From NCBI RefSeq assembly GCF_024362205.1, contig NZ_CP101462.1:2260501-2324500 (forward strand): DNA of 64,000 nucleotides. The letters run 5' to 3'. Source of the stretch: Exiguobacterium aurantiacum. Its GTDB lineage: Bacteria > Bacillota > Bacilli > Exiguobacteriales > Exiguobacteriaceae. Each line of letters begins with the position of its first letter. Positions within the stretch are counted from its first letter, which is position 1. Below are positions 1 to 64,000 of this stretch, piece after piece. Position numbers and translations under genes: made by a program. Under the pieces are notes generated by a model that saw nothing but the letters and a program-made list of their open reading frames with translations, was not told the origin of the DNA and ran no database searches.

Positions 1-1496
1 TAGGCGAGACAAGACGCCACATCGACCCGTTCTAAGAAGGCGTAGATGGCGTGCGTATACGCCTGCATCGTCTTCGCCTCCTTCAAATCGGCCAAGAGCG
101 GGTCGAACGTGTCGACGACGGTTTGGCGATAGCGATTGAGCGCCGTCTCCAAGTCGAGTTCTTCCCCGGTCAGCCGTGCCTCTTCCTCGGCCCGGCGTCG
201 CAAATACCAATCCTCGTGCCAGTGGTAATGTTTAATCCCACGCTCGATGACGAACGCCTCGAGTCGGTCGACCGACGTACGCCGATGCTCCGTATCGAGC
301 AGGATCAACTCGGTTTTGAGCGCCCGGAACACCGGTTCTTCCCGGTATCCACGAATCGCGACCTCGATCGTCGCCTTCAATAATTCGACGACCGGGTGAT
401 CGAGCATCGGTTGCCGCTCATCGAGGAAGAACGGCAACTGCATCTTTTGGAGTGCCTGCGTCGCCAAGTCTCCATACTCTTCGAGCGAGCGTGACACGAA
501 GGCGATATCGCGGTAGCGGAATCCTTCCTCGCGAACGAGCCGCACGACTTCACGGACGGCTGCCTCGACTTCTACCGACCGGTCGACGGCCGCATGCAAC
601 ACCACGTTCGAATCAGAACGCGTGTACGGAGCTGCCGTCACTTGCCCGAACGTCGCCTCGAGATAGGCCAGGCTCGGATGCTGGAAGCGTGGCGAATCCG
701 TATGTTTTTCATCATTCGAGACGAGACCACGCTCGGACAACAACTCTTTGAAGCGCATGAGAGTCCGTTGCGTCGGCCCGAACGACGGGTGAGGCCGATA
801 GAGCGAATCCGGATCGATCGTCAAGAGCACGTCGAGCGGTGCTTTCTCCGCTAACGCGACGAGCACGGCCAGCTCTTGCTCAGAAAATTCATTGAATCCG
901 TCCACATAAAATTGTGTCCCGGCCAAATCGATGTCCGGCAACAATTGCAACAATACGTTGAAATAGTCCTCGGCGTGGAGCGATTTCCCCGCCGTCATCG
1001 TCAAAAATCCCTCGTAAAGAATCGACAGGTCCTGCAGCTTGAGTGACCGGTGCTGGTCTTGTTCGCTCAAGCGGAGCAATTGCTCCGGATCGACGAGGCC
1101 GCGCTTGAGGAGCGTGATCAACTGGTTCAGTTCCTCGTAAAAGCCGAACTGGTTCATCGTCCGGCGGAACAACGTTAATCGTTCCTCGTTCACCTCGACG
1201 ACGCGGCGCAACAGCAAGTGCGTCCCCGTCTGGTCTAAAAATTGTTCGGTCGCGACGCCACGGTCGCGCATCATCAAAAAGGCGAGTCGACGCATCGACA
1301 ATACTTGAATCCGGGTCGACCCGTTCAAGCCGTCCGTCATCGCCATCTTCCGTTCCATCTCGAACGACATTTGGTCTGGGACGAGCATATAGATGGTCGG
1401 TCCGCTCGGGTCACGCTTCAGCTCTTCGATGACTCGTTTGATCATCCATTCGCTTTTCCCGCTCCCGGAACGCCCGACATGAAAAGTGACCGTCAT
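1..1496 (-). CDS. addB: ATP-dependent helicase/nuclease subunit B (AddB), 5' part
   Basis: N-terminal part of the AddB subunit of the AddAB helicase-nuclease, which processes double-strand breaks for RecA-dependent repair (family knowledge). The frame is open from ATG at 1496 to the left window edge, about 498 residues, so the C-terminal nuclease and iron-sulfur part is outside the window. Visible evidence: a P-loop GRSGSGKS within the first 15 residues, then the UvrD-like AddB sequence (EWMIKRVIEEL, YMLVPDQMSFEMERKM, FYVDGFNEFSEQE). addA normally follows addB and would lie to the left. No Shine-Dalgarno site is striking just upstream, but the start gives the expected MTVTFHVG N terminus. Confidence 0.9.
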   Translation of the reverse strand, partial: MTVTFHVGRSGSGKSEWMIKRVIEELKRDPSGPTIYMLVPDQMSFEMERKMAMTDGLNGSTRIQVLSMRRLAFLMMRDRGVATEQFLDQTGTHLLLRRVVEVNEERLTLFRRTMNQFGFYEELNQLITLLKRGLVDPEQLLRLSEQDQHRSLKLQDLSILYEGFLTMTAGKSLHAEDYFNVLLQLLPDIDLAGTQFYVDGFNEFSEQELAVLVALAEKAPLDVLLTIDPDSLYRPHPSFGPTQRTLMRFKELLSERGLVSNDEKHTDSPRFQHPSLAYLEATFGQVTAAPYTRSDSNVVLHAAVDRSVEVEAAVREVVRLVREEGFRYRDIAFVSRSLEEYGDLATQALQKMQLPFFLDERQPMLDHPVVELLKATIEVAIRGYREEPVFRALKTELILLDTEHRRTSVDRLEAFVIERGIKHYHWHEDWYLRRRAEEEARLTGEELDLETALNRYRQTVVDTFDPLLADLKEAKTMQAYTHAIYAFLERVDVASCLA

Positions 1497-1655
1497 TTAG
1501 GCGAACACCCCTTCCCTTTTTTCTTTATTATGACCCATTCGGAGTCGTTTGTAGAGGGAAATCCTTTAACAGCCCAGGAAGAAAATTGACCAGCCCGCAT
1601 CAGTCCCCTTTTCCGCAAAAATCGATTAGACTGGACGTATGAGGGGGAATAGAAC

Positions 1656-2036
1656 ATGAGTGCATATGAACAATTTGGCGGTGAGCGCGGTGTCCAGCAG
1701 CTCGTAGACGCCTTTTACGATCTTGTCTACGCGGACCCGGTGCTATTGCCGTTGTTTCCGGACGACAAAGACCGGGTCAAAGCGCATCAATTCGAATTTT
1801 TGACCCAGCTGCTCGGGGGACCGAAACTGTATACGGAACGTCGTGGTGGTGGGAACTTGGCGATGATTCATCGCGACCACCCGATTTCGGAGACACATGC
1901 CGGCCACTGGCTCGGCTGTATGGAACAAGCGCTCAAAACGGTCGATGCACCCGAATCGATCAAGCAACAACTGTTCCATCGTTTGATCATGTCATCCTCG
2001 AACGTCGTCCGCGTCTGCTCCCACCATTTTGAGTAG
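1656..2036 (+). CDS. Group II truncated haemoglobin (YjbI/GlbO type)
   Basis: A 126-residue 2-on-2 globin that binds haem and O2, and in related proteins has peroxidase-like activity or helps respond to oxidative/nitrosative stress. The sequence shows the group II pattern: FYDLVYADPVLLPLFP in the B/C helices with Tyr21 as B10, FLTQLLGGP, a likely proximal His72 in MIHRDHP, and Trp85 (G8) in HWLGCM. The start is ATG 1656 behind GAGGGGGA. In Bacillus, yjbI sits near spxH; here it is alone, followed 55 bp later by an acidic protein on the same strand. Haem supply genes are in the same window (hemEHY) but not linked. Confidence 0.9.
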   Translation: MSAYEQFGGERGVQQLVDAFYDLVYADPVLLPLFPDDKDRVKAHQFEFLTQLLGGPKLYTERRGGGNLAMIHRDHPISETHAGHWLGCMEQALKTVDAPESIKQQLFHRLIMSSSNVVRVCSHHFE

Positions 2037-2091
2037 TCAGCCTTTCGAAAAGCGGGTATGATAAGAAAGTAAGTAAAGGAGGTCGTTTTTC

Positions 2092-2448
2092 ATGACAGAA
2101 GAAGAAAAAAAAGAGGCCGTTTCCTCTGAAGAAGAAACGGAAGAAGTAGAACCGACGGCAGTCCTCGCCGACGCCCTCGAAGAGGATGAAGAGGAAGAAG
2201 ACCAACCCGAAGAAAAGAACATGGACCATATTAAAGGCGTGTTCAACTATCCACATGAGAATGGACGAGAGTATCGCGTCGTCTTCTATAACGATCGCAA
2301 AAACCTCGTGTTCCGTGAACTCGGGAACGGGAAAGTCGAATTCGTCGGCCGTTTCACAGACGAGTCGTATGACCAAGAGAACGAAGCAGAAATGCGTGAA
2401 CTCGGTGAGCAACAGCTCGAACGGATTCTCGCGGATCGCCTCAAATAA
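2092..2448 (+). CDS. Acidic protein of unknown function
   Basis: 118 residues. The first 45 are almost entirely Glu/Asp/Lys/Thr and probably disordered. The rest is a compact C-terminal segment (MDHIKGVFNYPHENGREYRVVFYNDRKNLVF...FVGRFTDESYD) that looks like a small beta-rich domain. I do not recognise a family. The start ATG 2092 has AAAGGAGG 8-14 bp upstream. It ends at a strong bidirectional terminator shared with the convergent gene at 2473. Calling it cytosolic is an inference from the absence of any hydrophobic segment. Confidence 0.75.
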   Translation: MTEEEKKEAVSSEEETEEVEPTAVLADALEEDEEEEDQPEEKNMDHIKGVFNYPHENGREYRVVFYNDRKNLVFRELGNGKVEFVGRFTDESYDQENEAEMRELGEQQLERILADRLK

Positions 2449-2475
2449 AAAAATCGCCCGCGGGCGATTTTTTTA
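2446..2475. terminator. Bidirectional rho-independent terminator
   Basis: Perfect stem AAATCGCCCG/CGGGCGATTT with A-run and T-run flanks. It serves both the acidic protein gene (+) and the convergent membrane protein gene (-), and overlaps both stop codons. Confidence 0.9.
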
Positions 2476-2889
2476 TTTGTGCTTGTTTTTGTTTTGTTTT
2501 TTCTTGCGAAGCGCGTAAATCGCACCTGCAAGTCCTCCGGCGACAGCGATCCCGGCCATGACCGGCACGAGCACTTTTTTCGTCGGAATCATTTCTTTCA
2601 CCCGTTCATACGGTGTCGGCACAGACAACTCGAGTTGAACCGCCGACTCACCGTGACCGTGCGCACGCGCCTGACGAGCAGCGTCAGTAATGACGACACG
2701 TCCTGTCGTGTAACGACGTACACCGTGTTCATCGGTATACGGGCGACGGACGCGCTTGACGCCACGCACCGTGCGCCCACGAGCCGCATCGGGCCGGACG
2801 ATGCGTTCGCTCGTCCATGAGCGGCCTCCCGTGGCGCTATAGGCAGGGCGCATCTTGCGCCGATTGATCCATGTATAAGAATCGTTCAT
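2473..2889 (-). CDS. Small basic membrane protein of unknown function
   Basis: 138 residues from ATG 2889, which has GGAGGGG ideally placed; a longer in-frame start 18 codons upstream has no such site. The N-terminal two thirds are rich in Arg (RRKMRPAYSATGGRSW, VRRPYTDEHGVRRYTT). One transmembrane helix (KVLVPVMAGIAVAGGLAGAIYAL) is followed by a very basic tail RKKKQNKNKHK. By the positive-inside rule the tail is probably cytoplasmic. No family is recognised. Confidence 0.7.
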   Translation of the reverse strand: MNDSYTWINRRKMRPAYSATGGRSWTSERIVRPDAARGRTVRGVKRVRRPYTDEHGVRRYTTGRVVITDAARQARAHGHGESAVQLELSVPTPYERVKEMIPTKKVLVPVMAGIAVAGGLAGAIYALRKKKQNKNKHK

Positions 2890-3024
2890 GTCTATCCCCT
2901 CCAATATACTGAAGTACCTTTTCTTATTATACCCATACAACATCTGTCGAAAACATGAGGGATTGTGTCTGTTCGGTCACAAAAAAGAGGATGGCCCGGT
3001 TCGGACCACCCTCAACTTTCCTCA

Positions 3025-6000
3025 TTACTCCGTGAACGGCTTATCTCGGTGGCGACGCTTCGCCAAAATCAAGTAGTAAGCTGGAACGAGCACGAGCGTC
3101 AGTACGGTCGAGAAGAGAATTCCCGATACGATGCTGATCGCCAGCGGTCGGAACAATGGATCTTCTCCAAGTGCGACCGGCAAGAGCGCTACGACAGCGG
3201 TCAACGCCGTCAACAGAATCGGACGAATCCGGGCGCGTCCCGCCTCATAAACAGCGGTCGTGACGGCCATACCGTCTCGAATCCCTTGCTCGATGAACTC
3301 GAACAAGACGACGGCGTTCCGAACGACAATCCCGGCGAGCGAGACGATTCCCATCGAGGCCATGAAACTAAATGGCGTCTGGGTGACAAACAACCCGACG
3401 ACCGCACCGGCAATCGCCAAGTAAATCGTGAACAAGACGAGGAGCGGCAGAGACAGTGAGTTGAACTGGAACGCGATAATCAAGAAGATCAAGAACAACA
3501 CGACGACGAACAACGTGGCGAGTTCGAGGAAGAACTCGTTTTGTGTGTCGCTTGCGCCGGATTGGTCGAACGCGATCCCTTCATCGGTCAATGACGCCTC
3601 GGCATCGGCCAGTACACGATCGACGTCTTGTTTGAACGCCTCTTCGTCCATGCCTTCGCTCGCATAAATTTGGAGCGTCACGGTCCGTTCCCCGTTCTCA
3701 CGCGGAATCTGTTGAATCTGTTCCGTCGTCGTCTCGGTGACGAACGTACTGAGCGGTGCGACAGGTGGACCCGCTTCCGTTTGAACCGGGACGAGGATGT
3801 CATCTAAGGCGAGCGCCTCGCGGTTCGCTTCCGCATCGACGACGATTTTCACGTCGCGTTGCTCGACTCCATCATCGAACGTGCCGATCGGGATGCCATC
3901 CGTGACGAGTCGAATCTGGTCACTGATTGATTTCGCCGTCACACCGGCTTCCGCCATCGCGTCACGATCAAGTTCATACGTGAGCGTTTGGAACGGCTCT
4001 TTAATGTTGTCGAGCACGAGCGCGCCGTCAATCTCCTCGAGGTCCGCTTTCACGGCATCACGTGCCGCCACGAGCTCGTCAATCGTTTCACCGCGCATCG
4101 TGAACTCGACTGGCGCCGAAGTTGGCGGTCCTTGTTGCTGCGTATCCAGGAAGATTTCAGCGTCCGGATTGTTTTCCCGGATTTGTGTCGTATACTCGTC
4201 AATCAATTGAATCGCATCGATCGTCTCATTGTCGACACGGACGACGACTTGGCCTGTGTTCTCACCGGTCTGATCAAGTCCCCCTGTGAAGAGGCTCGGT
4301 AAGCCCCCGCCCGCAAAGACAGATGTCTCGACGACACCATCGATACTTTGGAACTCCTCCTCGATCGCTCGAAGTCTCCGTTCCGTCTCCTCAAGGTCGG
4401 TTTGGACCGGCAACGTGACACTCGTCACGACTTCTGGTCGGTTCGCGGCCGGGAAGAATTCGAACGGCGTCAATAAGATCAAGCCATACAACGCGGTCGT
4501 GATGACGAAGCCGACGAGACCGAACGTCCATGGACGTTTCGCGACTTTTGGCAACAACGTATCCGCATAGAAACTACTGAGACGGTTCAATGGTCCACCT
4601 AACCAACCAGGCTCACGTTTCGAGACTTTCACTTGCTTCCGATTCAACCAGTACTGGGCGATCGGCACGAGCGTCAAACTGATAACCATCGAAGCGAGCA
4701 CCGACAAAGCCAAGACGGTCGGCAAGGCACGGATAAAGTTCCCGTTCGCACCCGATAAGAGCGTCAATGGCAAGAAGGCGAAGACGACAGCGAGCGTCGA
4801 CGTGACGATCGAGCCCCATACCTCTTTCGTCCCGCGTACGGCACCGCCCATCGCCGTGTCACCTTTTCGGTAACGACGCAGGATATTGTCATTGACGACG
4901 ATCGCGTCATCGACGAGAATCCCGAGCGCGATGATGGCGCCGATGATTGAGATTTGGTTCAAATCGACCCCGGTGAAACGAAGTGGAATCAACGCGAGCA
5001 AGAACGACAATGGAATCGCCAAACTGACGATCAGGGAACCTGAGAACGTCAATCCAATCGTCGTGACGACGATGACCGCGATCATGGCGATGATGAATTC
5101 ACGAGTGAGGGATGAGAAGATATCATCGACCGCTTTGGCCTGCTCGTAATAAGGGACGAGCTCGACACCACTCACGTCACCGACTTCATCCGCGACGACT
5201 CCATCGACTCGTTCTTGAAGCGTCGGGATATCTTGACCCGGTTCAATCGTGACCGTCAAGGAAACGGCAGGTTGTCCGTCGAGTGAGACGAGGTCCGTGA
5301 CCGCTTTCTCGGTCTCTTCGACCGTGCCGACGTCTTCAAGGAGGACAGGCGTCCCGTCCACTGAACCGACGACGACTTGACCCATCTCATTGACGTTCGT
5401 CAAATTATCGATTGCCAACTGATAGATGCCGTCTTCAGTCGACTGGCGACCGAGCGGGGTCGTCTTATATTCTTCATTGATGGCCGTCAAGACGTCCGGG
5501 AAAGCGAGTTGACGCTCTCCGAGTTCGGCCGAGTCGAGCGAGACGACGAATTCTGTTTCCGGTAATCCTTTGATCGTCACACCGGTGACCCCATCTGTCC
5601 GCAACAGACGTTCTTCTAACCGTTCGACATCTTCACGCACTGTTTGGAGCGTCTCACGATCGTCTGCCGTCAACAAATAAGAAGCGACCGGTAACTGTCC
5701 AATCGAATCATTGACGGTCGGAGCGAGCGCATTTTCAGGTAAACGAGGCGCCGCATCGGAGATCGCTTGGCGCACATTCGCCTGTAGCTCACTCTTGTCG
5801 ATCCCGTCTTCATATTCGACCGTGATGTTCGAGAACTCGGATGCCGAGAGCGATGACACGTTTTCGATGCCATCGAGCCCTCTCAATTCGGTCTCGAGAA
5901 TATTCGTCACGTTCCGTTCGACCGTCTCTGCGGTCGCTCCCGGATACGGCGTTTGAATCAAGACGATATTGACACTCGTCTCTGGAATCTCACGCTTCGG

Positions 6001-6093
6001 AAGTTGGAAGAACGTGAGCACCCCGACTACGATTGCAACGAGTAAAAACACGATGACCAGTTTTCCTCGTTCAATCATTTTTTGAAAAAACAT
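3025..6093 (-). CDS. RND-family efflux transporter (AcrB/SwrC-like)
   Basis: 1022-residue proton-driven exporter of the hydrophobe/amphiphile RND family, related to Bacillus SwrC (YerP), which confers surfactin resistance. Seen: an N-terminal membrane helix (MIERGKLVIVFLLVAIVVGVLTFF) and two halves each with a large extracytoplasmic domain and a helix bundle. The proton-relay aspartates lie in ILVDDAIVV near residue 395, and the second half repeats the pattern (FMASMGIVSLAGIVVRNAVVLFEF). No membrane-fusion or outer-membrane partner is adjacent, as expected in a Gram-positive. ATG 6093 follows GAGGGG. The substrate cannot be read from the sequence. Confidence 0.9.
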   Translation of the reverse strand: MFFQKMIERGKLVIVFLLVAIVVGVLTFFQLPKREIPETSVNIVLIQTPYPGATAETVERNVTNILETELRGLDGIENVSSLSASEFSNITVEYEDGIDKSELQANVRQAISDAAPRLPENALAPTVNDSIGQLPVASYLLTADDRETLQTVREDVERLEERLLRTDGVTGVTIKGLPETEFVVSLDSAELGERQLAFPDVLTAINEEYKTTPLGRQSTEDGIYQLAIDNLTNVNEMGQVVVGSVDGTPVLLEDVGTVEETEKAVTDLVSLDGQPAVSLTVTIEPGQDIPTLQERVDGVVADEVGDVSGVELVPYYEQAKAVDDIFSSLTREFIIAMIAVIVVTTIGLTFSGSLIVSLAIPLSFLLALIPLRFTGVDLNQISIIGAIIALGILVDDAIVVNDNILRRYRKGDTAMGGAVRGTKEVWGSIVTSTLAVVFAFLPLTLLSGANGNFIRALPTVLALSVLASMVISLTLVPIAQYWLNRKQVKVSKREPGWLGGPLNRLSSFYADTLLPKVAKRPWTFGLVGFVITTALYGLILLTPFEFFPAANRPEVVTSVTLPVQTDLEETERRLRAIEEEFQSIDGVVETSVFAGGGLPSLFTGGLDQTGENTGQVVVRVDNETIDAIQLIDEYTTQIRENNPDAEIFLDTQQQGPPTSAPVEFTMRGETIDELVAARDAVKADLEEIDGALVLDNIKEPFQTLTYELDRDAMAEAGVTAKSISDQIRLVTDGIPIGTFDDGVEQRDVKIVVDAEANREALALDDILVPVQTEAGPPVAPLSTFVTETTTEQIQQIPRENGERTVTLQIYASEGMDEEAFKQDVDRVLADAEASLTDEGIAFDQSGASDTQNEFFLELATLFVVVLFLIFLIIAFQFNSLSLPLLVLFTIYLAIAGAVVGLFVTQTPFSFMASMGIVSLAGIVVRNAVVLFEFIEQGIRDGMAVTTAVYEAGRARIRPILLTALTAVVALLPVALGEDPLFRPLAISIVSGILFSTVLTLVLVPAYYLILAKRRHRDKPFTE

Positions 6094-6201
6094 GTTGACC
6101 CCTCACTTTCAGATGATGTGCAAATACACATATGAACTATTCTTCTTTATCATAGAGGGGTTCATCATCGATTTCAATCTTTAAACACAACTGAATGTGC
6201 T

Positions 6202-6651
6202 TCAGTGAAAGCGTTTTTGAAACGAATACGATAACTCGATGGAGCGTTGTTTCTGCTTATAGACAGTATGATCCGATACCGGCACCTCGACCGATTCACC
6301 CGAATAGAACAAAATCTGGCTCCCTTTGCCGCTCTTTTTCGCCTTGTGCACATGTGAAAAATTGATCCAGGCACAGTCCGGGCTTTCTTTGGCGATCGTC
6401 GGGAAAAAGATTGCATCTGCGTGCCAATCCATGATGACAGGCGTCTTCCGGTGCGGTCCGAGTACGTTCCGGGCCGCCTCGATTCGTCCTTGAATGCTTG
6501 AACCGTAATACAGACAGGCAGATTCGAGTAAGCAAAGGGGCGAACCTTTCAATCGCGCTACCCCATCGGATTGATAGACGAGTGTCTCCGCCTCCCCATA
6601 CTCATTGAAAACTGGAATCAAAGCTCTTGTTTCATTCGTCAACTGAGTCAT
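6202..6651 (-). CDS. comK: ComK-family competence transcription factor
   Basis: 149-residue homologue of ComK, the master activator of DNA-uptake genes in Bacilli, which binds paired AT-rich K-boxes in the DNA minor groove. The conserved centre is clear: ACLYYGSSIQGRIEAARNVLG, PVIMDWHADAIFFPT, CAWINFSHVHKAKK. It ends soon after the core (YSFQKRFH), whereas Bacillus ComK (192 residues) carries a longer C-terminal tail involved in multimerisation and MecA-dependent control. I chose ATG 6651 because GGAGG lies 8 bp upstream; the earlier MM pair at 6669 has no such site. It is monocistronic, downstream of the terminator at 6744. Confidence 0.85.
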   Translation of the reverse strand: MTQLTNETRALIPVFNEYGEAETLVYQSDGVARLKGSPLCLLESACLYYGSSIQGRIEAARNVLGPHRKTPVIMDWHADAIFFPTIAKESPDCAWINFSHVHKAKKSGKGSQILFYSGESVEVPVSDHTVYKQKQRSIELSYSFQKRFH

Positions 6652-6743
6652 CTGATTTGCCTCCATCATGGATATTGTGACTTACATGTCATACATATCA
6701 AGAAATGATGATATAAACAAATCACATCGGAAAATTTCCCATT

Positions 6744-6773
6744 AAAAAAACCAACCTATTGACGGCTGGTTTT
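6744..6773 (-). terminator. Terminator downstream of cssS
   Basis: Stem AACCAGCC/GGTTGGTT (one G-T pair) with T-runs on both sides. It closes the cssRS operon and separates it from comK. Confidence 0.8.
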
Positions 6774-8153
6774 TTAATTTCGATGGTCTAATTTTTGTTT
6801 TTGTAACGATTCCGGTTGTGGAAAGTGAAAATCCACACGAACTCCATCTTTTGTATTTCCCAAGGCGACCGTCCCTTGATGGAGGGTCACGATTCGTTGA
6901 ACGATGAACAGACCGAGACCGAACTTCCCTTGTTTCCCGCGCGAAAACTGATGGAACAAATCGAGGTTCGCGTCGACCGGGGGACCGTCGTTCTCGATGG
7001 TGATGTCGATGCCCGCCTCGGAGCGTGCCAGTTCGATTCGAATCGTCGACTCGGCGTAACGCAAGGCGTTATCGAGCACGTTCTCGAAGGCGACACGGAT
7101 TTGTTCTCCGTCTCCGATCATCTCGCCGGCATGACCCGTCACCGACCAGTCCAAGTTGCCGCGCAGTTGGAACCGGCTGACGAGCAGCTCTATCAACTTA
7201 TCGAGATTGATCGGTTCAAGCCGCATCTCTTGGCCTTTGAAGTATTCGAGCTTCGTGACATATAACAAATCGACAACTTTTTTCTCGAGCCGGGACGCCT
7301 CTTCGTCGATGACTTCAGCCGACCCTTTCAAGTCCCCGGTCGGGTAAATCCCGTCACCAATCGATTGGGCGTAGCCGCGGATGACCATGATCGGAGTCTT
7401 CAAGTCGTGCGAGATGTTTTGGAGCAGCGCCTGTTGGGCTACGTCTTGCTCTTGCAACTCTTGCCGCATCGCATCAATCGAGCGGGCCAACTGTCCGAGC
7501 TCATCTTGGCGGGCGAGTGGCAGCACCGTCTCCCATTGCCGGTTCGAGATTTTCTCGACCGCCCGTTCCATTTCGACGATCGGCTTCGTCAATTCTCGCG
7601 ACATCCATAACGCCGGGATCAACGATAATAGGCTGATGACACCGATTAAAATCGAGATGCGCCAGTAGAGTGTCGAAACGAGTTCACGCCGGTAAGCATC
7701 CCAGGCGTAGGAAGCCTGGTAAATCAGAGCCCCATCGTACTCATTCTGTCGGATGATGTAGTAGACGTCCTCACCGTCGATCGTCGTCTGATATTTGGCG
7801 ACTTCATTCGTCTGCGTGAGCGCCTCCTGATACATCTGGTTCGTCAACTCGAGCGGAGCCGAACCATAAATGATACGTCCGTTCGGTAAGAAGATGAGTT
7901 GGTTGACCGACCGGGATTCTTGTTGGCGTCGGTCGTACTCAATCGGATTTTGTGGAATATTTTCTAACTCGTTCGTATTCCCCAGGTAATAATCTACATC
8001 TTGCAACGTCTCATACACTTGTTCATCGATGAATTGCGTGATCGACGAGCGGATCGTCAACAAAATCATCAAGGCGAGCGTCACGATGATGAGCAGAATC
8101 AACACCCAAATCTTCCACATGAGCCGTTTCGGCTGAAGTCGATCGAGCTTCAT
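6774..8153 (-). CDS. cssS: Sensor histidine kinase, CssS-like
   Basis: 459-residue membrane histidine kinase. Order: TM1 (WVLILLIIVTLALMILLTI), an extracytoplasmic sensor of about 130 residues, TM2 (LYWRISILIGVISLLSLIPALW), a HAMP linker, the HisKA box NISHDLKTPIMVIRGY with the phosphoacceptor His, and the ATPase domain with N box (VLDNALRYA), G box and FGLGLFIV. Its regulator partner at 8150 closely matches CssR, so this is most likely CssS, which senses misfolded exported protein and heat and induces quality-control proteases in Bacillus. The start overlaps the regulator stop (ATGA), so the two are translationally coupled. Confidence 0.85.
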   Translation of the reverse strand: MKLDRLQPKRLMWKIWVLILLIIVTLALMILLTIRSSITQFIDEQVYETLQDVDYYLGNTNELENIPQNPIEYDRRQQESRSVNQLIFLPNGRIIYGSAPLELTNQMYQEALTQTNEVAKYQTTIDGEDVYYIIRQNEYDGALIYQASYAWDAYRRELVSTLYWRISILIGVISLLSLIPALWMSRELTKPIVEMERAVEKISNRQWETVLPLARQDELGQLARSIDAMRQELQEQDVAQQALLQNISHDLKTPIMVIRGYAQSIGDGIYPTGDLKGSAEVIDEEASRLEKKVVDLLYVTKLEYFKGQEMRLEPINLDKLIELLVSRFQLRGNLDWSVTGHAGEMIGDGEQIRVAFENVLDNALRYAESTIRIELARSEAGIDITIENDGPPVDANLDLFHQFSRGKQGKFGLGLFIVQRIVTLHQGTVALGNTKDGVRVDFHFPQPESLQKQKLDHRN

Positions 8154-8812
8154 GGCTTGACGAGTCGGTAACCGACGCCATAGAGCGTCTCGAGCTCAAG
8201 GCGATGCAATTTCTTCCGAAGACGACGCACTAGGTCATCGACGACGCGGTCCGAACCGAAATAGTCATGGCCCCATACCCCTTCTAAAATCTGTTCGCGG
8301 GACAAGGCTGAACCCGGATGCTCGAGGAAGAGTAGCAACAAGTCGAACTCTTTTGACGTCAAATCGATATCATCTTGGTCATGTTTGATGAGACGTTTCT
8401 CTGGATAAATCGTATATTCGCCGTATTCGATATGTTCGTTCGACTTCGAACCGTAAACCCGATCAATCAATTTTTTGACGCGGATGACCAATTCCCGCGG
8501 CAAGAACGGTTTCGCAATGTAATCGTCCGACCCCATCTCAAGCCCGATGATTTTGTCGATATCCTCGTCTCGTGCCGAAATGAAGATCGTCGGCGTGAAC
8601 GCGTTCGTCGCTTTGATTTGTTTCAACAGTTGGAAGCCATCAAGGTCCGGGAGCATGATATCAAGCACCCACAGGTCGGGCTCATCTTTGATAGCGGCCT
8701 GGGCCGAGGTCCCGTCGGTGAACGAACGGACCTGATACCCTTCTTGCTCTAAATATGTGACGAGCATCTTGTTTAAATTAACTTCGTCATCGACTAAATA
8801 AATTGTGTACAT
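8150..8812 (-). CDS. cssR: Response regulator CssR (OmpR family)
   Basis: 220-residue OmpR/PhoB-type regulator. The receiver domain has the acidic pair (LVDDE), phosphoacceptor Asp in LWVLDIMLPD and Lys in YIAKPF. The C-terminal winged helix ends ...WGHDYFGSDRVVDDLVRRLRKKL. The sequence is very close to Bacillus CssR (same LDIMLPD, FISARD, DRVVDDLVRRLR). ATG 8812 (MYTIYLV) follows GAGGTGA; an upstream in-frame Met is not supported by a ribosome site. With cssS it should activate htrA/htrB-type proteases under secretion stress, which is inferred from the family. Confidence 0.9.
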   Translation of the reverse strand: MYTIYLVDDEVNLNKMLVTYLEQEGYQVRSFTDGTSAQAAIKDEPDLWVLDIMLPDLDGFQLLKQIKATNAFTPTIFISARDEDIDKIIGLEMGSDDYIAKPFLPRELVIRVKKLIDRVYGSKSNEHIEYGEYTIYPEKRLIKHDQDDIDLTSKEFDLLLLFLEHPGSALSREQILEGVWGHDYFGSDRVVDDLVRRLRKKLHRLELETLYGVGYRLVKP

Positions 8813-8926
8813 TCCAGTCACCTCTGCAACGTTTTTACATATCATATCAAACAATTATGGACAAAAGATGGGAATCGGGTCGTTTCTTACACGCTGAATG
8901 TGCTCGAGTAACGTCAATGAATCGAC

Positions 8927-8950
8927 AAAAAAAGAAGGGTCTCCCCTTCC
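8927..8950 (-). terminator. Terminator after the 31-residue peptide gene
   Basis: Stem GAAGGG/CCCTTC with loop GAGA followed by seven T on the minus strand, immediately after the peptide stop codon. It supports the peptide being a separate transcription unit. Confidence 0.8.
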
Positions 8951-9046
8951 TTACCGTGTCGGCCGAGTGCGCATCTGTTGCGCGAGGAATACCGTACCTC
9001 CACTGAGGAGCGCCAGTACACCGCTAATCATCATGAGTTCCATCAT
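8951..9046 (-). CDS. 31-residue single-span membrane peptide under a Fur box
   Basis: Small ORF MMELMMISGVLALLSGGTVFL...RTRPTR: one hydrophobic helix then a basic tail, suggesting N-out/C-in membrane insertion. The start is ATG 9046 or 9043; AGGAAGGTGG precedes. The gene has its own promoter, a Fur-like box (9063-9081) and its own terminator, so it is a complete small transcription unit. I do not recognise the family. Iron-sparing Bacillus regulons contain tiny Fur-controlled proteins (FbpA/B/C), so an iron-starvation role is plausible, but that is inference. It sits between cssR and the copper operon. Confidence 0.6.
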   Translation of the reverse strand: MMELMMISGVLALLSGGTVFLAQQMRTRPTR

Positions 9047-9062
9047 GTCCCACCTTCCTACT

Positions 9063-9081
9063 GATAGCGATTCTCATTATC
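9063..9081 (-). promoter_or_regulatory. Fur box
   Basis: Minus-strand GATAATGAGAATCGCTATC matches the classical 19-bp Fur consensus at 16 positions. It contains two overlapping imperfect 7-1-7 motifs, the form used by Bacillus Fur. It lies just downstream of a -10-like TATTAT, where bound Fur would block transcription of the 31-residue peptide gene. Confidence 0.65.
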
Positions 9082-9120
9082 ATCTATAATATAGCATACT
9101 TATTCGGGCATGAACATGAC

Positions 9121-9151
9121 AAAAAAACTCCCGCCGTGACAGGCGGGAGTT
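9121..9151 (-). terminator. Terminator of the csoR-copA-copZ operon
   Basis: Stem CTCCCGCC/GGCGGGAG with a 6-nt loop, followed on the minus strand by a T-run; it lies 5 bp after the copZ stop. Confidence 0.9.
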
Positions 9152-9156
9152 CCGGA

Positions 9157-9363
9157 TTATGCGTTGACGTCGTAGCCTTGTTCTTCGATGGCTTCGATCA
9201 TCGCTTTCACTGAAATTTTATCGTTATGGATGACATCGACCCGATGCTCCTGCAACGAAACGATGGCTGATTCGACGCCGTCTAGCTCCGTCAATGCGCC
9301 TTCGACCGCTGCCTTGCAATGGTTGCATGTCATGCCTTCTACTTTTAAAGTCGTTTCATTCAT
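9157..9363 (-). CDS. copZ: Copper chaperone CopZ
   Basis: 68-residue heavy-metal-associated (HMA) domain protein with the Cu(I)-binding motif GMTCNHC near the N terminus and the ferredoxin-like fold pattern. It delivers Cu(I) to CopA in the cytosol. ATG 9363 follows GGAGG and overlaps the copA stop as ATGA, so it is coupled to the exporter. It is the last gene of the csoR-copA-copZ operon; in Bacillus the order is copZ-copA, so the order here is swapped. Confidence 0.95.
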
Positions 9364-11471
9364 TTTGATGTTCCTCCTTGTGTTTTCAATCGTAGCGCGT
9401 TCAAAACGACCGAGACCGAACTGAACGCCATCGCCGCCCCGGCAATCCATGGGGCGAGTAGTCCGGCCGCTGCGACCGGGATGCCTAAACTGTTATAGGC
9501 AAGCGCCCAGAACAAGTTTTGGCGAATGTTACGCATCGTCAACGCGCTCATTTCGATGGCGCGGTTCACACCTTCAATATCTTGACCCATCACGGTGACA
9601 TCGGCCGCCTCTAAGGCGATGTCAGTCCCGCTGCCGAACGCGATGCCGACATCGGCGACAGCCAGTGCCGGGGCATCATTCATCCCATCCCCGACCATGG
9701 CCACACGACCTTGCCGTTTCAGCGCCTCAACATGGTCCGCCTTCTCGACAGGCAACACCTCGGCGATGACGTTCGTTTCCGGAATCCCAAGTTGACGGGC
9801 GACGTCGAGCGCGACTTCTTTCCGGTCACCGGTCAAGACATAGACTTGTCTTGTCTTGGCAAGTTGTTGGACGACGGCGCGGCTACGCTCTTTCAACCGG
9901 TCCTGAAGACCGAACGCCGCGACGATTCCAGACTCATCGGCCACATAGACCGGCGTCATCGCCTGCATATCCCATGCCGGTAACTCGAAACCGGCCTCTT
10001 GCATCATGCGGACCGAGCCGATAAGGAGAGGTTTCCCATCTACGACCGCTTTCAATCCTCGACCAGCCAACTCTTCGACGCGTTCGACCTGACCGTTCCC
10101 TTCACCCCGGCCAATCGCCTCAGCTAGTGGGTGCGTCGACTGACGTTCGGCCATGATCGCCTGCTTTAAAAACGACGTCTCTCCGAACGTAGCCACGACT
10201 TCCGGCGTCCCTTTCGTGAGCGTCCCCGTCTTATCGAAGACGACGATGTCGACACCATTCAACGATTCGAGCTGACCGCCCCCTTTGAATAGGACGCCTT
10301 GTTCAGCGGCACGCCCCGTCCCGACCATAATCGACGTCGGTGTCGCTAATCCGAGCGCACATGGGCAAGCGATGACGAGAACGGCAATCGAGGCCCGAAT
10401 CGCCATATCCAAATCATTGAATCCAAGTGTCCAGACGGCGAACGTCAACGCACTAATGGCGACGACGATTGGGACGAACACACCAGAAATGCGGTCCGCT
10501 TGCCGTTGAATCGGAGCTTTATCGGTCTGGGCCTGCTCGACGACGCGGACAATTTGAGCGAGCATCGTCTCGCTGCCGACACGTTCGGCGACCATCAACA
10601 CCCGGTGTGAGCGGTTAATCGTCCCGCCGACGACGTCAGCCCCGACGCTTTTCTCTGACGGGATCGACTCTCCGGTCAACATCGACTCATCGATGACCGT
10701 CTCACCTTCGACGATTTTTCCATCGACCGGCACTTTTTCCCCAGGTCGGACGACGATGACGTCACCGGCTTTAACCAAGTCGATCGCGACCGACCGCTCC
10801 ACACCATCGACGAGTAAAATCGCTTCTTTCGCCTGTAACGACAAGAGCGATTTGAGCGCATCCGTCGTCTTCTCCTTCGCTCGGGCCTCTAACCATTTCC
10901 CGAGCAATACGAGCGTAATCAAAACGGCACTCGTCTCAAAATAGAGCGACGGATGCATCGGATGTACGAGCATCTCGAAGACGGAATAAAAATAAGCCGC
11001 CGACGTCCCTGTCGCCACGAGGACGTCCATATTGGCCGCGCCGCTCTTCAGGCTCTTATACGCCCCTTTGTAGAACTGGGCCCCGATCCAGAACTGGACC
11101 GGCGTGGCGAGCGCGAATTGCCACCACGGATTCATGAGCCAATCGGCGTGGAACGTCACACCCGGGATGTGCGTGATCATGACGAGCAGTAGCGGTGCTG
11201 ACAATAGTGCCGAGATGAGCACTTTTCGCTCGAGCGGGCGGAGGTCGTGTTTTGGTGTCAATTCAGCCTTCCGTTCGGCTCCGTAACCGATCTTCTCGAT
11301 CCGGGCAATCAATTGTTCTTCAGTGATTCCTTCTTCGACGCGAATGGTCGCCGTCTCGAGCGGCAAGTTGACGGTCGCATCGACACCGTCCATTTTATTC
11401 AATACTTTTTCGATCCGGGCCGAACATGCGGCGCATGTCATCCCTTGAATCGACAGTTCGACGGTTTTCAT
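9360..11471 (-). CDS. copA: Copper-exporting P1B-type ATPase CopA
   Basis: 703-residue Cu(I)-exporting P-type ATPase. It has one N-terminal HMA domain with GMTCAAC (Bacillus CopA has two), and the CPC transport motif in [13 protein letters not shown]. The actuator has TGES, the phosphorylation site is DKTGTLTKG, and the hinge is [10 protein letters not shown]. The terminal helices ([39 protein letters not shown]) fit PIB-1 metal-site helices. It lies 12 bp downstream of csoR and overlaps copZ by 4 bp. The loss of one HMA domain may be offset by CopZ, which is inference. Confidence 0.95.
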
Positions 11472-11483
11472 ATATCCACCTCC

Positions 11484-11786
11484 TTACTTTTTGATGCGGC
11501 TGACGATTGTCATCAATTCGTCAATGTATGGGTCCATGTCTTCCGTTTCACTGGCATGGACTAGACATTTGCGCATATGGCGTTCGAGCAATTGCATCTC
11601 GACTTGTTTGAGCGCCGCTTGAATCGCTGACGTCTGCGTCAAAATATCGACGCAATAGCGGTCGCTCTCGACCATCTTTTGAATCCCACGTACTTGTCCT
11701 TCAATCCGGCGCAGCCGTTTGCTGAGCGCTTCACGTTCCGCGTCTTCACGCGGGACGAGCGGTTGGTCATGCATGAATTCTTCCAT
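11484..11786 (-). CDS. csoR: Copper-sensing repressor CsoR
   Basis: 100-residue all-helical CsoR/RcnR repressor that leaves DNA when it binds Cu(I). The Cys-His-Cys ligand set is visible: Cys in RYCVDILTQ, and His and Cys in LERHMRKCLVHA. ATG 11786 (MEEFMHDQ) follows GGTGA. A longer in-frame GTG start is less likely because it overlaps that ribosome site. It is first in the copper operon and probably autoregulated through the operator at 11809. Confidence 0.92.
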   Translation of the reverse strand: MEEFMHDQPLVPREDAEREALSKRLRRIEGQVRGIQKMVESDRYCVDILTQTSAIQAALKQVEMQLLERHMRKCLVHASETEDMDPYIDELMTIVSRIKK

Positions 11787-11804
11787 GATTATCACCTCAC
11801 CCTC

Positions 11805-11833
11805 AATATACCCCTACCCCGTAATGGTGTCAA
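11805..11833 (-). promoter_or_regulatory. csoR operon promoter with CsoR operator in the spacer
   Basis: Minus strand: -35 TTGACA (11828-11833), a 17-bp spacer, and -10 TATATT (11805-11810). The spacer holds the GC-rich pseudo-palindrome TACGGGGTAGGGGTA (11809-11823), typical of CsoR operators. Binding there would exclude RNA polymerase until copper rises. Confidence 0.8.
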
Positions 11834-11844
11834 ATCATTTAATT

Positions 11845-11873
11845 AAAAAAGGGCGACCGCTTTGTCGCCCTTC
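11845..11873 (-). terminator. Terminator of lcfB
   Basis: Stem GGGCGAC/GTCGCCC with loop and a T-run on the minus strand just after the ligase stop codon. Confidence 0.85.
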
Positions 11874-11880
11874 TGTCACG

Positions 11881-13428
11881 TCAATTGCGTTGGAACGCCT
11901 CGCTCTTCAAGACGGTCCGTAAAATCTTCCCGGTCGTGTTCCGAGGCAGTTCATCAATAATTTCGATGTGTGTCGGTTGTTTATATTTTGCGAGTTTCGT
12001 CGCCGCGAACGCTCTAATCTCGTCGAGCGTCACGTGTTCGTCACGGGTGACGATGAACGCTTTGACCGCTTCGCCTTGCTCGGCGTCAGGGACCCCGATG
12101 ACGGCCGCCTCGACGATGCCCGGACACTGATAGAGCACTTCTTCGACTTCACGTGGATAAACGTTATAGCCGCCGACAATGACCATGTCTTTTTTCCGGT
12201 CGACGATGTAGAAGTACCCGTCCTTGTCGCGTTTCGCCAAGTCGCCCGTATAGAGCCATCCGTCGCGAAGCGTCATCGACGTCTCTTCCGGCAACTTGTA
12301 ATAGCCTTTCATGACGTTCGGTCCACGGACGATGAGTTCACCGACTTCGTCGACCCCGACCTCTTCCCCGAGCTCATCGACGACTTTATTCTCGACGTGG
12401 ACAATCGACGGCCCAATCGATCCGGCTTTGCGCTCGCCGTGGAGCGGATTAAAACAAGTGACCGGTGACGCTTCTGACAAACCATACCCTTCGAGGATCT
12501 TACATTCAAATTTCTGCTCGAACGATTCGAGCAGTTGCACCGGCAGGCTGGCCCCACCGGATACGAAGACGCGGACGTGCTTGAGCGCCGAGGCGTACGC
12601 CGGGACTTTCATCGCCGTCTGCAACAGGAAATTGTACATCGTCGGCACACCGGCGAAAATGCTGACGCGGTGTCTCGGGATGAGGTCGAACACGTCTTGC
12701 GGCGAAAACTTCGGCAAGATGACGATCGTCGCCCCGCGGAGAAGCGGTGCGTTGACGATGACGGTTAGACAGAAGACGTGGAACATCGGCAACGCCGCGA
12801 GCGCTTTATCTTCCGGCGTGATCTCCAAATATTCCCCGATTGAATGGGCGTTCGAGAACAAGTTGAGATGCGTCAACAAGGCACCCTTCGGCTTCCCGGT
12901 CGTCCCACTCGTATAGAGGATGACGGCAACCTCTTCCTCATCGACCGTGACGAGTTCCCCTTTCGTCGACGCGAACGCCTCGTTGAACGGCAAGAACTCG
13001 ATGTCCCCGTCCCGTTTCAACGCCGGTACATCCGCGTACGGGACCGAGATGACGAGTCCGAGTTGTGGTAACTTCGTGAGCGCGGCTTCTGCTTGCGCGA
13101 CGAGCGGTGACAAGGCGACGATCGCCTTCACGTCCCCATCGACTAAAATATAGGCCATCTCATCTGGTGTGTATGTAGGGTTGATCGGAATGACGACCCC
13201 ACCTCGTGCGAGCACCGCAAAATAGGAAATCAAGAACGCCGGGCTATTGCCGAGGACGAGTGCGACGTGGTCCCCTTGACCGATGCCTTTTTGCTCGAGC
13301 GTCGCCGCCATCGCCTCGATTTGACCGAAAAACTGTCCGTAGCTGACCGTGTCTTCCCCAAACACGTAGGCCGCTTTATTCGGATGCGCGGCCACAACGC
13401 CCTGTAGTGCCGTGACTAAGTTTGCCAT
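11881..13428 (-). CDS. lcfB: Long-chain fatty-acid-CoA ligase (LcfB-like)
   Basis: 515-residue acyl-adenylate-forming enzyme that activates fatty acids with ATP and CoA. Motifs: P-loop-like ILYTSGTTGKPKGALLTH, GYGLSEASPVTCFNP, YTGDLAKRD, hinge DRKKDMVIVGGYNVYPREVEEVLY, and the C-terminal catalytic Lys in LPRNTTGKILR. Length and sequence are close to Bacillus LcfB (YhfL, 513 residues). ATG 13428 follows AAAGGGGG. A FadR-type operator lies 20 bp upstream, so it should be derepressed by long-chain acyl-CoA. No other beta-oxidation gene is adjacent. Confidence 0.93.
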   Translation of the reverse strand: MANLVTALQGVVAAHPNKAAYVFGEDTVSYGQFFGQIEAMAATLEQKGIGQGDHVALVLGNSPAFLISYFAVLARGGVVIPINPTYTPDEMAYILVDGDVKAIVALSPLVAQAEAALTKLPQLGLVISVPYADVPALKRDGDIEFLPFNEAFASTKGELVTVDEEEVAVILYTSGTTGKPKGALLTHLNLFSNAHSIGEYLEITPEDKALAALPMFHVFCLTVIVNAPLLRGATIVILPKFSPQDVFDLIPRHRVSIFAGVPTMYNFLLQTAMKVPAYASALKHVRVFVSGGASLPVQLLESFEQKFECKILEGYGLSEASPVTCFNPLHGERKAGSIGPSIVHVENKVVDELGEEVGVDEVGELIVRGPNVMKGYYKLPEETSMTLRDGWLYTGDLAKRDKDGYFYIVDRKKDMVIVGGYNVYPREVEEVLYQCPGIVEAAVIGVPDAEQGEAVKAFIVTRDEHVTLDEIRAFAATKLAKYKQPTHIEIIDELPRNTTGKILRTVLKSEAFQRN

Positions 13429-13447
13429 GGTAATCCCCCTTTGAAAA

Positions 13448-13461
13448 TGAATGACTATTCA
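13448..13461 (-). promoter_or_regulatory. FadR-type operator upstream of lcfB
   Basis: TGAATGACTATTCA matches the left and central part of the Bacillus FadR box TGAATGANTANTCATTCA; the last arm is degenerate. It lies 20-33 bp upstream of the lcfB start, where a TetR-type FadR would block transcription. Confidence 0.65.
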
Positions 13462-13473
13462 CTTTTGAGCCGT

Positions 13474-13503
13474 AAAAAAGAGCACGGCAGCCGCGCTCTT
13501 TTT
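13474..13503 (-). terminator. Terminator downstream of the EIIA-like gene
   Basis: Hairpin with outer stem AGAGC/GCTCT and inner CGG/CCG, flanked by A- and T-runs, between the EIIA-like stop and the lcfB operator. Confidence 0.7.
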
Positions 13504-13531
13504 CAGTTATCTTCATTGTACATGAAACGAT

Positions 13532-14005
13532 TCAATAAGAAAACGCTTTCAAGTCCATCGTCTGCAAATGATACAAACCGGTCCGGCTCTGCACGTGGAC
13601 GAGCGCCTGTAGCGTCTCGTCATCCATGAGCAAGTCATCCATCAATTTGTGGAGCGATGATTTCTTCGATTCAGTCGTCGCCGTAATGAAGAAAATCGCC
13701 TCGGCCCGAATCGTGTCACCCGCAATCGTCTGCATCGCAAACGGATGATTGAGATGAAGCAAGGTGATCCCGTCTTGTTTCGAGACATCGAGCGGTACAT
13801 CGACGACAGCGACCGGCACGGCGACATCCGTCACCCCCGACGGAATCGCCCGCTCTTGCTCGATGACGACGTGCGCGAACATCTCATCAACAATCCCTCT
13901 TCCTTCTAGCTCAAGACCGATTGCGCGGACTGCGAGATCAAACGTCGGTTGCTCCGTCACCCACATCCAATTCGCGTCCATCCATTCAGTAATAAATCGG
14001 TACAT
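13532..14005 (-). CDS. PTS EIIA type-2 domain protein lacking the active-site His
   Basis: 157 residues with the fructose/galactitol-type EIIA fold pattern: LAVRAIGLELEGRGIVDEMFAHVVIEQERAIPSG, then HLNHPFAMQ and a C-terminal helix with LHKLMDDLL. In active enzymes the segment after PSG reads VAIPH, whose His accepts phosphate; here it reads VAVPV (codon GTC), so the phosphorylation site appears lost. It is probably a regulatory or non-catalytic EIIA. ATG 14005 follows GGAGG. No EIIB or EIIC is adjacent. A perfect cre site lies upstream. Confidence 0.7.
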   Translation of the reverse strand: MYRFITEWMDANWMWVTEQPTFDLAVRAIGLELEGRGIVDEMFAHVVIEQERAIPSGVTDVAVPVAVVDVPLDVSKQDGITLLHLNHPFAMQTIAGDTIRAEAIFFITATTESKKSSLHKLMDDLLMDDETLQALVHVQSRTGLYHLQTMDLKAFSY

Positions 14006-14037
14006 ATTGTTTCCTCCCATTGGTTGACTCCATCTCA

Positions 14038-14051
14038 AGAAAGCGCTTGCA
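14038..14051 (-). promoter_or_regulatory. CcpA cre site upstream of the EIIA-like gene
   Basis: Minus strand TGCAAGCGCTTTCT fits TGNAANCGNWNNCW at every defined position, about 33 bp upstream of the start. It suggests carbon catabolite control of the EIIA-like gene. Confidence 0.6.
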
Positions 14052-14244
14052 CTGATTATGATACGCCTACTTATGTAGACAAACAATCATATTGGATAAT
14101 ATTCACTAAACCGCCAAAATTCACATTGTTTTTGCTTTCGCTATTTTTTATTGATATCCTAATTCCAAAAACGAAACGAATTTGTCTATAATTAATCTCT
14201 TGGATTTAGGCGTACAATTTAAATTCTGATGGGAGGTATAAATT

Positions 14245-15108
14245 ATGGTAGAACGTTTAATTAATATGTTCAAATTAGAAGTATCTAAGGTATATGAGGT
14301 CGAGGACTCCTTTAGCTCTACCGTATATAAATGCTTGTTGACAAATGGACAAAATATTTTTCTTAAAATTCCTTATTCAAAAGTTAAATTGAATCGTGAA
14401 TTAGAGGCTTATCGCCTTTTAAGTGAGTCCATTCCAACACCAAAGCTACTGAACTATTGGCTTGGTGACGAAAATTGCGTTGGGGCTCTCCTATTAACTG
14501 AATTAAAAGGTGAGACTCTTACATCAAACACATCTTCCTCTATTGCTTTTCAAGTTGGGCAAATTCATGGCAAGCTCCATACAATCCAGCCCAATGAAAA
14601 TTACCCATCATTACATATAAATAACGTATTTCAAAATTGGTCGCAATTTGTCGATGCTCAATTTTATAACTTTGCTAAGGACGTAAAGCCTGTAATCGAT
14701 GATAGATTGTACAAACTAGCGCTTGAGAAATTTGAAAAAATGAAACAAGAACTCCCGTCACCCGATGGACCAAGTTTTATCCACATGGACTTTCGACCAG
14801 GCAATATTATTATAAATGAAAATCAAATTTCAGGAATAATCGATTTTGAAACTGTGCGATTTGGATCAACAGAAGTTGATTTTACTAAACTATATCGTGA
14901 TTATTTATCCCTCAACGAAAATTTATACCTCGCTTACAAAGAAGGATACGACAGTATTCGACCTCTAATAGATTTAGATCTCGTTCTGCCGTTTTATCGT
15001 TTTACTGACTCTTTTAATAGCTTAGGTTGGTGCAAGCGACGCGGTCTCTCAGAAAATATGAATTTTTTCGAGAGAAATTTGGAGATTTTAAAAGAGTCTG
15101 TGTTATAG
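14245..15108 (+). CDS. Aminoglycoside phosphotransferase-family kinase
   Basis: 287-residue protein of the APH/choline-kinase fold. Seen: an N-terminal lobe with a Lys in IFLKIPYSK, a Brenner-type catalytic loop FIHMDFRPGNIIIN (HxDxxxxN), and the metal-binding DFE in GIIDFETVRFG. The substrate could be an aminoglycoside, a macrolide or a small metabolite; the sequence does not decide. The gene is noticeably AT-rich and uses A/T-ending codons unlike both neighbours, consistent with recent acquisition. ATG 14245 follows GGGAGG. It stands alone, ending at the shared terminator at 15121. Confidence 0.85.
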   Translation: MVERLINMFKLEVSKVYEVEDSFSSTVYKCLLTNGQNIFLKIPYSKVKLNRELEAYRLLSESIPTPKLLNYWLGDENCVGALLLTELKGETLTSNTSSSIAFQVGQIHGKLHTIQPNENYPSLHINNVFQNWSQFVDAQFYNFAKDVKPVIDDRLYKLALEKFEKMKQELPSPDGPSFIHMDFRPGNIIINENQISGIIDFETVRFGSTEVDFTKLYRDYLSLNENLYLAYKEGYDSIRPLIDLDLVLPFYRFTDSFNSLGWCKRRGLSENMNFFERNLEILKESVL

Positions 15109-15120
15109 TTTTCGACAAAA

Positions 15121-15160
15121 AATAAGGACGTTTAGGATTCACCTAAACGTCCCTTATTTT
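15121..15160. terminator. Bidirectional terminator between APH-like gene and lplJ
   Basis: Long stem GGACGTTTAGG/CCTAAACGTCC with A/T runs on both sides. Confidence 0.9.
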
Positions 15161-16150
15161 TCAGCTAATGAGATCGACGAGTTCTTCGAGTTCGACGTTG
15201 CCAAAGTAATGTTTGACGTCAAGCTGTGACAATTGTTCCCGAATCGCGCCGCGTTCGAATCGCGTCCCGACGAGTACTTGTTCGACGTCATGGATATCAC
15301 CGACACCGAAGAAATCACCATAGATTTTCGCTTCCGTGATCGTCCCTTTGTTGACGTTCAAGCGGACGTCGATCGTGCCGATCGGGAAACGACGTTTCGA
15401 CTCGACATCAAACTTCGGTGACTTCCCGAAGTTCCAGTCCCAGTTCGCATAGCGTTCTTTCGAGATGTCCTGGACGATTTCCCAGTCCTCATCGCGAAGC
15501 ACGTAGCGCTCAGGCTCTTGCCCGTCATAGATCGAGTGAAGAAGCGCCTCGACGAAGCGCTCCATCGCCATCTCTTCTTCTAAGAATTCCGTGATGTTGG
15601 CGACGCGGCTACGGACCGATTTGATGCCTTTCGAACGCATCTTCTCTTCCGAGACGTTAAGCGAGTTGACGACTTCCTCGATGTTCGAGTTGAACATGAG
15701 CGTCCCATGGCTGAACATGCGGCCGCGCGTCGTGAACTGGGCGTTTCCGCTGATCTTCCGTTCGCCGACTTGAATATCGTTACGTCCCGTCAATTCTGCC
15801 TCGACACCGAGCTGTTTCAAGGCGTCGACGATCGGTTGCGTGAACTTCTTATAGTTATTGAATGAATTGCCGTCATCTTTTGTGATGAAGCTGAAGTTCA
15901 AGTTCCCTTCATCGTGGTAGACGGCACCGCCGCCTGAGAGACGACGAACGACGTCGATTCCGTTCTCTTCGATATATTTCAAATTGACTTCTTCTGACGT
16001 GTTCTGGTTCTTCCCGATAATGATCGACGGGCCGTTAATATAGAACAAGAAATAGTCCTCGTGCTCAACGTTCAAATGCTTGAGGATATACTCCTCGACC
16101 GCCAAGTTGAGTTTCGGGTCCCGGATATCCGGGTTGAAAATAAATTTCAC
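15161..16150 (-). CDS. lplJ: Lipoate-protein ligase (LplJ type)
   Basis: 329-residue ligase that adenylates free lipoate and attaches it to carrier domains of 2-oxoacid dehydrogenases and GcvH. It carries the family motifs RRLSGGGAVYHDEGNLNFSF and ISGNAQFTTRGRMFSHGTLMF, followed by a C-terminal accessory domain (LNVNKGTITEAKIYGDFF). Full length for the family (Bacillus LplJ is 331). The start is GTG 16150 behind AGGAGG. Monocistronic. Confidence 0.93.
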   Translation of the reverse strand: MKFIFNPDIRDPKLNLAVEEYILKHLNVEHEDYFLFYINGPSIIIGKNQNTSEEVNLKYIEENGIDVVRRLSGGGAVYHDEGNLNFSFITKDDGNSFNNYKKFTQPIVDALKQLGVEAELTGRNDIQVGERKISGNAQFTTRGRMFSHGTLMFNSNIEEVVNSLNVSEEKMRSKGIKSVRSRVANITEFLEEEMAMERFVEALLHSIYDGQEPERYVLRDEDWEIVQDISKERYANWDWNFGKSPKFDVESKRRFPIGTIDVRLNVNKGTITEAKIYGDFFGVGDIHDVEQVLVGTRFERGAIREQLSQLDVKHYFGNVELEELVDLIS

Positions 16151-16218
16151 AGTAAGTTCCTCCTAAGGATGTTCGTTAGTTGTATTATACGAGACATCGG
16201 TCCGGCGCTACAACTCGT

Positions 16219-17106
16219 TTACTTCCATTCCCCTGTCATGACGCGCTTCAATGCGTTCGCGACGCCATATTCGTCGTGACGCTCGGTGACGTGATGGCTG
16301 ATGGCGATCAAGTCTTCGTGACTATTGCCCATCGCGATGGCTTTGCCGGCGACTTCAAACATCGGGATATCGTTCAAGTTGTCCCCGATGACGACGACTT
16401 CTGATAAATCGACACCGAAATGCTCGGCCAATTTTTTGATGCCGTGCCCTTTATCAGCCCCGTTCGCCATGACCTCGATGTTATCGTTGCCCGAAGACGT
16501 GACGTACACGCCTTCCACGCGCTCATCGATTTCAGTCCAAAGCGATGACATCTTCTCGAAATGGCTCGAGAAAGCGATGAATTTATAGACGCGTCCGGCC
16601 TCGTTCTTGATAAAGTCCTCGATGTCTTCGACGAGACGAACGTCCTCGTTGACGTAATATCGTTTGCGGAAAAACTCATACATCTCGAGCGACCGATCGT
16701 CCCCGTTCTGTTTCAAGTTCTCCATCGTCGCGTCAATCAAGTCGAGTCGACTCGCGACGAGTCCCGCCTCTGAGTACATCTCATAGAAGACGTCCGAGTA
16801 TTTATGGTCTTGATGCAACACCGATACGACCTCGAGCGCTTCTTCCATCGTCAAATCGATTTCATGCAGCACGTCGCCGGTTTCCGTCAACACTCGTCCG
16901 CCGTTCGAAGAGACGATCGGGCACGTGAGGCCGACCTCATCAAGGATTTCTTTCGCATTGAAGTAATTGCGTCCCGTCGCAATCGCAAAGCGAATCCCTT
17001 GCGCTTCTGCCGCACGGACGACTTCTGCCGTCTCGGGTGCGATTTTCGTGTGGTTGTGCAAGATCGTGCCGTCCATATCAGATACGAACAATTTATACGT
17101 TGTCAT
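16219..17106 (-). CDS. HAD-superfamily Cof-type sugar phosphatase
   Basis: 295-residue HAD IIB (Cof) hydrolase. Motif I FVSDMDGTIL carries the nucleophile and acid/base Asp, motif II is AIATGRN, motif III is K in GADKGHGIKKL, and motif IV is VVIGDNLNDIPMF; a C2 cap lies between. The substrate is probably a sugar phosphate or flavin-type phosphate. ATG 17106 is preferred because GAGGAG is 9 bp upstream, whereas the Met two codons earlier is too close. Confidence 0.88.
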   Translation of the reverse strand: MTTYKLFVSDMDGTILHNHTKIAPETAEVVRAAEAQGIRFAIATGRNYFNAKEILDEVGLTCPIVSSNGGRVLTETGDVLHEIDLTMEEALEVVSVLHQDHKYSDVFYEMYSEAGLVASRLDLIDATMENLKQNGDDRSLEMYEFFRKRYYVNEDVRLVEDIEDFIKNEAGRVYKFIAFSSHFEKMSSLWTEIDERVEGVYVTSSGNDNIEVMANGADKGHGIKKLAEHFGVDLSEVVVIGDNLNDIPMFEVAGKAIAMGNSHEDLIAISHHVTERHDEYGVANALKRVMTGEWK

Positions 17107-17147
17107 CAACATCCACTCCTCTTTTTCTGTTTCGCTTATAACTATAA

Positions 17148-17185
17148 CAAAAAGAGAGGCCATCGGAATAATCCGACACCTCCCT
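17148..17185 (-). terminator. Terminator of the hemEHY operon
   Basis: Minus-strand imperfect hairpin (GAGG and CGGA paired with TCCG and CCTC) followed by TTTTT, 11 bp after the hemY stop. Confidence 0.65.
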
Positions 17186-17195
17186 TCACGAATCT

Positions 17196-18581
17196 TTAAC
17201 CTTCTTTCGCGAGCGCTTTGATCTGTTCATGGACGCTCTTGATGCAGTCCGGCATGCCAATCCCGTCATAGGCGATGCCCGCGAGCAGGATGCCCGGATA
17301 GACGCGGCCCATCTCGGCGCGGAGTGCGCGGACCCGGTCGGAATGGAAGACGGCGTAGGGTGGTAACCCGTCCCGGAGCCGGCTGACGACCGTCTCGATT
17401 GGCGATGCTTTAATCGTCATCAACCCGCCAAGGTCACGTAGCGCCGTCGCGACAATCTCCTCATCGGACGCATCGACGATGTCGTCGGCGCCCGGCCGTC
17501 CGAGAAAGACGCGTAGCACGTGATACCCTTCCGGCACGGCGTGCGGCCATTTTTGGTCGATGAACGTGCACGCCGTAATCGTCACGCCCGCCTCTTGGCT
17601 CGTGACAAAGCCCGTCCCGACGAACGGCAGCTTGATATCGCCTTGTTTAAACACGAGCGAACACGTCGCTGTCGCGTGCGGTTTCATATCCGCGAGAAAA
17701 TCGCTGTCGACTTTCGGCAAGAACTGACGAATGAGCCGAGGCGGAACCGTCAAGATGAGATGATCGGACTCGATATCGCCACGGTTCGTGAGCAGGCGAT
17801 AGCCGCCCTCAATCTCCTCAACTTGCTCGACCGAACAGTTCAAGACGATTTCAGTGCGCTCTAGCCGTTCGGCAAGGCGATCGGTGAGCGATTTCAACCC
17901 TCGTTTGAGCGAGGCGAACTGTCCGACTTTCTTGGCGCCGACTTCCGCAACCCGCTGTTCGGGGCGCAAGTGACGCATCCCTTCATACAAGTTCCCGTAC
18001 TTCTTCTCGCCTTCGATAAATTGGGGAAACGTCGACAAAGCGCTCATCTTGTCGATGTCTCCCGCATAAATCCCGGAGAGAAGCGGTTCGATCAGCCGAT
18101 CGACGATCGGGTCACCGACCCGTTCCCGCAAGTACAGTCCAAGCGAGACGTCCGTCTTCGGGGCTTCGACGTCCGGGGGGGACAATAACATCGTCCGAAG
18201 CGCGGCATGCTCTTCCTCCGATAGGAGCGTCGTGTCCTTGAACGCATCGACGTCGAGCGGGATGCCCATGACCGTCTGCTTCGGAATCGGATGCAGCCCG
18301 TCATGATGGAGCACATACGCTTGACCGACACCGTTCCGGACGATCTCATCGCCGAGACCGACGTCATGAATCAAGTCCGTCATCGCCGTCTTGCGGAACA
18401 CATACGAGTCCGGACCCCGTTCGACTGCAAATTCCCCAGTCTCGAACGTGTCGATTTTCCCGCCTAAGCGGCCGCTCGTCTCGACGAGCTTGATTGTGAC
18501 GTCTTCTGGCAAATAGCGTTCGGCATAAAAAGCGGCGGTGAGACCTGTGATCCCACCACCGACAATCGTTACATTACGCAT
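17196..18581 (-). CDS. hemY: Coproporphyrinogen III oxidase (HemY/CgoX)
   Basis: 461-residue FAD protein that oxidises coproporphyrinogen III to coproporphyrin III in the Gram-positive haem route (its homologues were long called protoporphyrinogen oxidase). It has the dinucleotide motif [18 protein letters not shown] at the N terminus and the C-terminal FAD motif [21 protein letters not shown] 18581 overlaps the last 8 bp of hemH, so it is translationally coupled. Third gene of the hemE-hemH-hemY operon. Confidence 0.93.
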
Positions 18582-19503
18582 GATGTACAATCACGCTTTC
18601 CATGCGATCGGCGATGGCTTCAATGAAGCTCCGCTCCGCGTTTGGCATGTTAGGGCGCGCGTAGTGAACGCCGAGGCGGTCACAGACGACTTTACATTCC
18701 ACGTCGTTATCGAAGAGCACCTCGAGGTGATCCGCGACGAATCCGACCGGCGTGTAAACGAACGCTTCATAACCATGCTTTTCATAAAGTTCAGCCGTCA
18801 AATCTTGGACGTCCGGTCCGATCCACGGGTCAGGCGTATTGCCTTCCGACTGCCAACCAACCTCATAGTTCGGTACACCCGCCGCTTGGGCGATTTTGTC
18901 CGCCGTCTCTTTCAATTGATCCGGATACGGGTCGCCGCCTGCCAAAATTTTCTCTGGGAGACTGTGCGCCGAGACGATCAAGCAAGCTTTCTCAGCCGGT
19001 ACCGGCAAGTTCGCGAACGTCGCTTTGATGGCTTCCGCCCACCAGTTGATGAATTTCGGCTCATCGTACCATGATTCAACCGAACGAATCTCGATGCCGA
19101 ACTTCGCAGCTTCTTCATGCGCCCGGCCGTTGTACGACTTGACGCTATATGACGAGTAATGCGGGGCCAATACGACCGACACCGCTTCTTTGATGCCGTC
19201 GTTCGCCATTTGCGCGACCGCATCTTCTACGAACGGTTCGATATGCTTGAGCCCGATATAGAGCTTGAACTCGATCTCACCCACGTGGCGCTCGTTCAAG
19301 ATGTCACGGAGCGTCTCCGCTTGGTCGATTGTGATCTTTGCGAGCGGCGACACGCCACCGATGGCCTCATAGCGCTCCGTCAAGTCTTGGAGTGCTTCCG
19401 GTGAAGGTTTGCGGCCATAACGGATGTGTGTGTAGTAACGCTCGATATCTTCAGGTTTGTATGGTGTCCCATAAGCCATTACGAGTAATCCGACGGTTTT
19501 CAT
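18574..19503 (-). CDS. hemH: Coproporphyrin ferrochelatase (HemH/CpfC)
   Basis: 309-residue ferrochelatase inserting Fe2+ into coproporphyrin III. Seen: N-terminal [23 protein letters not shown], catalytic His in [13 protein letters not shown], and the acidic metal-side segment [17 protein letters not shown]. It is soluble and of monomeric length, like Bacillus HemH. ATG 19503 overlaps the hemE stop (ATGA). The final enzyme of this route, HemQ/ChdC, is not in the window. Confidence 0.95.
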
Positions 19504-20537
19504 AATGATTTGCCTCCCATTTTTTCACGTGAGTAGTCATGGATAAATGCTGTCAATTTGACGAGAACGGACGGATCGACTTCCGGGAACACCCCATGTC
19601 CCAAGTTAAAGACGTATCCAGGTTGTTTCATCCCCTCGTCGAGGATTTCTTTCACTTTTGCTTCGATGACCGGCCACGGGGCCAATAAGAATGATGGATC
19701 AAGATTGCCTTGGACCGCTTTCGTGATGCCGCGGTCGCGTGCCTCTTGAATCGATAGTCGCCAGTCGAGTCCGACAACGTCGAGCGGCTGATCTTGCCAC
19801 TCTTCGACGAGATGGCTCGCTCCGACACCGTGCATGATGAGCGGAATGTCGAGCTTACGCAACTCGGTGAAGATCCGCTCTGTCGTCGGCTTGATATAAC
19901 GGACATAATCCTTGCGGCTGAGCGTCCCGACCCATGAATCGAACAATTGGAACGCCTGAATGCCGGCCTCGGCTTGTGCCGTCGCATACGTGATGACCAT
20001 ATCGCCAAGCTTCTCCATGAGTGCGTTCCAAACGTCCGGCTCGGCATACATGAGTGCTTTCGTCCGGTGGTAGCTCTTCGATGGGCCGCCTTCAATCATA
20101 TAACTCGCGAGTGTGAACGGTGCACCCGAGAACCCGATGAGCGGGACTTCAAGGCGTTCCCGAAGCAAGCGGATTGTCTCGAACACGTACGAGATGTCGT
20201 CCGGGTTGAGCGGCTTCAAGCGCTCCACGTCTTCCATCGTCCGATACGGGTTATCAATGACCGGACCGATGCCGCTCTTGATTTCCACATCGACGCCCAT
20301 CGACGGGAGTGGCGTCATAATGTCTTTATACAGAATGGCCGCGTCGACTCCTAGTTGTTTCACCGGGAGCTCTGTCACGTAGGCACACAATTCGGCATCA
20401 TGGGTGATTTCGAATAGTGTTCTCGTTTTTTTGATCTCACGATATTCTGGTTGGTAGCGCCCGGCTTGGCGCATGTACCAGACGGGCACATAGTCTGTCG
20501 CCTCTCCTTTAAACGCCTTCAAAATAGTATCGTTCAT
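19500..20537 (-). CDS. hemE: Uroporphyrinogen decarboxylase HemE
   Basis: 345-residue enzyme converting uroporphyrinogen III to coproporphyrinogen III. The signature [15 protein letters not shown] is near the N terminus, and [17 protein letters not shown] and the C-terminal [12 protein letters not shown] are also family features. I place the start at ATG 20537 (MNDTILKAF), although its spacing from GAGGGG is long (about 12 bp), because the ATG four codons upstream is only 1-2 bp from that site. First gene of the haem operon. Confidence 0.93.
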
Positions 20538-20603
20538 ACGTCGCGTCATTCCCCTCTATAATTCTCCTACACTCTTCTTCTATAGGTATGTGAACTCAAA
20601 AAC

Positions 20604-20634
20604 ATTATACAGAAATTAATTAGAATAATGCTAA
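20604..20634 (-). promoter_or_regulatory. hemE promoter region with Fur/PerR-like palindrome
   Basis: A -10 TATAAT (20604-20609) lies upstream of hemE. Overlapping its -35 region is the 7-1-7 palindrome TTAGAATAATGCTAA (20620-20634), which matches the PerR box TTATAATNATTATAA at 11 of 14 defined positions. Peroxide or iron control of haem synthesis would fit, but the regulator is inferred. Confidence 0.5.
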
Positions 20635-20665
20635 TGTGAAGCATTTTCATTGTGTTTTCTTTGTG

Positions 20666-20971
20666 TCATTTCTTTGTCGGATACGTGCGGAAGGCCGAAT
20701 TGAGCTGACCACGAATCAAATCGTCACGCTGTTTCGACGACAGACGTTTCTCACGCTCTTTGATGTCTTGAATCCGCCAACCGTCTTCGAGTTTCGAGGC
20801 CACATCAATCAATCGTTCCACATCATGGAAAGAATATTTACGTGAACCGCCCTTTGTCCGTTCTGGAAAGACGAGCCCTTTTGACTCATAATAGCGGACT
20901 TGTCGCTCTGAAAGTCCCGTCAGTTCAGTGATGACACCCATCCCTATCACTTTCTTCGACTTATAGTCCAT
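20666..20971 (-). CDS. tnrA: Nitrogen regulator TnrA (MerR/GlnR family)
   Basis: 101-residue MerR-type regulator. The helix-turn-helix reads VITELTGLSERQVRYYESKGLV and the wing GGSRKYSFHDVERL. The C terminus ends GQLNSAFR, very similar to the glutamine-synthetase-binding tail of Bacillus TnrA (GQLNAHFR), which distinguishes TnrA from GlnR. It is divergent from an ammonium transporter with a perfect TnrA box between them. It should activate amtB and nitrogen-scavenging genes when glutamine is scarce. Confidence 0.92.
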   Translation of the reverse strand: MDYKSKKVIGMGVITELTGLSERQVRYYESKGLVFPERTKGGSRKYSFHDVERLIDVASKLEDGWRIQDIKEREKRLSSKQRDDLIRGQLNSAFRTYPTKK

Positions 20972-21001
20972 CGCCCGTCCTCCTCCTTCATAAAAAAACT
21001 A

Positions 21002-21018
21002 TGTCAGATAATCTGACA
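21002..21018. promoter_or_regulatory. TnrA/GlnR box
   Basis: TGTCAGATAATCTGACA is a perfect TGTNA-N7-TNACA site. Its centre is about 49 bp upstream of the start point implied by a -10-like CATAAA at 21046, the usual position for activation of amtB (nrgA) by TnrA. It could also mediate tnrA autoregulation on the other side. Confidence 0.9.
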
Positions 21019-21101
21019 AATTGCAATCCAAGTCGAATCATTCGTCATAAACTGAAAACAACTTTTGAATCATCAATCGCAAAAAAAGGAGGAATAGCAA
21101 C

Positions 21102-22400
21102 ATGGAAGACATCTTATATTATATGGACACGCTGTTCGTACTCATCGCTGCACTGCTCGTCTTGACGATGCAACTAGGATTTGGCTTACTCGAGACAGGG
21201 ACGCTCCGAGCGAAAAACGCCGGGCACGTCGCAGTCAAACAAATCATCAGCCTCTCTGTGGCGGCACTCGCCTTTTGGGCCGTCGGCTTCGGCCTCTCCT
21301 TCGGGGACGGGACACGCTGGTTCGGGACGGAAGGATTCTTCATGAACGGATCGTTCACGAGCCTTGACTGGGCCAACGTCTCGATCGACATCAAATTCTT
21401 GTTCCAGTTGTCATTCGTCGCCGTCGCACTCGCCATTGCTTGGGGCGGTTTCGCAGAACGGGCCAAACTTTCCGCTTACGTCTTGTTCGGTATTTTCTTC
21501 GTCGCCATCCTTTATCCAATCGTCGCCCGCTCGGTATGGGCCGGCGGACTTCTCGGATCGATGGGCATGCAAGACTTCGCCGGTTCGGCCGTCGTCCACC
21601 TCCAAGGCGGAATGGCCGCCCTCATGGCCACGATCATCTTGAAACCACGTCGTAAGACAGAATCGCTCGCCGGTCACAACCACGTCTTGACGGTCGTCGG
21701 CGGACTCGTACTCTGGCTCTGCTGGTTCGGTTTCAATGCCGGATCGACGATGTCGGTCGCGGACGGATTCTTCGGTTACGTCGCTCTTACGACGATGCTC
21801 GCCACGGCTGCTGGCGCCCTCGGTGCTCTTGCCATCGTCATGATGCATAAGAAGACGGCGGACATCCCGACAATCGTCAACGGTGTGCTCGGGGCACTCG
21901 TCGCCATCACCGCTGCCTGTGCCTTCGTCGAACCTTGGGCCGCCGTCGTCATCGGTGCCGTCGCTTCGATTGCCACGTACGGTACGAGCATCCTTATGGC
22001 GAAATATGTCGATGATCCGCTCTGTGCTTTCTCGGTACACGGTGTCGCCGGAATCATCGGAACGCTCGCGCTCGGATTCTTCGCCTCGCCTCGCTTGGTC
22101 GAAATCACGGGCATCGGTTCGGCCGGCCTCTTCTACGGCGGCGGATTGGGCCAACTCGGCGTTCAAGCGCTCGGCGTCTTGATCGCGATGGTCATTGCCG
22201 GTGGCGGTAGCTATGCCTTCTTGAAACTGCTCGACGTCACGATCGGCCTTCGTGTCACGGAAGAACAAGAAGACATCGGCCTCGACATCGCCGAGCACGG
22301 TGTATCCGCGTACGGTGAAATCGAGACAGAACCAGAGACACCGGCGCGCCTCCCGAAAATTCTCGGGTCGAGCGTATCGGTCATGTCACCTAAGAAGTAA
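21102..22400 (+). CDS. amtB: Ammonium transporter AmtB/NrgA
   Basis: 432-residue Amt/Rh channel with 11 expected helices for ammonium uptake. The family signature is present (FAGSAVVHLQGGMAALMATIIL with the first pore His; CAFSVHGVAGIIGTLALGFF with the second). The C-terminal cytoplasmic tail is present. ATG 21102 follows AAGGAGG. Unlike most loci there is no PII gene (glnK/nrgB) downstream; a terminator follows directly. Confidence 0.95.
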   Translation: MEDILYYMDTLFVLIAALLVLTMQLGFGLLETGTLRAKNAGHVAVKQIISLSVAALAFWAVGFGLSFGDGTRWFGTEGFFMNGSFTSLDWANVSIDIKFLFQLSFVAVALAIAWGGFAERAKLSAYVLFGIFFVAILYPIVARSVWAGGLLGSMGMQDFAGSAVVHLQGGMAALMATIILKPRRKTESLAGHNHVLTVVGGLVLWLCWFGFNAGSTMSVADGFFGYVALTTMLATAAGALGALAIVMMHKKTADIPTIVNGVLGALVAITAACAFVEPWAAVVIGAVASIATYGTSILMAKYVDDPLCAFSVHGVAGIIGTLALGFFASPRLVEITGIGSAGLFYGGGLGQLGVQALGVLIAMVIAGGGSYAFLKLLDVTIGLRVTEEQEDIGLDIAEHGVSAYGEIETEPETPARLPKILGSSVSVMSPKK

Positions 22401-22409
22401 CGACAACAG

Positions 22410-22439
22410 TCAGGGACACCCAATCCGGGTGTCCCTGTT
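22410..22439. terminator. Bidirectional terminator between amtB and ecsB
   Basis: Stem CAGGGACACC/GGTGTCCCTG directly after amtB, abutting the ecsB stop codon. Confidence 0.85.
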
Positions 22440-23570
22440 TCATGTCAATCGGTTCAAATAGTAACGAACGACCAGGTAAGCGAGGCCGAGACCGACGAGC
22501 GCATCCCACGTCGCTCCGAACAAGAGCGAGGCAACACCGAGAGCGAGCATTTGCGCGAACAACAACCGCGTCGCCCACCATTTGTACGCCGTGAGTCGCT
22601 CGGAACGTGTGATCGGCAACCACGACGCCATCGACACCGTATCGAGCCGCTTGAACAACGGAACGAGTTGCAGTGCCGTCAACCCGACGAAAAGCGGGAC
22701 GACCAACCCGACGTACCACCCGCCCGAGAGCCACATGACGACGAGCGCGACGGCAGAAAGCCGCAACACGAGGTCGAGTGAATCGTTCGAACGCATGACC
22801 CGGAGACCATAGACGTAACGGGCGGCATCGGCCCGTTTCAAGACCGATCGTTCGAGCAGGCTGACGATGAACGACCGTTCCCGCACGTCTTCCCGCATCG
22901 CCGGGACATCGACGAACCAGCTGACGACCCGATTGAACTGGGCTTTACTCTTCTCTTCGAGCAACAGCCAGTCGAGTAACGGGATGCGACGGTTGCGTCG
23001 CACGTGGAGCAGGATGAACGGGATGAGTGCTGGCACCGGTGTCAACAGCGGCACACCGAACAGGATGAGAAAGCCACTCGCAAGCGCACTCGGCAATACG
23101 ACGTATTTGATTCCCTCCAGCTTGGCGAGGCGCCCCGCCACCGCAATCAGGACACTCGTCGCGAGGATGGCCCCGACTTCGATCGAGGTGAGCGCCTGCG
23201 TGCGGACGAGCAGCGGCAACACGACGAGCATGGCGAGAATCGCACGCACGGCGGCGAAGACGACGTTGAACAGGCGAACGCCGGTCATATACGCCTGCAT
23301 CTCACCGAGGCGCGGTAATAAGAAGACTTGGTCCGCTTCTTGGATCAACGTCCGGGGACGGTGCCCGAGCGGCAAGAGCAACCAGAGGAGCGCCAAAATC
23401 CATTCACTCGGAAAAGCCGGGTCCAAATCCAGCAAAAACTGGTTATACACGAACGCCCCATAGATGAGCGTGAAGTAAAGTGTGAATAGCAGCCCGCCGT
23501 TCGCGACGTAGCGGCTGTATTTCACGACGTCTTCCATCCAGACGCCAAATCGTTGTTTGAATACGTTCAT
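22440..23570 (-). CDS. ecsB: ABC transporter permease EcsB
   Basis: 376-residue multi-span membrane protein (FVYNQFLLDLDPAFPSEWILALLWLLLPLGHRPRTLIQEADQVFLLPR near the N terminus), matching EcsB, partner of ATPase EcsA. In Bacillus the Ecs transporter affects intramembrane protease RasP activity, secretion and competence; the transported substrate is uncertain. Its start overlaps the ecsA stop (ATGA). No ecsC follows. The C terminus ends KYYLNRLT-like and basic, in the cytosol. Confidence 0.88.
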   Translation of the reverse strand: MNVFKQRFGVWMEDVVKYSRYVANGGLLFTLYFTLIYGAFVYNQFLLDLDPAFPSEWILALLWLLLPLGHRPRTLIQEADQVFLLPRLGEMQAYMTGVRLFNVVFAAVRAILAMLVVLPLLVRTQALTSIEVGAILATSVLIAVAGRLAKLEGIKYVVLPSALASGFLILFGVPLLTPVPALIPFILLHVRRNRRIPLLDWLLLEEKSKAQFNRVVSWFVDVPAMREDVRERSFIVSLLERSVLKRADAARYVYGLRVMRSNDSLDLVLRLSAVALVVMWLSGGWYVGLVVPLFVGLTALQLVPLFKRLDTVSMASWLPITRSERLTAYKWWATRLLFAQMLALGVASLLFGATWDALVGLGLAYLVVRYYLNRLT

Positions 23571-24304
23571 CGTTTCCGCTCCTCGGCCTCGATCGCCTCG
23601 ACATAAATGTCATCGAGCGTGGCGTCCGTACGAAGACCGTATGTCTCGCGCAACTGCGCGGCCGTCCCGGTCGCGATGACCGACCCTTGGTGCAAGAAGA
23701 CGAAGCGGTCACAGTGACGTTCGGCCGTCTCCAAGATATGCGTCGACATCAAAATAGCGCAGTCTTCCTTATATTCGTCAAACAATCGCAACAATTGGCG
23801 AATCGCGAGCGGATCGAGCCCAACGAACGGCTCGTCGACAATTAGGAGCGGCGTCTTCGTCACGAGCGCACAGAGGATCATCGCCTTTTGCCGCATCCCT
23901 TTTGAAAAGACGGACGGGAACCAGTCCAATTGTTTCTCCATCCGCATATCCCGGGCCAATCGTTCGGTCCGGGTCTCCATGTCGGAAGCGTCGATGTCAT
24001 ACGCTTTGCCGATCAACGTCAAGTGTTCCCGCAACGTGAGCGTGTCGTATAAAATAGGGGTCTCGGGTATATAACTTATTTTTTTGCGATAATTTTTTTC
24101 GGATGAGGTGAGTGTCTCGCTATCGACTTCGACCGATCCCGAAATCGGATCAAGCAATCCTAAAATATGTTTAATCGTTGTCGATTTCCCAGCGCCGTTT
24201 AGCCCTATCAGCCCAACGAGCTCACCTTTTTTCACTTCGAACGAAATGTCGTGCAACACTTGTTTACCTATATAACCGCCGTTCAACTGGTCGACGTGCA
24301 ACAT
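23567..24304 (-). CDS. ecsA: ABC transporter ATPase EcsA
   Basis: 245-residue ABC ATPase. Walker A is GLNGAGKSTT, the signature is the variant FSKGMRQKAMIL, Walker B is LLIVDEPFVGLDP, and the H-loop is MSTHIL. The sequence follows Bacillus EcsA closely (YIPETPILYDTLTLREHL). ATG 24304 follows GGGGTGGAG; the two earlier Met codons overlap the ribosome site. It pairs with ecsB. In Bacillus hit lies divergent and adjacent; here two genes separate them. Confidence 0.92.
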   Translation of the reverse strand: MLHVDQLNGGYIGKQVLHDISFEVKKGELVGLIGLNGAGKSTTIKHILGLLDPISGSVEVDSETLTSSEKNYRKKISYIPETPILYDTLTLREHLTLIGKAYDIDASDMETRTERLARDMRMEKQLDWFPSVFSKGMRQKAMILCALVTKTPLLIVDEPFVGLDPLAIRQLLRLFDEYKEDCAILMSTHILETAERHCDRFVFLHQGSVIATGTAAQLRETYGLRTDATLDDIYVEAIEAEERKR

Positions 24305-24346
24305 GAAAACTCCACCCCTCATTTTCAACTTTTTTTTGTGATATAT

Positions 24347-24371
24347 GTTTTAAAAGCTGTCACATGGGAAT
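24347..24371 (+). promoter_or_regulatory. Sigma-B-like promoter for the GlsB-like gene
   Basis: GTTTTA, a 13-bp spacer and GGGAAT, fitting the sigma-B consensus GTTTAA-N12-15-GGGWAW with one mismatch, about 100 bp upstream of the small membrane protein gene. This fits a general stress gene. Confidence 0.55.
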
Positions 24372-24470
24372 AATCTGAACTGTAAGGCATTTTAAAACTT
24401 ATTCATTACTTCCATTGTTCCATAAAATTGTTAGTGAGAACAATGGACAAAACAGAAAGGAGAATGTTTT

Positions 24471-24725
24471 ATGGGTTGGATTATCACTTTAATCGTCGGG
24501 GGTATCATCGGTTGGTTAGCAGGTCTTATCTTAGGTAAGGATGTACCAGGCGGCGTTATCGGGAACATCATCGCTGGTATCATCGGTGCATGGCTCGGTG
24601 GCCTCATCTTCGGAGACTTCGGTCCTGCAGTTGGCGGCATCGCGATTATCCCAGCACTTCTCGGTGCGATTATCTTGATCTTGATCGTATCGTTCGTTAT
24701 GAAATCAATGAACAAAAAGCGCTAA
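24471..24725 (+). CDS. GlsB/YeaQ/YmgE-family stress membrane protein
   Basis: 84-residue Gly/Ile-rich protein with three predicted short helices (GWIITLIVGGIIGWLAGLIL, VIGNIIAGIIGAWLGGLIF, ALLGAIILILIVSFVM) and a basic end KSMNKKR. This is the transglycosylase-associated protein family, often induced by general stress; its molecular role is unknown. ATG 24471 follows AAGGAG. A sigma-B-like promoter lies upstream. It sits in the ecsA-hit interval. Confidence 0.85.
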   Translation: MGWIITLIVGGIIGWLAGLILGKDVPGGVIGNIIAGIIGAWLGGLIFGDFGPAVGGIAIIPALLGAIILILIVSFVMKSMNKKR

Positions 24726-24734
24726 TCCAGTGCT

Positions 24735-24771
24735 AAACAAACGGGACCCTCGCTGAGGGTCCCGTTTGTTT
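24735..24771. terminator. Bidirectional terminator
   Basis: Strong stem AAACGGGACCCT/AGGGTCCCGTTT between convergent genes at 24725 and 24773. Confidence 0.9.
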
Positions 24772-24772
24772 G

Positions 24773-25822
24773 TCATGTCAGGATTAAAAAGATGGCTTCT
24801 TCCCGCTCGATAAAACGTTTTTCGCTCTCCAAGCGCAAAAATGTGAAAATCGACTCGAGCAACGTCCGATCGTAGCGCCATTCGACGCCGAGGTCGGTCT
24901 CGACTTTCTCATTCGGTTCACCCAAGAGTGCGACGAGGTCGTCGGGGCGCTTCTGTAAATCGATATCGATGCGATCGACCCGACCGTCGACAAACCGGAT
25001 CTCCATTCCGTCATAACGCCAGACGTCGCCCCGTTCCAACGGTTCACCAATCTCGGCGATGACAGTTTGTTCCCGTTCGTTCATCAGCGCCTCGATCGTC
25101 TCGATTGAGTGCCCGGTCTGTGCCTCGACCTCGATTTCAATCAACTCGGCCCGTTCCAGATCGAACTGTCCGGCGACCGTCTCATCTTGTTCCGGCACCA
25201 ACCCGAATGCCAAGTCCTCGTCTTCAACCAGCGTCACGGCCTCACTCTCGGTCACCGTCGACCCATCGATGACGGCGACGCCTTTCACGTCATAGCGGCC
25301 CGGCATGCGCTCGAACGTCACGTCACCGCCCGCCTCATCAATCCGTCCAACTCGGGCACCGTCGACCCAGACGTTCGTCAATGGCACGTCCGACGTCACA
25401 ACGAGCGTCTTCGGCAACAATTCAATCCGATAGTCGGAGAACCCGAACCGCCCTGCCCCCGTATCGACGAGTCGGAACAATCCGTCCGTCTCCATGCCTT
25501 GCATCCGGTCACTACGGTCCCGCGCCACTTCCGAAATGGCCTCGCCGCGAATCGTCTTCTCTCCATTCAACCAGCCCATGAAGCGGAGCGCCTCGGCTCG
25601 CGTCAGCGGTTCCGATTCATACTCGACGTTCTCCTGGAAAAAGCTGACGTCCTCGTTCAAGAGCGCCTCTTTGAACCGGACATGAATCTTGTCGTTGGCG
25701 GCCGCCGGTTGATATCCCCATCGATAGAACGCACCTACCGCGAGGCCGACACCGAGCATCACAAGGAGCCCGAGATAGATATTTCTTCGTCGTGACGGTT
25801 TCTTCGATCGTACATACGCCAT
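24773..25822 (-). CDS. TcaA/YvbJ-like membrane-anchored protein
   Basis: 349 residues: a short basic cytoplasmic start (MAYVRSKKPSRRRN), one TM (IYLGLLVMLGVGLAVGAFYRWGY), then an extracytoplasmic part. The order (KIHVRFKEALLNEDVSFF, later LPKTLVVTSDVPLTNVWVDGARVG, then a C-terminal repeat-like module) resembles TcaA-type proteins linked to cell-wall antibiotic response, but the usual N-terminal zinc ribbon is absent. Two similar C-terminal segments (VIAEIGEPLERGDVWRYDGME and LVALLGEPNEKVETDLGVEWRYD) look like an internal duplication. Assignment is by overall architecture, so moderately sure. Confidence 0.6.
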   Translation of the reverse strand: MAYVRSKKPSRRRNIYLGLLVMLGVGLAVGAFYRWGYQPAAANDKIHVRFKEALLNEDVSFFQENVEYESEPLTRAEALRFMGWLNGEKTIRGEAISEVARDRSDRMQGMETDGLFRLVDTGAGRFGFSDYRIELLPKTLVVTSDVPLTNVWVDGARVGRIDEAGGDVTFERMPGRYDVKGVAVIDGSTVTESEAVTLVEDEDLAFGLVPEQDETVAGQFDLERAELIEIEVEAQTGHSIETIEALMNEREQTVIAEIGEPLERGDVWRYDGMEIRFVDGRVDRIDIDLQKRPDDLVALLGEPNEKVETDLGVEWRYDRTLLESIFTFLRLESEKRFIEREEAIFLILT

Positions 25823-25953
25823 CCGTTTTCTTCCTCTCTCTACTCACTATTGCTTCTAGTGTAAGACGAATCAGCTACCCGGACAATCATTCTTCCGCCC
25901 GAATTTCCGTGTTATGATGAGGTGGAACAGTCATTACGAATGGAGGAGTCCAC

Positions 25954-26382
25954 ATGCACACCGAAGCTAACTGTATTTTTTGTAAGATCGTCCAAAACGA
26001 GATCCCTTCGTATAAAGTGTACGAAGACGACGCGGTCGTCGCGTTCCTTGATATCTCCCAAGTCACGAAAGGGCATACGCTCGTCATCCCGAAGCATCAT
26101 GCCCGAAACATTTATGAACTGCCAGCCGACGTCGCCCGTGACGTCTTCCAAGCCGTTCCAGACATCGCTAACGCCATTCAGCGCGAGACGGGCGCGATCG
26201 GCATGAACATCTTATCGAACGCCGAAGCCATCGCCGGACAGACGGTCTACCATTTCCACATGCATCTGTTGCCACGCTATGGCGAGACGGACGGATTTGA
26301 CGCGAAATGGGAGACGCACCAAGACGATTACTCCACAGAAGACATGCAAGCCATCGCTGCCGGTATCAAAGCAAACCTATAA
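25954..26382 (+). CDS. hit: HIT-family nucleotide hydrolase/transferase
   Basis: 142-residue histidine-triad protein. The N-terminal CIFC can be half of a zinc site, and the active site is VYHFHMHLLPR (HxHxH). It probably hydrolyses AMP-lysine or AMP-amine-type substrates. It is the syntenic equivalent of Bacillus hit, next to ecs and yhaH/hpr. ATG 25954 follows GGAGGA. Confidence 0.92.
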   Translation: MHTEANCIFCKIVQNEIPSYKVYEDDAVVAFLDISQVTKGHTLVIPKHHARNIYELPADVARDVFQAVPDIANAIQRETGAIGMNILSNAEAIAGQTVYHFHMHLLPRYGETDGFDAKWETHQDDYSTEDMQAIAAGIKANL

Positions 26383-26386
26383 CAAA

Positions 26387-26424
26387 CAAATGGACCGATC
26401 GCCCAACGTGCGACCGGTCCATTT
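26387..26424. terminator. Bidirectional terminator
   Basis: Long hairpin AAATGGACCG..TCGC / GCGA..CGGTCCATTT between hit and the convergent coiled-coil gene. Confidence 0.85.
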
Positions 26425-26436
26425 ATATCTCGCGCC

Positions 26437-26772
26437 TTATGAAGAGTTGATTGAATCGAGATGGCGTTTCCGCTCTTCTTCGATTTGGGCCCGTTCGACT
26501 TGTAGTTTAATCGCTTGCTCATATAACTGTTGCCGCGATTTGACAGATTCCGCTTGTTCGAATTCTTTTCTTAACAAATTTAGACGGGCGTCTATTTCAA
26601 CGAGTCGCTTTTCAAGCAAAGTTTGTTTCCGCGTCTGTTCATTCTGTTCCGACGCTTCATATCCCGCCTCGAGTGCTTCCATTATTGTCTGTGCCCAAGG
26701 GTCATCTCCCAGTCGTTTGGCCGCGTTATACAGGTCTAGCATGTCATCAACCCAACGCTTTTGCATATTCAC
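26437..26772 (-). CDS. Coiled-coil protein of unknown function
   Basis: 111 residues, nearly all helical and charged from residue 40 on (LLEKRLVEIDARLNLLRKEFEQAESVKSRQQLYEQAIKLQVERAQIEEERKRHLD), so a coiled coil is likely. The start is probably GTG 26772 with AAGGTG 7 bp upstream; ATG two codons in is too far. It is inserted between hit and yhaH relative to Bacillus. No family recognised. Confidence 0.65.
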   Translation of the reverse strand: MNMQKRWVDDMLDLYNAAKRLGDDPWAQTIMEALEAGYEASEQNEQTRKQTLLEKRLVEIDARLNLLRKEFEQAESVKSRQQLYEQAIKLQVERAQIEEERKRHLDSINSS

Positions 26773-26940
26773 TGGAGGTCACCTTCCTTTACCCATAGTT
26801 TAAAATAAAATGATTTTTCGGTCAAAATTGAATGTTCTGAAAAATTTTATTTAAGATATAGGTTTTTAATCACTCTTTTTTGGTAAAATAATATGAAAAG
26901 AATGTATTGTAGCATTAGTGTGCTTGAGGAGGGGAATGTA

Positions 26941-27297
26941 TTGTCGAGTCACAATCGTCGAGAGTGGGTTGCTTTTGGCTTTGTCGTAGCGTTTTTAGGA
27001 GTTGCGACCGTTAAAAAAATTGCCCGTGGAACGGCAAATGACGCCGCGGCCAATCAACACCGGGCGTCCACAATCACTACGTTGAAAGAACAATTCCAAA
27101 AAGTTGCCAAAGACGCGGCGCAAGTAGCGGCGGCCGGTAAATTGCAAGGGAAAGAATTGACGGATCAAGTGAAAGCCGAAGTCGAACGCTATCAACAAGA
27201 CATTCAGCCTTCAATCGAGCGGATCCAAGGAAACCTAGACGAGCTTTCGAACGTACAGTCAGATATGACCGAAGCGAAAACAGGAAAGACCGACTGA
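26941..27297 (+). CDS. yhaH: YhaH-like membrane-anchored coiled-coil protein
   Basis: 118 residues (the length of Bacillus YhaH). An N-terminal helix [22 protein letters not shown] is followed by an alpha-helical, YtxH-like region ([37 protein letters not shown]). The start is TTG 26941 with GGAGGGG 6 bp upstream; the ATG just before is out of frame and an upstream in-frame ATG at 26893 has no ribosome site. Its position immediately before hpr matches Bacillus. Confidence 0.75.
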
Positions 27298-27356
27298 CTT
27301 ATCTGTCGTCATCGCCCGTCATTTTAGTCACATTGTATCGGAAAGGATGGATCGAC

Positions 27357-27920
27357 ATGGAACACGAAAAAGAATTCACTGGCCCTGAGGCCATGCTCTA
27401 TAGTCATAAAATCATTCAGCTTAGTAAGGCATTGTGGAAGACGGTCGAGAAAGACTGGCAGAATTGGATTAAGCCGTTCGATTTGAACATTAACGAACAC
27501 CATATTTTATGGATTGCTCACGCCCTCGGCGGCGCCTCGATTTCGGAGATCGCCAAATACGGGGTCATGCACGTGTCGACGGCTTTCAACTTCTCGAAGA
27601 AGCTCGAAGACCGCGGTTTGCTCACGTTCTCGAAAAAAGAGACGGACAAACGAAATACTTACGTCCAATTGACGCCTGAAGGTGAGGCGCTCTTGCTCGA
27701 GACGATTCACGCCTTCGACCCGGAAGAGAACGGTGTCTTCCGCGCTTCGCTCCCGCTTCAAGAGTTGTACGGAAAATTTCCTGATTTGACGGACATCACG
27801 GCCATCGTCCGTCGTCTTTACGGGGATAACTTTATGGACATCTTCGCGGAAACGTCGAAGATGATCACGGAAGAAGCCGGCCGTCGTCCTGAAGACGACG
27901 AGGTCAGCAAAGAAGCTTGA
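27357..27920 (+). CDS. hpr: MarR-family regulator Hpr (ScoC)
   Basis: 187-residue winged-helix transition-state regulator. In Bacillus it represses extracellular protease, sporulation and motility genes. Seen: [52 protein letters not shown], then the DNA-binding part [28 protein letters not shown] and a wing with [16 protein letters not shown] 27357 is chosen over an upstream in-frame Met because GAAAGGA precedes it. It converges on yhaI with a 17-bp overlap of the 3' ends. Confidence 0.92.
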
Positions 27921-28242
27921 CTTGCCGATACAACGGTTCCGTGACGTCCGTCGCCATCCCTTGGCGTACACATGCCGCGAGAATCGTTTCGGCTTCTAAA
28001 TTCGGGTGAAGCATCCCGACGAAATGAACGAGCAAAGGCTCCACGGACGACAGACCGTAGCGCACTTGCTCGTTTTGTCGTTCCCGAATATCGTCGAGGA
28101 GCGCAAAAAATGCCACGACATCTTGTCTCGTCAGGTTGGCCTTAAGCACCTCATGCTCGAACGGACGATTCGACCAATCGACAGCGCCTAGCAACAGTTC
28201 CATCTGGAACGATAATTGATTGATTTTCTCTTCTAACGACAC
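27904..28242 (-). CDS. yhaI: YhaI-like DUF1878 protein
   Basis: 112-residue helical protein equivalent to Bacillus YhaI (113 residues) by length, sequence pattern ([12 protein letters not shown]-type N terminus, [28 protein letters not shown]) and position between hpr and prsA. Function unknown. GTG 28242 is preferred because GGGGTGG is 5 bp upstream; an earlier GTG lies inside that site. Confidence 0.75.
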
Positions 28243-28393
28243 GTTCTCCACCCCATCATTTCACATTCTCTTTCATCATTATACGATACGTTTGTGTGCT
28301 ATGATACTACACAGGCAAGAGAACAGCTGTTATCATTAACAAAATGTGGTATAGTCGGATTTAGAAACTTATAGATTTTTAGGGGTGGAATAT

Positions 28394-29392
28394 ATGTCAA
28401 ACGGAATGACGAATGAACCGAACAAACAAAACAAGAAGTTTTCAACAGGCGCCCTCGTCGGCGCATCAGCGATTGCACTTCTCATCGGTGTCGGCGGCAC
28501 GTATGCGGCGACAAGCGGCGGGTCTTCTGACAACTCAACGGTTGTTTCTTTTGAAGGCGGCGAAGTGACACGCGGCGAGATCGCGGACATGAGCTACGAT
28601 CGTATGGTCCCACAACTAGCTTTCCAAGAAACGATGAACGAATTGCTTGAAAAAGAATATGGCGATAAAGTCGAGCAAGACAAAGTCGATGAAGAGTTCA
28701 GCAAGACGGAAGAGCAGTTCAACTCGAAAGAAGAGTTCGAGCAAGCGATTCAACAAGCCGGCATGACCGACACGGACGAATTCAAAGAAGCGCTCCGCGG
28801 GCAAATGCTCGTCGATGCGGCGAAATCCGAACTCGTCGAAGTGACGGACGAAGACATCGAGGCACAATTCGCGAAAGAGAACGTCGAAGTCAAGGCGAGC
28901 CATATCCTCGTCGAGACAGAAGAAGAAGCCCAAGCAATCATTAAAGAATTGAACGATGGCGCAGACTTCGCAGACGTTGCGAAAGAAAAATCGACAGACA
29001 CAGGTTCTGGTGAAAAAGGTGGCGACCTCGGTTACTTCTCAGCCGGCGCCATGGTCCCTGAATTTGAAGAATATGCGTTCCAAGAAGACGTAGTCGGCAA
29101 AGTTTCTGAGCCGGTCCAATCACAATTTGGTTTCCACGTCATCAAAGTCATGGATCGTAAAGAAAAAGACCTCAAACTCGAAGACGAGAAGGATCGCATT
29201 CGTGAAGAATTGGCAACTGAAAAAGCTGCCTCTGTCGACGCGAACAAAATCTACGCCGAGTTGATCGAGAAATATAACGTCGACGTGAAAGATGCGAAAG
29301 CATCGACTCAGTTCGACGCTGTGAAAGACGCCATCAAAGCGTCTGAAGAAGGATCAGAAGAAGCACCGGCCGAAGAATCGACCGAGCAATAA
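28394..29392 (+). CDS. prsA: PrsA-family peptidyl-prolyl isomerase (foldase), no lipobox
   Basis: 332-residue extracytoplasmic foldase. An N-terminal helix (FSTGALVGASAIALLIGVGGTYA) is followed by an N-domain, a parvulin domain (VKASHILVETEEEAQAIIKEL...GEKGGDLGYFSAGAMVPEFEEYAF...VQSQFGFHVIKV) and an acidic tail. PrsA proteins normally carry a lipobox Cys; there is no Cys here, so it is either membrane-anchored by the uncleaved helix or released after TYA. ATG 28394 follows GGGGTGG. Synteny with hpr/yhaI/yhaM supports PrsA. Confidence 0.9.
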   Translation: MSNGMTNEPNKQNKKFSTGALVGASAIALLIGVGGTYAATSGGSSDNSTVVSFEGGEVTRGEIADMSYDRMVPQLAFQETMNELLEKEYGDKVEQDKVDEEFSKTEEQFNSKEEFEQAIQQAGMTDTDEFKEALRGQMLVDAAKSELVEVTDEDIEAQFAKENVEVKASHILVETEEEAQAIIKELNDGADFADVAKEKSTDTGSGEKGGDLGYFSAGAMVPEFEEYAFQEDVVGKVSEPVQSQFGFHVIKVMDRKEKDLKLEDEKDRIREELATEKAASVDANKIYAELIEKYNVDVKDAKASTQFDAVKDAIKASEEGSEEAPAEESTEQ

Positions 29393-29394
29393 GC

Positions 29395-29421
29395 AAAAGA
29401 CGTCCCGCGGGACGTCTTTTT
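29395..29421. terminator. Bidirectional terminator after prsA
   Basis: Stem AAAGACGTCCC/GGGACGTCTTT with T-run, between prsA and the convergent yhaM. Confidence 0.9.
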
Positions 29422-29429
29422 GTATGCCT

Positions 29430-30359
29430 TCATAACTTCGGTTTATAAAACGCCCGGTTGTCGAGCGCCGTGACCCGCTCTGTGAACGCTCCGGGTTCTA
29501 TCCCTTCGAACGCTTTCTCGAACATGTTCATCCGGGCATCGATGTTGTCGATAAAGAATAACATCTCAGCTTCTGGGAGCTGCGGCGTGTTCGCCGACCC
29601 CCACTCCGGTTTCCCATGATGGCTGAGGACGAGATGTTGGAGCAACGTCACGACTTCGCGGTCGGTTCCGAGTTCTCGGGCCATGACTTCGATTTCAGAC
29701 GCCATGAGCGACAAATGACCGAGCAACTTACCTTCGAGTGTATATTCTGGTGTGATCGCGTCCGACAACTCGATGACTTTCGCCAAGTCGTGGAGCACGA
29801 CGCCTGCGACGAGCAAGTCCCGATTCAGTTGCGGATAGAGGTCACACATTTTGTCAGCCAGCTGCAACATCGACAGCACGTGGAACGCGAGTCCTGAATA
29901 GACCGCATGGTGATGGCGCACGGCGGCCGGATACGTGAAATACGCCTCTTCGTTTCGGTCGACGAGCGCCGTCACGAGTTGTCTCATCCCTGCATGCTCG
30001 ATTGCCTCGATGTAGCCGCGAATCTCGGTCTCGAGTTCTGACTTTTGCACCGGGGCCGAGCGCACGTATGGTGCGATGTCCGTCTCCCCTTCGATGATGG
30101 AGATTTGTTTGAGCTTCAACTGGGTCCGCCCACGGTAGTCCATCACTTCCCCGGAAGCATGAACGATTTTTTTCGTCGCATATTTGTCCGTATCGGCACT
30201 GTCCCATACTTTCGTCTCAATCTCCCCACTCTCGTCGCATAAGATGAGTGTCAAATAGGGTTTGCCGTTCCCGGCGATTCCGCGATACGATTGCTTAATC
30301 ATGGCATATTGGTTCAACGTTTCGCCCACTTTGAGCTGCCCGATTTTAGTAGTCGTCAA
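29430..30359 (-). CDS. yhaM: 3'-5' exoribonuclease YhaM
   Basis: 309 residues: an N-terminal OB-fold nucleic-acid-binding part (GKPYLTLILCDESGEIETKVWD, YRGRTQLKLKQI) and an HD domain (VRHHHAVYSGLAFHVLSM, VVLHDLAKVIEL, LSHHGKPEWGS). It is the same architecture as Bacillus YhaM, a Mn2+-dependent 3'-5' exonuclease for RNA and ssDNA. The start is probably TTG 30359 (MTTTKIGQL) with GAGGTG 5 bp upstream; an in-frame GTG at 30368 overlaps that ribosome site. Confidence 0.9.
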   Translation of the reverse strand: MTTTKIGQLKVGETLNQYAMIKQSYRGIAGNGKPYLTLILCDESGEIETKVWDSADTDKYATKKIVHASGEVMDYRGRTQLKLKQISIIEGETDIAPYVRSAPVQKSELETEIRGYIEAIEHAGMRQLVTALVDRNEEAYFTYPAAVRHHHAVYSGLAFHVLSMLQLADKMCDLYPQLNRDLLVAGVVLHDLAKVIELSDAITPEYTLEGKLLGHLSLMASEIEVMARELGTDREVVTLLQHLVLSHHGKPEWGSANTPQLPEAEMLFFIDNIDARMNMFEKAFEGIEPGAFTERVTALDNRAFYKPKL

Positions 30360-30474
30360 AAAAAGCACCTCTCTTCTTGTCAGTACTTACATCTTAACGA
30401 AAGTTCAGGCCAGATGCCAACTTTCTGTGGAAAGCGGGAATACTTGAGAGAGAAGCATATTGGGGGAATGAGAG

Positions 30475-31386
30475 ATGAATTGGGAATGGTACACACGACC
30501 AGAAGAAATCGTACATGTCGACAATCATTATGAAGAGGCGTACACGTATTGGCTCGAGCAATTGACGACGGCGAAAGTCACGAAGATCATCGTCGAACAA
30601 GATTATATGTACGGTTCGCTCACGCTCGACTATGAACAGCTAGAACGCGAACCACAAAAAATCGGGCACTATTTCGTGACTCGAGATTTCTTATGGACAA
30701 TTGGGTTCGATGACATTTATTGCGAGACGGTCGCATCGAAACAGTATGCCACCCCGATCGAGGCATTTTATGATTTGCTCGCTGAAAAAATGGATTACTA
30801 TTTCCACGGTATTGATGAATACGAAGAACGGTTGATGGTCGCACAACGAGAGATGAGCGGCCAAGTCCCGGCCCAGTTCATGAATGAAATTTTCGGCCTT
30901 CGCAGTGAAGTCGAGCGCTGGTCCGATACGGTCGTCCCGTATCGTGAATTGCTCATGGCCGGACGAGAAGCGTTTCTCGATCTCAAGCTAGATGACTTGA
31001 ACTCGTATCGTCTCGCCACCTATCGAGTCGATCGCCTCCTGACATTGATTGAACATTACCAAGGAGATGTCATCGCTATGACCGACCTTGCCGCTACACT
31101 GTCAAACTTCCGAGGCAACGAAATCATGAAGGCATTGACCGTCTTCACAGCGTTGACGACACCGGTCGTCGCATTCGGGGCCGTTTGGGGTATGAACTTC
31201 AAACAAATGCCTGAACTTGACTGGCCGCTCGGCTATCTGTTCGCTTGGCTCATGATTGTCGGGTTTACCATCCTCATCTATTTCTGGCTAAAACGAAAAA
31301 ATTGGATTGGTTCGCTCTTGCAATTCCCAAATCAAATTCGTGGGAATGCAAAATTAGAGAAACAACGGCGAAAGATGCATAACTAA
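30475..31386 (+). CDS. corA: CorA-family divalent cation transporter
   Basis: 303 residues: a large N-terminal cytosolic domain, a long helix, then two C-terminal TMs. The signature GMN is in VWGMNFKQMPELDWPLGYLFAWLMIVGFTILIYFWL. It forms a pentameric Mg2+ (or Co2+/Ni2+) channel in the membrane. The segment ALTTPVVAFGAVWGMNF is typical. ATG 30475 follows GGGGGA. Confidence 0.9.
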   Translation: MNWEWYTRPEEIVHVDNHYEEAYTYWLEQLTTAKVTKIIVEQDYMYGSLTLDYEQLEREPQKIGHYFVTRDFLWTIGFDDIYCETVASKQYATPIEAFYDLLAEKMDYYFHGIDEYEERLMVAQREMSGQVPAQFMNEIFGLRSEVERWSDTVVPYRELLMAGREAFLDLKLDDLNSYRLATYRVDRLLTLIEHYQGDVIAMTDLAATLSNFRGNEIMKALTVFTALTTPVVAFGAVWGMNFKQMPELDWPLGYLFAWLMIVGFTILIYFWLKRKNWIGSLLQFPNQIRGNAKLEKQRRKMHN

Positions 31387-31400
31387 AAAAAGTGAAAAAA

Positions 31401-31421
31401 CGAACAAAAGTTCGGTATACT
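31401..31421 (+). promoter_or_regulatory. LexA (DinR) box and -10 of dinB
   Basis: CGAACAAAAGTTCG (31401-31414) is a perfect CGAAC-N4-GTTCG SOS operator. It lies directly upstream of the -10 TATACT (31416-31421), so LexA would occlude the promoter. Confidence 0.85.
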
Positions 31422-31454
31422 GAAAGGAGTAGATGAGACAGAAAGGTGATGTAC

Positions 31455-32546
31455 ATGGAACGATTGATTATCCACGTTGATATGGACGCATTTTACGCCT
31501 CGGTCGAACAACGGGACCGTCCTGATTTACGTGATAAGCCGGTCATCGTCGGTGGCGCCCCCCACAGCCGTGGCGTGGTCGCCACCTGTTCGTATGAAGC
31601 AAGAAAATACGGGGTGCACAGCGCCATGTCGTCACGGCGCGCATTCGCGCTCTGTCCGCAGGCGACGTTCGTCAAACCGCGGTTTCACGTCTATCGGCAC
31701 GTCAGCCAACAAGTGATGGCAATCTTCAAGTCCATCACGCCGCTTGTTGAACCGCTCTCGCTCGACGAGGCGTATTTGGACGTGACCGAAAATACGCTTA
31801 TGAGCACGTCCGGCCCGTATATCGCGCGTTACATCCTCGGAGAAATCAAGCGTCGGACGGGACTGACCGCCTCGGCTGGGGTCGCCCCGTCGAAGTTCGT
31901 CGCCAAAATCGCCTCCGGGTTCAACAAACCGAACGGGCTGACGGTCGTCGAGGCGGATGCTGTCGAGGCATTCCTCGCCCCGCTTCCGATCACGACGATG
32001 CACGGGGTCGGCAAAGTGACCGCCCAGACGTTGTTCAAGCACGACTACCATACGATCGCCGATTTGCAAGGCACCCGCCCCGAACAGTTGAAGGCCATCT
32101 TCGGCCACGACCGGGGAAATCAGTTATATGAGCTTGCCCACGGACGGGACAGCCGCCCCGTCGTGCCGACCCGGGAACGAAAATCAATCGGTTCGGAAAC
32201 GACGTTCGCGTTCGACCTCGATGATCCGGAAGAAGTGTATGAACGCGTCATCCCGGAAATCGAAGACGTGCTACTCCAGCTCGACCGCCGTGAACTCAGC
32301 TGTCAGACGGTGACAATCAAAATCAAGACGAGTGAGTTCCAGGCCCGGAGCCATCAAATCAAATTGAACCATCCGACGCATGACCATGACGAGATTAAAC
32401 GACTCGCCCGCCGTCTGTTCGACGAGATGGCGATCACCGAACCGGTCCGCTTGATTGGGATGACGGTCTCGGAGTTGATTCCGCGTACCGAAACGGCCCG
32501 TCAGCTCACATTCGAGGAGCTGACGAAACCTTCGCTTGAAGAATGA
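31455..32546 (+). CDS. dinB: DNA polymerase IV (Y family, DinB)
   Basis: 363-residue translesion polymerase. Catalytic carboxylates in IIHVDMDAFYASVEQ and LSLDEAYLDVT, a helix-hairpin-helix-like thumb (HGVGKVTAQTLF), and a C-terminal little-finger domain are present. The tail is short; QLTFEEL may be a beta-clamp-binding motif. ATG 31455 follows AAAGGTG. SOS control is indicated by the LexA box in its promoter. Confidence 0.94.
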   Translation: MERLIIHVDMDAFYASVEQRDRPDLRDKPVIVGGAPHSRGVVATCSYEARKYGVHSAMSSRRAFALCPQATFVKPRFHVYRHVSQQVMAIFKSITPLVEPLSLDEAYLDVTENTLMSTSGPYIARYILGEIKRRTGLTASAGVAPSKFVAKIASGFNKPNGLTVVEADAVEAFLAPLPITTMHGVGKVTAQTLFKHDYHTIADLQGTRPEQLKAIFGHDRGNQLYELAHGRDSRPVVPTRERKSIGSETTFAFDLDDPEEVYERVIPEIEDVLLQLDRRELSCQTVTIKIKTSEFQARSHQIKLNHPTHDHDEIKRLARRLFDEMAITEPVRLIGMTVSELIPRTETARQLTFEELTKPSLEE

Positions 32547-32585
32547 ATGGTCATTCAGTACAATGGAAGCAAAGGGGGCGAACGG

Positions 32586-32804
32586 ATGGAACAGTATACG
32601 ATCACGGCGTTCGAAAACGACGGCACGACCGTCTTGAACGATTCATTTACCGCGGCAAACGATGATGAAGCGAAAAAGAAAGGCCTCGCGATGCTCGAGG
32701 AAGCCGGGCACCTCCATAAAGGGGCCCGCATCGCACGCCGCGGCCAGCTCATCTACTTCGAGCGCTGTAAACTGTCAGGCAAACTAAAAGGCACGGCCTC
32801 ATAA
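32586..32804 (+). CDS. Small protein, possibly YhzD-like
   Basis: 72 residues, MEQYTITAFENDGTTVLNDSFTAANDDEAKKKGLAMLEEAG..., a small alpha/beta protein. The pattern (TxFENDG, DDEAKKKG) recalls the Bacillus YhzD-like family from the same yha region, but I cannot confirm it. ATG 32586 follows GGGGG. It lies 39 bp after dinB and may be cotranscribed. Confidence 0.6.
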   Translation: MEQYTITAFENDGTTVLNDSFTAANDDEAKKKGLAMLEEAGHLHKGARIARRGQLIYFERCKLSGKLKGTAS

Positions 32805-32806
32805 CA

Positions 32807-32835
32807 GAAGCGCCTCGGGTCTCCCGAGGCGCTTG
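32807..32835. terminator. Bidirectional terminator
   Basis: Stem AAGCGCCTCGGG/CCCGAGGCGCTT between the small protein and the convergent lipoprotein gene. T-runs are short. Confidence 0.75.
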
Positions 32836-32836
32836 T

Positions 32837-33310
32837 TCATTCGCTATATTTGGCTTCCCACTCGTTGCGCCACTCCATGTAATCGGGATGCAGCTCTTCC
32901 GCCGTCTTCCCATCGAGTGAATAGCTCGCTCCGGTAAGTGGCTCGGCCGAATCCGGATACGACGTCCCGCCGATGATTTCGCCGTCCACCATCATCACAA
33001 TGACATTCGCCTGACCGAGCGGATGGTTTCGGACGATAAAACGCTCTTGCCGAATGTCGTGCCCGATATAGGCATCCGGAGGCTTCGCCTGCACTTCCCA
33101 CGTACTTCGCGTTGGTAACTCAAGCAGATCTGCCTTCTCAAAGCCCGACGTTCGATTCCCTTCATAAGTGACGATCTCATAGCCTTGCTCTTCTAAATAC
33201 GCCTTGGCCACTTTGGCGTCCGCCCCAAGCGTCGGTGTCGGCTGCTCGCTCTCATTCGAGCAGGCGGCAAGCAAGAACACAGCCAAAATCATCCCGATTC
33301 GTTTCCACAT
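32837..33310 (-). CDS. Putative lipoprotein
   Basis: 157 residues with a type II signal peptide MWKRIGMILAVFLLAACSNES (lipobox LAAC). The mature part has an N-terminal ADAKVAKAYLEEQGYEIVTYEG module and a C-terminal region with VIVMMVDGEIIGGTSYPDS. Probably anchored on the outer face of the membrane. No function is recognised. Confidence 0.75.
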   Translation of the reverse strand: MWKRIGMILAVFLLAACSNESEQPTPTLGADAKVAKAYLEEQGYEIVTYEGNRTSGFEKADLLELPTRSTWEVQAKPPDAYIGHDIRQERFIVRNHPLGQANVIVMMVDGEIIGGTSYPDSAEPLTGASYSLDGKTAEELHPDYMEWRNEWEAKYSE

Positions 33311-33372
33311 CGTCTCTCCACCTCATCGTTTAGCATTTTTTTACGTATTCAGCAGATAGATGAACATGTCCT

Positions 33373-35148
33373 TTAAAACGGGAAGATGAGCAGAATCGTG
33401 AAGATGGCGATGACCGCCGTCACAACCTGCAGCGGCAAGCCGACTTTGACAAAATCGAAGAAACGGTAGCCGCCGATGCCGAACACCATGGCATTCGTCG
33501 GTGACCCGAACGGGGTCATGAACGCGAGCGACGCTGCGATGGCGACGGCGACGACGAGCGGGACGGGACTCACTTGGAGTGCCGAGGCGAGTGATAGTGC
33601 GAGCGGTGCGAACAAAACGGCTGTCGCCGTGTTTGAGATGATTTGGCTGAGCACCATCGTCGCGACGAAAAGGGCGACGAGCACCCAGATTGGACCGGCC
33701 TGCCCGAACGACTCACTGATCCACGTGACGAGCCACGGCATGATTCCTGCATTGTCGAGCGCTTGACCGACCGGGATCATCGCTGCGATTAAAAGAAGCG
33801 AGGACCATTGAATCGATTGATACGCGACGTCCATTTGGCGGACGGCCCCTGTGAGCACCATCGCCAATGCAGCGAGCCACACCGCCACCGTCGGGTCGAC
33901 CCACTCGAACACGAGGAGCATCACCATCCCGAGCATGATCAACCCCGCTGCTAGTTGATGACGTTCGGACACGGCCCGGTTGGCCACATCGGTCACATGC
34001 TCATTGGCAAGCAGAAGGTGCGTCTCGTTTCCGACCCGCTCTAAATCTTCCCACTCGCCTTGCGCGACGAGCATGTCCCCCCGTTCGAGCGGGACATCTT
34101 TCAATCGGGTGATGGCGATTTCCTCGTTCGGGCGCACGACTTGAAGCACGTTCAATCGATATTCATTGCGTAATCGGCTCTCGGACAAACAACGGCCGAC
34201 GAGTGGACTGTCGGTCGGAATCGTGAAGACGGCGACGCCAGACGCTTTGCCGTATACATCTTTGACGTTAACCGGTTCGACGACCAATCCTTCTTGTCGT
34301 GCGATGCGGTGGACGTCCGTCTCATCGCCGCTGACGAGAACCCGACCTTCCGTAAGCACCGTGTCCGCTCGGGCCGTGGTGAACCGATGGACCACTCCTT
34401 TTCGGTGTTCTCCGACGACGATCAGTCCGTCTCGTGACCACTTGACGTCACCAAGCGTCTGACCGATGAGGCGGTGTCCTTTCGTGATCGCAAGCGCATA
34501 GACGGACACTCGCGGCAACGTCAACGGATGAGCCGCGGATGAATGGACGTCCCCCGTCCCGAGCAGACGGTTGCCGACGCCATAGAAATACACAAACCCA
34601 ACTACGGCCACGACGAGCCCGATCGGCAAAAGTGCGAAAAATCCGAGTGAACTCACACCCGCACTTCGAAGTGTCTCAGCAGCGACAAGGTTCGGCGGCG
34701 TCCCGATGAGAGTCATCGTCCCACCGATGCTCGAGAAGAAGGCGAGCGGCATGAGCAGTTTCGCCGGGCTCGTCCCCATCTGCCTCGACATGGCGAGGAC
34801 GACGGGAATCAATAAAGCGACCGTACCCGTGTTCGACATGATGCTCGACAGAAACGTCACGGTGACCATCAGCACGAGAAAGAGACGCACTTCACTCCCT
34901 TTCGCGTATGGGATGAGCGCGGCCCCTAATCGTTCGGCGAGGCCAGTGTGGAACAAACCGGCGCCGACGATGAACAGTCCGGCAATCATCAGCACGACTG
35001 AATTCGAAAAACCGGCCATCGCTTCGACCGGCGTCAGTTGATTTGTCAAAACGAGCAAGAGGAGACCAATCAGCGCGACCAAGTCGGCTCGGAGCCAACC
35101 TCCGATAAAACCGATGATCATGGCGGCTAAAATCACCAAGGTGACCAT
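33373..35148 (-). CDS. SLC13/DASS-family anion transporter with TrkA-C domains
   Basis: 591-residue transporter with two membrane halves separated by a cytosolic region holding two RCK_C (TrkA-C) modules (HRLIGQTLGDVKWSRDGLIVVGEHR; DSPLVGRCLSESRLRNEYRLNVLQVVR). The membrane repeats SNTGTVALLIPVVLAM...GTPPNLVAAETL and SNTATAVLFAPLALSLA...FGSPTNAMVFG are typical of sodium-coupled sulfate/dicarboxylate carriers. The substrate is uncertain. ATG 35148 has AAGGGTGG 5 bp upstream; the longer in-frame start does not. A perfect cre overlaps the promoter. Confidence 0.85.
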   Translation of the reverse strand: MVTLVILAAMIIGFIGGWLRADLVALIGLLLLVLTNQLTPVEAMAGFSNSVVLMIAGLFIVGAGLFHTGLAERLGAALIPYAKGSEVRLFLVLMVTVTFLSSIMSNTGTVALLIPVVLAMSRQMGTSPAKLLMPLAFFSSIGGTMTLIGTPPNLVAAETLRSAGVSSLGFFALLPIGLVVAVVGFVYFYGVGNRLLGTGDVHSSAAHPLTLPRVSVYALAITKGHRLIGQTLGDVKWSRDGLIVVGEHRKGVVHRFTTARADTVLTEGRVLVSGDETDVHRIARQEGLVVEPVNVKDVYGKASGVAVFTIPTDSPLVGRCLSESRLRNEYRLNVLQVVRPNEEIAITRLKDVPLERGDMLVAQGEWEDLERVGNETHLLLANEHVTDVANRAVSERHQLAAGLIMLGMVMLLVFEWVDPTVAVWLAALAMVLTGAVRQMDVAYQSIQWSSLLLIAAMIPVGQALDNAGIMPWLVTWISESFGQAGPIWVLVALFVATMVLSQIISNTATAVLFAPLALSLASALQVSPVPLVVAVAIAASLAFMTPFGSPTNAMVFGIGGYRFFDFVKVGLPLQVVTAVIAIFTILLIFPF

Positions 35149-35186
35149 GACGTCCACCCTTTCCTTGTGAAATGACCTACAAGTAG

Positions 35187-35216
35187 AGTATACCACGCTT
35201 TATGTAAGCGTTATCA
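35187..35216 (-). promoter_or_regulatory. Promoter and cre site of the SLC13 transporter
   Basis: The plus strand carries TGTAAGCGTTATCA (35203-35216), a perfect TGWAANCGNTNWCA cre. It covers the -35 position upstream of -10 TATACT (minus strand, 35187-35192), so CcpA would repress transcription. Confidence 0.7.
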
Positions 35217-35240
35217 TTTGTTGGGTGACAATCTGGTCAA

Positions 35241-35274
35241 CAAAAAAACGGATGGCTCGATTGCCATCCGCTTG
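35241..35274 (-). terminator. Terminator of yheB-yheA
   Basis: Stem CGGATGGC/GCCATCCG with a T-run on the minus strand, 9 bp after the yheA stop. Confidence 0.85.
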
Positions 35275-35282
35275 CTTCACCA

Positions 35283-35654
35283 TTATTGAACTTCGTTATC
35301 ATTCACCATCGGAGCGTAAAGCTCTTCAAGCGGCTTCATGATAATTTTCGTCACTTCTGTGACCAGTTGATGCATGCGTTGCTCTTCTTGCATGAGCTCC
35401 ATGATCAATTCGTTTTGTTGAACGCCCATCATTTTCGTCTGCGCGTCCATCATCTCTTGTTCAGAGATCTCTTCGCCTTGCATTTGCTTCTGTTGAAGCG
35501 TCATTTGGATATCACGGAAGTCAGCGAATAACTGGTTCGCTTCTGCATCCGCATTGACACGGTCGTATAGTGAAGAGAGATTTGTGAACTCCTCAGAATC
35601 GCGAAGTGCTTTTTCCAATTGGTAAGCATGATCGTACAAGTTTGATTGTGACAT
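35283..35654 (-). CDS. yheA: YheA/YlbF-family regulator-like protein
   Basis: 123-residue all-helical protein of the YlbF/YmcA/YheA family (LYDHAYQLEKALRDSEEFTNLSSLYDRVNADAEANQLFADFRDIQ). Family members YlbF and YmcA form the Y-complex that guides RNase Y; YheA itself is less understood. It lies 35 bp downstream of yheB, as in Bacillus. Confidence 0.85.
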   Translation of the reverse strand: MSQSNLYDHAYQLEKALRDSEEFTNLSSLYDRVNADAEANQLFADFRDIQMTLQQKQMQGEEISEQEMMDAQTKMMGVQQNELIMELMQEEQRMHQLVTEVTKIIMKPLEELYAPMVNDNEVQ

Positions 35655-35689
35655 GTGACGTCCTCCTAAATACTATTAGGGCGTGCCAA

Positions 35690-36808
35690 TCAAATGATGG
35701 CAATCAACCCTTGAATCAACCCAATCATACCACCTAATAAGGCTCCAAGCCATGTTATTGCCCGAAACTCTCGTTTCGAGATCGAGAGGACGATCTCTTC
35801 AAGGTACGATGTATCGAGCGAGCTCACTTGCTCTTGCACGATTTGATCAATCTTGAGCCGGTCCATGACCGTCTCCATTTGATCCGTGAAGCGAGTGATG
35901 ACGAGTCGGACCCCGTTCGGGACGAGCTCTTCAACGACACGTTCCTCGACGTCCCGCGTATACGAATGGACGGTCCGATCGAGCAAGTCCCCGACCGGTA
36001 GGCGCGACACGACTTCCGTCGTCACACCGTCAATCAACCGTTCCTCTAAACGCTCATCGAGCAACGTCTCGACCGAGCGCTCACTGAATCGCTCGAATTC
36101 ACGCGTAATCATCTCAGCCATCCCAGACCGTGTCGAGCCGCCGCGGAGGATATTGATGATCTCGGGGCGTATCATCTCGACAAAATTCAAGTTCTGGACG
36201 AACCCGGCGATGAAGCCGAGCCGACGTTGGACGAACGAGTCGACCATGTGCCGAAGCTGTGCTTCCCCTTCGGCCGAATAAAAATACTCCTCTGACTTGA
36301 CGAGCAAGGCGTCCACGATTTCGGGGATGAGCCCCCGGACACGGTCCATCCCGTCTTCACCGAGAAGCTCATATAGTTTGCGCGACTTCACATCTGTGAG
36401 GACGAGTCGGAGCTCTTGTCGGAGTTTCTTATCCGCCTCTGCCAGCACCCGTGTCTCGGCATCCGGGTAGAGCGGCTCGATGAGCGACCGGATCGTCTTG
36501 TCCGAACGGAGCATCGTCCGTACCTCGCCTTGAACGAAGTGCGTGATGTGCCCGCCGACTTGTTCATCGAGCAGGCGCTTACGCATCCCTTCAGGCGTCA
36601 ACAAGTGCTTGACGACCGTCTTCCCGAGGCTCGTTGCCAATTCGTCGCGACGTTTCGGGATCAACCCCGGGGTGAACGGCACGCGCATCTTCCCGATGTA
36701 TTTAGGATGATGGGGCCGAAACAACATTTTGATAGCGAGAAAGTTCGTGACTCCCCCGATTGTCGCCCCGATGGCGATCATGATGAATATTTTTAGTAGA
36801 CTGTCCAA
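35690..36808 (-). CDS. yheB: YheB, DUF445 membrane protein
   Basis: 372 residues. An N-terminal TM ends in GGVTNFLAIKMLFRPHHPKYIGKMRVPFTPGLIPKRRDELATSLG, the DUF445 hallmark; a long helical soluble region and a C-terminal TM (AITWLGALLGGMIGLIQGLIAI) follow. Function unknown. Paired with yheA as in Bacillus. Its 5' end lies 52 bp from the divergent regulator start at 36861, so the two share a short promoter region. Confidence 0.88.
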   Translation of the reverse strand: MDSLLKIFIMIAIGATIGGVTNFLAIKMLFRPHHPKYIGKMRVPFTPGLIPKRRDELATSLGKTVVKHLLTPEGMRKRLLDEQVGGHITHFVQGEVRTMLRSDKTIRSLIEPLYPDAETRVLAEADKKLRQELRLVLTDVKSRKLYELLGEDGMDRVRGLIPEIVDALLVKSEEYFYSAEGEAQLRHMVDSFVQRRLGFIAGFVQNLNFVEMIRPEIINILRGGSTRSGMAEMITREFERFSERSVETLLDERLEERLIDGVTTEVVSRLPVGDLLDRTVHSYTRDVEERVVEELVPNGVRLVITRFTDQMETVMDRLKIDQIVQEQVSSLDTSYLEEIVLSISKREFRAITWLGALLGGMIGLIQGLIAII

Positions 36809-36860
36809 ACTGCCTGCCTCCGTTCTGAAATATGATACATTGTTTGAAGAGGTGATTGTA

Positions 36861-37709
36861 TTGACTACGTATGATCGTATTAAATCGATTTTCCCGACCG
36901 TTGTCCATCGGTCGGAAGATGCATCCGGAGACTACATCTGGTACCAAGCACACGATGGGACCGTGTTTGGACTACCCAAAATGGAATTGAGCGAGCGTGA
37001 ACGACAGCTCCTTGAATGGTCGGCGACACCGTTTGTGACGACGCGTGATCCGCGTCAAGAGAAATGGCAAGACCGCTTGCTCACAGATTCGTATCGGATT
37101 GCCCAGCCATTTCGGTTGTTGTCGCTGTCGCTCCATTATCAAGAGCCGGAATCGCTCGAGCAATTTTTAGAGATATTGAACGATTTCATGCCTGAAGCGG
37201 AAATCGTCGTCATGACGCGACATCACGTGGAAATCATCGAGATGAATCAACTCGTCGATTTGTCCGAGTTCGAGGACGTGTTACGAGCCGTGGCGAGCGA
37301 TTGCTACGTTGAGGCCCATGTCATCTATAGCGAGCGACCGCTCGGTGTGTTAGGGACACTGTACCAACAACATCAAACGCTGCGCCCGTTCGCGAGACTC
37401 TCTACTAAAGCTTACCCTGCTAGTCAACTATTATACCATTACTTGCTAGAAGACCATGAGACTTTTGCCGAACGTCTCCAATTGATCGAGACCGTATATA
37501 CGACGCTCGACAAAACGAACATCGAGCTGTTAGAGGCATTATTCGCCTACTCTTTAAACGTATCCCATACGGCTAAAGCACTGTTCATGCATCGAAATAC
37601 GCTCAACTATCGGCTCGATCGGCTGTATGAACTGACGGGATACGATGCCCGCCAATTCTATGATGCGAGTTTGCTTCAACTCATTGTCACGTTGCACAAA
37701 TCTGAGTAA
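36861..37709 (+). CDS. PucR/CdaR-family transcriptional regulator
   Basis: 282 residues from TTG 36861, which has GAGGTG 6 bp upstream; the longer reading frame to 36729 runs through the divergent yheB gene. The C terminus is a PucR-type helix-turn-helix (LLEALFAYSLNVSHTAKALFMHRNTLNYRLDRLYELTGYDARQF). The N-terminal sensor part is not recognised. It is immediately upstream of msmX and probably controls sugar uptake, which is inferred from position only. Confidence 0.85.
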   Translation: MTTYDRIKSIFPTVVHRSEDASGDYIWYQAHDGTVFGLPKMELSERERQLLEWSATPFVTTRDPRQEKWQDRLLTDSYRIAQPFRLLSLSLHYQEPESLEQFLEILNDFMPEAEIVVMTRHHVEIIEMNQLVDLSEFEDVLRAVASDCYVEAHVIYSERPLGVLGTLYQQHQTLRPFARLSTKAYPASQLLYHYLLEDHETFAERLQLIETVYTTLDKTNIELLEALFAYSLNVSHTAKALFMHRNTLNYRLDRLYELTGYDARQFYDASLLQLIVTLHKSE

Positions 37710-37727
37710 TCGTTTTTGTGCAACGTG
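37688..37727. repeat. 13-bp perfect inverted repeat overlapping the regulator stop
   Basis: Arms CACGTTGCACAAA (37688-37700) and TTTGTGCAACGTG (37715-37727) are separated by 14 bp and span the stop codon of the PucR-type gene. No T-run follows. It may be an attenuated terminator, an operator for the upstream regulator, or an mRNA-stabilising hairpin before msmX. Confidence 0.75.
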
Positions 37728-37738
37728 TACATATCCAA

Positions 37739-37761
37739 TGCAAGCGGTTTCACCGTATAAT
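37739..37761 (+). promoter_or_regulatory. cre site and -10 upstream of msmX
   Basis: TGCAAGCGGTTTCA (37739-37752) fits TGNAANCGNWNNCW fully, followed by -10 TATAAT (37756-37761). A weaker cre-like TGTAAGCGCTATTA follows at 37768. CcpA should control this sugar ATPase gene. Confidence 0.7.
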
Positions 37762-37812
37762 CAATCTTGTAAGCGCTATTATACAAGAACAGATTCTCAG
37801 GAGGCTAACGAC

Positions 37813-38913
37813 ATGGCAGAAATTCAATTGAACCACATTGATAAAATATACGAAGGTGGCGACTCAAAGGCAGTCAGCGATTTTAACTTGCACATCAAGG
37901 ACCGCGAGTTCATCGTCTTCGTCGGACCTTCAGGTTGTGGTAAATCGACGACACTCCGTATGATCGCCGGACTCGAAGAAATCTCGAGCGGGGACTTCAT
38001 CATCGATGGCAAGCGCATGAACGACGTCGCACCGAAAGACCGCGACATCGCGATGGTCTTCCAAAACTATGCCCTTTACCCGCACATGAGTGTGTATGAC
38101 AACATGGCGTTCGGATTGAAACTTCGCAAGTTCCCGAAAGATGAAATCGATCGTCGCGTCCAAGATGCGGCCCGCATCCTCGGACTTGAAGAATACCTTC
38201 AACGTAAGCCGAAAGCACTCTCAGGTGGTCAGCGTCAACGTGTCGCCATCGGCCGTGCCATCGTTCGTGATGCCAAAGTGTTCTTGATGGATGAGCCGCT
38301 CTCAAACTTGGATGCCAAGCTTCGCGTTCAAATGCGTAAAGAAATCATTCAATTGCACAACCGTCTCGACACGACGACGATTTACGTTACCCATGACCAA
38401 ACGGAAGCGATGACACTCGCGACTCGCATCGTTATCATGAAAGACGGAATCATCCAACAAGTCGGTTCGCCGAAAGAAGTATACGAAAACCCGGACAACA
38501 TCTTCGTAGCCGGTTTCATCGGATCACCTTCGATGAACTTCTTCCGTGGAAAATTGGCTGATGGGAAGTTCCTCGTCGACGGTGAAGAAATCAACGTCCC
38601 TGAAGGTAAAATGAAAGGTCTTCGTGACCGCGGATACATCGGTAAAGAGCTTGTGCTCGGAATCCGTCCGGAATCAATTCACGATGAGCCAATCTACATC
38701 GACTCGCCAACGACGCACACGTTCCGCACGCACATCGACGTCGCCGAGCTCATGGGCGCAGAGTCGTACTTGTACGCCGAACTCGGTGGTCACCAGTTCA
38801 CGGCTCGCATCGATGGACGTTCGAACATCCATATGGGTGACGACGTCACACTCGCACTCGACATGACGAAAGCTCACTTCTTCGATACTGAGACAGAACA
38901 AGTCATCCGTTAA
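37813..38913 (+). CDS. msmX: Multi-sugar ABC importer ATPase (MsmX)
   Basis: 366-residue ATPase that energises several carbohydrate ABC importers in Bacillus. Walker A GPSGCGKST, Q-loop FQNYALYPH, signature LSGGQRQR, Walker B VFLMDEPLSNLDAK, H-loop VTHDQTEA, then the C-terminal regulatory OB/TOBE part (VLGIRPESI). Nearly the length of Bacillus MsmX (365) and very similar. ATG 37813 follows AGGAGG. It is a stand-alone gene, as usual for a shared ATPase. Confidence 0.94.
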   Translation: MAEIQLNHIDKIYEGGDSKAVSDFNLHIKDREFIVFVGPSGCGKSTTLRMIAGLEEISSGDFIIDGKRMNDVAPKDRDIAMVFQNYALYPHMSVYDNMAFGLKLRKFPKDEIDRRVQDAARILGLEEYLQRKPKALSGGQRQRVAIGRAIVRDAKVFLMDEPLSNLDAKLRVQMRKEIIQLHNRLDTTTIYVTHDQTEAMTLATRIVIMKDGIIQQVGSPKEVYENPDNIFVAGFIGSPSMNFFRGKLADGKFLVDGEEINVPEGKMKGLRDRGYIGKELVLGIRPESIHDEPIYIDSPTTHTFRTHIDVAELMGAESYLYAELGGHQFTARIDGRSNIHMGDDVTLALDMTKAHFFDTETEQVIR

Positions 38914-38915
38914 TA

Positions 38916-38955
38916 CAAAAATCCCTTCGATTTTAGAATCGAAGGGATTTCTTTG
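38916..38955. terminator. Bidirectional terminator
   Basis: Stem AAATCCCTTCGATT/AATCGAAGGGATTT after msmX, shared with the convergent permease gene. Confidence 0.9.
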
Positions 38956-38957
38956 TA

Positions 38958-39608
38958 TTAGCGAATCGCATACCGACGTTCGAGACGATGTTGACCCGCT
39001 TGGATGAGCGTCGACAAGATCCAGTAGATCGATGCCGAGAACAAGAGGAGCGGCATGACGAGATACGTCGTCGCTGCGATTTGATCGGACACGTACGTCA
39101 ACTCTTGGACGGCGATGACCGAACCGAGTGACGTTGATTTGATGATATCGATGACCGAGTTGGACACCGGTGGAATCGCACGCGATAACGCCTGTGGGAA
39201 GATGATATCCTTGAAGCGCTTCGCACGCGGAATCCCGAGGGCGACACTCGCCTCGACTTGTCCGCGGTCGACCGAATTGATGGCCGCGCGGAACGCTTCC
39301 GAGATATAGGCCGCAAAGTGAAGGCCAAGCCCGAAGATGAGTGCCTGCATCCCGCTCAACTGGACGAAACCGGTCAGACCGACGTACAGGATGAGAAGTT
39401 GCAACAGGAGCGGTGTCCCACGGAAGAACGAGATATACGTACGGGTGAACAAACGGACGACCTTGACAGGACTGCTGTGCAAGACAGCGATGATCAGACC
39501 GAGCACCAAGGCGAGGAGAATCGACAGGATACTGGCGATCAACGTCAATTGTACGGCTTCTAAATAGGCCGAACGGTTCTCGATGACGGTCGTGATCAGT
39601 TCACTCAT
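38958..39608 (-). CDS. Polar amino-acid ABC permease
   Basis: 216-residue His/Glu/Gln/Arg-type permease. Several TMs (LTLIASILSILLALVLGLIIAVL near the start) and the EAA loop EASVALGIPRAKRFKDIIFPQALSRAIPP. RGTPLLLQLLILY is typical. It overlaps the binding-protein gene (ATGA). No cognate ATPase lies next to it, which is unusual. Confidence 0.9.
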   Translation of the reverse strand: MSELITTVIENRSAYLEAVQLTLIASILSILLALVLGLIIAVLHSSPVKVVRLFTRTYISFFRGTPLLLQLLILYVGLTGFVQLSGMQALIFGLGLHFAAYISEAFRAAINSVDRGQVEASVALGIPRAKRFKDIIFPQALSRAIPPVSNSVIDIIKSTSLGSVIAVQELTYVSDQIAATTYLVMPLLLFSASIYWILSTLIQAGQHRLERRYAIR

Positions 39609-40363
39609 TGACTGATGTCCTCACCGAAGTACTTCTCACCGATTTCAGCCATCGTTCCGTCTTCTTGCATCTCAGCGAGCGCCTCGTTCAAGCCTTCGAG
39701 CACGTCTGAGTCTTGACGCGTCATGTAGCCCGCTTCACTCTTATTGAAGACGTCACCGACCGCTTTCACGTCGTAACCTGTCTTCTCAAGCTCCGTCAAA
39801 ATGAAGAGACGGTCGTTGAGTGCCGCATCGAGACGTCCGACTTGAAGATCTTGCAACACTTGGTTCGCGCCTTTGTAGAACTTGACTTCAGCTCCAGCTT
39901 CTTCAGCGAGCTTGGCGTAGACCGATCCTTGTGTCGAGCCAACGACTTTGCCGTCGAGGTCGTCGATGCCTTGGATGTCCTCATTGTCTGATGCGACGAT
40001 GACTTGTGCGCCTGAGACGGCGTATGGGTCTGAGAACGCATATTTCTCTTCACGTTCTGGCGTGATGCTCATCTGGTTGGCGATCATGTCGATGCGTTCC
40101 GCGTCGAGGGCCGGAACGAGTCCTTTGAAGTCCATCGGCTCATATTCGACCGTGTAGCCGGCACGCTCGGCTGCTTCATTCAAGACGTCGATATCATACC
40201 CTGTGATCTCACCTTTGTCTTTATACGTGAACGGCGGGTATGTCGCTTCTGTACCGACCGTGATGACCGCTTCTTCTGAACCGCTGTCTGTCTCTGTGCC
40301 ACAAGCCGCGAGCACCCCGAACGATGCGCCGATAGCGAGTACTGCTGTTAACGATTTTTTCAT
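39605..40363 (-). CDS. Amino-acid ABC substrate-binding lipoprotein
   Basis: 252 residues with signal and lipobox VLAACGTETD, then a family-3 solute-binding domain: YPPFTYKDKGEITGYDIDVLNEAAERAGY, MIANQMSITPEREEKYAFSDPY, GKVVGSTQGSVYAKL. Related to glutamine/cystine-binding proteins; the ligand is not certain. Its stop overlaps the permease start. Confidence 0.92.
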   Translation of the reverse strand: MKKSLTAVLAIGASFGVLAACGTETDSGSEEAVITVGTEATYPPFTYKDKGEITGYDIDVLNEAAERAGYTVEYEPMDFKGLVPALDAERIDMIANQMSITPEREEKYAFSDPYAVSGAQVIVASDNEDIQGIDDLDGKVVGSTQGSVYAKLAEEAGAEVKFYKGANQVLQDLQVGRLDAALNDRLFILTELEKTGYDVKAVGDVFNKSEAGYMTRQDSDVLEGLNEALAEMQEDGTMAEIGEKYFGEDISQ

Positions 40364-40452
40364 ATGAATTCCGCCTTCCTGATAATCCTTATATGATTAC
40401 ATGGTTTTGAACAATAACCTCATCATACTGACGGGGGCATTCAATGTCAAAC

Positions 40453-40485
40453 AAAAACCACTGCCCTCGTCAGGGCAGTGGTCCT
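40453..40485 (-). terminator. Terminator of pgcA
   Basis: Stem ACCACTGCCCT/AGGGCAGTGGT with a short U-rich 3' flank on the minus strand, just after the pgcA stop. Confidence 0.8.
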
Positions 40486-40488
40486 CAC

Positions 40489-42216
40489 TTAATCGATTGC
40501 TTTCGCTTGTTTCATGACATCCTGTTCAATCGCCTCTCGTTTCGCCGTCGTCTTCTCGGCGCTATCGGCATGGACGCTGAAATAGAACTTGATTTTCGGC
40601 TCCGTTCCAGACGGACGCAGGCAGAACCATGAGCCATCCTCGAAGATGAACTTGAGCACGTTCGACGACGGCAACTCGATCGTTTCCGTCTCCCCTTGAC
40701 GCAAGTTCGTCGCGACTTGTTGCTTATAGTCTTCAAAGCGCACGACTTCGTAACCTCCGACTTCTTGCGGCGGATTGGCGCGGAACGCCTCCATCATCCG
40801 GCCGATTTGTTCGAGGCCGGCCTTCCCTTTCAATGTCATCGATTGGAGCGACTCCTCGTAGAAGCCGTATTTCTCATAGACGGCTTGGAGCGCATCGTAT
40901 AACGTGCGTCCGTGCTGTTTATGGAAGGCCGCCATCTCAGCGCCGAGCAAGCACGCCTGAACGGCATCCTTGTCACGGCAGAAGTCCCCAATCAAATAAC
41001 CGTAACTTTCTTCGTAGCCGAATAAGAACTGGTAGTCACCAGATTCTTCATATTGTTTGATCTTCTCACCAATGAACTTGAAGCCGGTGAGCGTGTTCTC
41101 GAGATGAACCCCATACGCCTTGGCGATGGCCGCTCCAAGTTCAGACGTGACAATCGTCTTCGCGACGAAACCGTTCGCCGGAAGCGTCCCCGTCTCCACT
41201 TTCTGAGACAAGATGTAGTCCATCAGGAGTGCACCCGTCTGGTTGCCCGTCAAGACGAACCATTCGCCGTTGCGGTCACGAACCGTAAAGCCGACACGGT
41301 CAGCGTCCGGGTCCGTCGCCATGAGCAAATCTGCCCCGACACGATCGCCGTATTGCATCGCGAGCTCAAAGGCGGCCCGTTCTTCCGGGTTCGGATAACT
41401 GACCGTCGGGAACGCCCCGTCCGGCTCTGCCTGCTCCTCGACGATTGTCACATGCTCAAACCCATACGCTTTCAACCCTTCCATGACCGGACGGCGTCCT
41501 GTCCCATGGAGTGGTGAGTAGACGATTTTAAGCGGGTCGCCTTGGACGTCTGTATGGATGCGAATCGATTGGAGTGCTTCCATATAAGCCGAATCGACCG
41601 ACGCATCGACCGTGACGAGCGTTCCGTCTGCGCGGAGTGGCGCTTCGTCGGTGACTTCAATCTTCAATTCATCTTCGATCGCGTTGACGTATGAGACGAG
41701 CTCATCGGCCTCGGCCGGCGGCAATTGTCCACCGTCAGCACCGTACACTTTAAAGCCGTTATATTCTGGTGGGTTGTGGCTCGCCGTGATGACGATGCCG
41801 CCGAAGGCGTTCAAATGACGGACGGCGAATGACAGCTCCGGTGTGGCCCGTAGACTTGGGAACAAGTACGTCTTAATCCCGTTCGAAGCGAGTGTACGGG
41901 CCGCCTCGAGCGCGAACTCCGGCGAGAAGTGACGTGAGTCGTGGGCGATGACGACGCCGTGACGTTTCGCTTCTTCCCCTGATGCAGCGATAAAGTCAGC
42001 AAAGCCTTGCGACGCTTTGCGGATCGTGTACATGTTCATCCGGTTCGCCCCTGGACCGATCTCCCCACGCATACCGCCCGTCCCGAATTCGAGCGTCTTA
42101 TAAAAGGCGTCCTCGAGCGACGTCTCGTCTTGCTCCATTTCCTCAAGCTCGGCGCGCAAGTGCGGTTCGAGCGCCTCGTGTTGTTTCCATCGGTCATATG
42201 TCTGTTGCCATGTCAT
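40489..42216 (-). CDS. pgcA: Alpha-phosphoglucomutase PgcA
   Basis: 575-residue alpha-D-phosphohexomutase interconverting glucose-6-P and glucose-1-P. Phosphoserine loop ITASHNPPEYNGFKVYG, metal loop TDPDADRVGFT, sugar-binding GYEESYGYLIGDF, and the C-terminal phosphate-binding RPSGTEPKIKFYF. It supplies glucose-1-P for cell-wall glycolipids and for glgC, encoded 6 kb to the right. ATG 42216 follows AAAGGGGA. Confidence 0.94.
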   Translation of the reverse strand: MTWQQTYDRWKQHEALEPHLRAELEEMEQDETSLEDAFYKTLEFGTGGMRGEIGPGANRMNMYTIRKASQGFADFIAASGEEAKRHGVVIAHDSRHFSPEFALEAARTLASNGIKTYLFPSLRATPELSFAVRHLNAFGGIVITASHNPPEYNGFKVYGADGGQLPPAEADELVSYVNAIEDELKIEVTDEAPLRADGTLVTVDASVDSAYMEALQSIRIHTDVQGDPLKIVYSPLHGTGRRPVMEGLKAYGFEHVTIVEEQAEPDGAFPTVSYPNPEERAAFELAMQYGDRVGADLLMATDPDADRVGFTVRDRNGEWFVLTGNQTGALLMDYILSQKVETGTLPANGFVAKTIVTSELGAAIAKAYGVHLENTLTGFKFIGEKIKQYEESGDYQFLFGYEESYGYLIGDFCRDKDAVQACLLGAEMAAFHKQHGRTLYDALQAVYEKYGFYEESLQSMTLKGKAGLEQIGRMMEAFRANPPQEVGGYEVVRFEDYKQQVATNLRQGETETIELPSSNVLKFIFEDGSWFCLRPSGTEPKIKFYFSVHADSAEKTTAKREAIEQDVMKQAKAID

Positions 42217-42315
42217 GGTCAGTTCCCCTTTCGACGTTCAAAAATTCAATCGAAGTACTCGCCAATTTGTTCCATCTTGTATACGATGGGAGTAACGAAA
42301 CTTCGAGGTGATACT

Positions 42316-43134
42316 ATGTTTCCAACTATGCGTGCCCAAGAATTGAAACACATCGTCCATACGGACTCGATTCGCTTTATTGATTGTCGTTATTCTTTAA
42401 ACGACGCCTCATACGGAAAGTTTGTGTATCGACAAGGGCATCTCCCGAACGCTGTCTTCCTCGATTTGATGGAAGACCTATCTGGACCCGTGTCCGAGCA
42501 CGGAGGCCGTCATCCGTTGCCGTCAAAAGAAGCATGGACCGAGACGCTCCGCCGCATCGGGATTCAACCAGATGATTTAGTCGTCATCTACGACGACGGG
42601 TTCCCGTACGCCGCCCGCGCATGGTGGTTATTCAAGTGGGCCGGCCATGAGCGCGTCATCGTGCTCGAGGGCGGCATCCAATCCGGGATCACTTACTGCG
42701 GAGAGACGACGACGGACGTTCCGTCCTATCCCGCATCAAATTATGTCCCAGCGTTCCAGGACGAGATGATCGCGACACTTGAAGATGTCCGCGCCGCCAC
42801 TAAAACCGGCGGACTATATGATTCAAGGACACCCGATCGGTACGATGGCAGTTATGAACCGATTGATCAAAAACCGGGGCATATCCCGAACGCCGTCCTC
42901 TGTCCATACACGGAAGCCATCACCGACCTCGGTATGCTTCAAGATTTTCATGATTTGAAAGAACTGTACGCCGACGTTCTCGATGTCCCGAACCCGATCT
43001 TCTACTGCGGGAGCGGGGTCACCGCCTGCGTCAACATCTTGGCGTTACACGCCCTCGGTAAAGACGATGTCCGTCTATACCCGGGCTCATACTCGGACTG
43101 GATCAGTTATCCAGAAAACAAGGTCCACCCGTAA
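42316..43134 (+). CDS. Sulfurtransferase (thiosulfate/3-mercaptopyruvate type)
   Basis: 272 residues with two rhodanese domains. The first (FIDCRYSLNDASYG...GHLPNAVFLDL) is a non-catalytic-type domain with DDG instead of an active Cys; the second ends with the catalytic loop FYCGSGVTAC. The CGSGVT loop favours 3-mercaptopyruvate as donor in family surveys. ATG 42316 follows GAGGTG; the longer frame upstream runs antisense to pgcA. Confidence 0.92.
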   Translation: MFPTMRAQELKHIVHTDSIRFIDCRYSLNDASYGKFVYRQGHLPNAVFLDLMEDLSGPVSEHGGRHPLPSKEAWTETLRRIGIQPDDLVVIYDDGFPYAARAWWLFKWAGHERVIVLEGGIQSGITYCGETTTDVPSYPASNYVPAFQDEMIATLEDVRAATKTGGLYDSRTPDRYDGSYEPIDQKPGHIPNAVLCPYTEAITDLGMLQDFHDLKELYADVLDVPNPIFYCGSGVTACVNILALHALGKDDVRLYPGSYSDWISYPENKVHP

Positions 43135-43147
43135 CGGGTGGATTTTT
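43122..43147 (+). terminator. Terminator overlapping the sulfurtransferase stop
   Basis: Stem TCCACCCG/CGGGTGGA with the stop codon TAA as its loop, followed by T6. It abuts the glgP stop from the other side. Confidence 0.9.
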
Positions 43148-45580
43148 TCATTTCACGCTCGTCGGCTTGATGTTCCAAACGGCGTTCGCATATTCGGTAA
43201 TCGTTCGGTCACTCGAGAAGATACCTGACTTGGCCGTATTGACGATTGAGCTCTCGGCCCAGCGCGCCTTGTCTGCGAACACCTCGTCGACACGACGCTG
43301 TGCCTGCATGTATGACGCGAAATCTTTCAAGACGAGGAAATCGTCATTATAGACGAGAAGCGAGTCGAAGATCGCTTGGAATTGGTATTCTCCGACCTTG
43401 TCAAACGTGCCGTTGACGAGGGCGTCGACGACGTTACGCACTTCTGTATTCGCATGGTAGATGTCGGCCGCATGATAGCCGCCGAATTTCTTGTAGTTCA
43501 TGACTTCTTGCGGTGTCAATCCGAAGATGAAGATATGGTCGTCCCCGACTGCATCGCGAATCTCAATATTGGCCCCGTCGAGCGTCCCGATTGTGAGCGC
43601 ACCGTTCATCATGAACTTCATGTTGCCGGTACCTGACGCCTCGTAGCTCGCCGTCGAGATTTGTTCACTCAAATCCGAACCTGGGAAGATGCGCTCCGCC
43701 ATCGAGACGCGGTAGTTCTCGAGGAAGACGACCTTGATGAAGCGGCTCGCCCGCTTATCATTGTTGATCATGGCCGCGAGCGCGTTGATATAACGAATGA
43801 CTTCTTTGGCATAATAGTAGCCCGGAGCTGCCTTCGCACCGAAGATGAACGTCCGTGGCACCATCGTGAACGTCGGGTCTGCTTGAATCTTCTGATAGAG
43901 CGCATGAATGTGCATCGCATCCATTAGTTGACGTTTATAGGCGTGGAGTCGCTTGACTTGAACGTCAAAAATCGACTCCGGGTCGACGGCGATACCCGTC
44001 TCTGCTTGAATGTAGCCGGCGAGGTCAAGTTTGTTTTGTTGTTTCACGTTCATGACCTGCTCTTGGAAGCTCGCGTCTTTCGACACGCCCATCAACTTCT
44101 CAAGATCATTCGGATGTTCAATCCATGACGGACCGATCGCATCGGTGATCAAGTTCGAGAGTCGCGGGTTTGACTTGAGGAGCCAGCGACGATGCGTGAT
44201 CCCGTTCGTCTTGTTGTTGAAGCGCAACGGGAACATCTCATATAAGTGACGCATCTCACGCTGCTTCAAAATATCGGTATGGATTCGGGCGACGCCGTTC
44301 GTCGAGTGCGAGCCGACGACAGCAAGGTTCGCCATATTGATATGTTGGTTCGACACGATCGCGATCTCGCCCATATGTGGTTCAAGATGCGGGTAGTTGA
44401 CGAGCACATCTTTACAGAAGCGACGGTTGATCTCCGTGATGATTTGATAGATGCGTGGCAACAGCCGTTCATACATCTCGACCGGCCACTTCTCGAGCGC
44501 CTCGGCGAGGAGCGTATGGTTCGTGAACGACATGACGCTCTTCGTCACGCGCCACGCCTCCTCCCAACCGTAGCCGTGGTCGTCCATTAAGATCCGCATG
44601 AGTTCAGGGATGGCAACGACCGGGTGCGTGTCATTGATATGGACCGCATAATGGTCGCCCAAGTGCTTCAACGATTTATTATGACGTAAGTAAGACGCGA
44701 TCATCGACTGGACGCCCGCCGAAACGAAGAAGTATTGTTGCTTCAAGCGCAATACCTTTCCTTCGTACGTCGTATCATCCGGGTAAAGGAACTCAGAGAT
44801 GGTCGCAATCGATTGCTTGTATTTCAGCAAATCTTTATACGAGCCTTTCGTCCGTTCCATATACTCCTCGTCATCAAACGGCGACTCGGCGTTCCAGAGC
44901 CGGAGCGTGTTGACGACGTCGTTTTTGTAACCGATGATCGGCATATCGTAAGGTACGGCTCGAACGACTTCATCTGGATGATGGACGACGCGAAGCCGGT
45001 CCCCGATTTGTCGCATCTCGATCCAACCGCCGAAATTGACGTCGATGGCCCGGTCGGCCCGGCGTGTCTCCCACATGTTGCCGTCACGGAGCCAATTGTC
45101 CGGCAATTCGACTTGATAGCCGTCGACAATCTTTTGTTTGAACAAGCCGTAGCGGTAACGAATCCCGTTCCCGTGTCCTGGCAAGCTGAGCGCGGCGAGT
45201 GAATCGAGGAAGCACGCCGCCAAACGACCGAGCCCCCCGTTCCCAAGCCCCGGTTCCGGTTCATATTCCGTGATATCCGTGAAGTTGAAACCAAGTTCCT
45301 CTAACCCCTCTTGCACGACTTCCAGGACATCCATGCTGAGCAAGTTGTTGTACAGAAAACGTCCGAGCAAAAATTCAAGTGAGAAATAAATGACTTGCTT
45401 GCTCTGCTTTTCTTCGTGCTTGTCGCGGGTGTTGATCCATTTCGGGATCGCCTGTTCGCGCACCATCGTTGCCAACGTTTGATACACTTCCTGCTCGGTC
45501 CCTTCATCGAACGACTTCCCGTTTAAAGCGACAAATCTCTCTTGAAATGAAGTGACGAAGCTCTGTTTGTCTGTAAACAT
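43148..45580 (-). CDS. glgP: Glycogen phosphorylase GlgP
   Basis: 810-residue PLP enzyme releasing glucose-1-P from glycogen. N-terminal EFLLGRFLYNNLLSMD, active-site FLDSLAALSLPGHGNGIRYRYGLF, and the PLP-Lys region ASYEASGTGNMKFMMNGALTIGTLDGANIE. The start ATG 45580 is 12 bp from AAGGAG, rather far, but no better in-frame start exists and the length fits the family. Last gene of glgC-glgD-glgA-glgP. Confidence 0.95.
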   Translation of the reverse strand: MFTDKQSFVTSFQERFVALNGKSFDEGTEQEVYQTLATMVREQAIPKWINTRDKHEEKQSKQVIYFSLEFLLGRFLYNNLLSMDVLEVVQEGLEELGFNFTDITEYEPEPGLGNGGLGRLAACFLDSLAALSLPGHGNGIRYRYGLFKQKIVDGYQVELPDNWLRDGNMWETRRADRAIDVNFGGWIEMRQIGDRLRVVHHPDEVVRAVPYDMPIIGYKNDVVNTLRLWNAESPFDDEEYMERTKGSYKDLLKYKQSIATISEFLYPDDTTYEGKVLRLKQQYFFVSAGVQSMIASYLRHNKSLKHLGDHYAVHINDTHPVVAIPELMRILMDDHGYGWEEAWRVTKSVMSFTNHTLLAEALEKWPVEMYERLLPRIYQIITEINRRFCKDVLVNYPHLEPHMGEIAIVSNQHINMANLAVVGSHSTNGVARIHTDILKQREMRHLYEMFPLRFNNKTNGITHRRWLLKSNPRLSNLITDAIGPSWIEHPNDLEKLMGVSKDASFQEQVMNVKQQNKLDLAGYIQAETGIAVDPESIFDVQVKRLHAYKRQLMDAMHIHALYQKIQADPTFTMVPRTFIFGAKAAPGYYYAKEVIRYINALAAMINNDKRASRFIKVVFLENYRVSMAERIFPGSDLSEQISTASYEASGTGNMKFMMNGALTIGTLDGANIEIRDAVGDDHIFIFGLTPQEVMNYKKFGGYHAADIYHANTEVRNVVDALVNGTFDKVGEYQFQAIFDSLLVYNDDFLVLKDFASYMQAQRRVDEVFADKARWAESSIVNTAKSGIFSSDRTITEYANAVWNIKPTSVK

Positions 45581-45602
45581 ATGTGTGTAAAACTCCTTCC
45601 GG

Positions 45603-47042
45603 TCATGCAAATAGGTGATACAATTCACGGTACTGTTTCGCGGATTGTTTCCAGCTGAAGTCCGCGGTCATCGCTTGATGGACGAGGGCGTTCCAAGTGT
45701 TGTCGTCGTAGAAGACACGAATCGATTTCTCAATCGTCGCGAGCATCTCATGGGCGTTATAGTTCAAGAAGCCAAAGCCCGTGCCTTCTTGGGTGTACTC
45801 GTTATACGGTTTGACCGTGTCACGAAGTCCACCTGTCTCTCGAACGATCGGGAGCGTCCCGTAACGCATCGAGATGAGCTGGCTGAGACCGCACGGCTCA
45901 AAACGTGACGGCATCAGGAATGCGTCCGATCCGGCATAAATCAAGTGGGCGAGCTCGATATCGAAACCGATATATGACCCGACCTTACCTGGATGCGTCG
46001 CCGTCATCTCATGAACGATGCCTTCATATTCCGGTTGACCCGAGCCGAGGAACACGAATTGACAATCCAAGTTCCCAAGCTCCTCACTCACCGCTTCAAT
46101 CAAATCGAGCCCTTTTTGTTCGACGAGTCGACTGACAAAACCGATTAGCATGACGTCGTCACGTACTTCGAGACCGAATCGTTCTTGGAGGACCCGTTTG
46201 TTGGCGAGTTTCCCTTCTTTGACCGTATCGAGGTTGTACGTCTGGGCGATGCGCTTGTCCGTACTTGGATCATTTGTCGCCAAATCGAGTCCGTTCAAGA
46301 TGCCACGGACATCCACAGACCGATAGCGTAGCGCCGCGTCGAGCCCTTCCCCGTAATACGGTTCCATGATCTCGTCACGATACGACGGGCTGACCGTCGT
46401 GATTTGGTCGGAGTGGACGATGCCGGCCTTCATATAGTTGACGAGACCGTTATGTTGAATCCCTTCCGCCGTGAAGTGCTCGGGACCGAACTGTAATAGC
46501 TCGCCGAGGACCGCTTCCGGGAAGATACCCTGATATTGCAGGTTATGGATAGTGAAAACCGTACGAATGCGTTGATACGCTTCGAGATGTTGGTAATGAA
46601 TCCGTAAGAAGGCCGGGACGACCCCTGTCTGCCAGTCGTGGCAATGGAGCACATCCGGCACGTCCTCTGCCTCGAGCTTCCCGATCATCTCAAGGACGGC
46701 CCGAGAGAAGAATGCGAACCGCTCGGCATCATCGTAATGGCCGTAGAGCACGCCTTCTCGTTTGAAATAATATTCGTTGTCGATAAAGTAGAACGTGACG
46801 CCATCGCGCACAAGTTTCAAGACGGCACCAAACTGTTTGCGCCATCCGACCGGGACGATCAAGTCGAAAAGATACTCCATGTCATCTACATATTCCTGAG
46901 CGATCGTGCCATATTTCGGCATGATTACACTAACATCTTCACCGAGTCCAGACACCGCTTGAGGGAGCGAGCCGATGACATCGGCAAGCCCCCCCGTTTT
47001 CATGAACGGTGCCGCTTCTGAAGCGACATACCATATTTTCAT
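45603..47042 (-). CDS. glgA: Glycogen synthase GlgA
   Basis: 479-residue GT5 glucosyltransferase elongating alpha-1,4-glucan from ADP-glucose. N-terminal ADP-glucose motif [13 protein letters not shown], catalytic His in LHCHDWQTG, and C-terminal [35 protein letters not shown] 47042 follows AAGGGGG. Within the glg operon. Confidence 0.96.
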
Positions 47043-47053
47043 AATATCCCCCT

Positions 47054-48154
47054 TTAAACCGTTGTCCGTTTTCCGATGACGATCGGTTCGTCGACCGTAC
47101 CTCGAATGACTTGTCCTCGTTTGACGACCACTTCTTTATCTAAAATGGCGTTCTCGACGACAGCGCCTTCTTCGATGATCGATTTGGATAAAATGATTGA
47201 GTTTTTAACGCGGGCGTGCTCACTGACGACGACACCGCGGAAGAGAATGCTGTTTTGAACTTCACCGCTGATTTTACATCCGTTTGCGACGAGCGCTTCA
47301 TTCACTTTCGACCCTTTCAAATAACGGGTTGGCGGCTCATGTTTAATCTTCGTATAGATATGTGGGAAATCGTAGATGATCCCTTCCTGACGAAGTAAGC
47401 GCATACTTTCATTATAGTATGAAAGTACAGAATGAATCACCTGCATTTTGCCAGTATAGTGATAGCCGTGCACGTGCAGACGGTGGAGCTGCGGACGGAT
47501 GACGCCGTCGAGCAAATCGTACTCACCTTTTGATGTCGCTTCGTCGACGAGACGAAGGAACAAGTTTTTCGACATGATAATCGTCTCCGTGTACGTGTAC
47601 TCGTCGTCCGGGCTGTATCCGCGCTCGCCGATGCCGACGACACGGTCGTTTTCACCGAGACGGATTGGTCGACAATAACCGCATTTCTGTTCGTGAGCGG
47701 CGTAACCGAGTGTGATGTCAGCCCCCATCGATTTATGATGTTCGAGCATGTCTTGGAAGTCGATCGTCGTCAAGACGTTCGACCCCGTGATCACGACGTA
47801 CGGTTGTTTGCTGCGCACGAAGTGTTCGCGGTGCATCGAGAAGTTGGCCAAGTCGCCGAGGTATGCTTCCCCGTCAGGCTTGAGCGCCGGTGGGAAGATG
47901 TGCAAACCGCCTTGCGAACGGTCCAAATCCCACTCTTTCCCTGAACCCAAGTGGTCCATGAGCGAGCGATATTTATCTAACGTGAAAATACCAACTTGGT
48001 TGATGCCTTGGGTGATCATGTTCGTCAATGTAAAATCAATCAGGCGATAACGTCCAGAGAACGGGACAGCCGCTAAATTGCGATGCCCCGTAAATTCTGG
48101 AAACAAGCCCTCTTCGGTTCCTAAGTTGATGACCCCTAACAAATCATTCGTCAA
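47054..48154 (-). CDS. glgD: Glucose-1-phosphate adenylyltransferase subunit GlgD
   Basis: 366-residue partner of GlgC. It has the nucleotidyltransferase and left-handed beta-helix layout, but the N-terminal signature is degenerate ([36 protein letters not shown] without GGxGxRL), marking it as the regulatory subunit. The start is TTG 48154 with AAGGAGG 8 bp upstream; the longer frame upstream overlaps glgC. Expected to modulate ADP-glucose synthesis with GlgC. Confidence 0.92.
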
Positions 48155-48188
48155 CAGTAACGCCTCCTTGCGTCGGTCTTTTTTTAAA

Positions 48189-49343
48189 TCAAGCACGTTG
48201 TTTGAAGACTGTGCCGCTCTCGATATTTTCGTGTGGTTCAATGACAACGATCTCACCACCCGGCTCGCCGACAGTCGCCCCGTCTTCAATGACGGCACAG
48301 CTCGCGACGATGGCTCTGTGAATCGTTACATCTTTTCCAATCCGTGCTCCCGGCATAATGACCGAGTCCTTGACAAGCGACCCTTCACCGACGCGTACGT
48401 CATAGAACAAGACTGAATGTTGGACTTCGCCCTCGATCCGACAACCTTCATTGATGACCGACTGTTCGACGCAGGCATCTTTGCCGATGAACTGAGGTGT
48501 CTGGTTCGGGTTGACCGAGTAGATTTTAAATTCCGGATCATAGAGATCGAACGGCGGATCTTCTTCGAGTAAGTCCATGTTGGCTTCCCAAAGTGATTGA
48601 ATCGTCCCCACGTCTTTCCAGTAACCTTTGAATTTATACGCGAACACGTCTAAACCATCGAGGAGCGTGTTCGGAATGATGTTTTTCCCAAAGTCGAAGC
48701 TTGATGTCTCGTCTTCCGCATCTTGGATCAGGTGCTCCCGTAGCACTTTCCAGTTAAAGATATAAATCCCCATCGAGGCCAAATTGCTCTTCGGTTTCTC
48801 AGGTTTCTCTTCGAATTCTTTAATGCGAAGGTCGTCGCCCGTGTTCAAGATCCCAAAACGCGGTGCTTCATCCCAAGGGACTTCCATAACCGAGATCGTG
48901 ACGTCCGCTTGCTTCTCTTTATGGAAGTCGAGCATCTTCTCGTAATCCATCTTGTAAATGTGGTCCCCCGATAGGATCAACACGTACTCCGGATCATAGT
49001 CGTCGATATAGCTCAAGTTCCGATAAATCGCATTGGCCGTACCTTCGTACCAGTTTTTCCCCGACTGTGCTTGGTAAGGCGGTAAGATGGCCAAACCTCC
49101 ATTGCGGCGATCCAAGTCCCAGGCCGACCCGATGCCTAGGTAACGGTTCAACTCAAGCGGTTCATATTGTGTTAACACGCCCACCGTCGTGATTCCCGAA
49201 TTGGTACAGTTCGATAATGGAAAATCGATGATTCGGTACTTTCCTCCAAAGTTGACAGCAGGCTTCGCTGTCTTCCGTGTGAGAGGCCCGAGTCGTTTTC
49301 CTTCTCCTCCTGCGAGGAGCATCGCAACCATTTCTTGCTTCAT
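48189..49343 (-). CDS. glgC: Glucose-1-phosphate adenylyltransferase GlgC
   Basis: 384-residue catalytic ADP-glucose pyrophosphorylase, the committed step of glycogen synthesis. [44 protein letters not shown], and SGDHIYKMD are conserved. A C-terminal beta-helix is present. ATG 49343 follows TAGGAGG. First gene of the operon; a cre site and -10 lie about 80 bp upstream. The branching enzyme glgB, first in the Bacillus operon, is absent. Confidence 0.95.
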
Positions 49344-49420
49344 AGTACAGCCTCCTAAATTCATAATATAAACATCTATTACCCTCTTTCTCTATTTCCT
49401 AATGTATTCCTGCTCAAATT

Positions 49421-49440
49421 ATTATATGATAACGTTTACA
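49421..49440 (-). promoter_or_regulatory. glg operon promoter with cre site
   Basis: Minus strand TGTAAACGTTATCA (49427-49440) is a perfect TGWAANCGNTNWCA cre, directly followed by -10 TATAAT (49421-49426). CcpA bound here would lie in the promoter spacer and repress glycogen genes. Confidence 0.8.
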
Positions 49441-49495
49441 TTTTGAATTTTATTGAAAGTTTGACGATATAATGAATAAAGAGAGGGGTGAGACG

Positions 49496-51283
49496 ATGAG
49501 GGCATGGATTGGGACACTATTTTTTGCTGGTTTGCTAGCCACCGGTCTGACGATCAGTGGGGCGTTAAAAGAAGAGATTGAACAGACGAAACAGATTTTG
49601 TCGTGGGGTGAAAAAACGGTCGACGCGGCCCCGCTCGCTTCGAAGCATGCCGTCACGTTGACGTATAAAGGGGGGGCGGAACGGCTCTATTTGAGCGGTC
49701 GCCGTGATGACGTCTCCGTCGCCCGTTTGCCGGCCCATCTCCGCGAAGCGATCATGGTCATCGAAGATCGTAAGTTCAACGCCCACCCCGGGTACGACCT
49801 TGGCGGGATTGCCCGAGCGTTCATACATAACGCCAATGAATCGTCATTACAAGGCGGGAGCACGATCACGCAACAACTGGCCCGAAACGTTTATTTGACG
49901 CACGAGCGGACGTATGAGCGAAAAGTGAAAGAATTATTGCTCGCTCGGGCGCTTGAAAAACAATATAGTAAAAAAGAAATTATGACCGCCTACAGTAACG
50001 TTATCTTCTTTGGCCATAACGTTTATGGGATTCAAGCAGCGGCCGAGACGTATTTCGCCCGTCCGCTCGAAGATTTGAACTGGAACCAAATCGCTTTCCT
50101 GTTGACCGTGCCGAACAATCCGTCTTTATATGACCCGCTCGACCCATCGGCCAGGTTTTACGAGCGCAAAGACCGCATTCTCATCCAGTTGCGGGATGCC
50201 GGTGTCTTATCAAAGCAGGCTTACGAGACACACCATGGCGTGAAGTTGAAGGCGAGCTATCGCCAACACGTCGTCCGTTATCCCGATTATATGGATACGG
50301 TCATGAAAGAAGCGATCCGGCTCGTCCGTTCACGCTATGACCTCGATGAAGAGGCTGCGAAAGACTATTTGGCGACCAATCAAGCGACAATCGACACGTA
50401 TCTGTCCGTCGCCCGGCAACAACAAGCAAAACAAGTCATGACGAAGCTTCCGACCGGTTTAAACGGCGGCTATGCCGAAATGACGCCAAAAGGCCGAATC
50501 GTCGCCCTCGTTGATTCAGAGATGACCCAAAGCGGCGAATTCAACCGGGCCACGCAAGCGTTCCGCCAACCCGGGTCCGCCATCAAACCGGTCCTCGTCT
50601 TCGCCCCATACATCGAAGAGACCGGTGCGAAACTCGACACCGTCCTCGACGGCCGCTCGGTCTGTTACGGAACGTATTGTCCGACGAACAGCGGCAATCG
50701 CGTCCTCGGAGATGTGTCATTCCGCGATACGGTCGCCTATTCGTACAATACGCCGGCGCTCGCCGCGTTCACCGCGATCGACCAAGAAACAGCTTTCGCT
50801 ACGGCCGACATGATGTTCAGCCAATGGGATGCCAAAACAGATAACAGCTTGGCCAGCGCGCTCGGCGGTTTGACGCAAGGTGTATCCCCGAAAGAGCTTG
50901 CCGCCGCCTATACGCCGTTCTTGAACCAAGGTGTGTACGTGTCAGGTCAGACAATCAAGCAAATCCGCTTCGAGTCGGGTGCGCCGACGCTCACACCAAG
51001 CGTGACGAAGGAGGCCGTCTGGTCGAAAGCGACCGTCGCGACGATGCGTGAGGCGTTGTCGGCCGTCACGACGTACGGGACCGGACGTTATGCCAATCAA
51101 ATCAAACGTCCTTACGTCGGCGGCAAGACCGGCACGACGAACTCGCATAAGGACATGTGGTACGTCGGCTTGACCGACGAGACAATCACGGCCATCTGGC
51201 TCGGCGCCGACACTCCGCGTCCATTCCCGGAACTCGCCAACCGGGCCTATCCTGCCATCGTCTGGACGGAGGCACATCGCTAA
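49496..51283 (+). CDS. Class A penicillin-binding protein
   Basis: 595-residue bifunctional peptidoglycan synthase. N-terminal signal anchor (WIGTLFFAGLLATGLTISG), GT51 glycosyltransferase domain with EDRKFNAHPGYD and GGSTITQQLARN, and a transpeptidase domain with SAIK (QPGSAIKP), SYN and KTGTT. ATG 49496 has GAGGGGTG 5 bp upstream; the ATG at 49472 lacks a site. Which Bacillus paralogue it matches (PbpF, PbpG, PbpD) is not decided. Confidence 0.93.
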   Translation: MRAWIGTLFFAGLLATGLTISGALKEEIEQTKQILSWGEKTVDAAPLASKHAVTLTYKGGAERLYLSGRRDDVSVARLPAHLREAIMVIEDRKFNAHPGYDLGGIARAFIHNANESSLQGGSTITQQLARNVYLTHERTYERKVKELLLARALEKQYSKKEIMTAYSNVIFFGHNVYGIQAAAETYFARPLEDLNWNQIAFLLTVPNNPSLYDPLDPSARFYERKDRILIQLRDAGVLSKQAYETHHGVKLKASYRQHVVRYPDYMDTVMKEAIRLVRSRYDLDEEAAKDYLATNQATIDTYLSVARQQQAKQVMTKLPTGLNGGYAEMTPKGRIVALVDSEMTQSGEFNRATQAFRQPGSAIKPVLVFAPYIEETGAKLDTVLDGRSVCYGTYCPTNSGNRVLGDVSFRDTVAYSYNTPALAAFTAIDQETAFATADMMFSQWDAKTDNSLASALGGLTQGVSPKELAAAYTPFLNQGVYVSGQTIKQIRFESGAPTLTPSVTKEAVWSKATVATMREALSAVTTYGTGRYANQIKRPYVGGKTGTTNSHKDMWYVGLTDETITAIWLGADTPRPFPELANRAYPAIVWTEAHR

Positions 51284-51316
51284 AAAGCCAGGGACATCAT
51301 TGTCCCTGGCTTTTAT
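51282..51316. terminator. Bidirectional terminator after the PBP
   Basis: Stem AAAAGCCAGGGACA/TGTCCCTGGCTTTT. Confidence 0.9.
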
Positions 51317-52203
51317 AATCGTCGATATGAGTGACACGTGTAACTTCCCCACGCCTCGAACAGGTCTCTTTCTTGAATCAGCTTCCACGGATTGAACAAC
51401 GTCTGTCCGTTCTTGTTGAAGAAGAGCCCGTTCCCGATGCAATACGTCGCGTGTTGGATCCGTCCGGCTTCATCGACGAACGTGAGCACGTCCCCCGATT
51501 CCCTTATCTCTGTCTCGACTTGCGCATAATCCGCTTGACCGAGCGTCTGGAGGAACGTACCTGGATGAACCCATTGCGAGGCGATCCAGTCCTCTCCCGT
51601 CACAGCGAACAGTGTGGCTGCCAAACAGTTGCTGCCCGAGTTGACCGGGAAGGTGTTGGCAAGGCGCTTCACGTGGTCCGGACAAGTTGGCGGGATTGGA
51701 CTCGTCGTCCACTCTTCCCACGCACCTGCGTATGTCATCGTGAGTCGACGGCGGGTGGCATCCGTCATCGTTTGCCAGACGGATCGATGCAAAACGAGAT
51801 GAGGCGTATCGTCCCACATCACGACTGAAGACGATTGATCAATGAACATGTCGTCACTCACGGGAAAGACGAGACCGCGACCGACTTGGACTTGATACGT
51901 GAGCACATCTCGTCTCATTTCCGGCGTCAACGTCTCCATCCAACGAGGCGGGGCATGCAGGACGTACGGCACTTCCCGGTCAATCGTCCAATACGTATAA
52001 GCGTTGGCGACTCGGACATCCCGGTAAGACGGGTGTGCGTCAAATTCCGCGCGAGGGATGATCAAGACTGACGCCTGTGTACCTAATTGCGTCACGAGGC
52101 GCTCGTCCGCCATAAACAAGTCCATCGATGGCACCATCGACGCCACCCAAACCTGGACGACTTCTTCGGTCGGGCTAAGTGAAATCGTTTTACTTGCCGT
52201 CAT
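51313..52203 (-). CDS. Protein with a putative NlpC/P60-like (papain-fold) C-terminal domain
   Basis: 296 residues, no signal peptide. The C-terminal half has a Cys in a helix start (VNSGSNCLAATLFAVTG) and, about 60 residues on, GDVLTFVDEAGRIQHATYCIGNGLFFNKNG with a His in a strand. That order is that of NlpC/P60 and related cysteine peptidases or amidases. The N-terminal half (VWVASMVPSMDLFMADERL) is not recognised. It starts by ATGA overlap with the YufK-like membrane protein, so the two probably work together. Catalysis is inferred. Confidence 0.6.
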   Translation of the reverse strand: MTASKTISLSPTEEVVQVWVASMVPSMDLFMADERLVTQLGTQASVLIIPRAEFDAHPSYRDVRVANAYTYWTIDREVPYVLHAPPRWMETLTPEMRRDVLTYQVQVGRGLVFPVSDDMFIDQSSSVVMWDDTPHLVLHRSVWQTMTDATRRRLTMTYAGAWEEWTTSPIPPTCPDHVKRLANTFPVNSGSNCLAATLFAVTGEDWIASQWVHPGTFLQTLGQADYAQVETEIRESGDVLTFVDEAGRIQHATYCIGNGLFFNKNGQTLFNPWKLIQERDLFEAWGSYTCHSYRRL

Positions 52204-52757
52204 AGGATGATGTCCCCGACCGAGTTAAACAAGCGAAGCATCGCCCATGCTAACCCACTCAAAAGAATCGCCCACATCATCGCTTGAATCAACAGTAGAC
52301 CGATGGCCCGAAATGTCGACATCAACTGGCTGACTTGCCATATGTAATAGAACAAATAAAGAACGAACGTGCCGAGCAGCACCGCGATGACCGCGAGCAG
52401 CGAATTTAAAAATAAGAAGCTAATCCCTGAGCCAACGAGGAAAATCGTCGCCCCTGGCTTCAACCGATGCAACGAGCTGCCATTCGTTTCACGCGCAAAG
52501 AAAGCAAACCCGAGCTGGTTGAACGTATCCGCGACAAGTTTGAAGGCGCTGAACAGCATGAAATAGATGGTAAAGAACACGACGAGCACGAGCACTTTCG
52601 ACTCTTGGACGGACAGCAGTGCGATAATCTCGCTGTACACGCCGACACGCGTCAGCCATTGAATCACATACTCGCTCGTGGCGATGGCGAGCGACATCGA
52701 GAATAGAATGATCCCAATCAACGGGGCATAGCTTAACAAGTACACGTTTGTTTTCAT
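52200..52757 (-). CDS. YufK-like membrane protein (DUF5366)
   Basis: 185 residues (the length of Bacillus YufK) with about five TMs: YLLSYAPLIGIILFSMSLAIA, VLVLVVFFTIYFMLFSAFKLVADTFNQLG, FLVGSGISFLFLNSL, LLGTFVLYLFYYIW, and LLLIQAMMWAILLSGLAW. Function unknown. ATG 52757 follows GGAG. Coupled to the downstream NlpC-like protein. Confidence 0.75.
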   Translation of the reverse strand: MKTNVYLLSYAPLIGIILFSMSLAIATSEYVIQWLTRVGVYSEIIALLSVQESKVLVLVVFFTIYFMLFSAFKLVADTFNQLGFAFFARETNGSSLHRLKPGATIFLVGSGISFLFLNSLLAVIAVLLGTFVLYLFYYIWQVSQLMSTFRAIGLLLIQAMMWAILLSGLAWAMLRLFNSVGDIIL

Positions 52758-52858
52758 ATCGGCTCCAATTTCACAAGAATTTCTCATATTCAGTGCAAAT
52801 CTATTATCAAGTATATTATAATATTCGTAGTCACGGAGAACAAAAGGGGGATTTTTAG

Positions 52859-52951
52859 ATGGGTTTGTTACTAATGGTCGGAATCAGCGTCGTCTTCCTC
52901 GCAGCTATCTTTACAGCTGGATACAACAGAAAACCTGAAGGTAATCAATAA
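52859..52951 (+). CDS. 30-residue single-span membrane peptide
   Basis: ORF MGLLLMVGISVVFLAAIFT...YNRKPEGNQ: one hydrophobic helix and a short polar C terminus. GGGGG lies 8 bp upstream of ATG 52859, a -10-like TATAAT precedes at about 52817, and a terminator follows the stop directly, so it is a complete unit. Family not recognised; tiny single-span peptides of this kind often modulate membrane complexes (inference). Confidence 0.6.
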   Translation: MGLLLMVGISVVFLAAIFTAGYNRKPEGNQ

Positions 52952-52987
52952 GAGCCGAGATTCTCACGAATCCGGCTCTTTTTTTTA
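52952..52987. terminator. Bidirectional terminator
   Basis: Hairpin AGCCGAGATTC/GAATCCGGCT with T8, after the 30-residue peptide and facing trmL. Confidence 0.8.
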
Positions 52988-53458
52988 TTTCAGTCCTGCA
53001 TATCCTTGTTGACGGAGCGCTTCATAGACGATAATCGCCGCCGTGTTTGAGACGTTGAGCGACCGCACGAGGTTCGATTGCGGCAAGCGGATGCAACGGT
53101 CGAGGTTATTCTCAATCACTTCCATCGGCAACCCTTTCGTCTCGCGTCCGAAGACGAAGAAATAGTCTTTGTCGACCACCGACACGTCGAGGTCGCTCGG
53201 ATATTGTTCCCCATATTTCGTAATATAGAAGAACTCTCCATCCGGGTGCTCGGCCCACAGCTCATCGAGCGAATCGTGATAACGGACGTCGACGAATTGC
53301 CAATAGTCGAGCCCGGCCCGTTTGAGCATTTTGTCGTCCGTCGAGAAACCTAACGGACGAATCAAATGGAGCACCGAATTCGTCGCCGCACATGTGCGCG
53401 AGACGTTACCCGTATTTGCCGGAATTTCTGGTTGAAACATCACTACATGGATTGCCAT
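52985..53458 (-). CDS. trmL: tRNA (cytidine/uridine-34-2'-O)-methyltransferase TrmL
   Basis: 157-residue SPOUT methyltransferase for the wobble ribose of tRNA-Leu isoacceptors. N-terminal HVVMFQPEIPANTGNVSRTCAATNSVLHLIRPLGF, and the trefoil knot motifs YFFVFGRETKGLP and IRLPQSNLVRSLNVSNTAAIIVYEALRQ. ATG 53458 follows GAGGAG. Part of a run of minus-strand genes with the alkyltransferase and queG; queG also acts on a tRNA wobble base. Confidence 0.93.
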   Translation of the reverse strand: MAIHVVMFQPEIPANTGNVSRTCAATNSVLHLIRPLGFSTDDKMLKRAGLDYWQFVDVRYHDSLDELWAEHPDGEFFYITKYGEQYPSDLDVSVVDKDYFFVFGRETKGLPMEVIENNLDRCIRLPQSNLVRSLNVSNTAAIIVYEALRQQGYAGLK

Positions 53459-53468
53459 AGTACACTCC

Positions 53469-53912
53469 TCACTTCACTTGTTCGAGATCAAGTAATCGTT
53501 GTTTTTGATGAAGGCCACCGCCAAACCCGGTCAGTTGTCCCCCGCTGCCGACAACTCGATGGCATGGGAAGATGACAGGTAGCGGATTGCGGTTCAGTGC
53601 CTGGCCGACCGCCCGAACCGCTTTCGGTCGCCCGATTTGTTCGGCGATTTGTTTGTACGTCCGCGTCTCACCGAACGGGATTGTCAAGAGCGCATCCCAC
53701 ACTTCTTGCTGAAAGACGGTTCCGTTCATCTCGATCCACTCGCGGTCAGACGGTTGAAGTCCGTTTTGCTCCACGCGTTCAATCAAGTCAGTCAGCCATG
53801 TCGGTGCCGAACCATCACCTGCTTCCATCTCCGCAAAGTCTAACGCACATAATTTCCCTTGTGCGTTCAGTTCATACGCTAACGTTCCCCATTTAGATGA
53901 CACGGTCTTCAT
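53469..53912 (-). CDS. Methylated-DNA-protein cysteine methyltransferase
   Basis: 147-residue O6-alkylguanine repair protein. Active-site PCHRVV with the acceptor Cys in NRNPLPVIFPCHRVVGSGG, and the helix-turn-helix TYKQIAEQIGRPKAVRAVGQALNRNP. ATG 53912 follows GAGGAG and overlaps the end of queG by 20 bp. The Arg finger is in KAVRAV. Confidence 0.93.
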   Translation of the reverse strand: MKTVSSKWGTLAYELNAQGKLCALDFAEMEAGDGSAPTWLTDLIERVEQNGLQPSDREWIEMNGTVFQQEVWDALLTIPFGETRTYKQIAEQIGRPKAVRAVGQALNRNPLPVIFPCHRVVGSGGQLTGFGGGLHQKQRLLDLEQVK

Positions 53913-55050
53913 GGTCCCACTCCTCTCGAAATAAGCGAATCTCTTCATGTACCATTTCCGATGTCTCGATCGCTTCGACCTGTTGATAAATCGTCTCGGC
54001 CTCAGGTCCGAGAATTGCGCCGATTGCCCAGACGGCCGTCGCTCGCATGTCTTCTCGCTCATCTTTTCGGATAAAGTCTTCGAGAACTGGTACGGCCGAT
54101 GGTTCCCGGTAGTGCGCCAACGCCAAAATCGCATTCCGTTGAATCGGCTTTTTACCGCGCCACGACCCAGACAGATGCCCATATTTCGCTTTGAACTCCC
54201 GATTGCTCAAGTCCAATAACGGTACGAGCAACGGTTTGACGATTTCGGCTTCAGGGAGCAGTTCCTCATGATGGCGCCAGTCTTTCTTCCGATTGTACGG
54301 GCAGACTTGTTGGCACGTGTCGCAACCATAAAGTCGTCCGCCGAGCTTCGAACGAAACTCGCGCGGCATGAGCGTCTTCATTTGCGTCAAATAGGCGATG
54401 CAACGTTTGGCATCGAGCACACCTGGTTCGACGAGCGCTGTCGTCGGACAAGCTGTCATACATTTCGTGCACTCGCCACATCCGTCTTCAATCATCTCAT
54501 CCGGTGGTAAATACGTGTCGAGGATCATCTCCCCTAAATAAAGGTACGACCCTTTCTCCGGCGAGATGATCGAGCAGTTTTTGCCGCTGAAGCCGATCCC
54601 AGCCCGTTCGGCCACGGCCCGGTCGACGAGTTCACCCGTATCGACCATCGAGCGCGTCCGGACTCCCGGAACGAGCTGCTCAATATACGCTTGTAATTGC
54701 TCGAGCCTTGAGCCGACGACACGATGGTAATCGAGCCCCCATGACGCCCGGGCGAACAAGCCACGCCGCTCATCCGCGACACTTCGCGGGGCATCCTTCA
54801 ATTTACTTGGATAGGCGATCGCGATGGCGATGATTGACTGTGCCTCGTCGAGCAACAGCGTCGGTGTCGTCCGTTTGTCCAAGTCGGGCTCCTCAAAGCC
54901 CGAAGCGAATCCTTTCTCTTGTTGCTTCACGAGACGTTGCTTCATGACGATGAACGGGTCGGCGGTCGTCACTTTCAACTCGTCGATCCCGATCGTTGTC
55001 GCATATGCCACAATCTTCTGTTTAAGTGTTTCCGGATCCATCCCGTTCAT
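53893..55050 (-). CDS. queG: Epoxyqueuosine reductase QueG
   Basis: 385-residue cobalamin-dependent reductase making queuosine in tRNA. Two 4Fe-4S motifs: CGECTKCMTACP and CDTCQQVCP. A C-terminal HEAT-repeat-like extension (IQRNAILALAHYREPSAVPVLEDFIRKDEREDMRATAVWAIGAIL), common in Firmicutes, likely helps tRNA binding. ATG 55050 follows AGAGGTG; the longer frame reads through the tRNA-Gly gene and is not real. Confidence 0.94.
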   Translation of the reverse strand: MNGMDPETLKQKIVAYATTIGIDELKVTTADPFIVMKQRLVKQQEKGFASGFEEPDLDKRTTPTLLLDEAQSIIAIAIAYPSKLKDAPRSVADERRGLFARASWGLDYHRVVGSRLEQLQAYIEQLVPGVRTRSMVDTGELVDRAVAERAGIGFSGKNCSIISPEKGSYLYLGEMILDTYLPPDEMIEDGCGECTKCMTACPTTALVEPGVLDAKRCIAYLTQMKTLMPREFRSKLGGRLYGCDTCQQVCPYNRKKDWRHHEELLPEAEIVKPLLVPLLDLSNREFKAKYGHLSGSWRGKKPIQRNAILALAHYREPSAVPVLEDFIRKDEREDMRATAVWAIGAILGPEAETIYQQVEAIETSEMVHEEIRLFREEWDHEDRVI

Positions 55051-55083
55051 CGAATCACCTCTTTCGTGTCTATTTTCGCATAC

Positions 55084-55119
55084 AAAAAATCTCCCCGCCA
55101 GTCGGCAGAGAGATGATGA
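55084..55119 (-). terminator. Terminator after tRNA-Gly
   Basis: Imperfect hairpin (ATCTC..GCC / GGC..GAGAT) followed by T6 on the minus strand, directly after the tRNA. Confidence 0.7.
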
Positions 55120-55190
55120 AGCGGGTGAAGAGAATCGAACTCTCGTCATCAGCTTGGAAGGCTGAGGTTTTACCATTAAACTACACCCGC
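55120..55190 (-). tRNA. tRNA-Gly (anticodon TCC)
   Basis: 71 nt on the minus strand. Acceptor GCGGGTG/CACCCGC, D arm TAGTTTAATGGTAAAA, anticodon arm CAGCC-TTCCAAG-type loop with TCC, T arm GAGAG-TTCGATT-CTCTT, discriminator T. No CCA is encoded. Confidence 0.95.
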
Positions 55191-55387
55191 ATGGTTCAAA
55201 TGAGTCGGCTGTAAAAGCGACTACAATCAATATACATCTATACCTTTAGGAAGTCAATACTTTTAAATAAATTTCTTCAAGAGCTTATTTAACAAAGAGT
55301 TTTTGAGAAGTGTAACTATTGATTCCCTTATTCTTATCTTTTGAATCTTATTTCAATATAAGAGAAAAAGCCATATCTCGAAAGATA

Positions 55388-55421
55388 ATAAAATTCCTGC
55401 CGACCAGGTCAGCAGGAATCT
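55388..55421 (-). terminator. Terminator of the desaturase gene
   Basis: Stem ATTCCTGC/GCAGGAAT with an inner TGACC/GGTCG pairing; T-rich 3' flank on the minus strand. The stretch 55191-55387 left of it shows no gene. Confidence 0.75.
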
Positions 55422-55424
55422 TTG

Positions 55425-56444
55425 TTATAACGAGGACGTCTTCGGTTCCCGAAGCAAGTGCTTAATATCGCGGAACGTGACGAACGTCTTGTTTTTCGCG
55501 TCATACAGCTTATAACGCAGCGACTTCAAACTAGAGAACAGACCGATCGTCGTTGCCTTTTGTAACGGCGGTGTCGACGTATGGGCTTGTTCCAGATTAT
55601 AGTTCGGTACGCGTGGGCTCAAGTGATGCACGTGGTGGAAGCCAATATTCCCGGTCACCCACTGCAATACTTTTGGCAACTCGTAATACGAGCTTCCTTC
55701 AATTGCCGCTTTCACATAGTCCCACTCGCTCTCGTCCTCAAAATATGAGTCTTCGAACGTATGTTGGACGTAGAACAACCAAATCCCGAGAACGCCTGCT
55801 GTGAACATCGTCGTTCCTTGAACAATCAAGAACGCTTTCCATCCGACGAGTGCGATGACGAGCGCATAGAGTACGACGAGCGACAGGTTGATGAGATACG
55901 TGTTGTTTCGTTCTTTTTTGCGGGCGTCTTTCCGGTTGAAACGGCTCGTGATGAGAATCAAGAACAACGGACCGAGACCGAACATGACGAGCGGATTACG
56001 ATATAGACGATATTGGAGACGTGTCCATTTCGAAGCTTCGACGTACTCTTCGATTGTCATGACCCAAATGTCACCGACTCCCCGTTTATCTAAATTTCCA
56101 CTCGAGGCGTGGTGAATCGAATGCTCTCGTTTCCACTTCTCATACGGGAATAACGTCAAGATACCCATGATGGTTCCGACGATGGCGTTCGCTTTCTTAT
56201 TTTTGAAAAATGAACCGTGCGTACAGTCGTGGAAAATGATGAACATCCGGACGACGAATCCAGCTGCGACGATTGCGAGCGGGATGGTCAAAAAGACCGA
56301 AATTTGAAGCGCTTGATAGGCAAGGATCCAAGCGGCAAGAAACGGCAAGATCGTGTTGATCATCTGCCGGACGCTTTTCTTCACGTCGGCCTTTTCAAAC
56401 GGTGAGACGTGTTTCCGGAGCTGGGCGATTTTTTCTTTACTCAT
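55425..56444 (-). CDS. des: Membrane acyl-lipid fatty-acid desaturase
   Basis: 339-residue di-iron desaturase introducing double bonds into membrane lipid chains. Three His boxes: HDCTHGS, HSIHHASSG and HHVHHLSP; hydrophobic segments ILPFLAAWILAYQALQISVFL, AIVGTIMGILTLF, PLVMFGLGPLFLILIT and LSLVVLYALVIALVGW fit the family topology. Bacillus Des is cold-induced through DesK/DesR, but no desKR is adjacent here. ATG 56444 follows GGAGGA 8 bp upstream. A 290-bp AT-rich leader precedes it. Confidence 0.93.
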   Translation of the reverse strand: MSKEKIAQLRKHVSPFEKADVKKSVRQMINTILPFLAAWILAYQALQISVFLTIPLAIVAAGFVVRMFIIFHDCTHGSFFKNKKANAIVGTIMGILTLFPYEKWKREHSIHHASSGNLDKRGVGDIWVMTIEEYVEASKWTRLQYRLYRNPLVMFGLGPLFLILITSRFNRKDARKKERNNTYLINLSLVVLYALVIALVGWKAFLIVQGTTMFTAGVLGIWLFYVQHTFEDSYFEDESEWDYVKAAIEGSSYYELPKVLQWVTGNIGFHHVHHLSPRVPNYNLEQAHTSTPPLQKATTIGLFSSLKSLRYKLYDAKNKTFVTFRDIKHLLREPKTSSL

Positions 56445-56567
56445 GTACAACTTCCTCCTCAATTACATACAGCGCTGACGACTACAAAATGAAATATGAA
56501 ACCAACTACACTATGAGATTGACGACAGCATCCGTCGCCATAAGAATCAATTTGTCATAAAAATATT

Positions 56568-56580
56568 ATTACCAGGTAAT
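56568..56580. repeat. 13-bp palindrome in the des upstream region
   Basis: ATTACC-A-GGTAAT, a perfect 6-1-6 palindrome about 125 bp upstream of the desaturase start and 157 bp upstream of the divergent gene. Possible operator; regulator unknown. The rest of 56445-56736 is AT-rich with no gene seen. Confidence 0.5.
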
Positions 56581-56736
56581 TATATCACATCATATAGAAT
56601 AAATCGTTCATTCAGATTAGTATTTGAAGCAATTATTATTTCCATCGCAATAATTACCATTAATATTCTTTATATGGAATTAATAATATATAAAGTGTGT
56701 TAGAATCCAACTATGTAGAGATAGGAGGAAATAGCA

Positions 56737-57396
56737 TTGTTCCAGAAATTGAAAAAGTTATTCACACCTAAGCGATTGATCATCATGACGAGCGTCTTCA
56801 TCTTGCTTATCCCAGTCTTCTTTGTCAGCTATACGTTTTATAAAAATTTGAGTCAAGGCGTCGAGAATGAGAATCTTGATGACAAATACGCAAAGCGAGT
56901 CAAAGAGTTACAAATCGAAGTGTCTAAAGAAGACCCATTAGACCGGAGAGGCAACTCCACTGCCAAAACTCGTGTTGAATTAGAGGTCTCCTTCAATGAA
57001 GAGAAACCGAGCCGGACCGAACTGATTAAAAGCATGCACTTGATGACACATCAAAAAATATCGGCCCGATCTAAATGGGGAGCGATTCCGATGACCCCAG
57101 ACAATATACAACAATCGGCTGACTATTTGGAGCTCCTAAAAACTAAATTCAAAATCGGAGACAGTATGTACTCGGAATTGAAAGCGATGCTCGATCACTG
57201 GTCGCAAGGTGACTTCTCTAAAGCCGACACGGAACAAGATCGTTTGCTGCACTTCCTCCAAGCGAGTAAAGGTTTCTCGAACGGATTAGCTACCAAGAAC
57301 GAAGAAGAACTCTTTATCTTAAACAACTTCGGTCCTGAATACTTGAACACATTGGACGAAACGACGTACACGTCATATGAAGAATCATCTCCGTGA
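56737..57396 (+). CDS. Membrane-anchored protein of unknown function (DUF6241-like)
   Basis: 219 residues: a basic start, one TM (LIIMTSVFILLIPVFFVSYTFY), then an extracytoplasmic helical part with TELIKSMHLMTHQKISARSKWGAIPMT and a C-terminal FILNNFGPEYLNTL. It resembles small Bacillus proteins grouped as DUF6241; function unknown. The start is TTG 56737 with AGGAGG 8 bp upstream. It is the last gene before the tRNA-Leu att region, and divergent from the desaturase. Confidence 0.65.
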   Translation: MFQKLKKLFTPKRLIIMTSVFILLIPVFFVSYTFYKNLSQGVENENLDDKYAKRVKELQIEVSKEDPLDRRGNSTAKTRVELEVSFNEEKPSRTELIKSMHLMTHQKISARSKWGAIPMTPDNIQQSADYLELLKTKFKIGDSMYSELKAMLDHWSQGDFSKADTEQDRLLHFLQASKGFSNGLATKNEEELFILNNFGPEYLNTLDETTYTSYEESSP

Positions 57397-57470
57397 TGGT
57401 TTTTTTCTTTTACTTTGGAAAATCAACATTTTTCATTTCGACTCAAATTTTTACATTTTACATAGAACAA

Positions 57471-57536
57471 AAAAAAGACCCTAGCCTCAGCTAGGATCTA
57501 CGGATACCGGTGGTCGGAGTCGAACCGACACTCCAG
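57471..57536 (-). repeat. attachment-site repeat, copy 1 (tRNA-Leu 3' end plus terminator)
   Basis: 66 bp identical to 62329-62394. On the minus strand it reads the T arm (GTCGGTTCGACTCCGAC), acceptor 3' half CACCGGTA, then a terminator hairpin CCTAGCTGAGGCTAGG with T-run. No anticodon or 5' half is present, so it is a displaced tRNA 3' fragment left by integration, not a functional tRNA. It marks the left boundary of the AT-rich island. Confidence 0.85.
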
Positions 57537-57613
57537 TTGATTATATCTTTATTCTTTTATTTTGCATTTAATGACCTTTAGTCAAAGAAGTATAAAGTCT
57601 AATCAATTCATGT

Positions 57614-58156
57614 CTATTCTTTTAATTTCGAAATTTCAAACTCAGTATTTTTGATTTCTTGCTCAATTTCATTTACCATAATTTCAATTTTTTCATCATA
57701 AGATAGTTTAGTATCAATACCATTAATTAAATATCTCGCATCTTTGAAAACGTCAATATTTGTATCTTTTGTGTATAGTTGATATAGTATTGCTTCTAAA
57801 AACTTCTCAGTCTTCTCATGCTCGTTTTCTTGATTTACCTTAAGGGCAAAATTTTGATAAATCGGCATAAAAACTGCGATAAAAATAGCGTAAGGCGCAA
57901 ACACTTCTGAAAAATTCCAGTCAGGATTTGGTGATAATTGATAAACGAGTATTGGTAAGAGCAAAATTAGAATTGGCAGGAAAATCATTATGCGATTCAT
58001 TTTCTTTAGTGGGCTAACTTTTTTTCTTATTTCTAAAGAACTTTGGAGGCTATTTAATAATGGATGCCCCATTTGCAACTTAAATTTCTTAAAATTTAAT
58101 TCTACGATTTCATTTTCAAGTTTCTTAATTTTTGCTTTTTTTTCTTCTTCTGTCAT
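57614..58156 (-). CDS. Two-TM coiled-coil protein of unknown function
   Basis: 180 residues: an N-terminal charged helix (EEEKKAKIKKLENEIVELNFKKFKLQ), two TMs (IMIFLPILILLLPILVYQL; FAPYAIFIAVFMPIYQNFAL), and a C-terminal charged coiled-coil ending VNEIEQEIKNTEFEISKLKE. ATG 58156 follows AGGGGAG. AT-rich, first gene inside the island. No family recognised. Confidence 0.7.
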   Translation of the reverse strand: MTEEEKKAKIKKLENEIVELNFKKFKLQMGHPLLNSLQSSLEIRKKVSPLKKMNRIMIFLPILILLLPILVYQLSPNPDWNFSEVFAPYAIFIAVFMPIYQNFALKVNQENEHEKTEKFLEAILYQLYTKDTNIDVFKDARYLINGIDTKLSYDEKIEIMVNEIEQEIKNTEFEISKLKE

Positions 58157-58201
58157 TACTCTTCTCCCCTTCAACCTATAATAGGAACATAAATCTCTAT
58201 A

Positions 58202-58452
58202 TTATTTCAGGACATACCTTTCAAATCTTTTTAATCCTTTCGAGCCTTCACCAAGGGTTCTTTTCTCTCCATAGTAATAAGACTCATTTACATCATCATT
58301 TTCTCTTTGAACTATAATAAACTCGTATTATGCCGCTTCATACTCTTCCTTTGAATTTATTCCTAAGTATCCTAGTATTTCCTCTTTTAAAGATTTACTT
58401 ATTGAATTAATTCTTTTTTATAGTGAGCATTAATAGTAATATTCAATTCCAC
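58202..58452 (-). pseudogene. Decayed gene, C-terminal part, interrupted by the IS21 element
   Basis: Minus-strand coding-like sequence with an internal TAA at 58328: ...SKSLKEEILGYLGINSKEEYEAA, stop, then YEFIIVQRENDDVNES...GLKRFERYVLK, stop at 58202. An A-run near 58420 also shifts frame relative to the upstream part. The upstream portion appears to continue at 60875-61000 on the other side of the IS. Parent family not recognised. Confidence 0.5.
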
Positions 58453-58476
58453 CGTACCGTTCTAACACACCTTCTA
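58453..58476. repeat. 24-bp repeat, left copy
   Basis: Identical to 60851-60874. When the IS and one target duplication are removed, the two copies form a 28-bp tandem repeat, so this is an older duplication that the IS landed in, not an IS end. Confidence 0.8.
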
Positions 58477-58627
58477 CTGTGTAGTGCAAAATAGGAGTGC
58501 AGAAGTGTGCAACGGAAACGTACACAACTCTGCACTCCTATTTTAGAAAAGAAAAAGGACTTGCCAGCAACCATAATCTCACCCTAACGTTTAAGTTGCG
58601 AAACAAGAACGTTAGGAGATGGAAGGA

Positions 58628-60064
58628 ATGCTAGCAATGTCCGATATCAATTGTATCAAATTTCTTAGAAACCACAAATCTCATTCAATCAATCGAATCG
58701 CTAAAAATCTAGACCTCAATTGGAGGACGGTAAAAAAATACGCGGATTCAGCTCAATTGCCAAGCGAAACCATTCGCCCCAAGAGGGGCATGATGTACGG
58801 AACGAAATGGGGCGAGATGGTCGAAGATTGGTTGACAGAGGATCAGATGCTTCAGAAAAAGTTGAGACGAACGAATAAAAAGATTTATGAAACGCTGGTG
58901 GCGAACGGATTCGAGGGCTCTTATCGAACGGTGTGCAATTTCATCAAGAACTGGCATATGACAAGCGAAGAGGAAAACGACACAAGGCATGAACGACTGC
59001 AGCACCCTCCGGGTGAGGCGCAGGTGGATTTCGGGACGATGGAAGTCGTCAAAGATAGTCATGCGGTCGATGTGAAGTGCCTCGTCATGAGTCTGCCCTT
59101 CAGCAACCGTACGGCAGCCGTCGCCCTCCCCGCAGAAAACCAAGAGTGCTTCCTGACGGGACTCAAAATGCTTTTTGAAGAAATCGGCGGTGTGCCGCAA
59201 CAACTCCGAATTGATAATCTCCCCGCGGCAGTCATCCAACCGCGAACGACGAGGGAAGAGGCGATCTATACCGATGCTTTCATGCAGTTCATGGCTCATT
59301 ATGGATTCCAAGTCCAAAGCTGTAATCCTTACAGCGGGAACGAGAAAGGAAGTGTCGAGAACAAGGTCGGATACGTTCGATACAACTTTCTTGTCCCGGC
59401 CCCTGTCATGCATGATTACGATTCGATGAACCGACAGCTCGCAGTTTCCCTACGGGACGACATGGAGCGAGTCCATTACGAAAAGCATGTGCTGATCCGT
59501 GAGCTGTTCGAAAAAGAGCAGAGACATCTATTGCGATTACCTCAAGAAGACTTCCCCGTCTTCAAGGAAGAACTGTTCAAGGTGAACAAGTACGGCGAAA
59601 TAACGATCGATAAGACGAAAGTCTTGATCCCTTCAGGGGCTCGTCATGGGCAAGTACGCGCCATCTTAAGGTGGGATTCGATGAAGATTCTCTCACTTCA
59701 CGGAGAAATCCTTTACGAAGAAAAACGTCCCTACATGATGACAAAGCGTGCGCTCCCATGGGAAAACATCATCAGCACTTGGCACAAGAAGCCGAGAAGC
59801 TTCGGGCACTCCCGTTATTCCGAATATCTGCCGGGTAGAATCAAAGAGTACCTGGGCGTACCCAACTTACTCGTTCGGCAGGAAAGACTGGCCTGGATCC
59901 GAGCCAAGCTCGCACTCTATCCAATCCTCGAGATCAATGAACGCCTATACGAGCTACTGAGCGAGGACGACGATCCAGCCGTGGTTGAGGACCATCCTTA
60001 TGATGTGGATTGGAGCAAGTACGATAGCCTGAATCGGCCTTGGGGAGAAGGTGGTGCAGTATGA
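58628..60064 (+). CDS. istA: IS21 transposase IstA
   Basis: 478-residue DDE transposase. N-terminal helix-turn-helix (SINRIAKNLDLNWRTVKKYADS), then catalytic residues in QVDFGTMEV, LRIDNLPAAV and GNEKGSVENKVGYVR, and a C-terminal beta-barrel. ATG 58628 has AGGAG 9 bp upstream; Met codons at 58619 and 58637 are alternatives. Overlaps istB. Confidence 0.93.
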   Translation: MLAMSDINCIKFLRNHKSHSINRIAKNLDLNWRTVKKYADSAQLPSETIRPKRGMMYGTKWGEMVEDWLTEDQMLQKKLRRTNKKIYETLVANGFEGSYRTVCNFIKNWHMTSEEENDTRHERLQHPPGEAQVDFGTMEVVKDSHAVDVKCLVMSLPFSNRTAAVALPAENQECFLTGLKMLFEEIGGVPQQLRIDNLPAAVIQPRTTREEAIYTDAFMQFMAHYGFQVQSCNPYSGNEKGSVENKVGYVRYNFLVPAPVMHDYDSMNRQLAVSLRDDMERVHYEKHVLIRELFEKEQRHLLRLPQEDFPVFKEELFKVNKYGEITIDKTKVLIPSGARHGQVRAILRWDSMKILSLHGEILYEEKRPYMMTKRALPWENIISTWHKKPRSFGHSRYSEYLPGRIKEYLGVPNLLVRQERLAWIRAKLALYPILEINERLYELLSEDDDPAVVEDHPYDVDWSKYDSLNRPWGEGGAV

Positions 60065-60777
60065 GCCTAAAAGAAATGTGCAAATCGCTCCGCCTTGCCT
60101 ATGTCGCTGAAATCTATGAATCGATTCCAACTGAATCCCCTGAAAAGTTTCTCACGGAGCTTTTCTCAATGGAAATGCGCCTCCGCGAGGAAGCGAAAGC
60201 GCAACGGTTAATCAAAAAGGCTAAATTCATCAACAACAAGTCACTCGACGATTATCACTGGGGCAATCACATCTATTTCCCGAAGCATTTGGATAAGGAC
60301 GAACTGACCTCATTGAATTTCGTCGAGCATTCACAGAACGTCGTTCTGACAGGGTCCCCGGGGACGGGAAAGACCCATTTGGCCATCGGACTCGGGAGAG
60401 AAGCTTGTCACAAAGGTTATGAGGTGAGGTTCTTCCGGGTCTCCGAGCTCGTAGAGCAACTTAACAAGGCCTGGAGGGATGGGAAGCTGAGCAGCTTCCA
60501 TTCACGTCTCGAATCGGCAGACCTGATCATTTTGGACGAGATGGGATACATCCCTCTCACAAAAGAATCTGCGGAACTCCTGTTCCATCTCATCACTGAC
60601 TGGTATGAGCGAAAGAGCTTGATCATCACGTCCAACCTTGAGTTCAGCCAGTGGAATCGCATCTTTGGCGACGCGCGCCTAACGGCGGCACTCGTCGATC
60701 GCGTCATCCATCACGCTCACATATTAAATTTCACAGGTGACAGTTATCGTGTCACGCATGCGTTGTCGAAACACTAA
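60061..60777 (+). CDS. istB: IS21 helper ATPase IstB
   Basis: 238-residue AAA+ ATPase that selects targets and stimulates IstA. Walker A TGSPGTGKTHLA, Walker B LIILDEMGYI, sensor ITSNLEFSQW, and the C-terminal RLTAALVDRVIHHAHIL. ATG 60061 overlaps the istA stop as ATGA. Confidence 0.94.
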   Translation: MSLKEMCKSLRLAYVAEIYESIPTESPEKFLTELFSMEMRLREEAKAQRLIKKAKFINNKSLDDYHWGNHIYFPKHLDKDELTSLNFVEHSQNVVLTGSPGTGKTHLAIGLGREACHKGYEVRFFRVSELVEQLNKAWRDGKLSSFHSRLESADLIILDEMGYIPLTKESAELLFHLITDWYERKSLIITSNLEFSQWNRIFGDARLTAALVDRVIHHAHILNFTGDSYRVTHALSKH

Positions 60778-60850
60778 AACCCAGCTGGCAAAGTTCTGTA
60801 CTTTTCGTTGCATTATTGTGCACATTTGTATTGCAAAATACATCTACCTT

Positions 60851-60874
60851 CGTACCGTTCTAACACACCTTCTA
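60851..60874. repeat. 24-bp repeat, right copy
   Basis: Identical to 58453-58476 (see there). Confidence 0.8.
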
Positions 60875-61000
60875 ACTTCTGTAACTATTTATCATTATAT
60901 CGGAATATTCTTCGTTTTTTTCAATTTTATCTGATAATTTCTTTAGTTTTAAAATTAATGGCGGTCCTTATATTCAATTTGTTAATTTCTTATTTGATTA
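60875..61000 (-). pseudogene. Decayed gene, upstream part
   Basis: A minus-strand frame reads LILKLKKLSDKIEKNEEY and SDIMINSYR before a stop in the 24-bp repeat; the adjacent frame continues LEGVLERY through the repeat. It is probably the 5' portion of the gene whose 3' end is at 58202-58452, broken first by mutation and then by the IS. Low certainty because the parent protein is unknown. Confidence 0.4.
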
Positions 61001-61014
61001 CTCCAATTGAGTAT

Positions 61015-61102
61015 TGCGGATACAGAGAGCCACTAGTGCGGACTTGTGAGCCATCGAATGCGGACAACTGAGCCACCAAATGCGGATACTGAGCCAGTCA
61101 AT
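61015..61102. repeat. Four 22-bp tandem-type repeats at an IS21-remnant end
   Basis: TGCGGA recurs at exactly 22-bp spacing (61015, 61037, 61059, 61081), each unit also holding GAGCCA. Such multiple terminal repeats are transposase-binding sites of IS21-type elements. They lie just beyond the 3' end of an istB remnant. Confidence 0.85.
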
Positions 61103-61141
61103 ATGAAGAAAAAGGCCATCGACTCATCGATGGCCAAGATT

Positions 61142-61558
61142 TTAGCTTATTCCTAGCCCATGGCGTTCCCTCATTGAGGTTTCGCCATCGACCAGGATTT
61201 TATAGGAGTCGTGTACGATCCTGTCGAGAATTGCGTCCGCGATTTGGGCCTGTCCTAGCTTCGAATGCCATCCCTCGGGTGCGAATTGGGAACAGAAGAT
61301 GGTCGAGGAACGCTTCAACCGTGCCTCAACGATTTCCAACAGATGCATCACATGCTCCTGTGGGTGCTCGGTGAGGAGCCATTCGTCAAGGATCAGGAGG
61401 TCGATCGTCCGATACTTGTGGATTAGCTTCCTGAAGCTGCCGTCCGCCTCGTATTTCGCCACCGCGAGCTCGTCCAATAGTTCAGGCAGCCGGATATACT
61501 TTACCTTGTGGAATTGGCGACAGGCCTGGACGGCCAAAGCGTTCGCCAACCATGTTAG
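61142..61558 (-). pseudogene. 5'-truncated istB of a second IS21-family element
   Basis: A frame of about 138 codons encodes the C-terminal two thirds of an IstB: ...TWLANALAVQACRQFHKVKYIRL, Walker B IDLLILDEWLL, sensor-type TIFCSQF, and IADAILDRIVHDSYKI. The N terminus including the P-loop Gly-Lys is missing; homology stops at the last residues of Walker A near 61558. Different in sequence from the intact istB at 60061. No istA is present, so it is a dead remnant. Confidence 0.85.
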
Positions 61559-61686
61559 ATTTCTAGTTAAATGTATGTTTCAACATCAAATAGGAGTTTA
61601 GGTACCGATGAAAATTCATCTCCTTCACACGTTATTATCAACCTTACTCGGTTCTTTTCAAATTATGTAGGGCGTATCTTCATCAG

Positions 61687-62311
61687 TCAGATGTACTGAC
61701 GAAGAGAGCCATATGATACTTCTTCACATTGGAAGGTCACCTTCATTAAGTTGATCCGTGAGAGTAGATCACTCCGATTGATGTCCATCTCTCGTTCTCT
61801 CACCTTACTGACTATATGTTTTATGTACAGACTTGCAACTGATCCTCTAAAATAACTCTTCACCTAGATCATGACGAAGTGCAGTCAATGACAGCAACTT
61901 CATGATGATGTTCATTGTGTTAGTTGATGTTCCCATTTACATTTCTACCTCGTTTGAAGTGATTGCTTCAGTCTGATTACTCTCTAGAATAACCTTCAAT
62001 GGACCGTTACCTCGAAGCGAGATTGAGTACGTTACGAGATCATCACATGGAAAATTGAGCAAGAAGTTTGTGATTGTACAGTTCCCTTCATAACATTTAC
62101 CCGAAGGCATCTAAAGATAGACATCAACCATTCTCAGAATTAATAAACGCTGTCTCAAGTTCCTCATATGCTTTATATGATTCTATATAAGCACCATCAG
62201 CATCAATCGTATTAGCTTCCAAGCCAGGAAGCGACTCATTCCAGAACATATCAATATCCTTCAACGTTGCAGTAATAGACTCTGCCGAATAATAAGCGAA
62301 GATTATTATTA
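61687..62311 (-). pseudogene. Run of decayed coding fragments
   Basis: No intact gene, but several short minus-strand frames look coding. 62311-62124 reads SAESITATLKDIDMFWNESLPGLE...ELETAFINSENG with no start. 62110-61937 reads MPSGKCYEG...LVTYSISLRGNGPLKVILES. About 61936-61850 reads MNIIMKLLSLTALRHDLGEELF. 61863-61687 reads SVASLYIKHIVSKVREREMDINRSDLLSRINLMKV. The last two join by a frame change. Families not recognised; 61559-61686 shows nothing. Confidence 0.4.
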
Positions 62312-62328
62312 ATTAGTTACATATAAAC

Positions 62329-62394
62329 AAAAAAGACCCTAGCCTCAGCTAGGATCTACGGATACCGGTGGTCGGAGTCGAACCGACACTCCAG
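62329..62394 (-). repeat. attachment-site repeat, copy 2
   Basis: 66 bp identical to 57471-57536: tRNA-Leu T arm, acceptor 3' strand and terminator. Here the tRNA homology continues further (see 62363-62413). Confidence 0.85.
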
Positions 62395-62413
62395 AGGAAC
62401 ACGATTTTGAGTC
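62363..62413 (-). pseudogene. 3' half of tRNA-Leu (CAA), displaced fragment
   Basis: The minus strand reads GACTCAAAATCGTG, a variable arm GTTCCTCTGGAGT, the T arm and CACCGGTA. This is a tRNA-Leu with anticodon CAA from the anticodon loop to the discriminator. The 5' anticodon-stem partner is wrong and the D arm and acceptor 5' half are absent, so it is not functional. It is what integration into the tRNA 3' half leaves behind. Confidence 0.8.
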
Positions 62414-62531
62414 CCGAATCAAATTTAAATCTCTTACTTATGTTGTATATCAACGCTTCTGCATTTTCGTTAAAATTCGTTCAACACGACTACTACCAAC
62501 ATACTTCTAAGGCTGCTGTTTCGTCAACCTC

Positions 62532-62930
62532 TTACGCAATGTACTTATTAAATCGAGCGAGATTCTTACTTTTATAGTAATGAATCAATCGTTGCTCATG
62601 AATTAACGCATCTCTTCGTTCTGCATACTCTGCCACGATCTCATACTCTAAGTTACCAGACTGCATCATATTTCGATGCTCAACATTCCGACGATTCGTA
62701 TATCTTCTCATTCGATACCAAACACCACTACCAACATAAACGACTTCTCCATTCTCTCGGTGAAGATAAACAATGTATTGATCTGTTTGTCGTAGCTCAT
62801 TGGGATCAAGTTGATACTTCTTTATTAAACCAATTACTTTCTGAAACGACAATCCATATATTTTTGCGATGTCCTCATTTGTCATTTTTTCTTTAAGGTA
62901 TTGTTCGAGACTTTCTTTACTTGGAAACAC
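62532..62930 (-). CDS. GIY-YIG-like nuclease with N-terminal HTH
   Basis: 132 residues. N-terminal helix-turn-helix (MTNEDIAKIYGLSFQKVIGLIKKY), then a GIY-YIG-type fold: YIVYLHRENGEVVYVGSGVWYRMRRYTNRR (second motif VYVG, conserved Arg), and the putative metal Glu in ALIHEQRLIHYYKSKNLARFNK with a C-terminal Asn. GTG 62930 has AAAGGTG 8 bp upstream. Related small proteins are homing-type endonucleases or phage/MGE nucleases. It lies just inside the right-hand island segment. Confidence 0.7.
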   Translation of the reverse strand: MFPSKESLEQYLKEKMTNEDIAKIYGLSFQKVIGLIKKYQLDPNELRQTDQYIVYLHRENGEVVYVGSGVWYRMRRYTNRRNVEHRNMMQSGNLEYEIVAEYAERRDALIHEQRLIHYYKSKNLARFNKYIA

Positions 62931-63000
62931 AATATTTACACCTTTCTATTCGATTTATTGATTTTCTTATTTAATACTTTCAATCATTTCTTCAATTAAA

Positions 63001-63081
63001 TAAGAAGTTATCTAATTTCTTAAATAGAAAATTAAATAACTTCTTAAATAACATATTCAGTTGGACCTCTATATATAGAGG
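63001..63081. repeat. Inverted repeat and palindrome in AT-rich intergenic DNA
   Basis: Arms TAAGAAGTTAT (63001-63011) and ATAACTTCTTA (63036-63046) form an 11-bp inverted repeat; 20 bp on is a perfect 16-bp palindrome CCTCTATATATAGAGG (63066-63081). Located between the 165-residue gene and the GIY-YIG gene, in the promoter position for the latter. Could be operators or mRNA hairpins. Confidence 0.65.
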
Positions 63082-63103
63082 AAATAAAATTTGCATTTTA
63101 TGA

Positions 63104-63601
63104 TTATGTTTTTGGCAGAGCTCTCAGCCATTTCATATTTGCGCACTGTCCAGCAGCCATCATAACTTCTTCAGTCATAACTAAAGGCTGAAACTCTAGC
63201 AATCCACGTTCTAGCTCTTTTTGAACTGACTCTTGATTGACTGGCTTAATAACAATCGCCTCCATATCTTCTACTTCTCCAATTTGCTGTAGATACTTAT
63301 AAATAACTCCTTTGTAGTTTTCTTCACCGTCTAAGTGATGAAGCCCATCAACATCTTCAAGAAATACAAAGTCGAATCCACTCGGCTTCTTATAATCCGG
63401 AGACTTTTTCTCCACTTCAGCTAAGCTTTCCAAATCTTCAATCTGATATTCATTCAATGACCCTAATTTTACCCCCTTAATATCCTTAGGATTAATGATG
63501 CAGGTTACTGGATAGAGAAATGTAGCAGTTCCTTCTGATGCTAACTCTAGACAAATATTGGTTATAAATTGCGCGCTTTTTGATTCAAATTGATTATTCA
63601 T
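63104..63601 (-). CDS. Protein of unknown function (165 aa)
   Basis: Soluble, mildly acidic, no TM: MNNQFESKSAQFITNICLEL, central FLYPVTCIINPKDIKGVKLGSLNEYQIEDLESLA, FDFVFLEDVDGLHHLDG, and a C-terminal EVMMAAGQCANMKWLRALP. ATG 63601 follows AGAGGT. AT-rich island gene. Unrecognised. A neighbour with an abortive-infection-like domain lies upstream on the same strand but behind a terminator. Confidence 0.65.
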   Translation of the reverse strand: MNNQFESKSAQFITNICLELASEGTATFLYPVTCIINPKDIKGVKLGSLNEYQIEDLESLAEVEKKSPDYKKPSGFDFVFLEDVDGLHHLDGEENYKGVIYKYLQQIGEVEDMEAIVIKPVNQESVQKELERGLLEFQPLVMTEEVMMAAGQCANMKWLRALPKT

Positions 63602-63678
63602 TGTCTAATACCTCTTTCATTTTTTATCAACTTCCCCCCAGTTATATCGAACGTTTGTATTTTGTAAATTAAAACACA

Positions 63679-63709
63679 AAAAAAACTCTCCTTTTTTTCA
63701 GGAGAGTGA
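63679..63709 (-). terminator. Terminator of the abortive-infection-like gene
   Basis: Stem ACTCTCCT/AGGAGAGT with A-rich loop and T8 on the minus strand, 12 bp after the stop at 63721. Confidence 0.9.
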
Positions 63710-63720
63710 GAATAAATTCA

Positions 63721-64000
63721 TTATCTAACTTTTTGTTTCGCTTCTTGTTGATACTTATAGGTGTGAAACAAAAAGTTACAAATAGTAATAGAAGAGTTTA
63801 CCGCCATTACCGCATGATGCCTTGATGCTTTTACCGTTGGAAGGTGTGAATCTCCAGATAAATTTCTTATCTCGGCCAGCCCCTGTATAACATTGTTAAA
63901 CCCACTGAGAATTCGATTAAGACTCTCTTCGAACTTTTTCGCTGCCAGACTTTCTTCATTTTCAACACCACTCTTAGTATCAACTTTCTCCATGTTCAAG
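63721..64000 (-). CDS. Abi_C-like (abortive infection C-terminal) protein, possibly partial
   Basis: Frame open to the right window edge. The visible part is EESLAAKKFEESLNRILSGFNNVIQGLAEIRNLSGDSHLPTVKASRHHAVMAVNSSITICNFLFHTYKYQ, close to the C-terminal domain of abortive-infection proteins (IRNxxGxxH, then HAxxAVN and TY). ATG 63993 is a possible start, but only 7 bp upstream are visible, so whether a longer N-terminal domain exists cannot be told. It would be anti-phage cargo of the tRNA-Leu island. Confidence 0.6.
   Translation of the reverse strand, partial: LNMEKVDTKSGVENEESLAAKKFEESLNRILSGFNNVIQGLAEIRNLSGDSHLPTVKASRHHAVMAVNSSITICNFLFHTYKYQQEAKQKVR

Follow-up and report, generated by a model that had tools for sequence, protein, structure and literature searches.

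A candidate two-layer defense cargo in a phage-satellite-like element of Exiguobacterium aurantiacum: an MmeI-type restriction-modification gene beside a putative AbiJ-type HEPN gene

Introduction

At its right-hand end, the 64,000-nucleotide stretch of the Exiguobacterium aurantiacum genome analyzed here (the window; G000:C1:2260501-2324500) breaks off inside an Abi_C-like gene. A reading of the sequence alone had placed this gene in a tRNA island and joined it to a 165-residue protein and a GIY-YIG-like nuclease as the likely site of an undescribed defense module. We wondered with which of its neighbors the Abi_C gene belongs, what its product may do and what kind of DNA carries it. The sequence beyond the window end was read from the same genome (L003, whose coordinates are window positions minus 54000, and L004, which begins at window-equivalent 74001). 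The features needed for the argument are the following.

62361..62413, no strand: copy of the attachment site, matching the 3' part of tRNA-Leu(CAA) (L004:2049-2132) over 53 identical nt
62532..62930, minus strand: GIY-YIG-like gene, 132 residues; fixed in the element, at its att-proximal end
63104..63601, minus strand: 165-residue gene, family not recognized; behind the hairpin, with its own ribosome-binding-site-like sequence, just inside the edge of the cargo slot
63111..64000, no strand: in-window part of the variable cargo slot, which continues to about window-equivalent 67408 (L003:13408); from blastn breakpoints against G016 and G004
63685..63707, minus strand: intrinsic-terminator-like hairpin with T run, 3' of the Abi_C gene and ahead of the 165-residue gene
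63721..64000, minus strand: C-terminal part of the Abi_C gene, a putative AbiJ-type HEPN gene; the open frame runs out of the window
63844..63867, minus strand: stretch encoding the HEPN-type motif R240-NLSGDS-H247, located by counting from the gene start
L003:9721-10584 (to window-equivalent 64584), minus strand: whole Abi_C gene, 287 codons from GTG
L003:10572: TTG, probable start codon of the Abi_C gene (codon 5), giving 283 residues
L003:10588-13290, minus strand: MmeI-type gene, 900 residues; beyond the window, inside the cargo slot

Reading along the minus strand, the Abi_C gene is followed by the hairpin, the 165-residue gene, the 132-residue GIY-YIG-like gene and the attachment site.

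Results

The Abi_C protein has a likely HEPN domain

The Abi_C protein matched Pfam PF14355 (Abi_C) over residues 187-273 with 54.7 bits against a curated cut-off of 24 (E 1.1e-14), and the PADLOC AbiJ model, which carries no given cut-off, over residues 40-277 (E 8.1e-20). Together, these profile matches rule out a chance resemblance and bear out the label given by the sequence-only reading, which had called for just such a search and had named the lack of an Abi_C match as grounds for giving the label up. Pfam found no domain other than Abi_C in the protein, such as an ABC ATPase.

AlphaFold2 predicted a confident, all-helical structure (pLDDT 87) from 63 aligned sequences, that is, from the 72 Abi_C sequences described below less nine rows from plasmids and G genomes. 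Foldseek with this model returned no match at E 0.001 or better, and a sequence search of the PDB with the protein returned no relative at E 0.1. When model residues 126-284 were aligned to the Foldseek candidates with VIA-align, the best eleven rows had 113-123 residues aligned and Z scores of 9.0-12.7, the top value lying just below the Z of about 13 that helical bundles may reach without kinship. Eight of the eleven have HEPN or Csm6 in their titles, unlike 1ufb, 2q00 and 2jpu. The highest scores belonged to 1ufb (Z 12.7), sacsin HEPN (12.6), TM0613 HEPN (12.2), ST0689 HEPN (12.0) and 4nqf HEPN (11.2), followed by 2q00, 2jpu, one Csm6 and three HEPN-toxin entries down to Z 9.0. Lower rows held MtlR (7.8), another Csm6 (7.4), and DrrA and LinB (6.5), and plainly other proteins, such as vinculin, begin at Z 6.2. 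Both MtlR and DrrA (3l0i) are counted as HEPN proteins in the excerpted text of a survey (PMC3710099). Residues 240-247 of the protein, R-N-L-S-G-D-S-H, fit the Rx4-6H motif. Because of the order of these rows and this motif taken together, the modeled C-terminal domain likely adopts a HEPN fold.

How well is the motif kept? Across 72 sequences (71 profile matches of 230-320 residues and the protein itself), H247, H257 and E162 are invariant (72/72), and D245 is kept in 71 and N241 in 70. R240 is kept in only 47, with serine in its place in 22 and alanine in three, so that some relatives probably lack the canonical R/H pair, which the protein studied here has. The AlphaFold2 model also contains a helical N-terminal domain (about residues 1-126). 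Compared with the ten best-ranked relatives, the N-terminal 126 residues are 12-21% identical and the remainder 38-47%, a contrast that would suit a fast-changing sensor fused to a conserved effector, by analogy with the model in the excerpted survey (PMC3710099).

The gene next to Abi_C beyond the window encodes an MmeI-type enzyme

Type IIL restriction-modification (RM) enzymes methylate one strand and cut about 20 nt away. The 900-residue protein encoded upstream of the Abi_C gene carries all five Pfam MmeI domains in one chain (PF20464, PF20465, PF20473, PF20466 and PF20467: nuclease, spacer, methylase, target recognition domain (TRD) and C-terminal domain). It keeps the NPPF methylase motif and the nuclease residues D65/E75/K77 (D..ExK), which we take to be D70/E80/K82 in MmeI numbering. 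The PADLOC type IIG model PDLC03598 matched it with E 0, and residues 4-899 align to crystallized MmeI (PDB 5hr4). Specificity residues R745, D767, K800 and D802 correspond to MmeI 751, 773, 806 and 808, and Y636/K639 (MmeI 642/645) and A768/R804 (MmeI 774/810) are kept. From the target-recognition code of the MmeI family (PMC4833311), its residues predict the target N-C-G-R-A-G, versus TCCRAC of MmeI, with C2 called from Y636 and K639, G3 from R745 and D767, R4 from A768 and R804, then A5, and G6 from K800 and D802. Position 1 lies outside the code, which as excerpted holds no usable rule for it, and the position 1 residues (K717, T731, E732) differ from those of MmeI. One residue counts against the pattern: Thr752 of MmeI, described as well conserved in the same excerpt, is V746 here.

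Only 3 nt separate the stop codon of the MmeI-type gene from the GTG at which the Abi_C frame opens, and 15 nt separate it from the TTG of codon 5. The junction reads TAGGAGGTGA TTTTTGAA TTG, with the TTG 8 nt beyond TAGGAGGTGA, which suggests that translation begins at this TTG and not at the GTG. The ribosome-binding-site-like stretch of the Abi_C gene overlaps the stop codon of the MmeI-type gene. On the other side, a hairpin with an 8-pair stem and a T run lies at 63685-63707 (minus strand), where the sequence-only reading had seen a terminator between the Abi gene and the next one; as a sequence feature it is there. The fold has a z of -2.0, with 7 of 200 shuffles equally good, and the four terminator-like sites found by scan compare with 2.7 (sd 1.6) in shuffles, so their total is not above chance. 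Promoter-like sites in the region were fewer than in shuffles (10 versus 18.9), and we claim no promoter. The operon partner of the Abi_C gene thus appears to be the MmeI-type gene beyond the window and not the 165-residue gene, with the two genes presumably transcribed together.

The in-window neighbors are a cargo gene behind the hairpin and a core gene

At the limits used, the 165-residue protein matched no family in Pfam, PADLOC, NCBIfam or PHROGs, and searches of phages, plasmids and viral contigs yielded no relative; a PDB sequence search gave a best E of only 0.69, and a single-sequence model (pLDDT 48) was not used. Its gene lies in the variable slot, with its stop codon at the very edge. 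It is intact in one of 398 genomes of the class, its own, and did not turn up in housekeeping contexts; wide occurrence there was what the sequence-only reading had named as refuting its proposal. The other matches in the 398 genomes were a decayed, stop-ridden copy in G016, which adjoins another methyltransferase and has no Abi_C gene with it, and a match in G175 (E 2.3e-4) that we took as chance, since it has four stops and overlaps unrelated frames. The pairing of this gene with Abi_C in other islands, which had been suggested as a check, did not appear: a search over the frames of the 91 sources with Abi_C relatives gave one match, its own.

For the 132-residue protein, Pfam gave no GIY-YIG match and PHROGs only weak endonuclease matches; its G207 orthologue matched PF01541 at E 0.0014, below the curated cut-off. 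The protein is 97.7% identical in G016, 93.2% identical in G004 and matched in G207 at E 1.3e-49, and the gene recurs in each of the four elements read, irrespective of cargo. Thus, the GIY-YIG-like gene is adjacent, as had been noted, but its label is weak and it is a core gene of the element and not cargo, which rules it out as a member of a module. Between this gene and the cargo edge, 63001-63046 form a 46-nt imperfect palindrome (83%), a possible operator or recombination point.

The genes lie in the cargo slot of a phage-satellite-like element

The 3' part of tRNA-Leu(CAA) is repeated over 53 nt at the two ends of a 13.7-kb element, with the intact tRNA about 13.7 kb from the copy in the window. 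The tRNA island of the sequence-only reading is therefore real, but its tRNA is tRNA-Leu(CAA) and not the tRNA-Gly in the window. The element carries genes for an integrase, a 428-residue PHROG 2467 protein, a portal, a protease-capsid fusion and a TP901-type tail tube, then an 82-residue gene, the cargo and the GIY-YIG-like gene. Capsid-forming PICI carry their own terminases; here none was recognized among the ten element proteins scanned (Pfam, PHROGs and other profiles; a 303-residue frame near the integrase was left out). The capsid gene was found at E 1e-20 in 3 of the 38 genomes of the order, its own included.

Two congeneric genomes, G016 and G004, carry the same element at the same tRNA, with att repeats. 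Among the three elements, core proteins are 84-100% identical and core DNA 84-97%, and the blastn core alignment with the sister elements stops at L003:13409/13411 and at L003:9111/9100. Between these points, the cargo is exchanged. The slot studied here (4.3 kb) holds the 165-residue, Abi_C and MmeI-type genes; in G016 it holds a 446-residue N6/N4 methyltransferase, a 291-residue protein without assignment and the stop-ridden relative of the 165-residue protein; and in G004 (L023:9989-13370) it holds genes for proteins of 160, 210, 326 and 365 residues, none of which matched Pfam or PADLOC at E 0.01. The fourth element read, from G207 in another family, combines tRNA-Leu(CAA), an integrase, a capsid gene (split in two frames), an att repeat and the same core order. 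A relative of the 82-residue gene comes ahead of its slot, in which stand an MmeI gene (68% identical) and genes for 162- and 209-residue proteins, and the GIY-YIG-like gene comes after it. The 209-residue protein, encoded downstream of MmeI, has the motif RNEFAH and matched RiboL-PSP-HEPN at E 0.0013, below the cut-off.

Next to the present element we also saw remains of an older related one: the 79 nt at 57458-57536 are 96% identical to the attL flank, and 61557-62289, outside attL, is a decayed copy (82%) of the tail-tube and 82-residue genes. Within this remnant, 58619-60777 and 61142-61549 would, by appearance, be a transposase/ATPase pair of the IS21 type and another ATPase gene, truncated. 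Inside the intact element, L003:18460-19990 is short of long open frames over about 1.4 kb and contains internal repeats (18584-18677 and 18868-18966, 81%); it is largely conserved in the sister elements and is a possible replication origin.

Abi_C relatives adjoin type I genes in some loci and stand without them in others

At E 1e-5, Abi_C matched in 8 of the 398 genomes of the class, its own included. Scanning the genome collection gave 82 relatives, from which 80 loci were kept (the Abi_C frame was not called in four of these), and the profile search gave 88 matches over 91 sources. Phage records held no Abi_C relative and viral contigs two. The ten best-ranked relatives are all from Bacillales by record titles, and no type I or MmeI gene stands in the stretches read around them. 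In five of the ten (L031, L032, L034, L036 and L037), tRNA-Leu(CAA) lies 385-3517 nt upstream of the Abi_C gene; a related integrase is present in L032, L034 and L036, and the last also has the 428-residue protein. By sequence, these five loci are likely elements of the same kind; no exact second copy (at least 20 nt) of the tRNA end was found in them, some being contig ends. L035 carries a relative of the 132-residue GIY-YIG-like gene. HNH-type nuclease genes lie directly beside Abi_C at L034:4555-5277 (Pfam HNH_2), L035:2001-2723 (by similarity to L034) and L024:7915-8553 (Pfam HNH), and in L035 an NgoPII-type endonuclease gene follows about 2.3 kb further along.

Type I RM genes were found near Abi_C in 10 of the 80 loci, as the direct neighbor in nine and across an intervening frame in L058. 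In type I operons, Abi_C either separates hsdS from hsdR or directly follows hsdS, and in six loci (L044, L046, L048, L063, L078 and L109) it starts at most 15 nt from, or overlaps, the hsdS stop. A like order is annotated in Allocoleopsis, and hsdMSR-abi is annotated in Salimicrobium and found by similarity in G100. We compared 99 of 100 genes next to Abi_C with 99 of 129 genes more than 4.5 kb away. In PADLOC, the near genes gave 346 families, with type I specificity and methylase commonest among the first 25 listed (up to 5 members per model). The far genes gave 58 families; among the first 25 listed, type I methylase models had one member each, type II methylase, PD-Lambda-2_B, PDC-S32 and LmuB were single matches, and mad2 had two. 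The type I methylase counted among the far genes probably comes from L058, which has a frame among those members. Pfam agreed, with ResIII (6), Methylase_S (4) and HSDR_N (3) among the first 25 families listed for near genes and, among the 25 listed for far genes, mainly metabolic families plus a single N6 methylase. Defense genes thus also occur further from Abi_C, but the type I signal adjoins it.

MmeI and Abi_C form a rare pair

Are MmeI and Abi_C then a general pair? The MmeI-type gene had no match in any of the 80 Abi_C loci, and the flanks read around MmeI contained Abi_C in none of the 12 other genomes of the class with MmeI. In eight of these 12, a shared frame of about 500 residues lies behind MmeI, which speaks against a general Abi position. 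Viral contigs held no MmeI relative. We read 15 MmeI loci on plasmids and phages, out of 261 plasmid and 6 phage records, and judged them mainly by deposited annotation, which is incomplete for plasmids; one had Abi_C beside MmeI. A general or fixed pair therefore finds no support, and the combination is a rare one.

The one other case is pPME5 of Pseudomonas mendocina, where Abi_C lies 10 nt after an MmeI gene whose product is 54% identical. This Abi_C protein matches PF14355 (4e-13) and has no PADLOC match; the profile of the family studied here does not match it, and it matches the family members L076 (E 1.6e-15) and L058 (E 6e-6). By sequence it is a distant relative, and MmeI and Abi_C were probably brought together on two or more occasions. 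One Eco57I-type RM operon also carries a relative of the pPME5 protein. Elsewhere, an MmeI-type gene overlaps a TIR-domain gene by 4 nt on a Deinococcus radiophilus plasmid (L131:5001-8266), and a phospholipase-D-type gene lies 8 nt after an MmeI-type gene on Methylorubrum and Methylobacterium plasmids (L137:2995-6860 and L142:2995-6860). The remaining plasmid and phage loci had, by annotation, nothing suggestive next door. Suicide-type genes behind MmeI recur in these loci, a pattern that may be suggestive.

Discussion

The explanation that we favor, with moderate confidence, is that the slot carries two layers of defense in one operon of a phage-satellite-like element: a type IIL RM enzyme and an AbiJ-type HEPN protein. 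In the first layer, the single-chain MmeI-type enzyme would mark its own target by methylation and, on incoming DNA that lacks the mark, cut about 20 nt from the site. In the second, the fast-changing helical N-terminal domain of the AbiJ-type protein (about residues 1-126) would act as the sensor, and its C-terminal HEPN domain (about residues 127-284) would cleave RNA and so halt the cell when a phage passes the first layer. Most likely, the Abi protein would rely on its own sensor and be independent of the MmeI-type enzyme, because relatives occur without that enzyme.

Several other readings overlap with this one, so that the weights we give them are not exclusive shares. The close spacing and possible translational coupling of the two genes would also suit an arrangement analogous to PrrC-EcoprrI, a precedent described in the excerpted source (PMC2610378), in which the MmeI-type enzyme would bind and silence the HEPN protein until phage inhibition of restriction freed it. 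Such guarding would fit the place of Abi_C in type I operons, next to hsdS, as well as the pairing of MmeI with a distant Abi_C on pPME5 and with a HEPN-motif protein in G207. We nevertheless regard it as unlikely, if a serious contender: the ten best-ranked Abi_C relatives have no type I or MmeI gene in their loci as read (L035 has the NgoPII-type endonuclease gene nearby), MmeI occurs without Abi_C, and the Abi protein has its own N-terminal domain and lacks a PrrC-like ABC ATPase (Pfam finds Abi_C only). Rather unlikely, too, is that the genes are neighbors by modular cargo exchange only, each a complete defense gene with no functional link. Slot cargo does differ wholesale between elements, MmeI stands alone in the G207 element, and Abi_C occurs in tRNA-Leu(CAA) loci, three of them with a related integrase; against mere exchange stand the close spacing, the overlap of stop codon and ribosome-binding-site-like stretch, and the linkage of Abi_C to RM genes, repeated across phyla.

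It is improbable that the HEPN-like domain is no nuclease, so that the Abi protein would act by binding only or is decaying. This would agree with the replacement of R240 in 25 of the 72 relatives and the lack of a solved relative by sequence, but the protein itself has R240, N241, D245 and H247 in an intact frame, and N241, D245, H247 and H257 are kept in 70-72 of 72. Least credible, with a very low probability, is the module proposed by the sequence-only reading, in which Abi_C, the 165-residue protein (for example as toxin and antitoxin) and the GIY-YIG nuclease would act together. The genes are adjacent on one strand. However, a hairpin separates Abi_C from the 165-residue gene, the search over the 91 sources returned that gene only at its own locus, its decayed relative sits beside a different methyltransferase, and the GIY-YIG-like gene belongs to the core; we therefore reject it. 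What stands of that proposal is that the cargo is of a defense type and that the next kilobases were the place to look; its membership does not, as the partner is the MmeI-type gene.

How does the favored reading, with its type IIL enzyme and AbiJ-type protein, relate to known systems? The Abi protein resembles AbiJ-family HEPN proteins in its PADLOC AbiJ match, Abi_C domain, predicted HEPN-like fold, Rx4-6H motif, helical N-terminal domain and linkage to RM genes; it differs in that its gene is linked to a type IIL enzyme. According to the excerpted survey (Anantharaman et al., 2013, PMC3710099), AbiJ HEPN proteins occur in RM operons, where those lacking an N-terminal domain outnumber those with one. 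The N-terminal domain present here makes this the rarer arrangement and weighs against the favored reading. The enzyme is like MmeI (PDB 5hr4; PMC4833311, excerpt) in its five domains, nuclease and methylase motifs and full-length alignment, and unlike it in the target that its residues predict and in the HEPN-type gene next to it. As with PrrC-EcoprrI (PMC2610378, excerpt), a gene for a HEPN-type suicide RNase, a role that is predicted here, is tied to RM as a possible second line; PrrC, however, has an ABC ATPase part and a type Ic partner, whereas here there is no ATPase domain and the RM enzyme is type IIL. The satellite-like element shares with capsid-forming PICI (PMC11389934, excerpt) integrase, portal, protease and capsid genes between att sites and a fixed slot whose defense-type or unassigned genes differ per host. 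Hosts, gene set and attachment site differ, and no terminase was among the ten proteins scanned.

Excerpts of earlier work describe HEPN proteins in RM operons as a second line (PMC3710099), backup effectors in BREX (PMC12839542), Abi_C in Tn7-like cargo (PMC8649781) and cargo hotspots of satellites (PMC9122126). HEPN proteins in RM operons and defense cargo in satellites are thus already known; the type IIL combination and this slot may be new: in the open-access literature searched, we found no combination of type IIL with Abi_C or abortive infection and, in that on satellite hotspots, no paper on this slot by title. A more speculative and quite doubtful idea is that MmeI-type enzymes have an exchangeable downstream effector position, in which the RM enzyme would be a guarded sensor whose inhibition by a phage would unleash the effector, carrying the PrrC logic into satellite-borne type IIL systems. 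Effectors in that position would include Abi_C HEPN (here and on pPME5), RiboL-PSP-type HEPN (G207), TIR (Deinococcus) and phospholipase-D-type (Methylobacteriaceae) proteins.

With just two genes, the locus lends itself to asking whether a HEPN suicide protein is functionally coupled to a restriction enzyme, and related settings in which each gene occurs without the other supply natural controls. The cargo slot, common to four elements in two bacterial families, is a place to seek defense genes, and the proteins of the G004 cargo are candidates.
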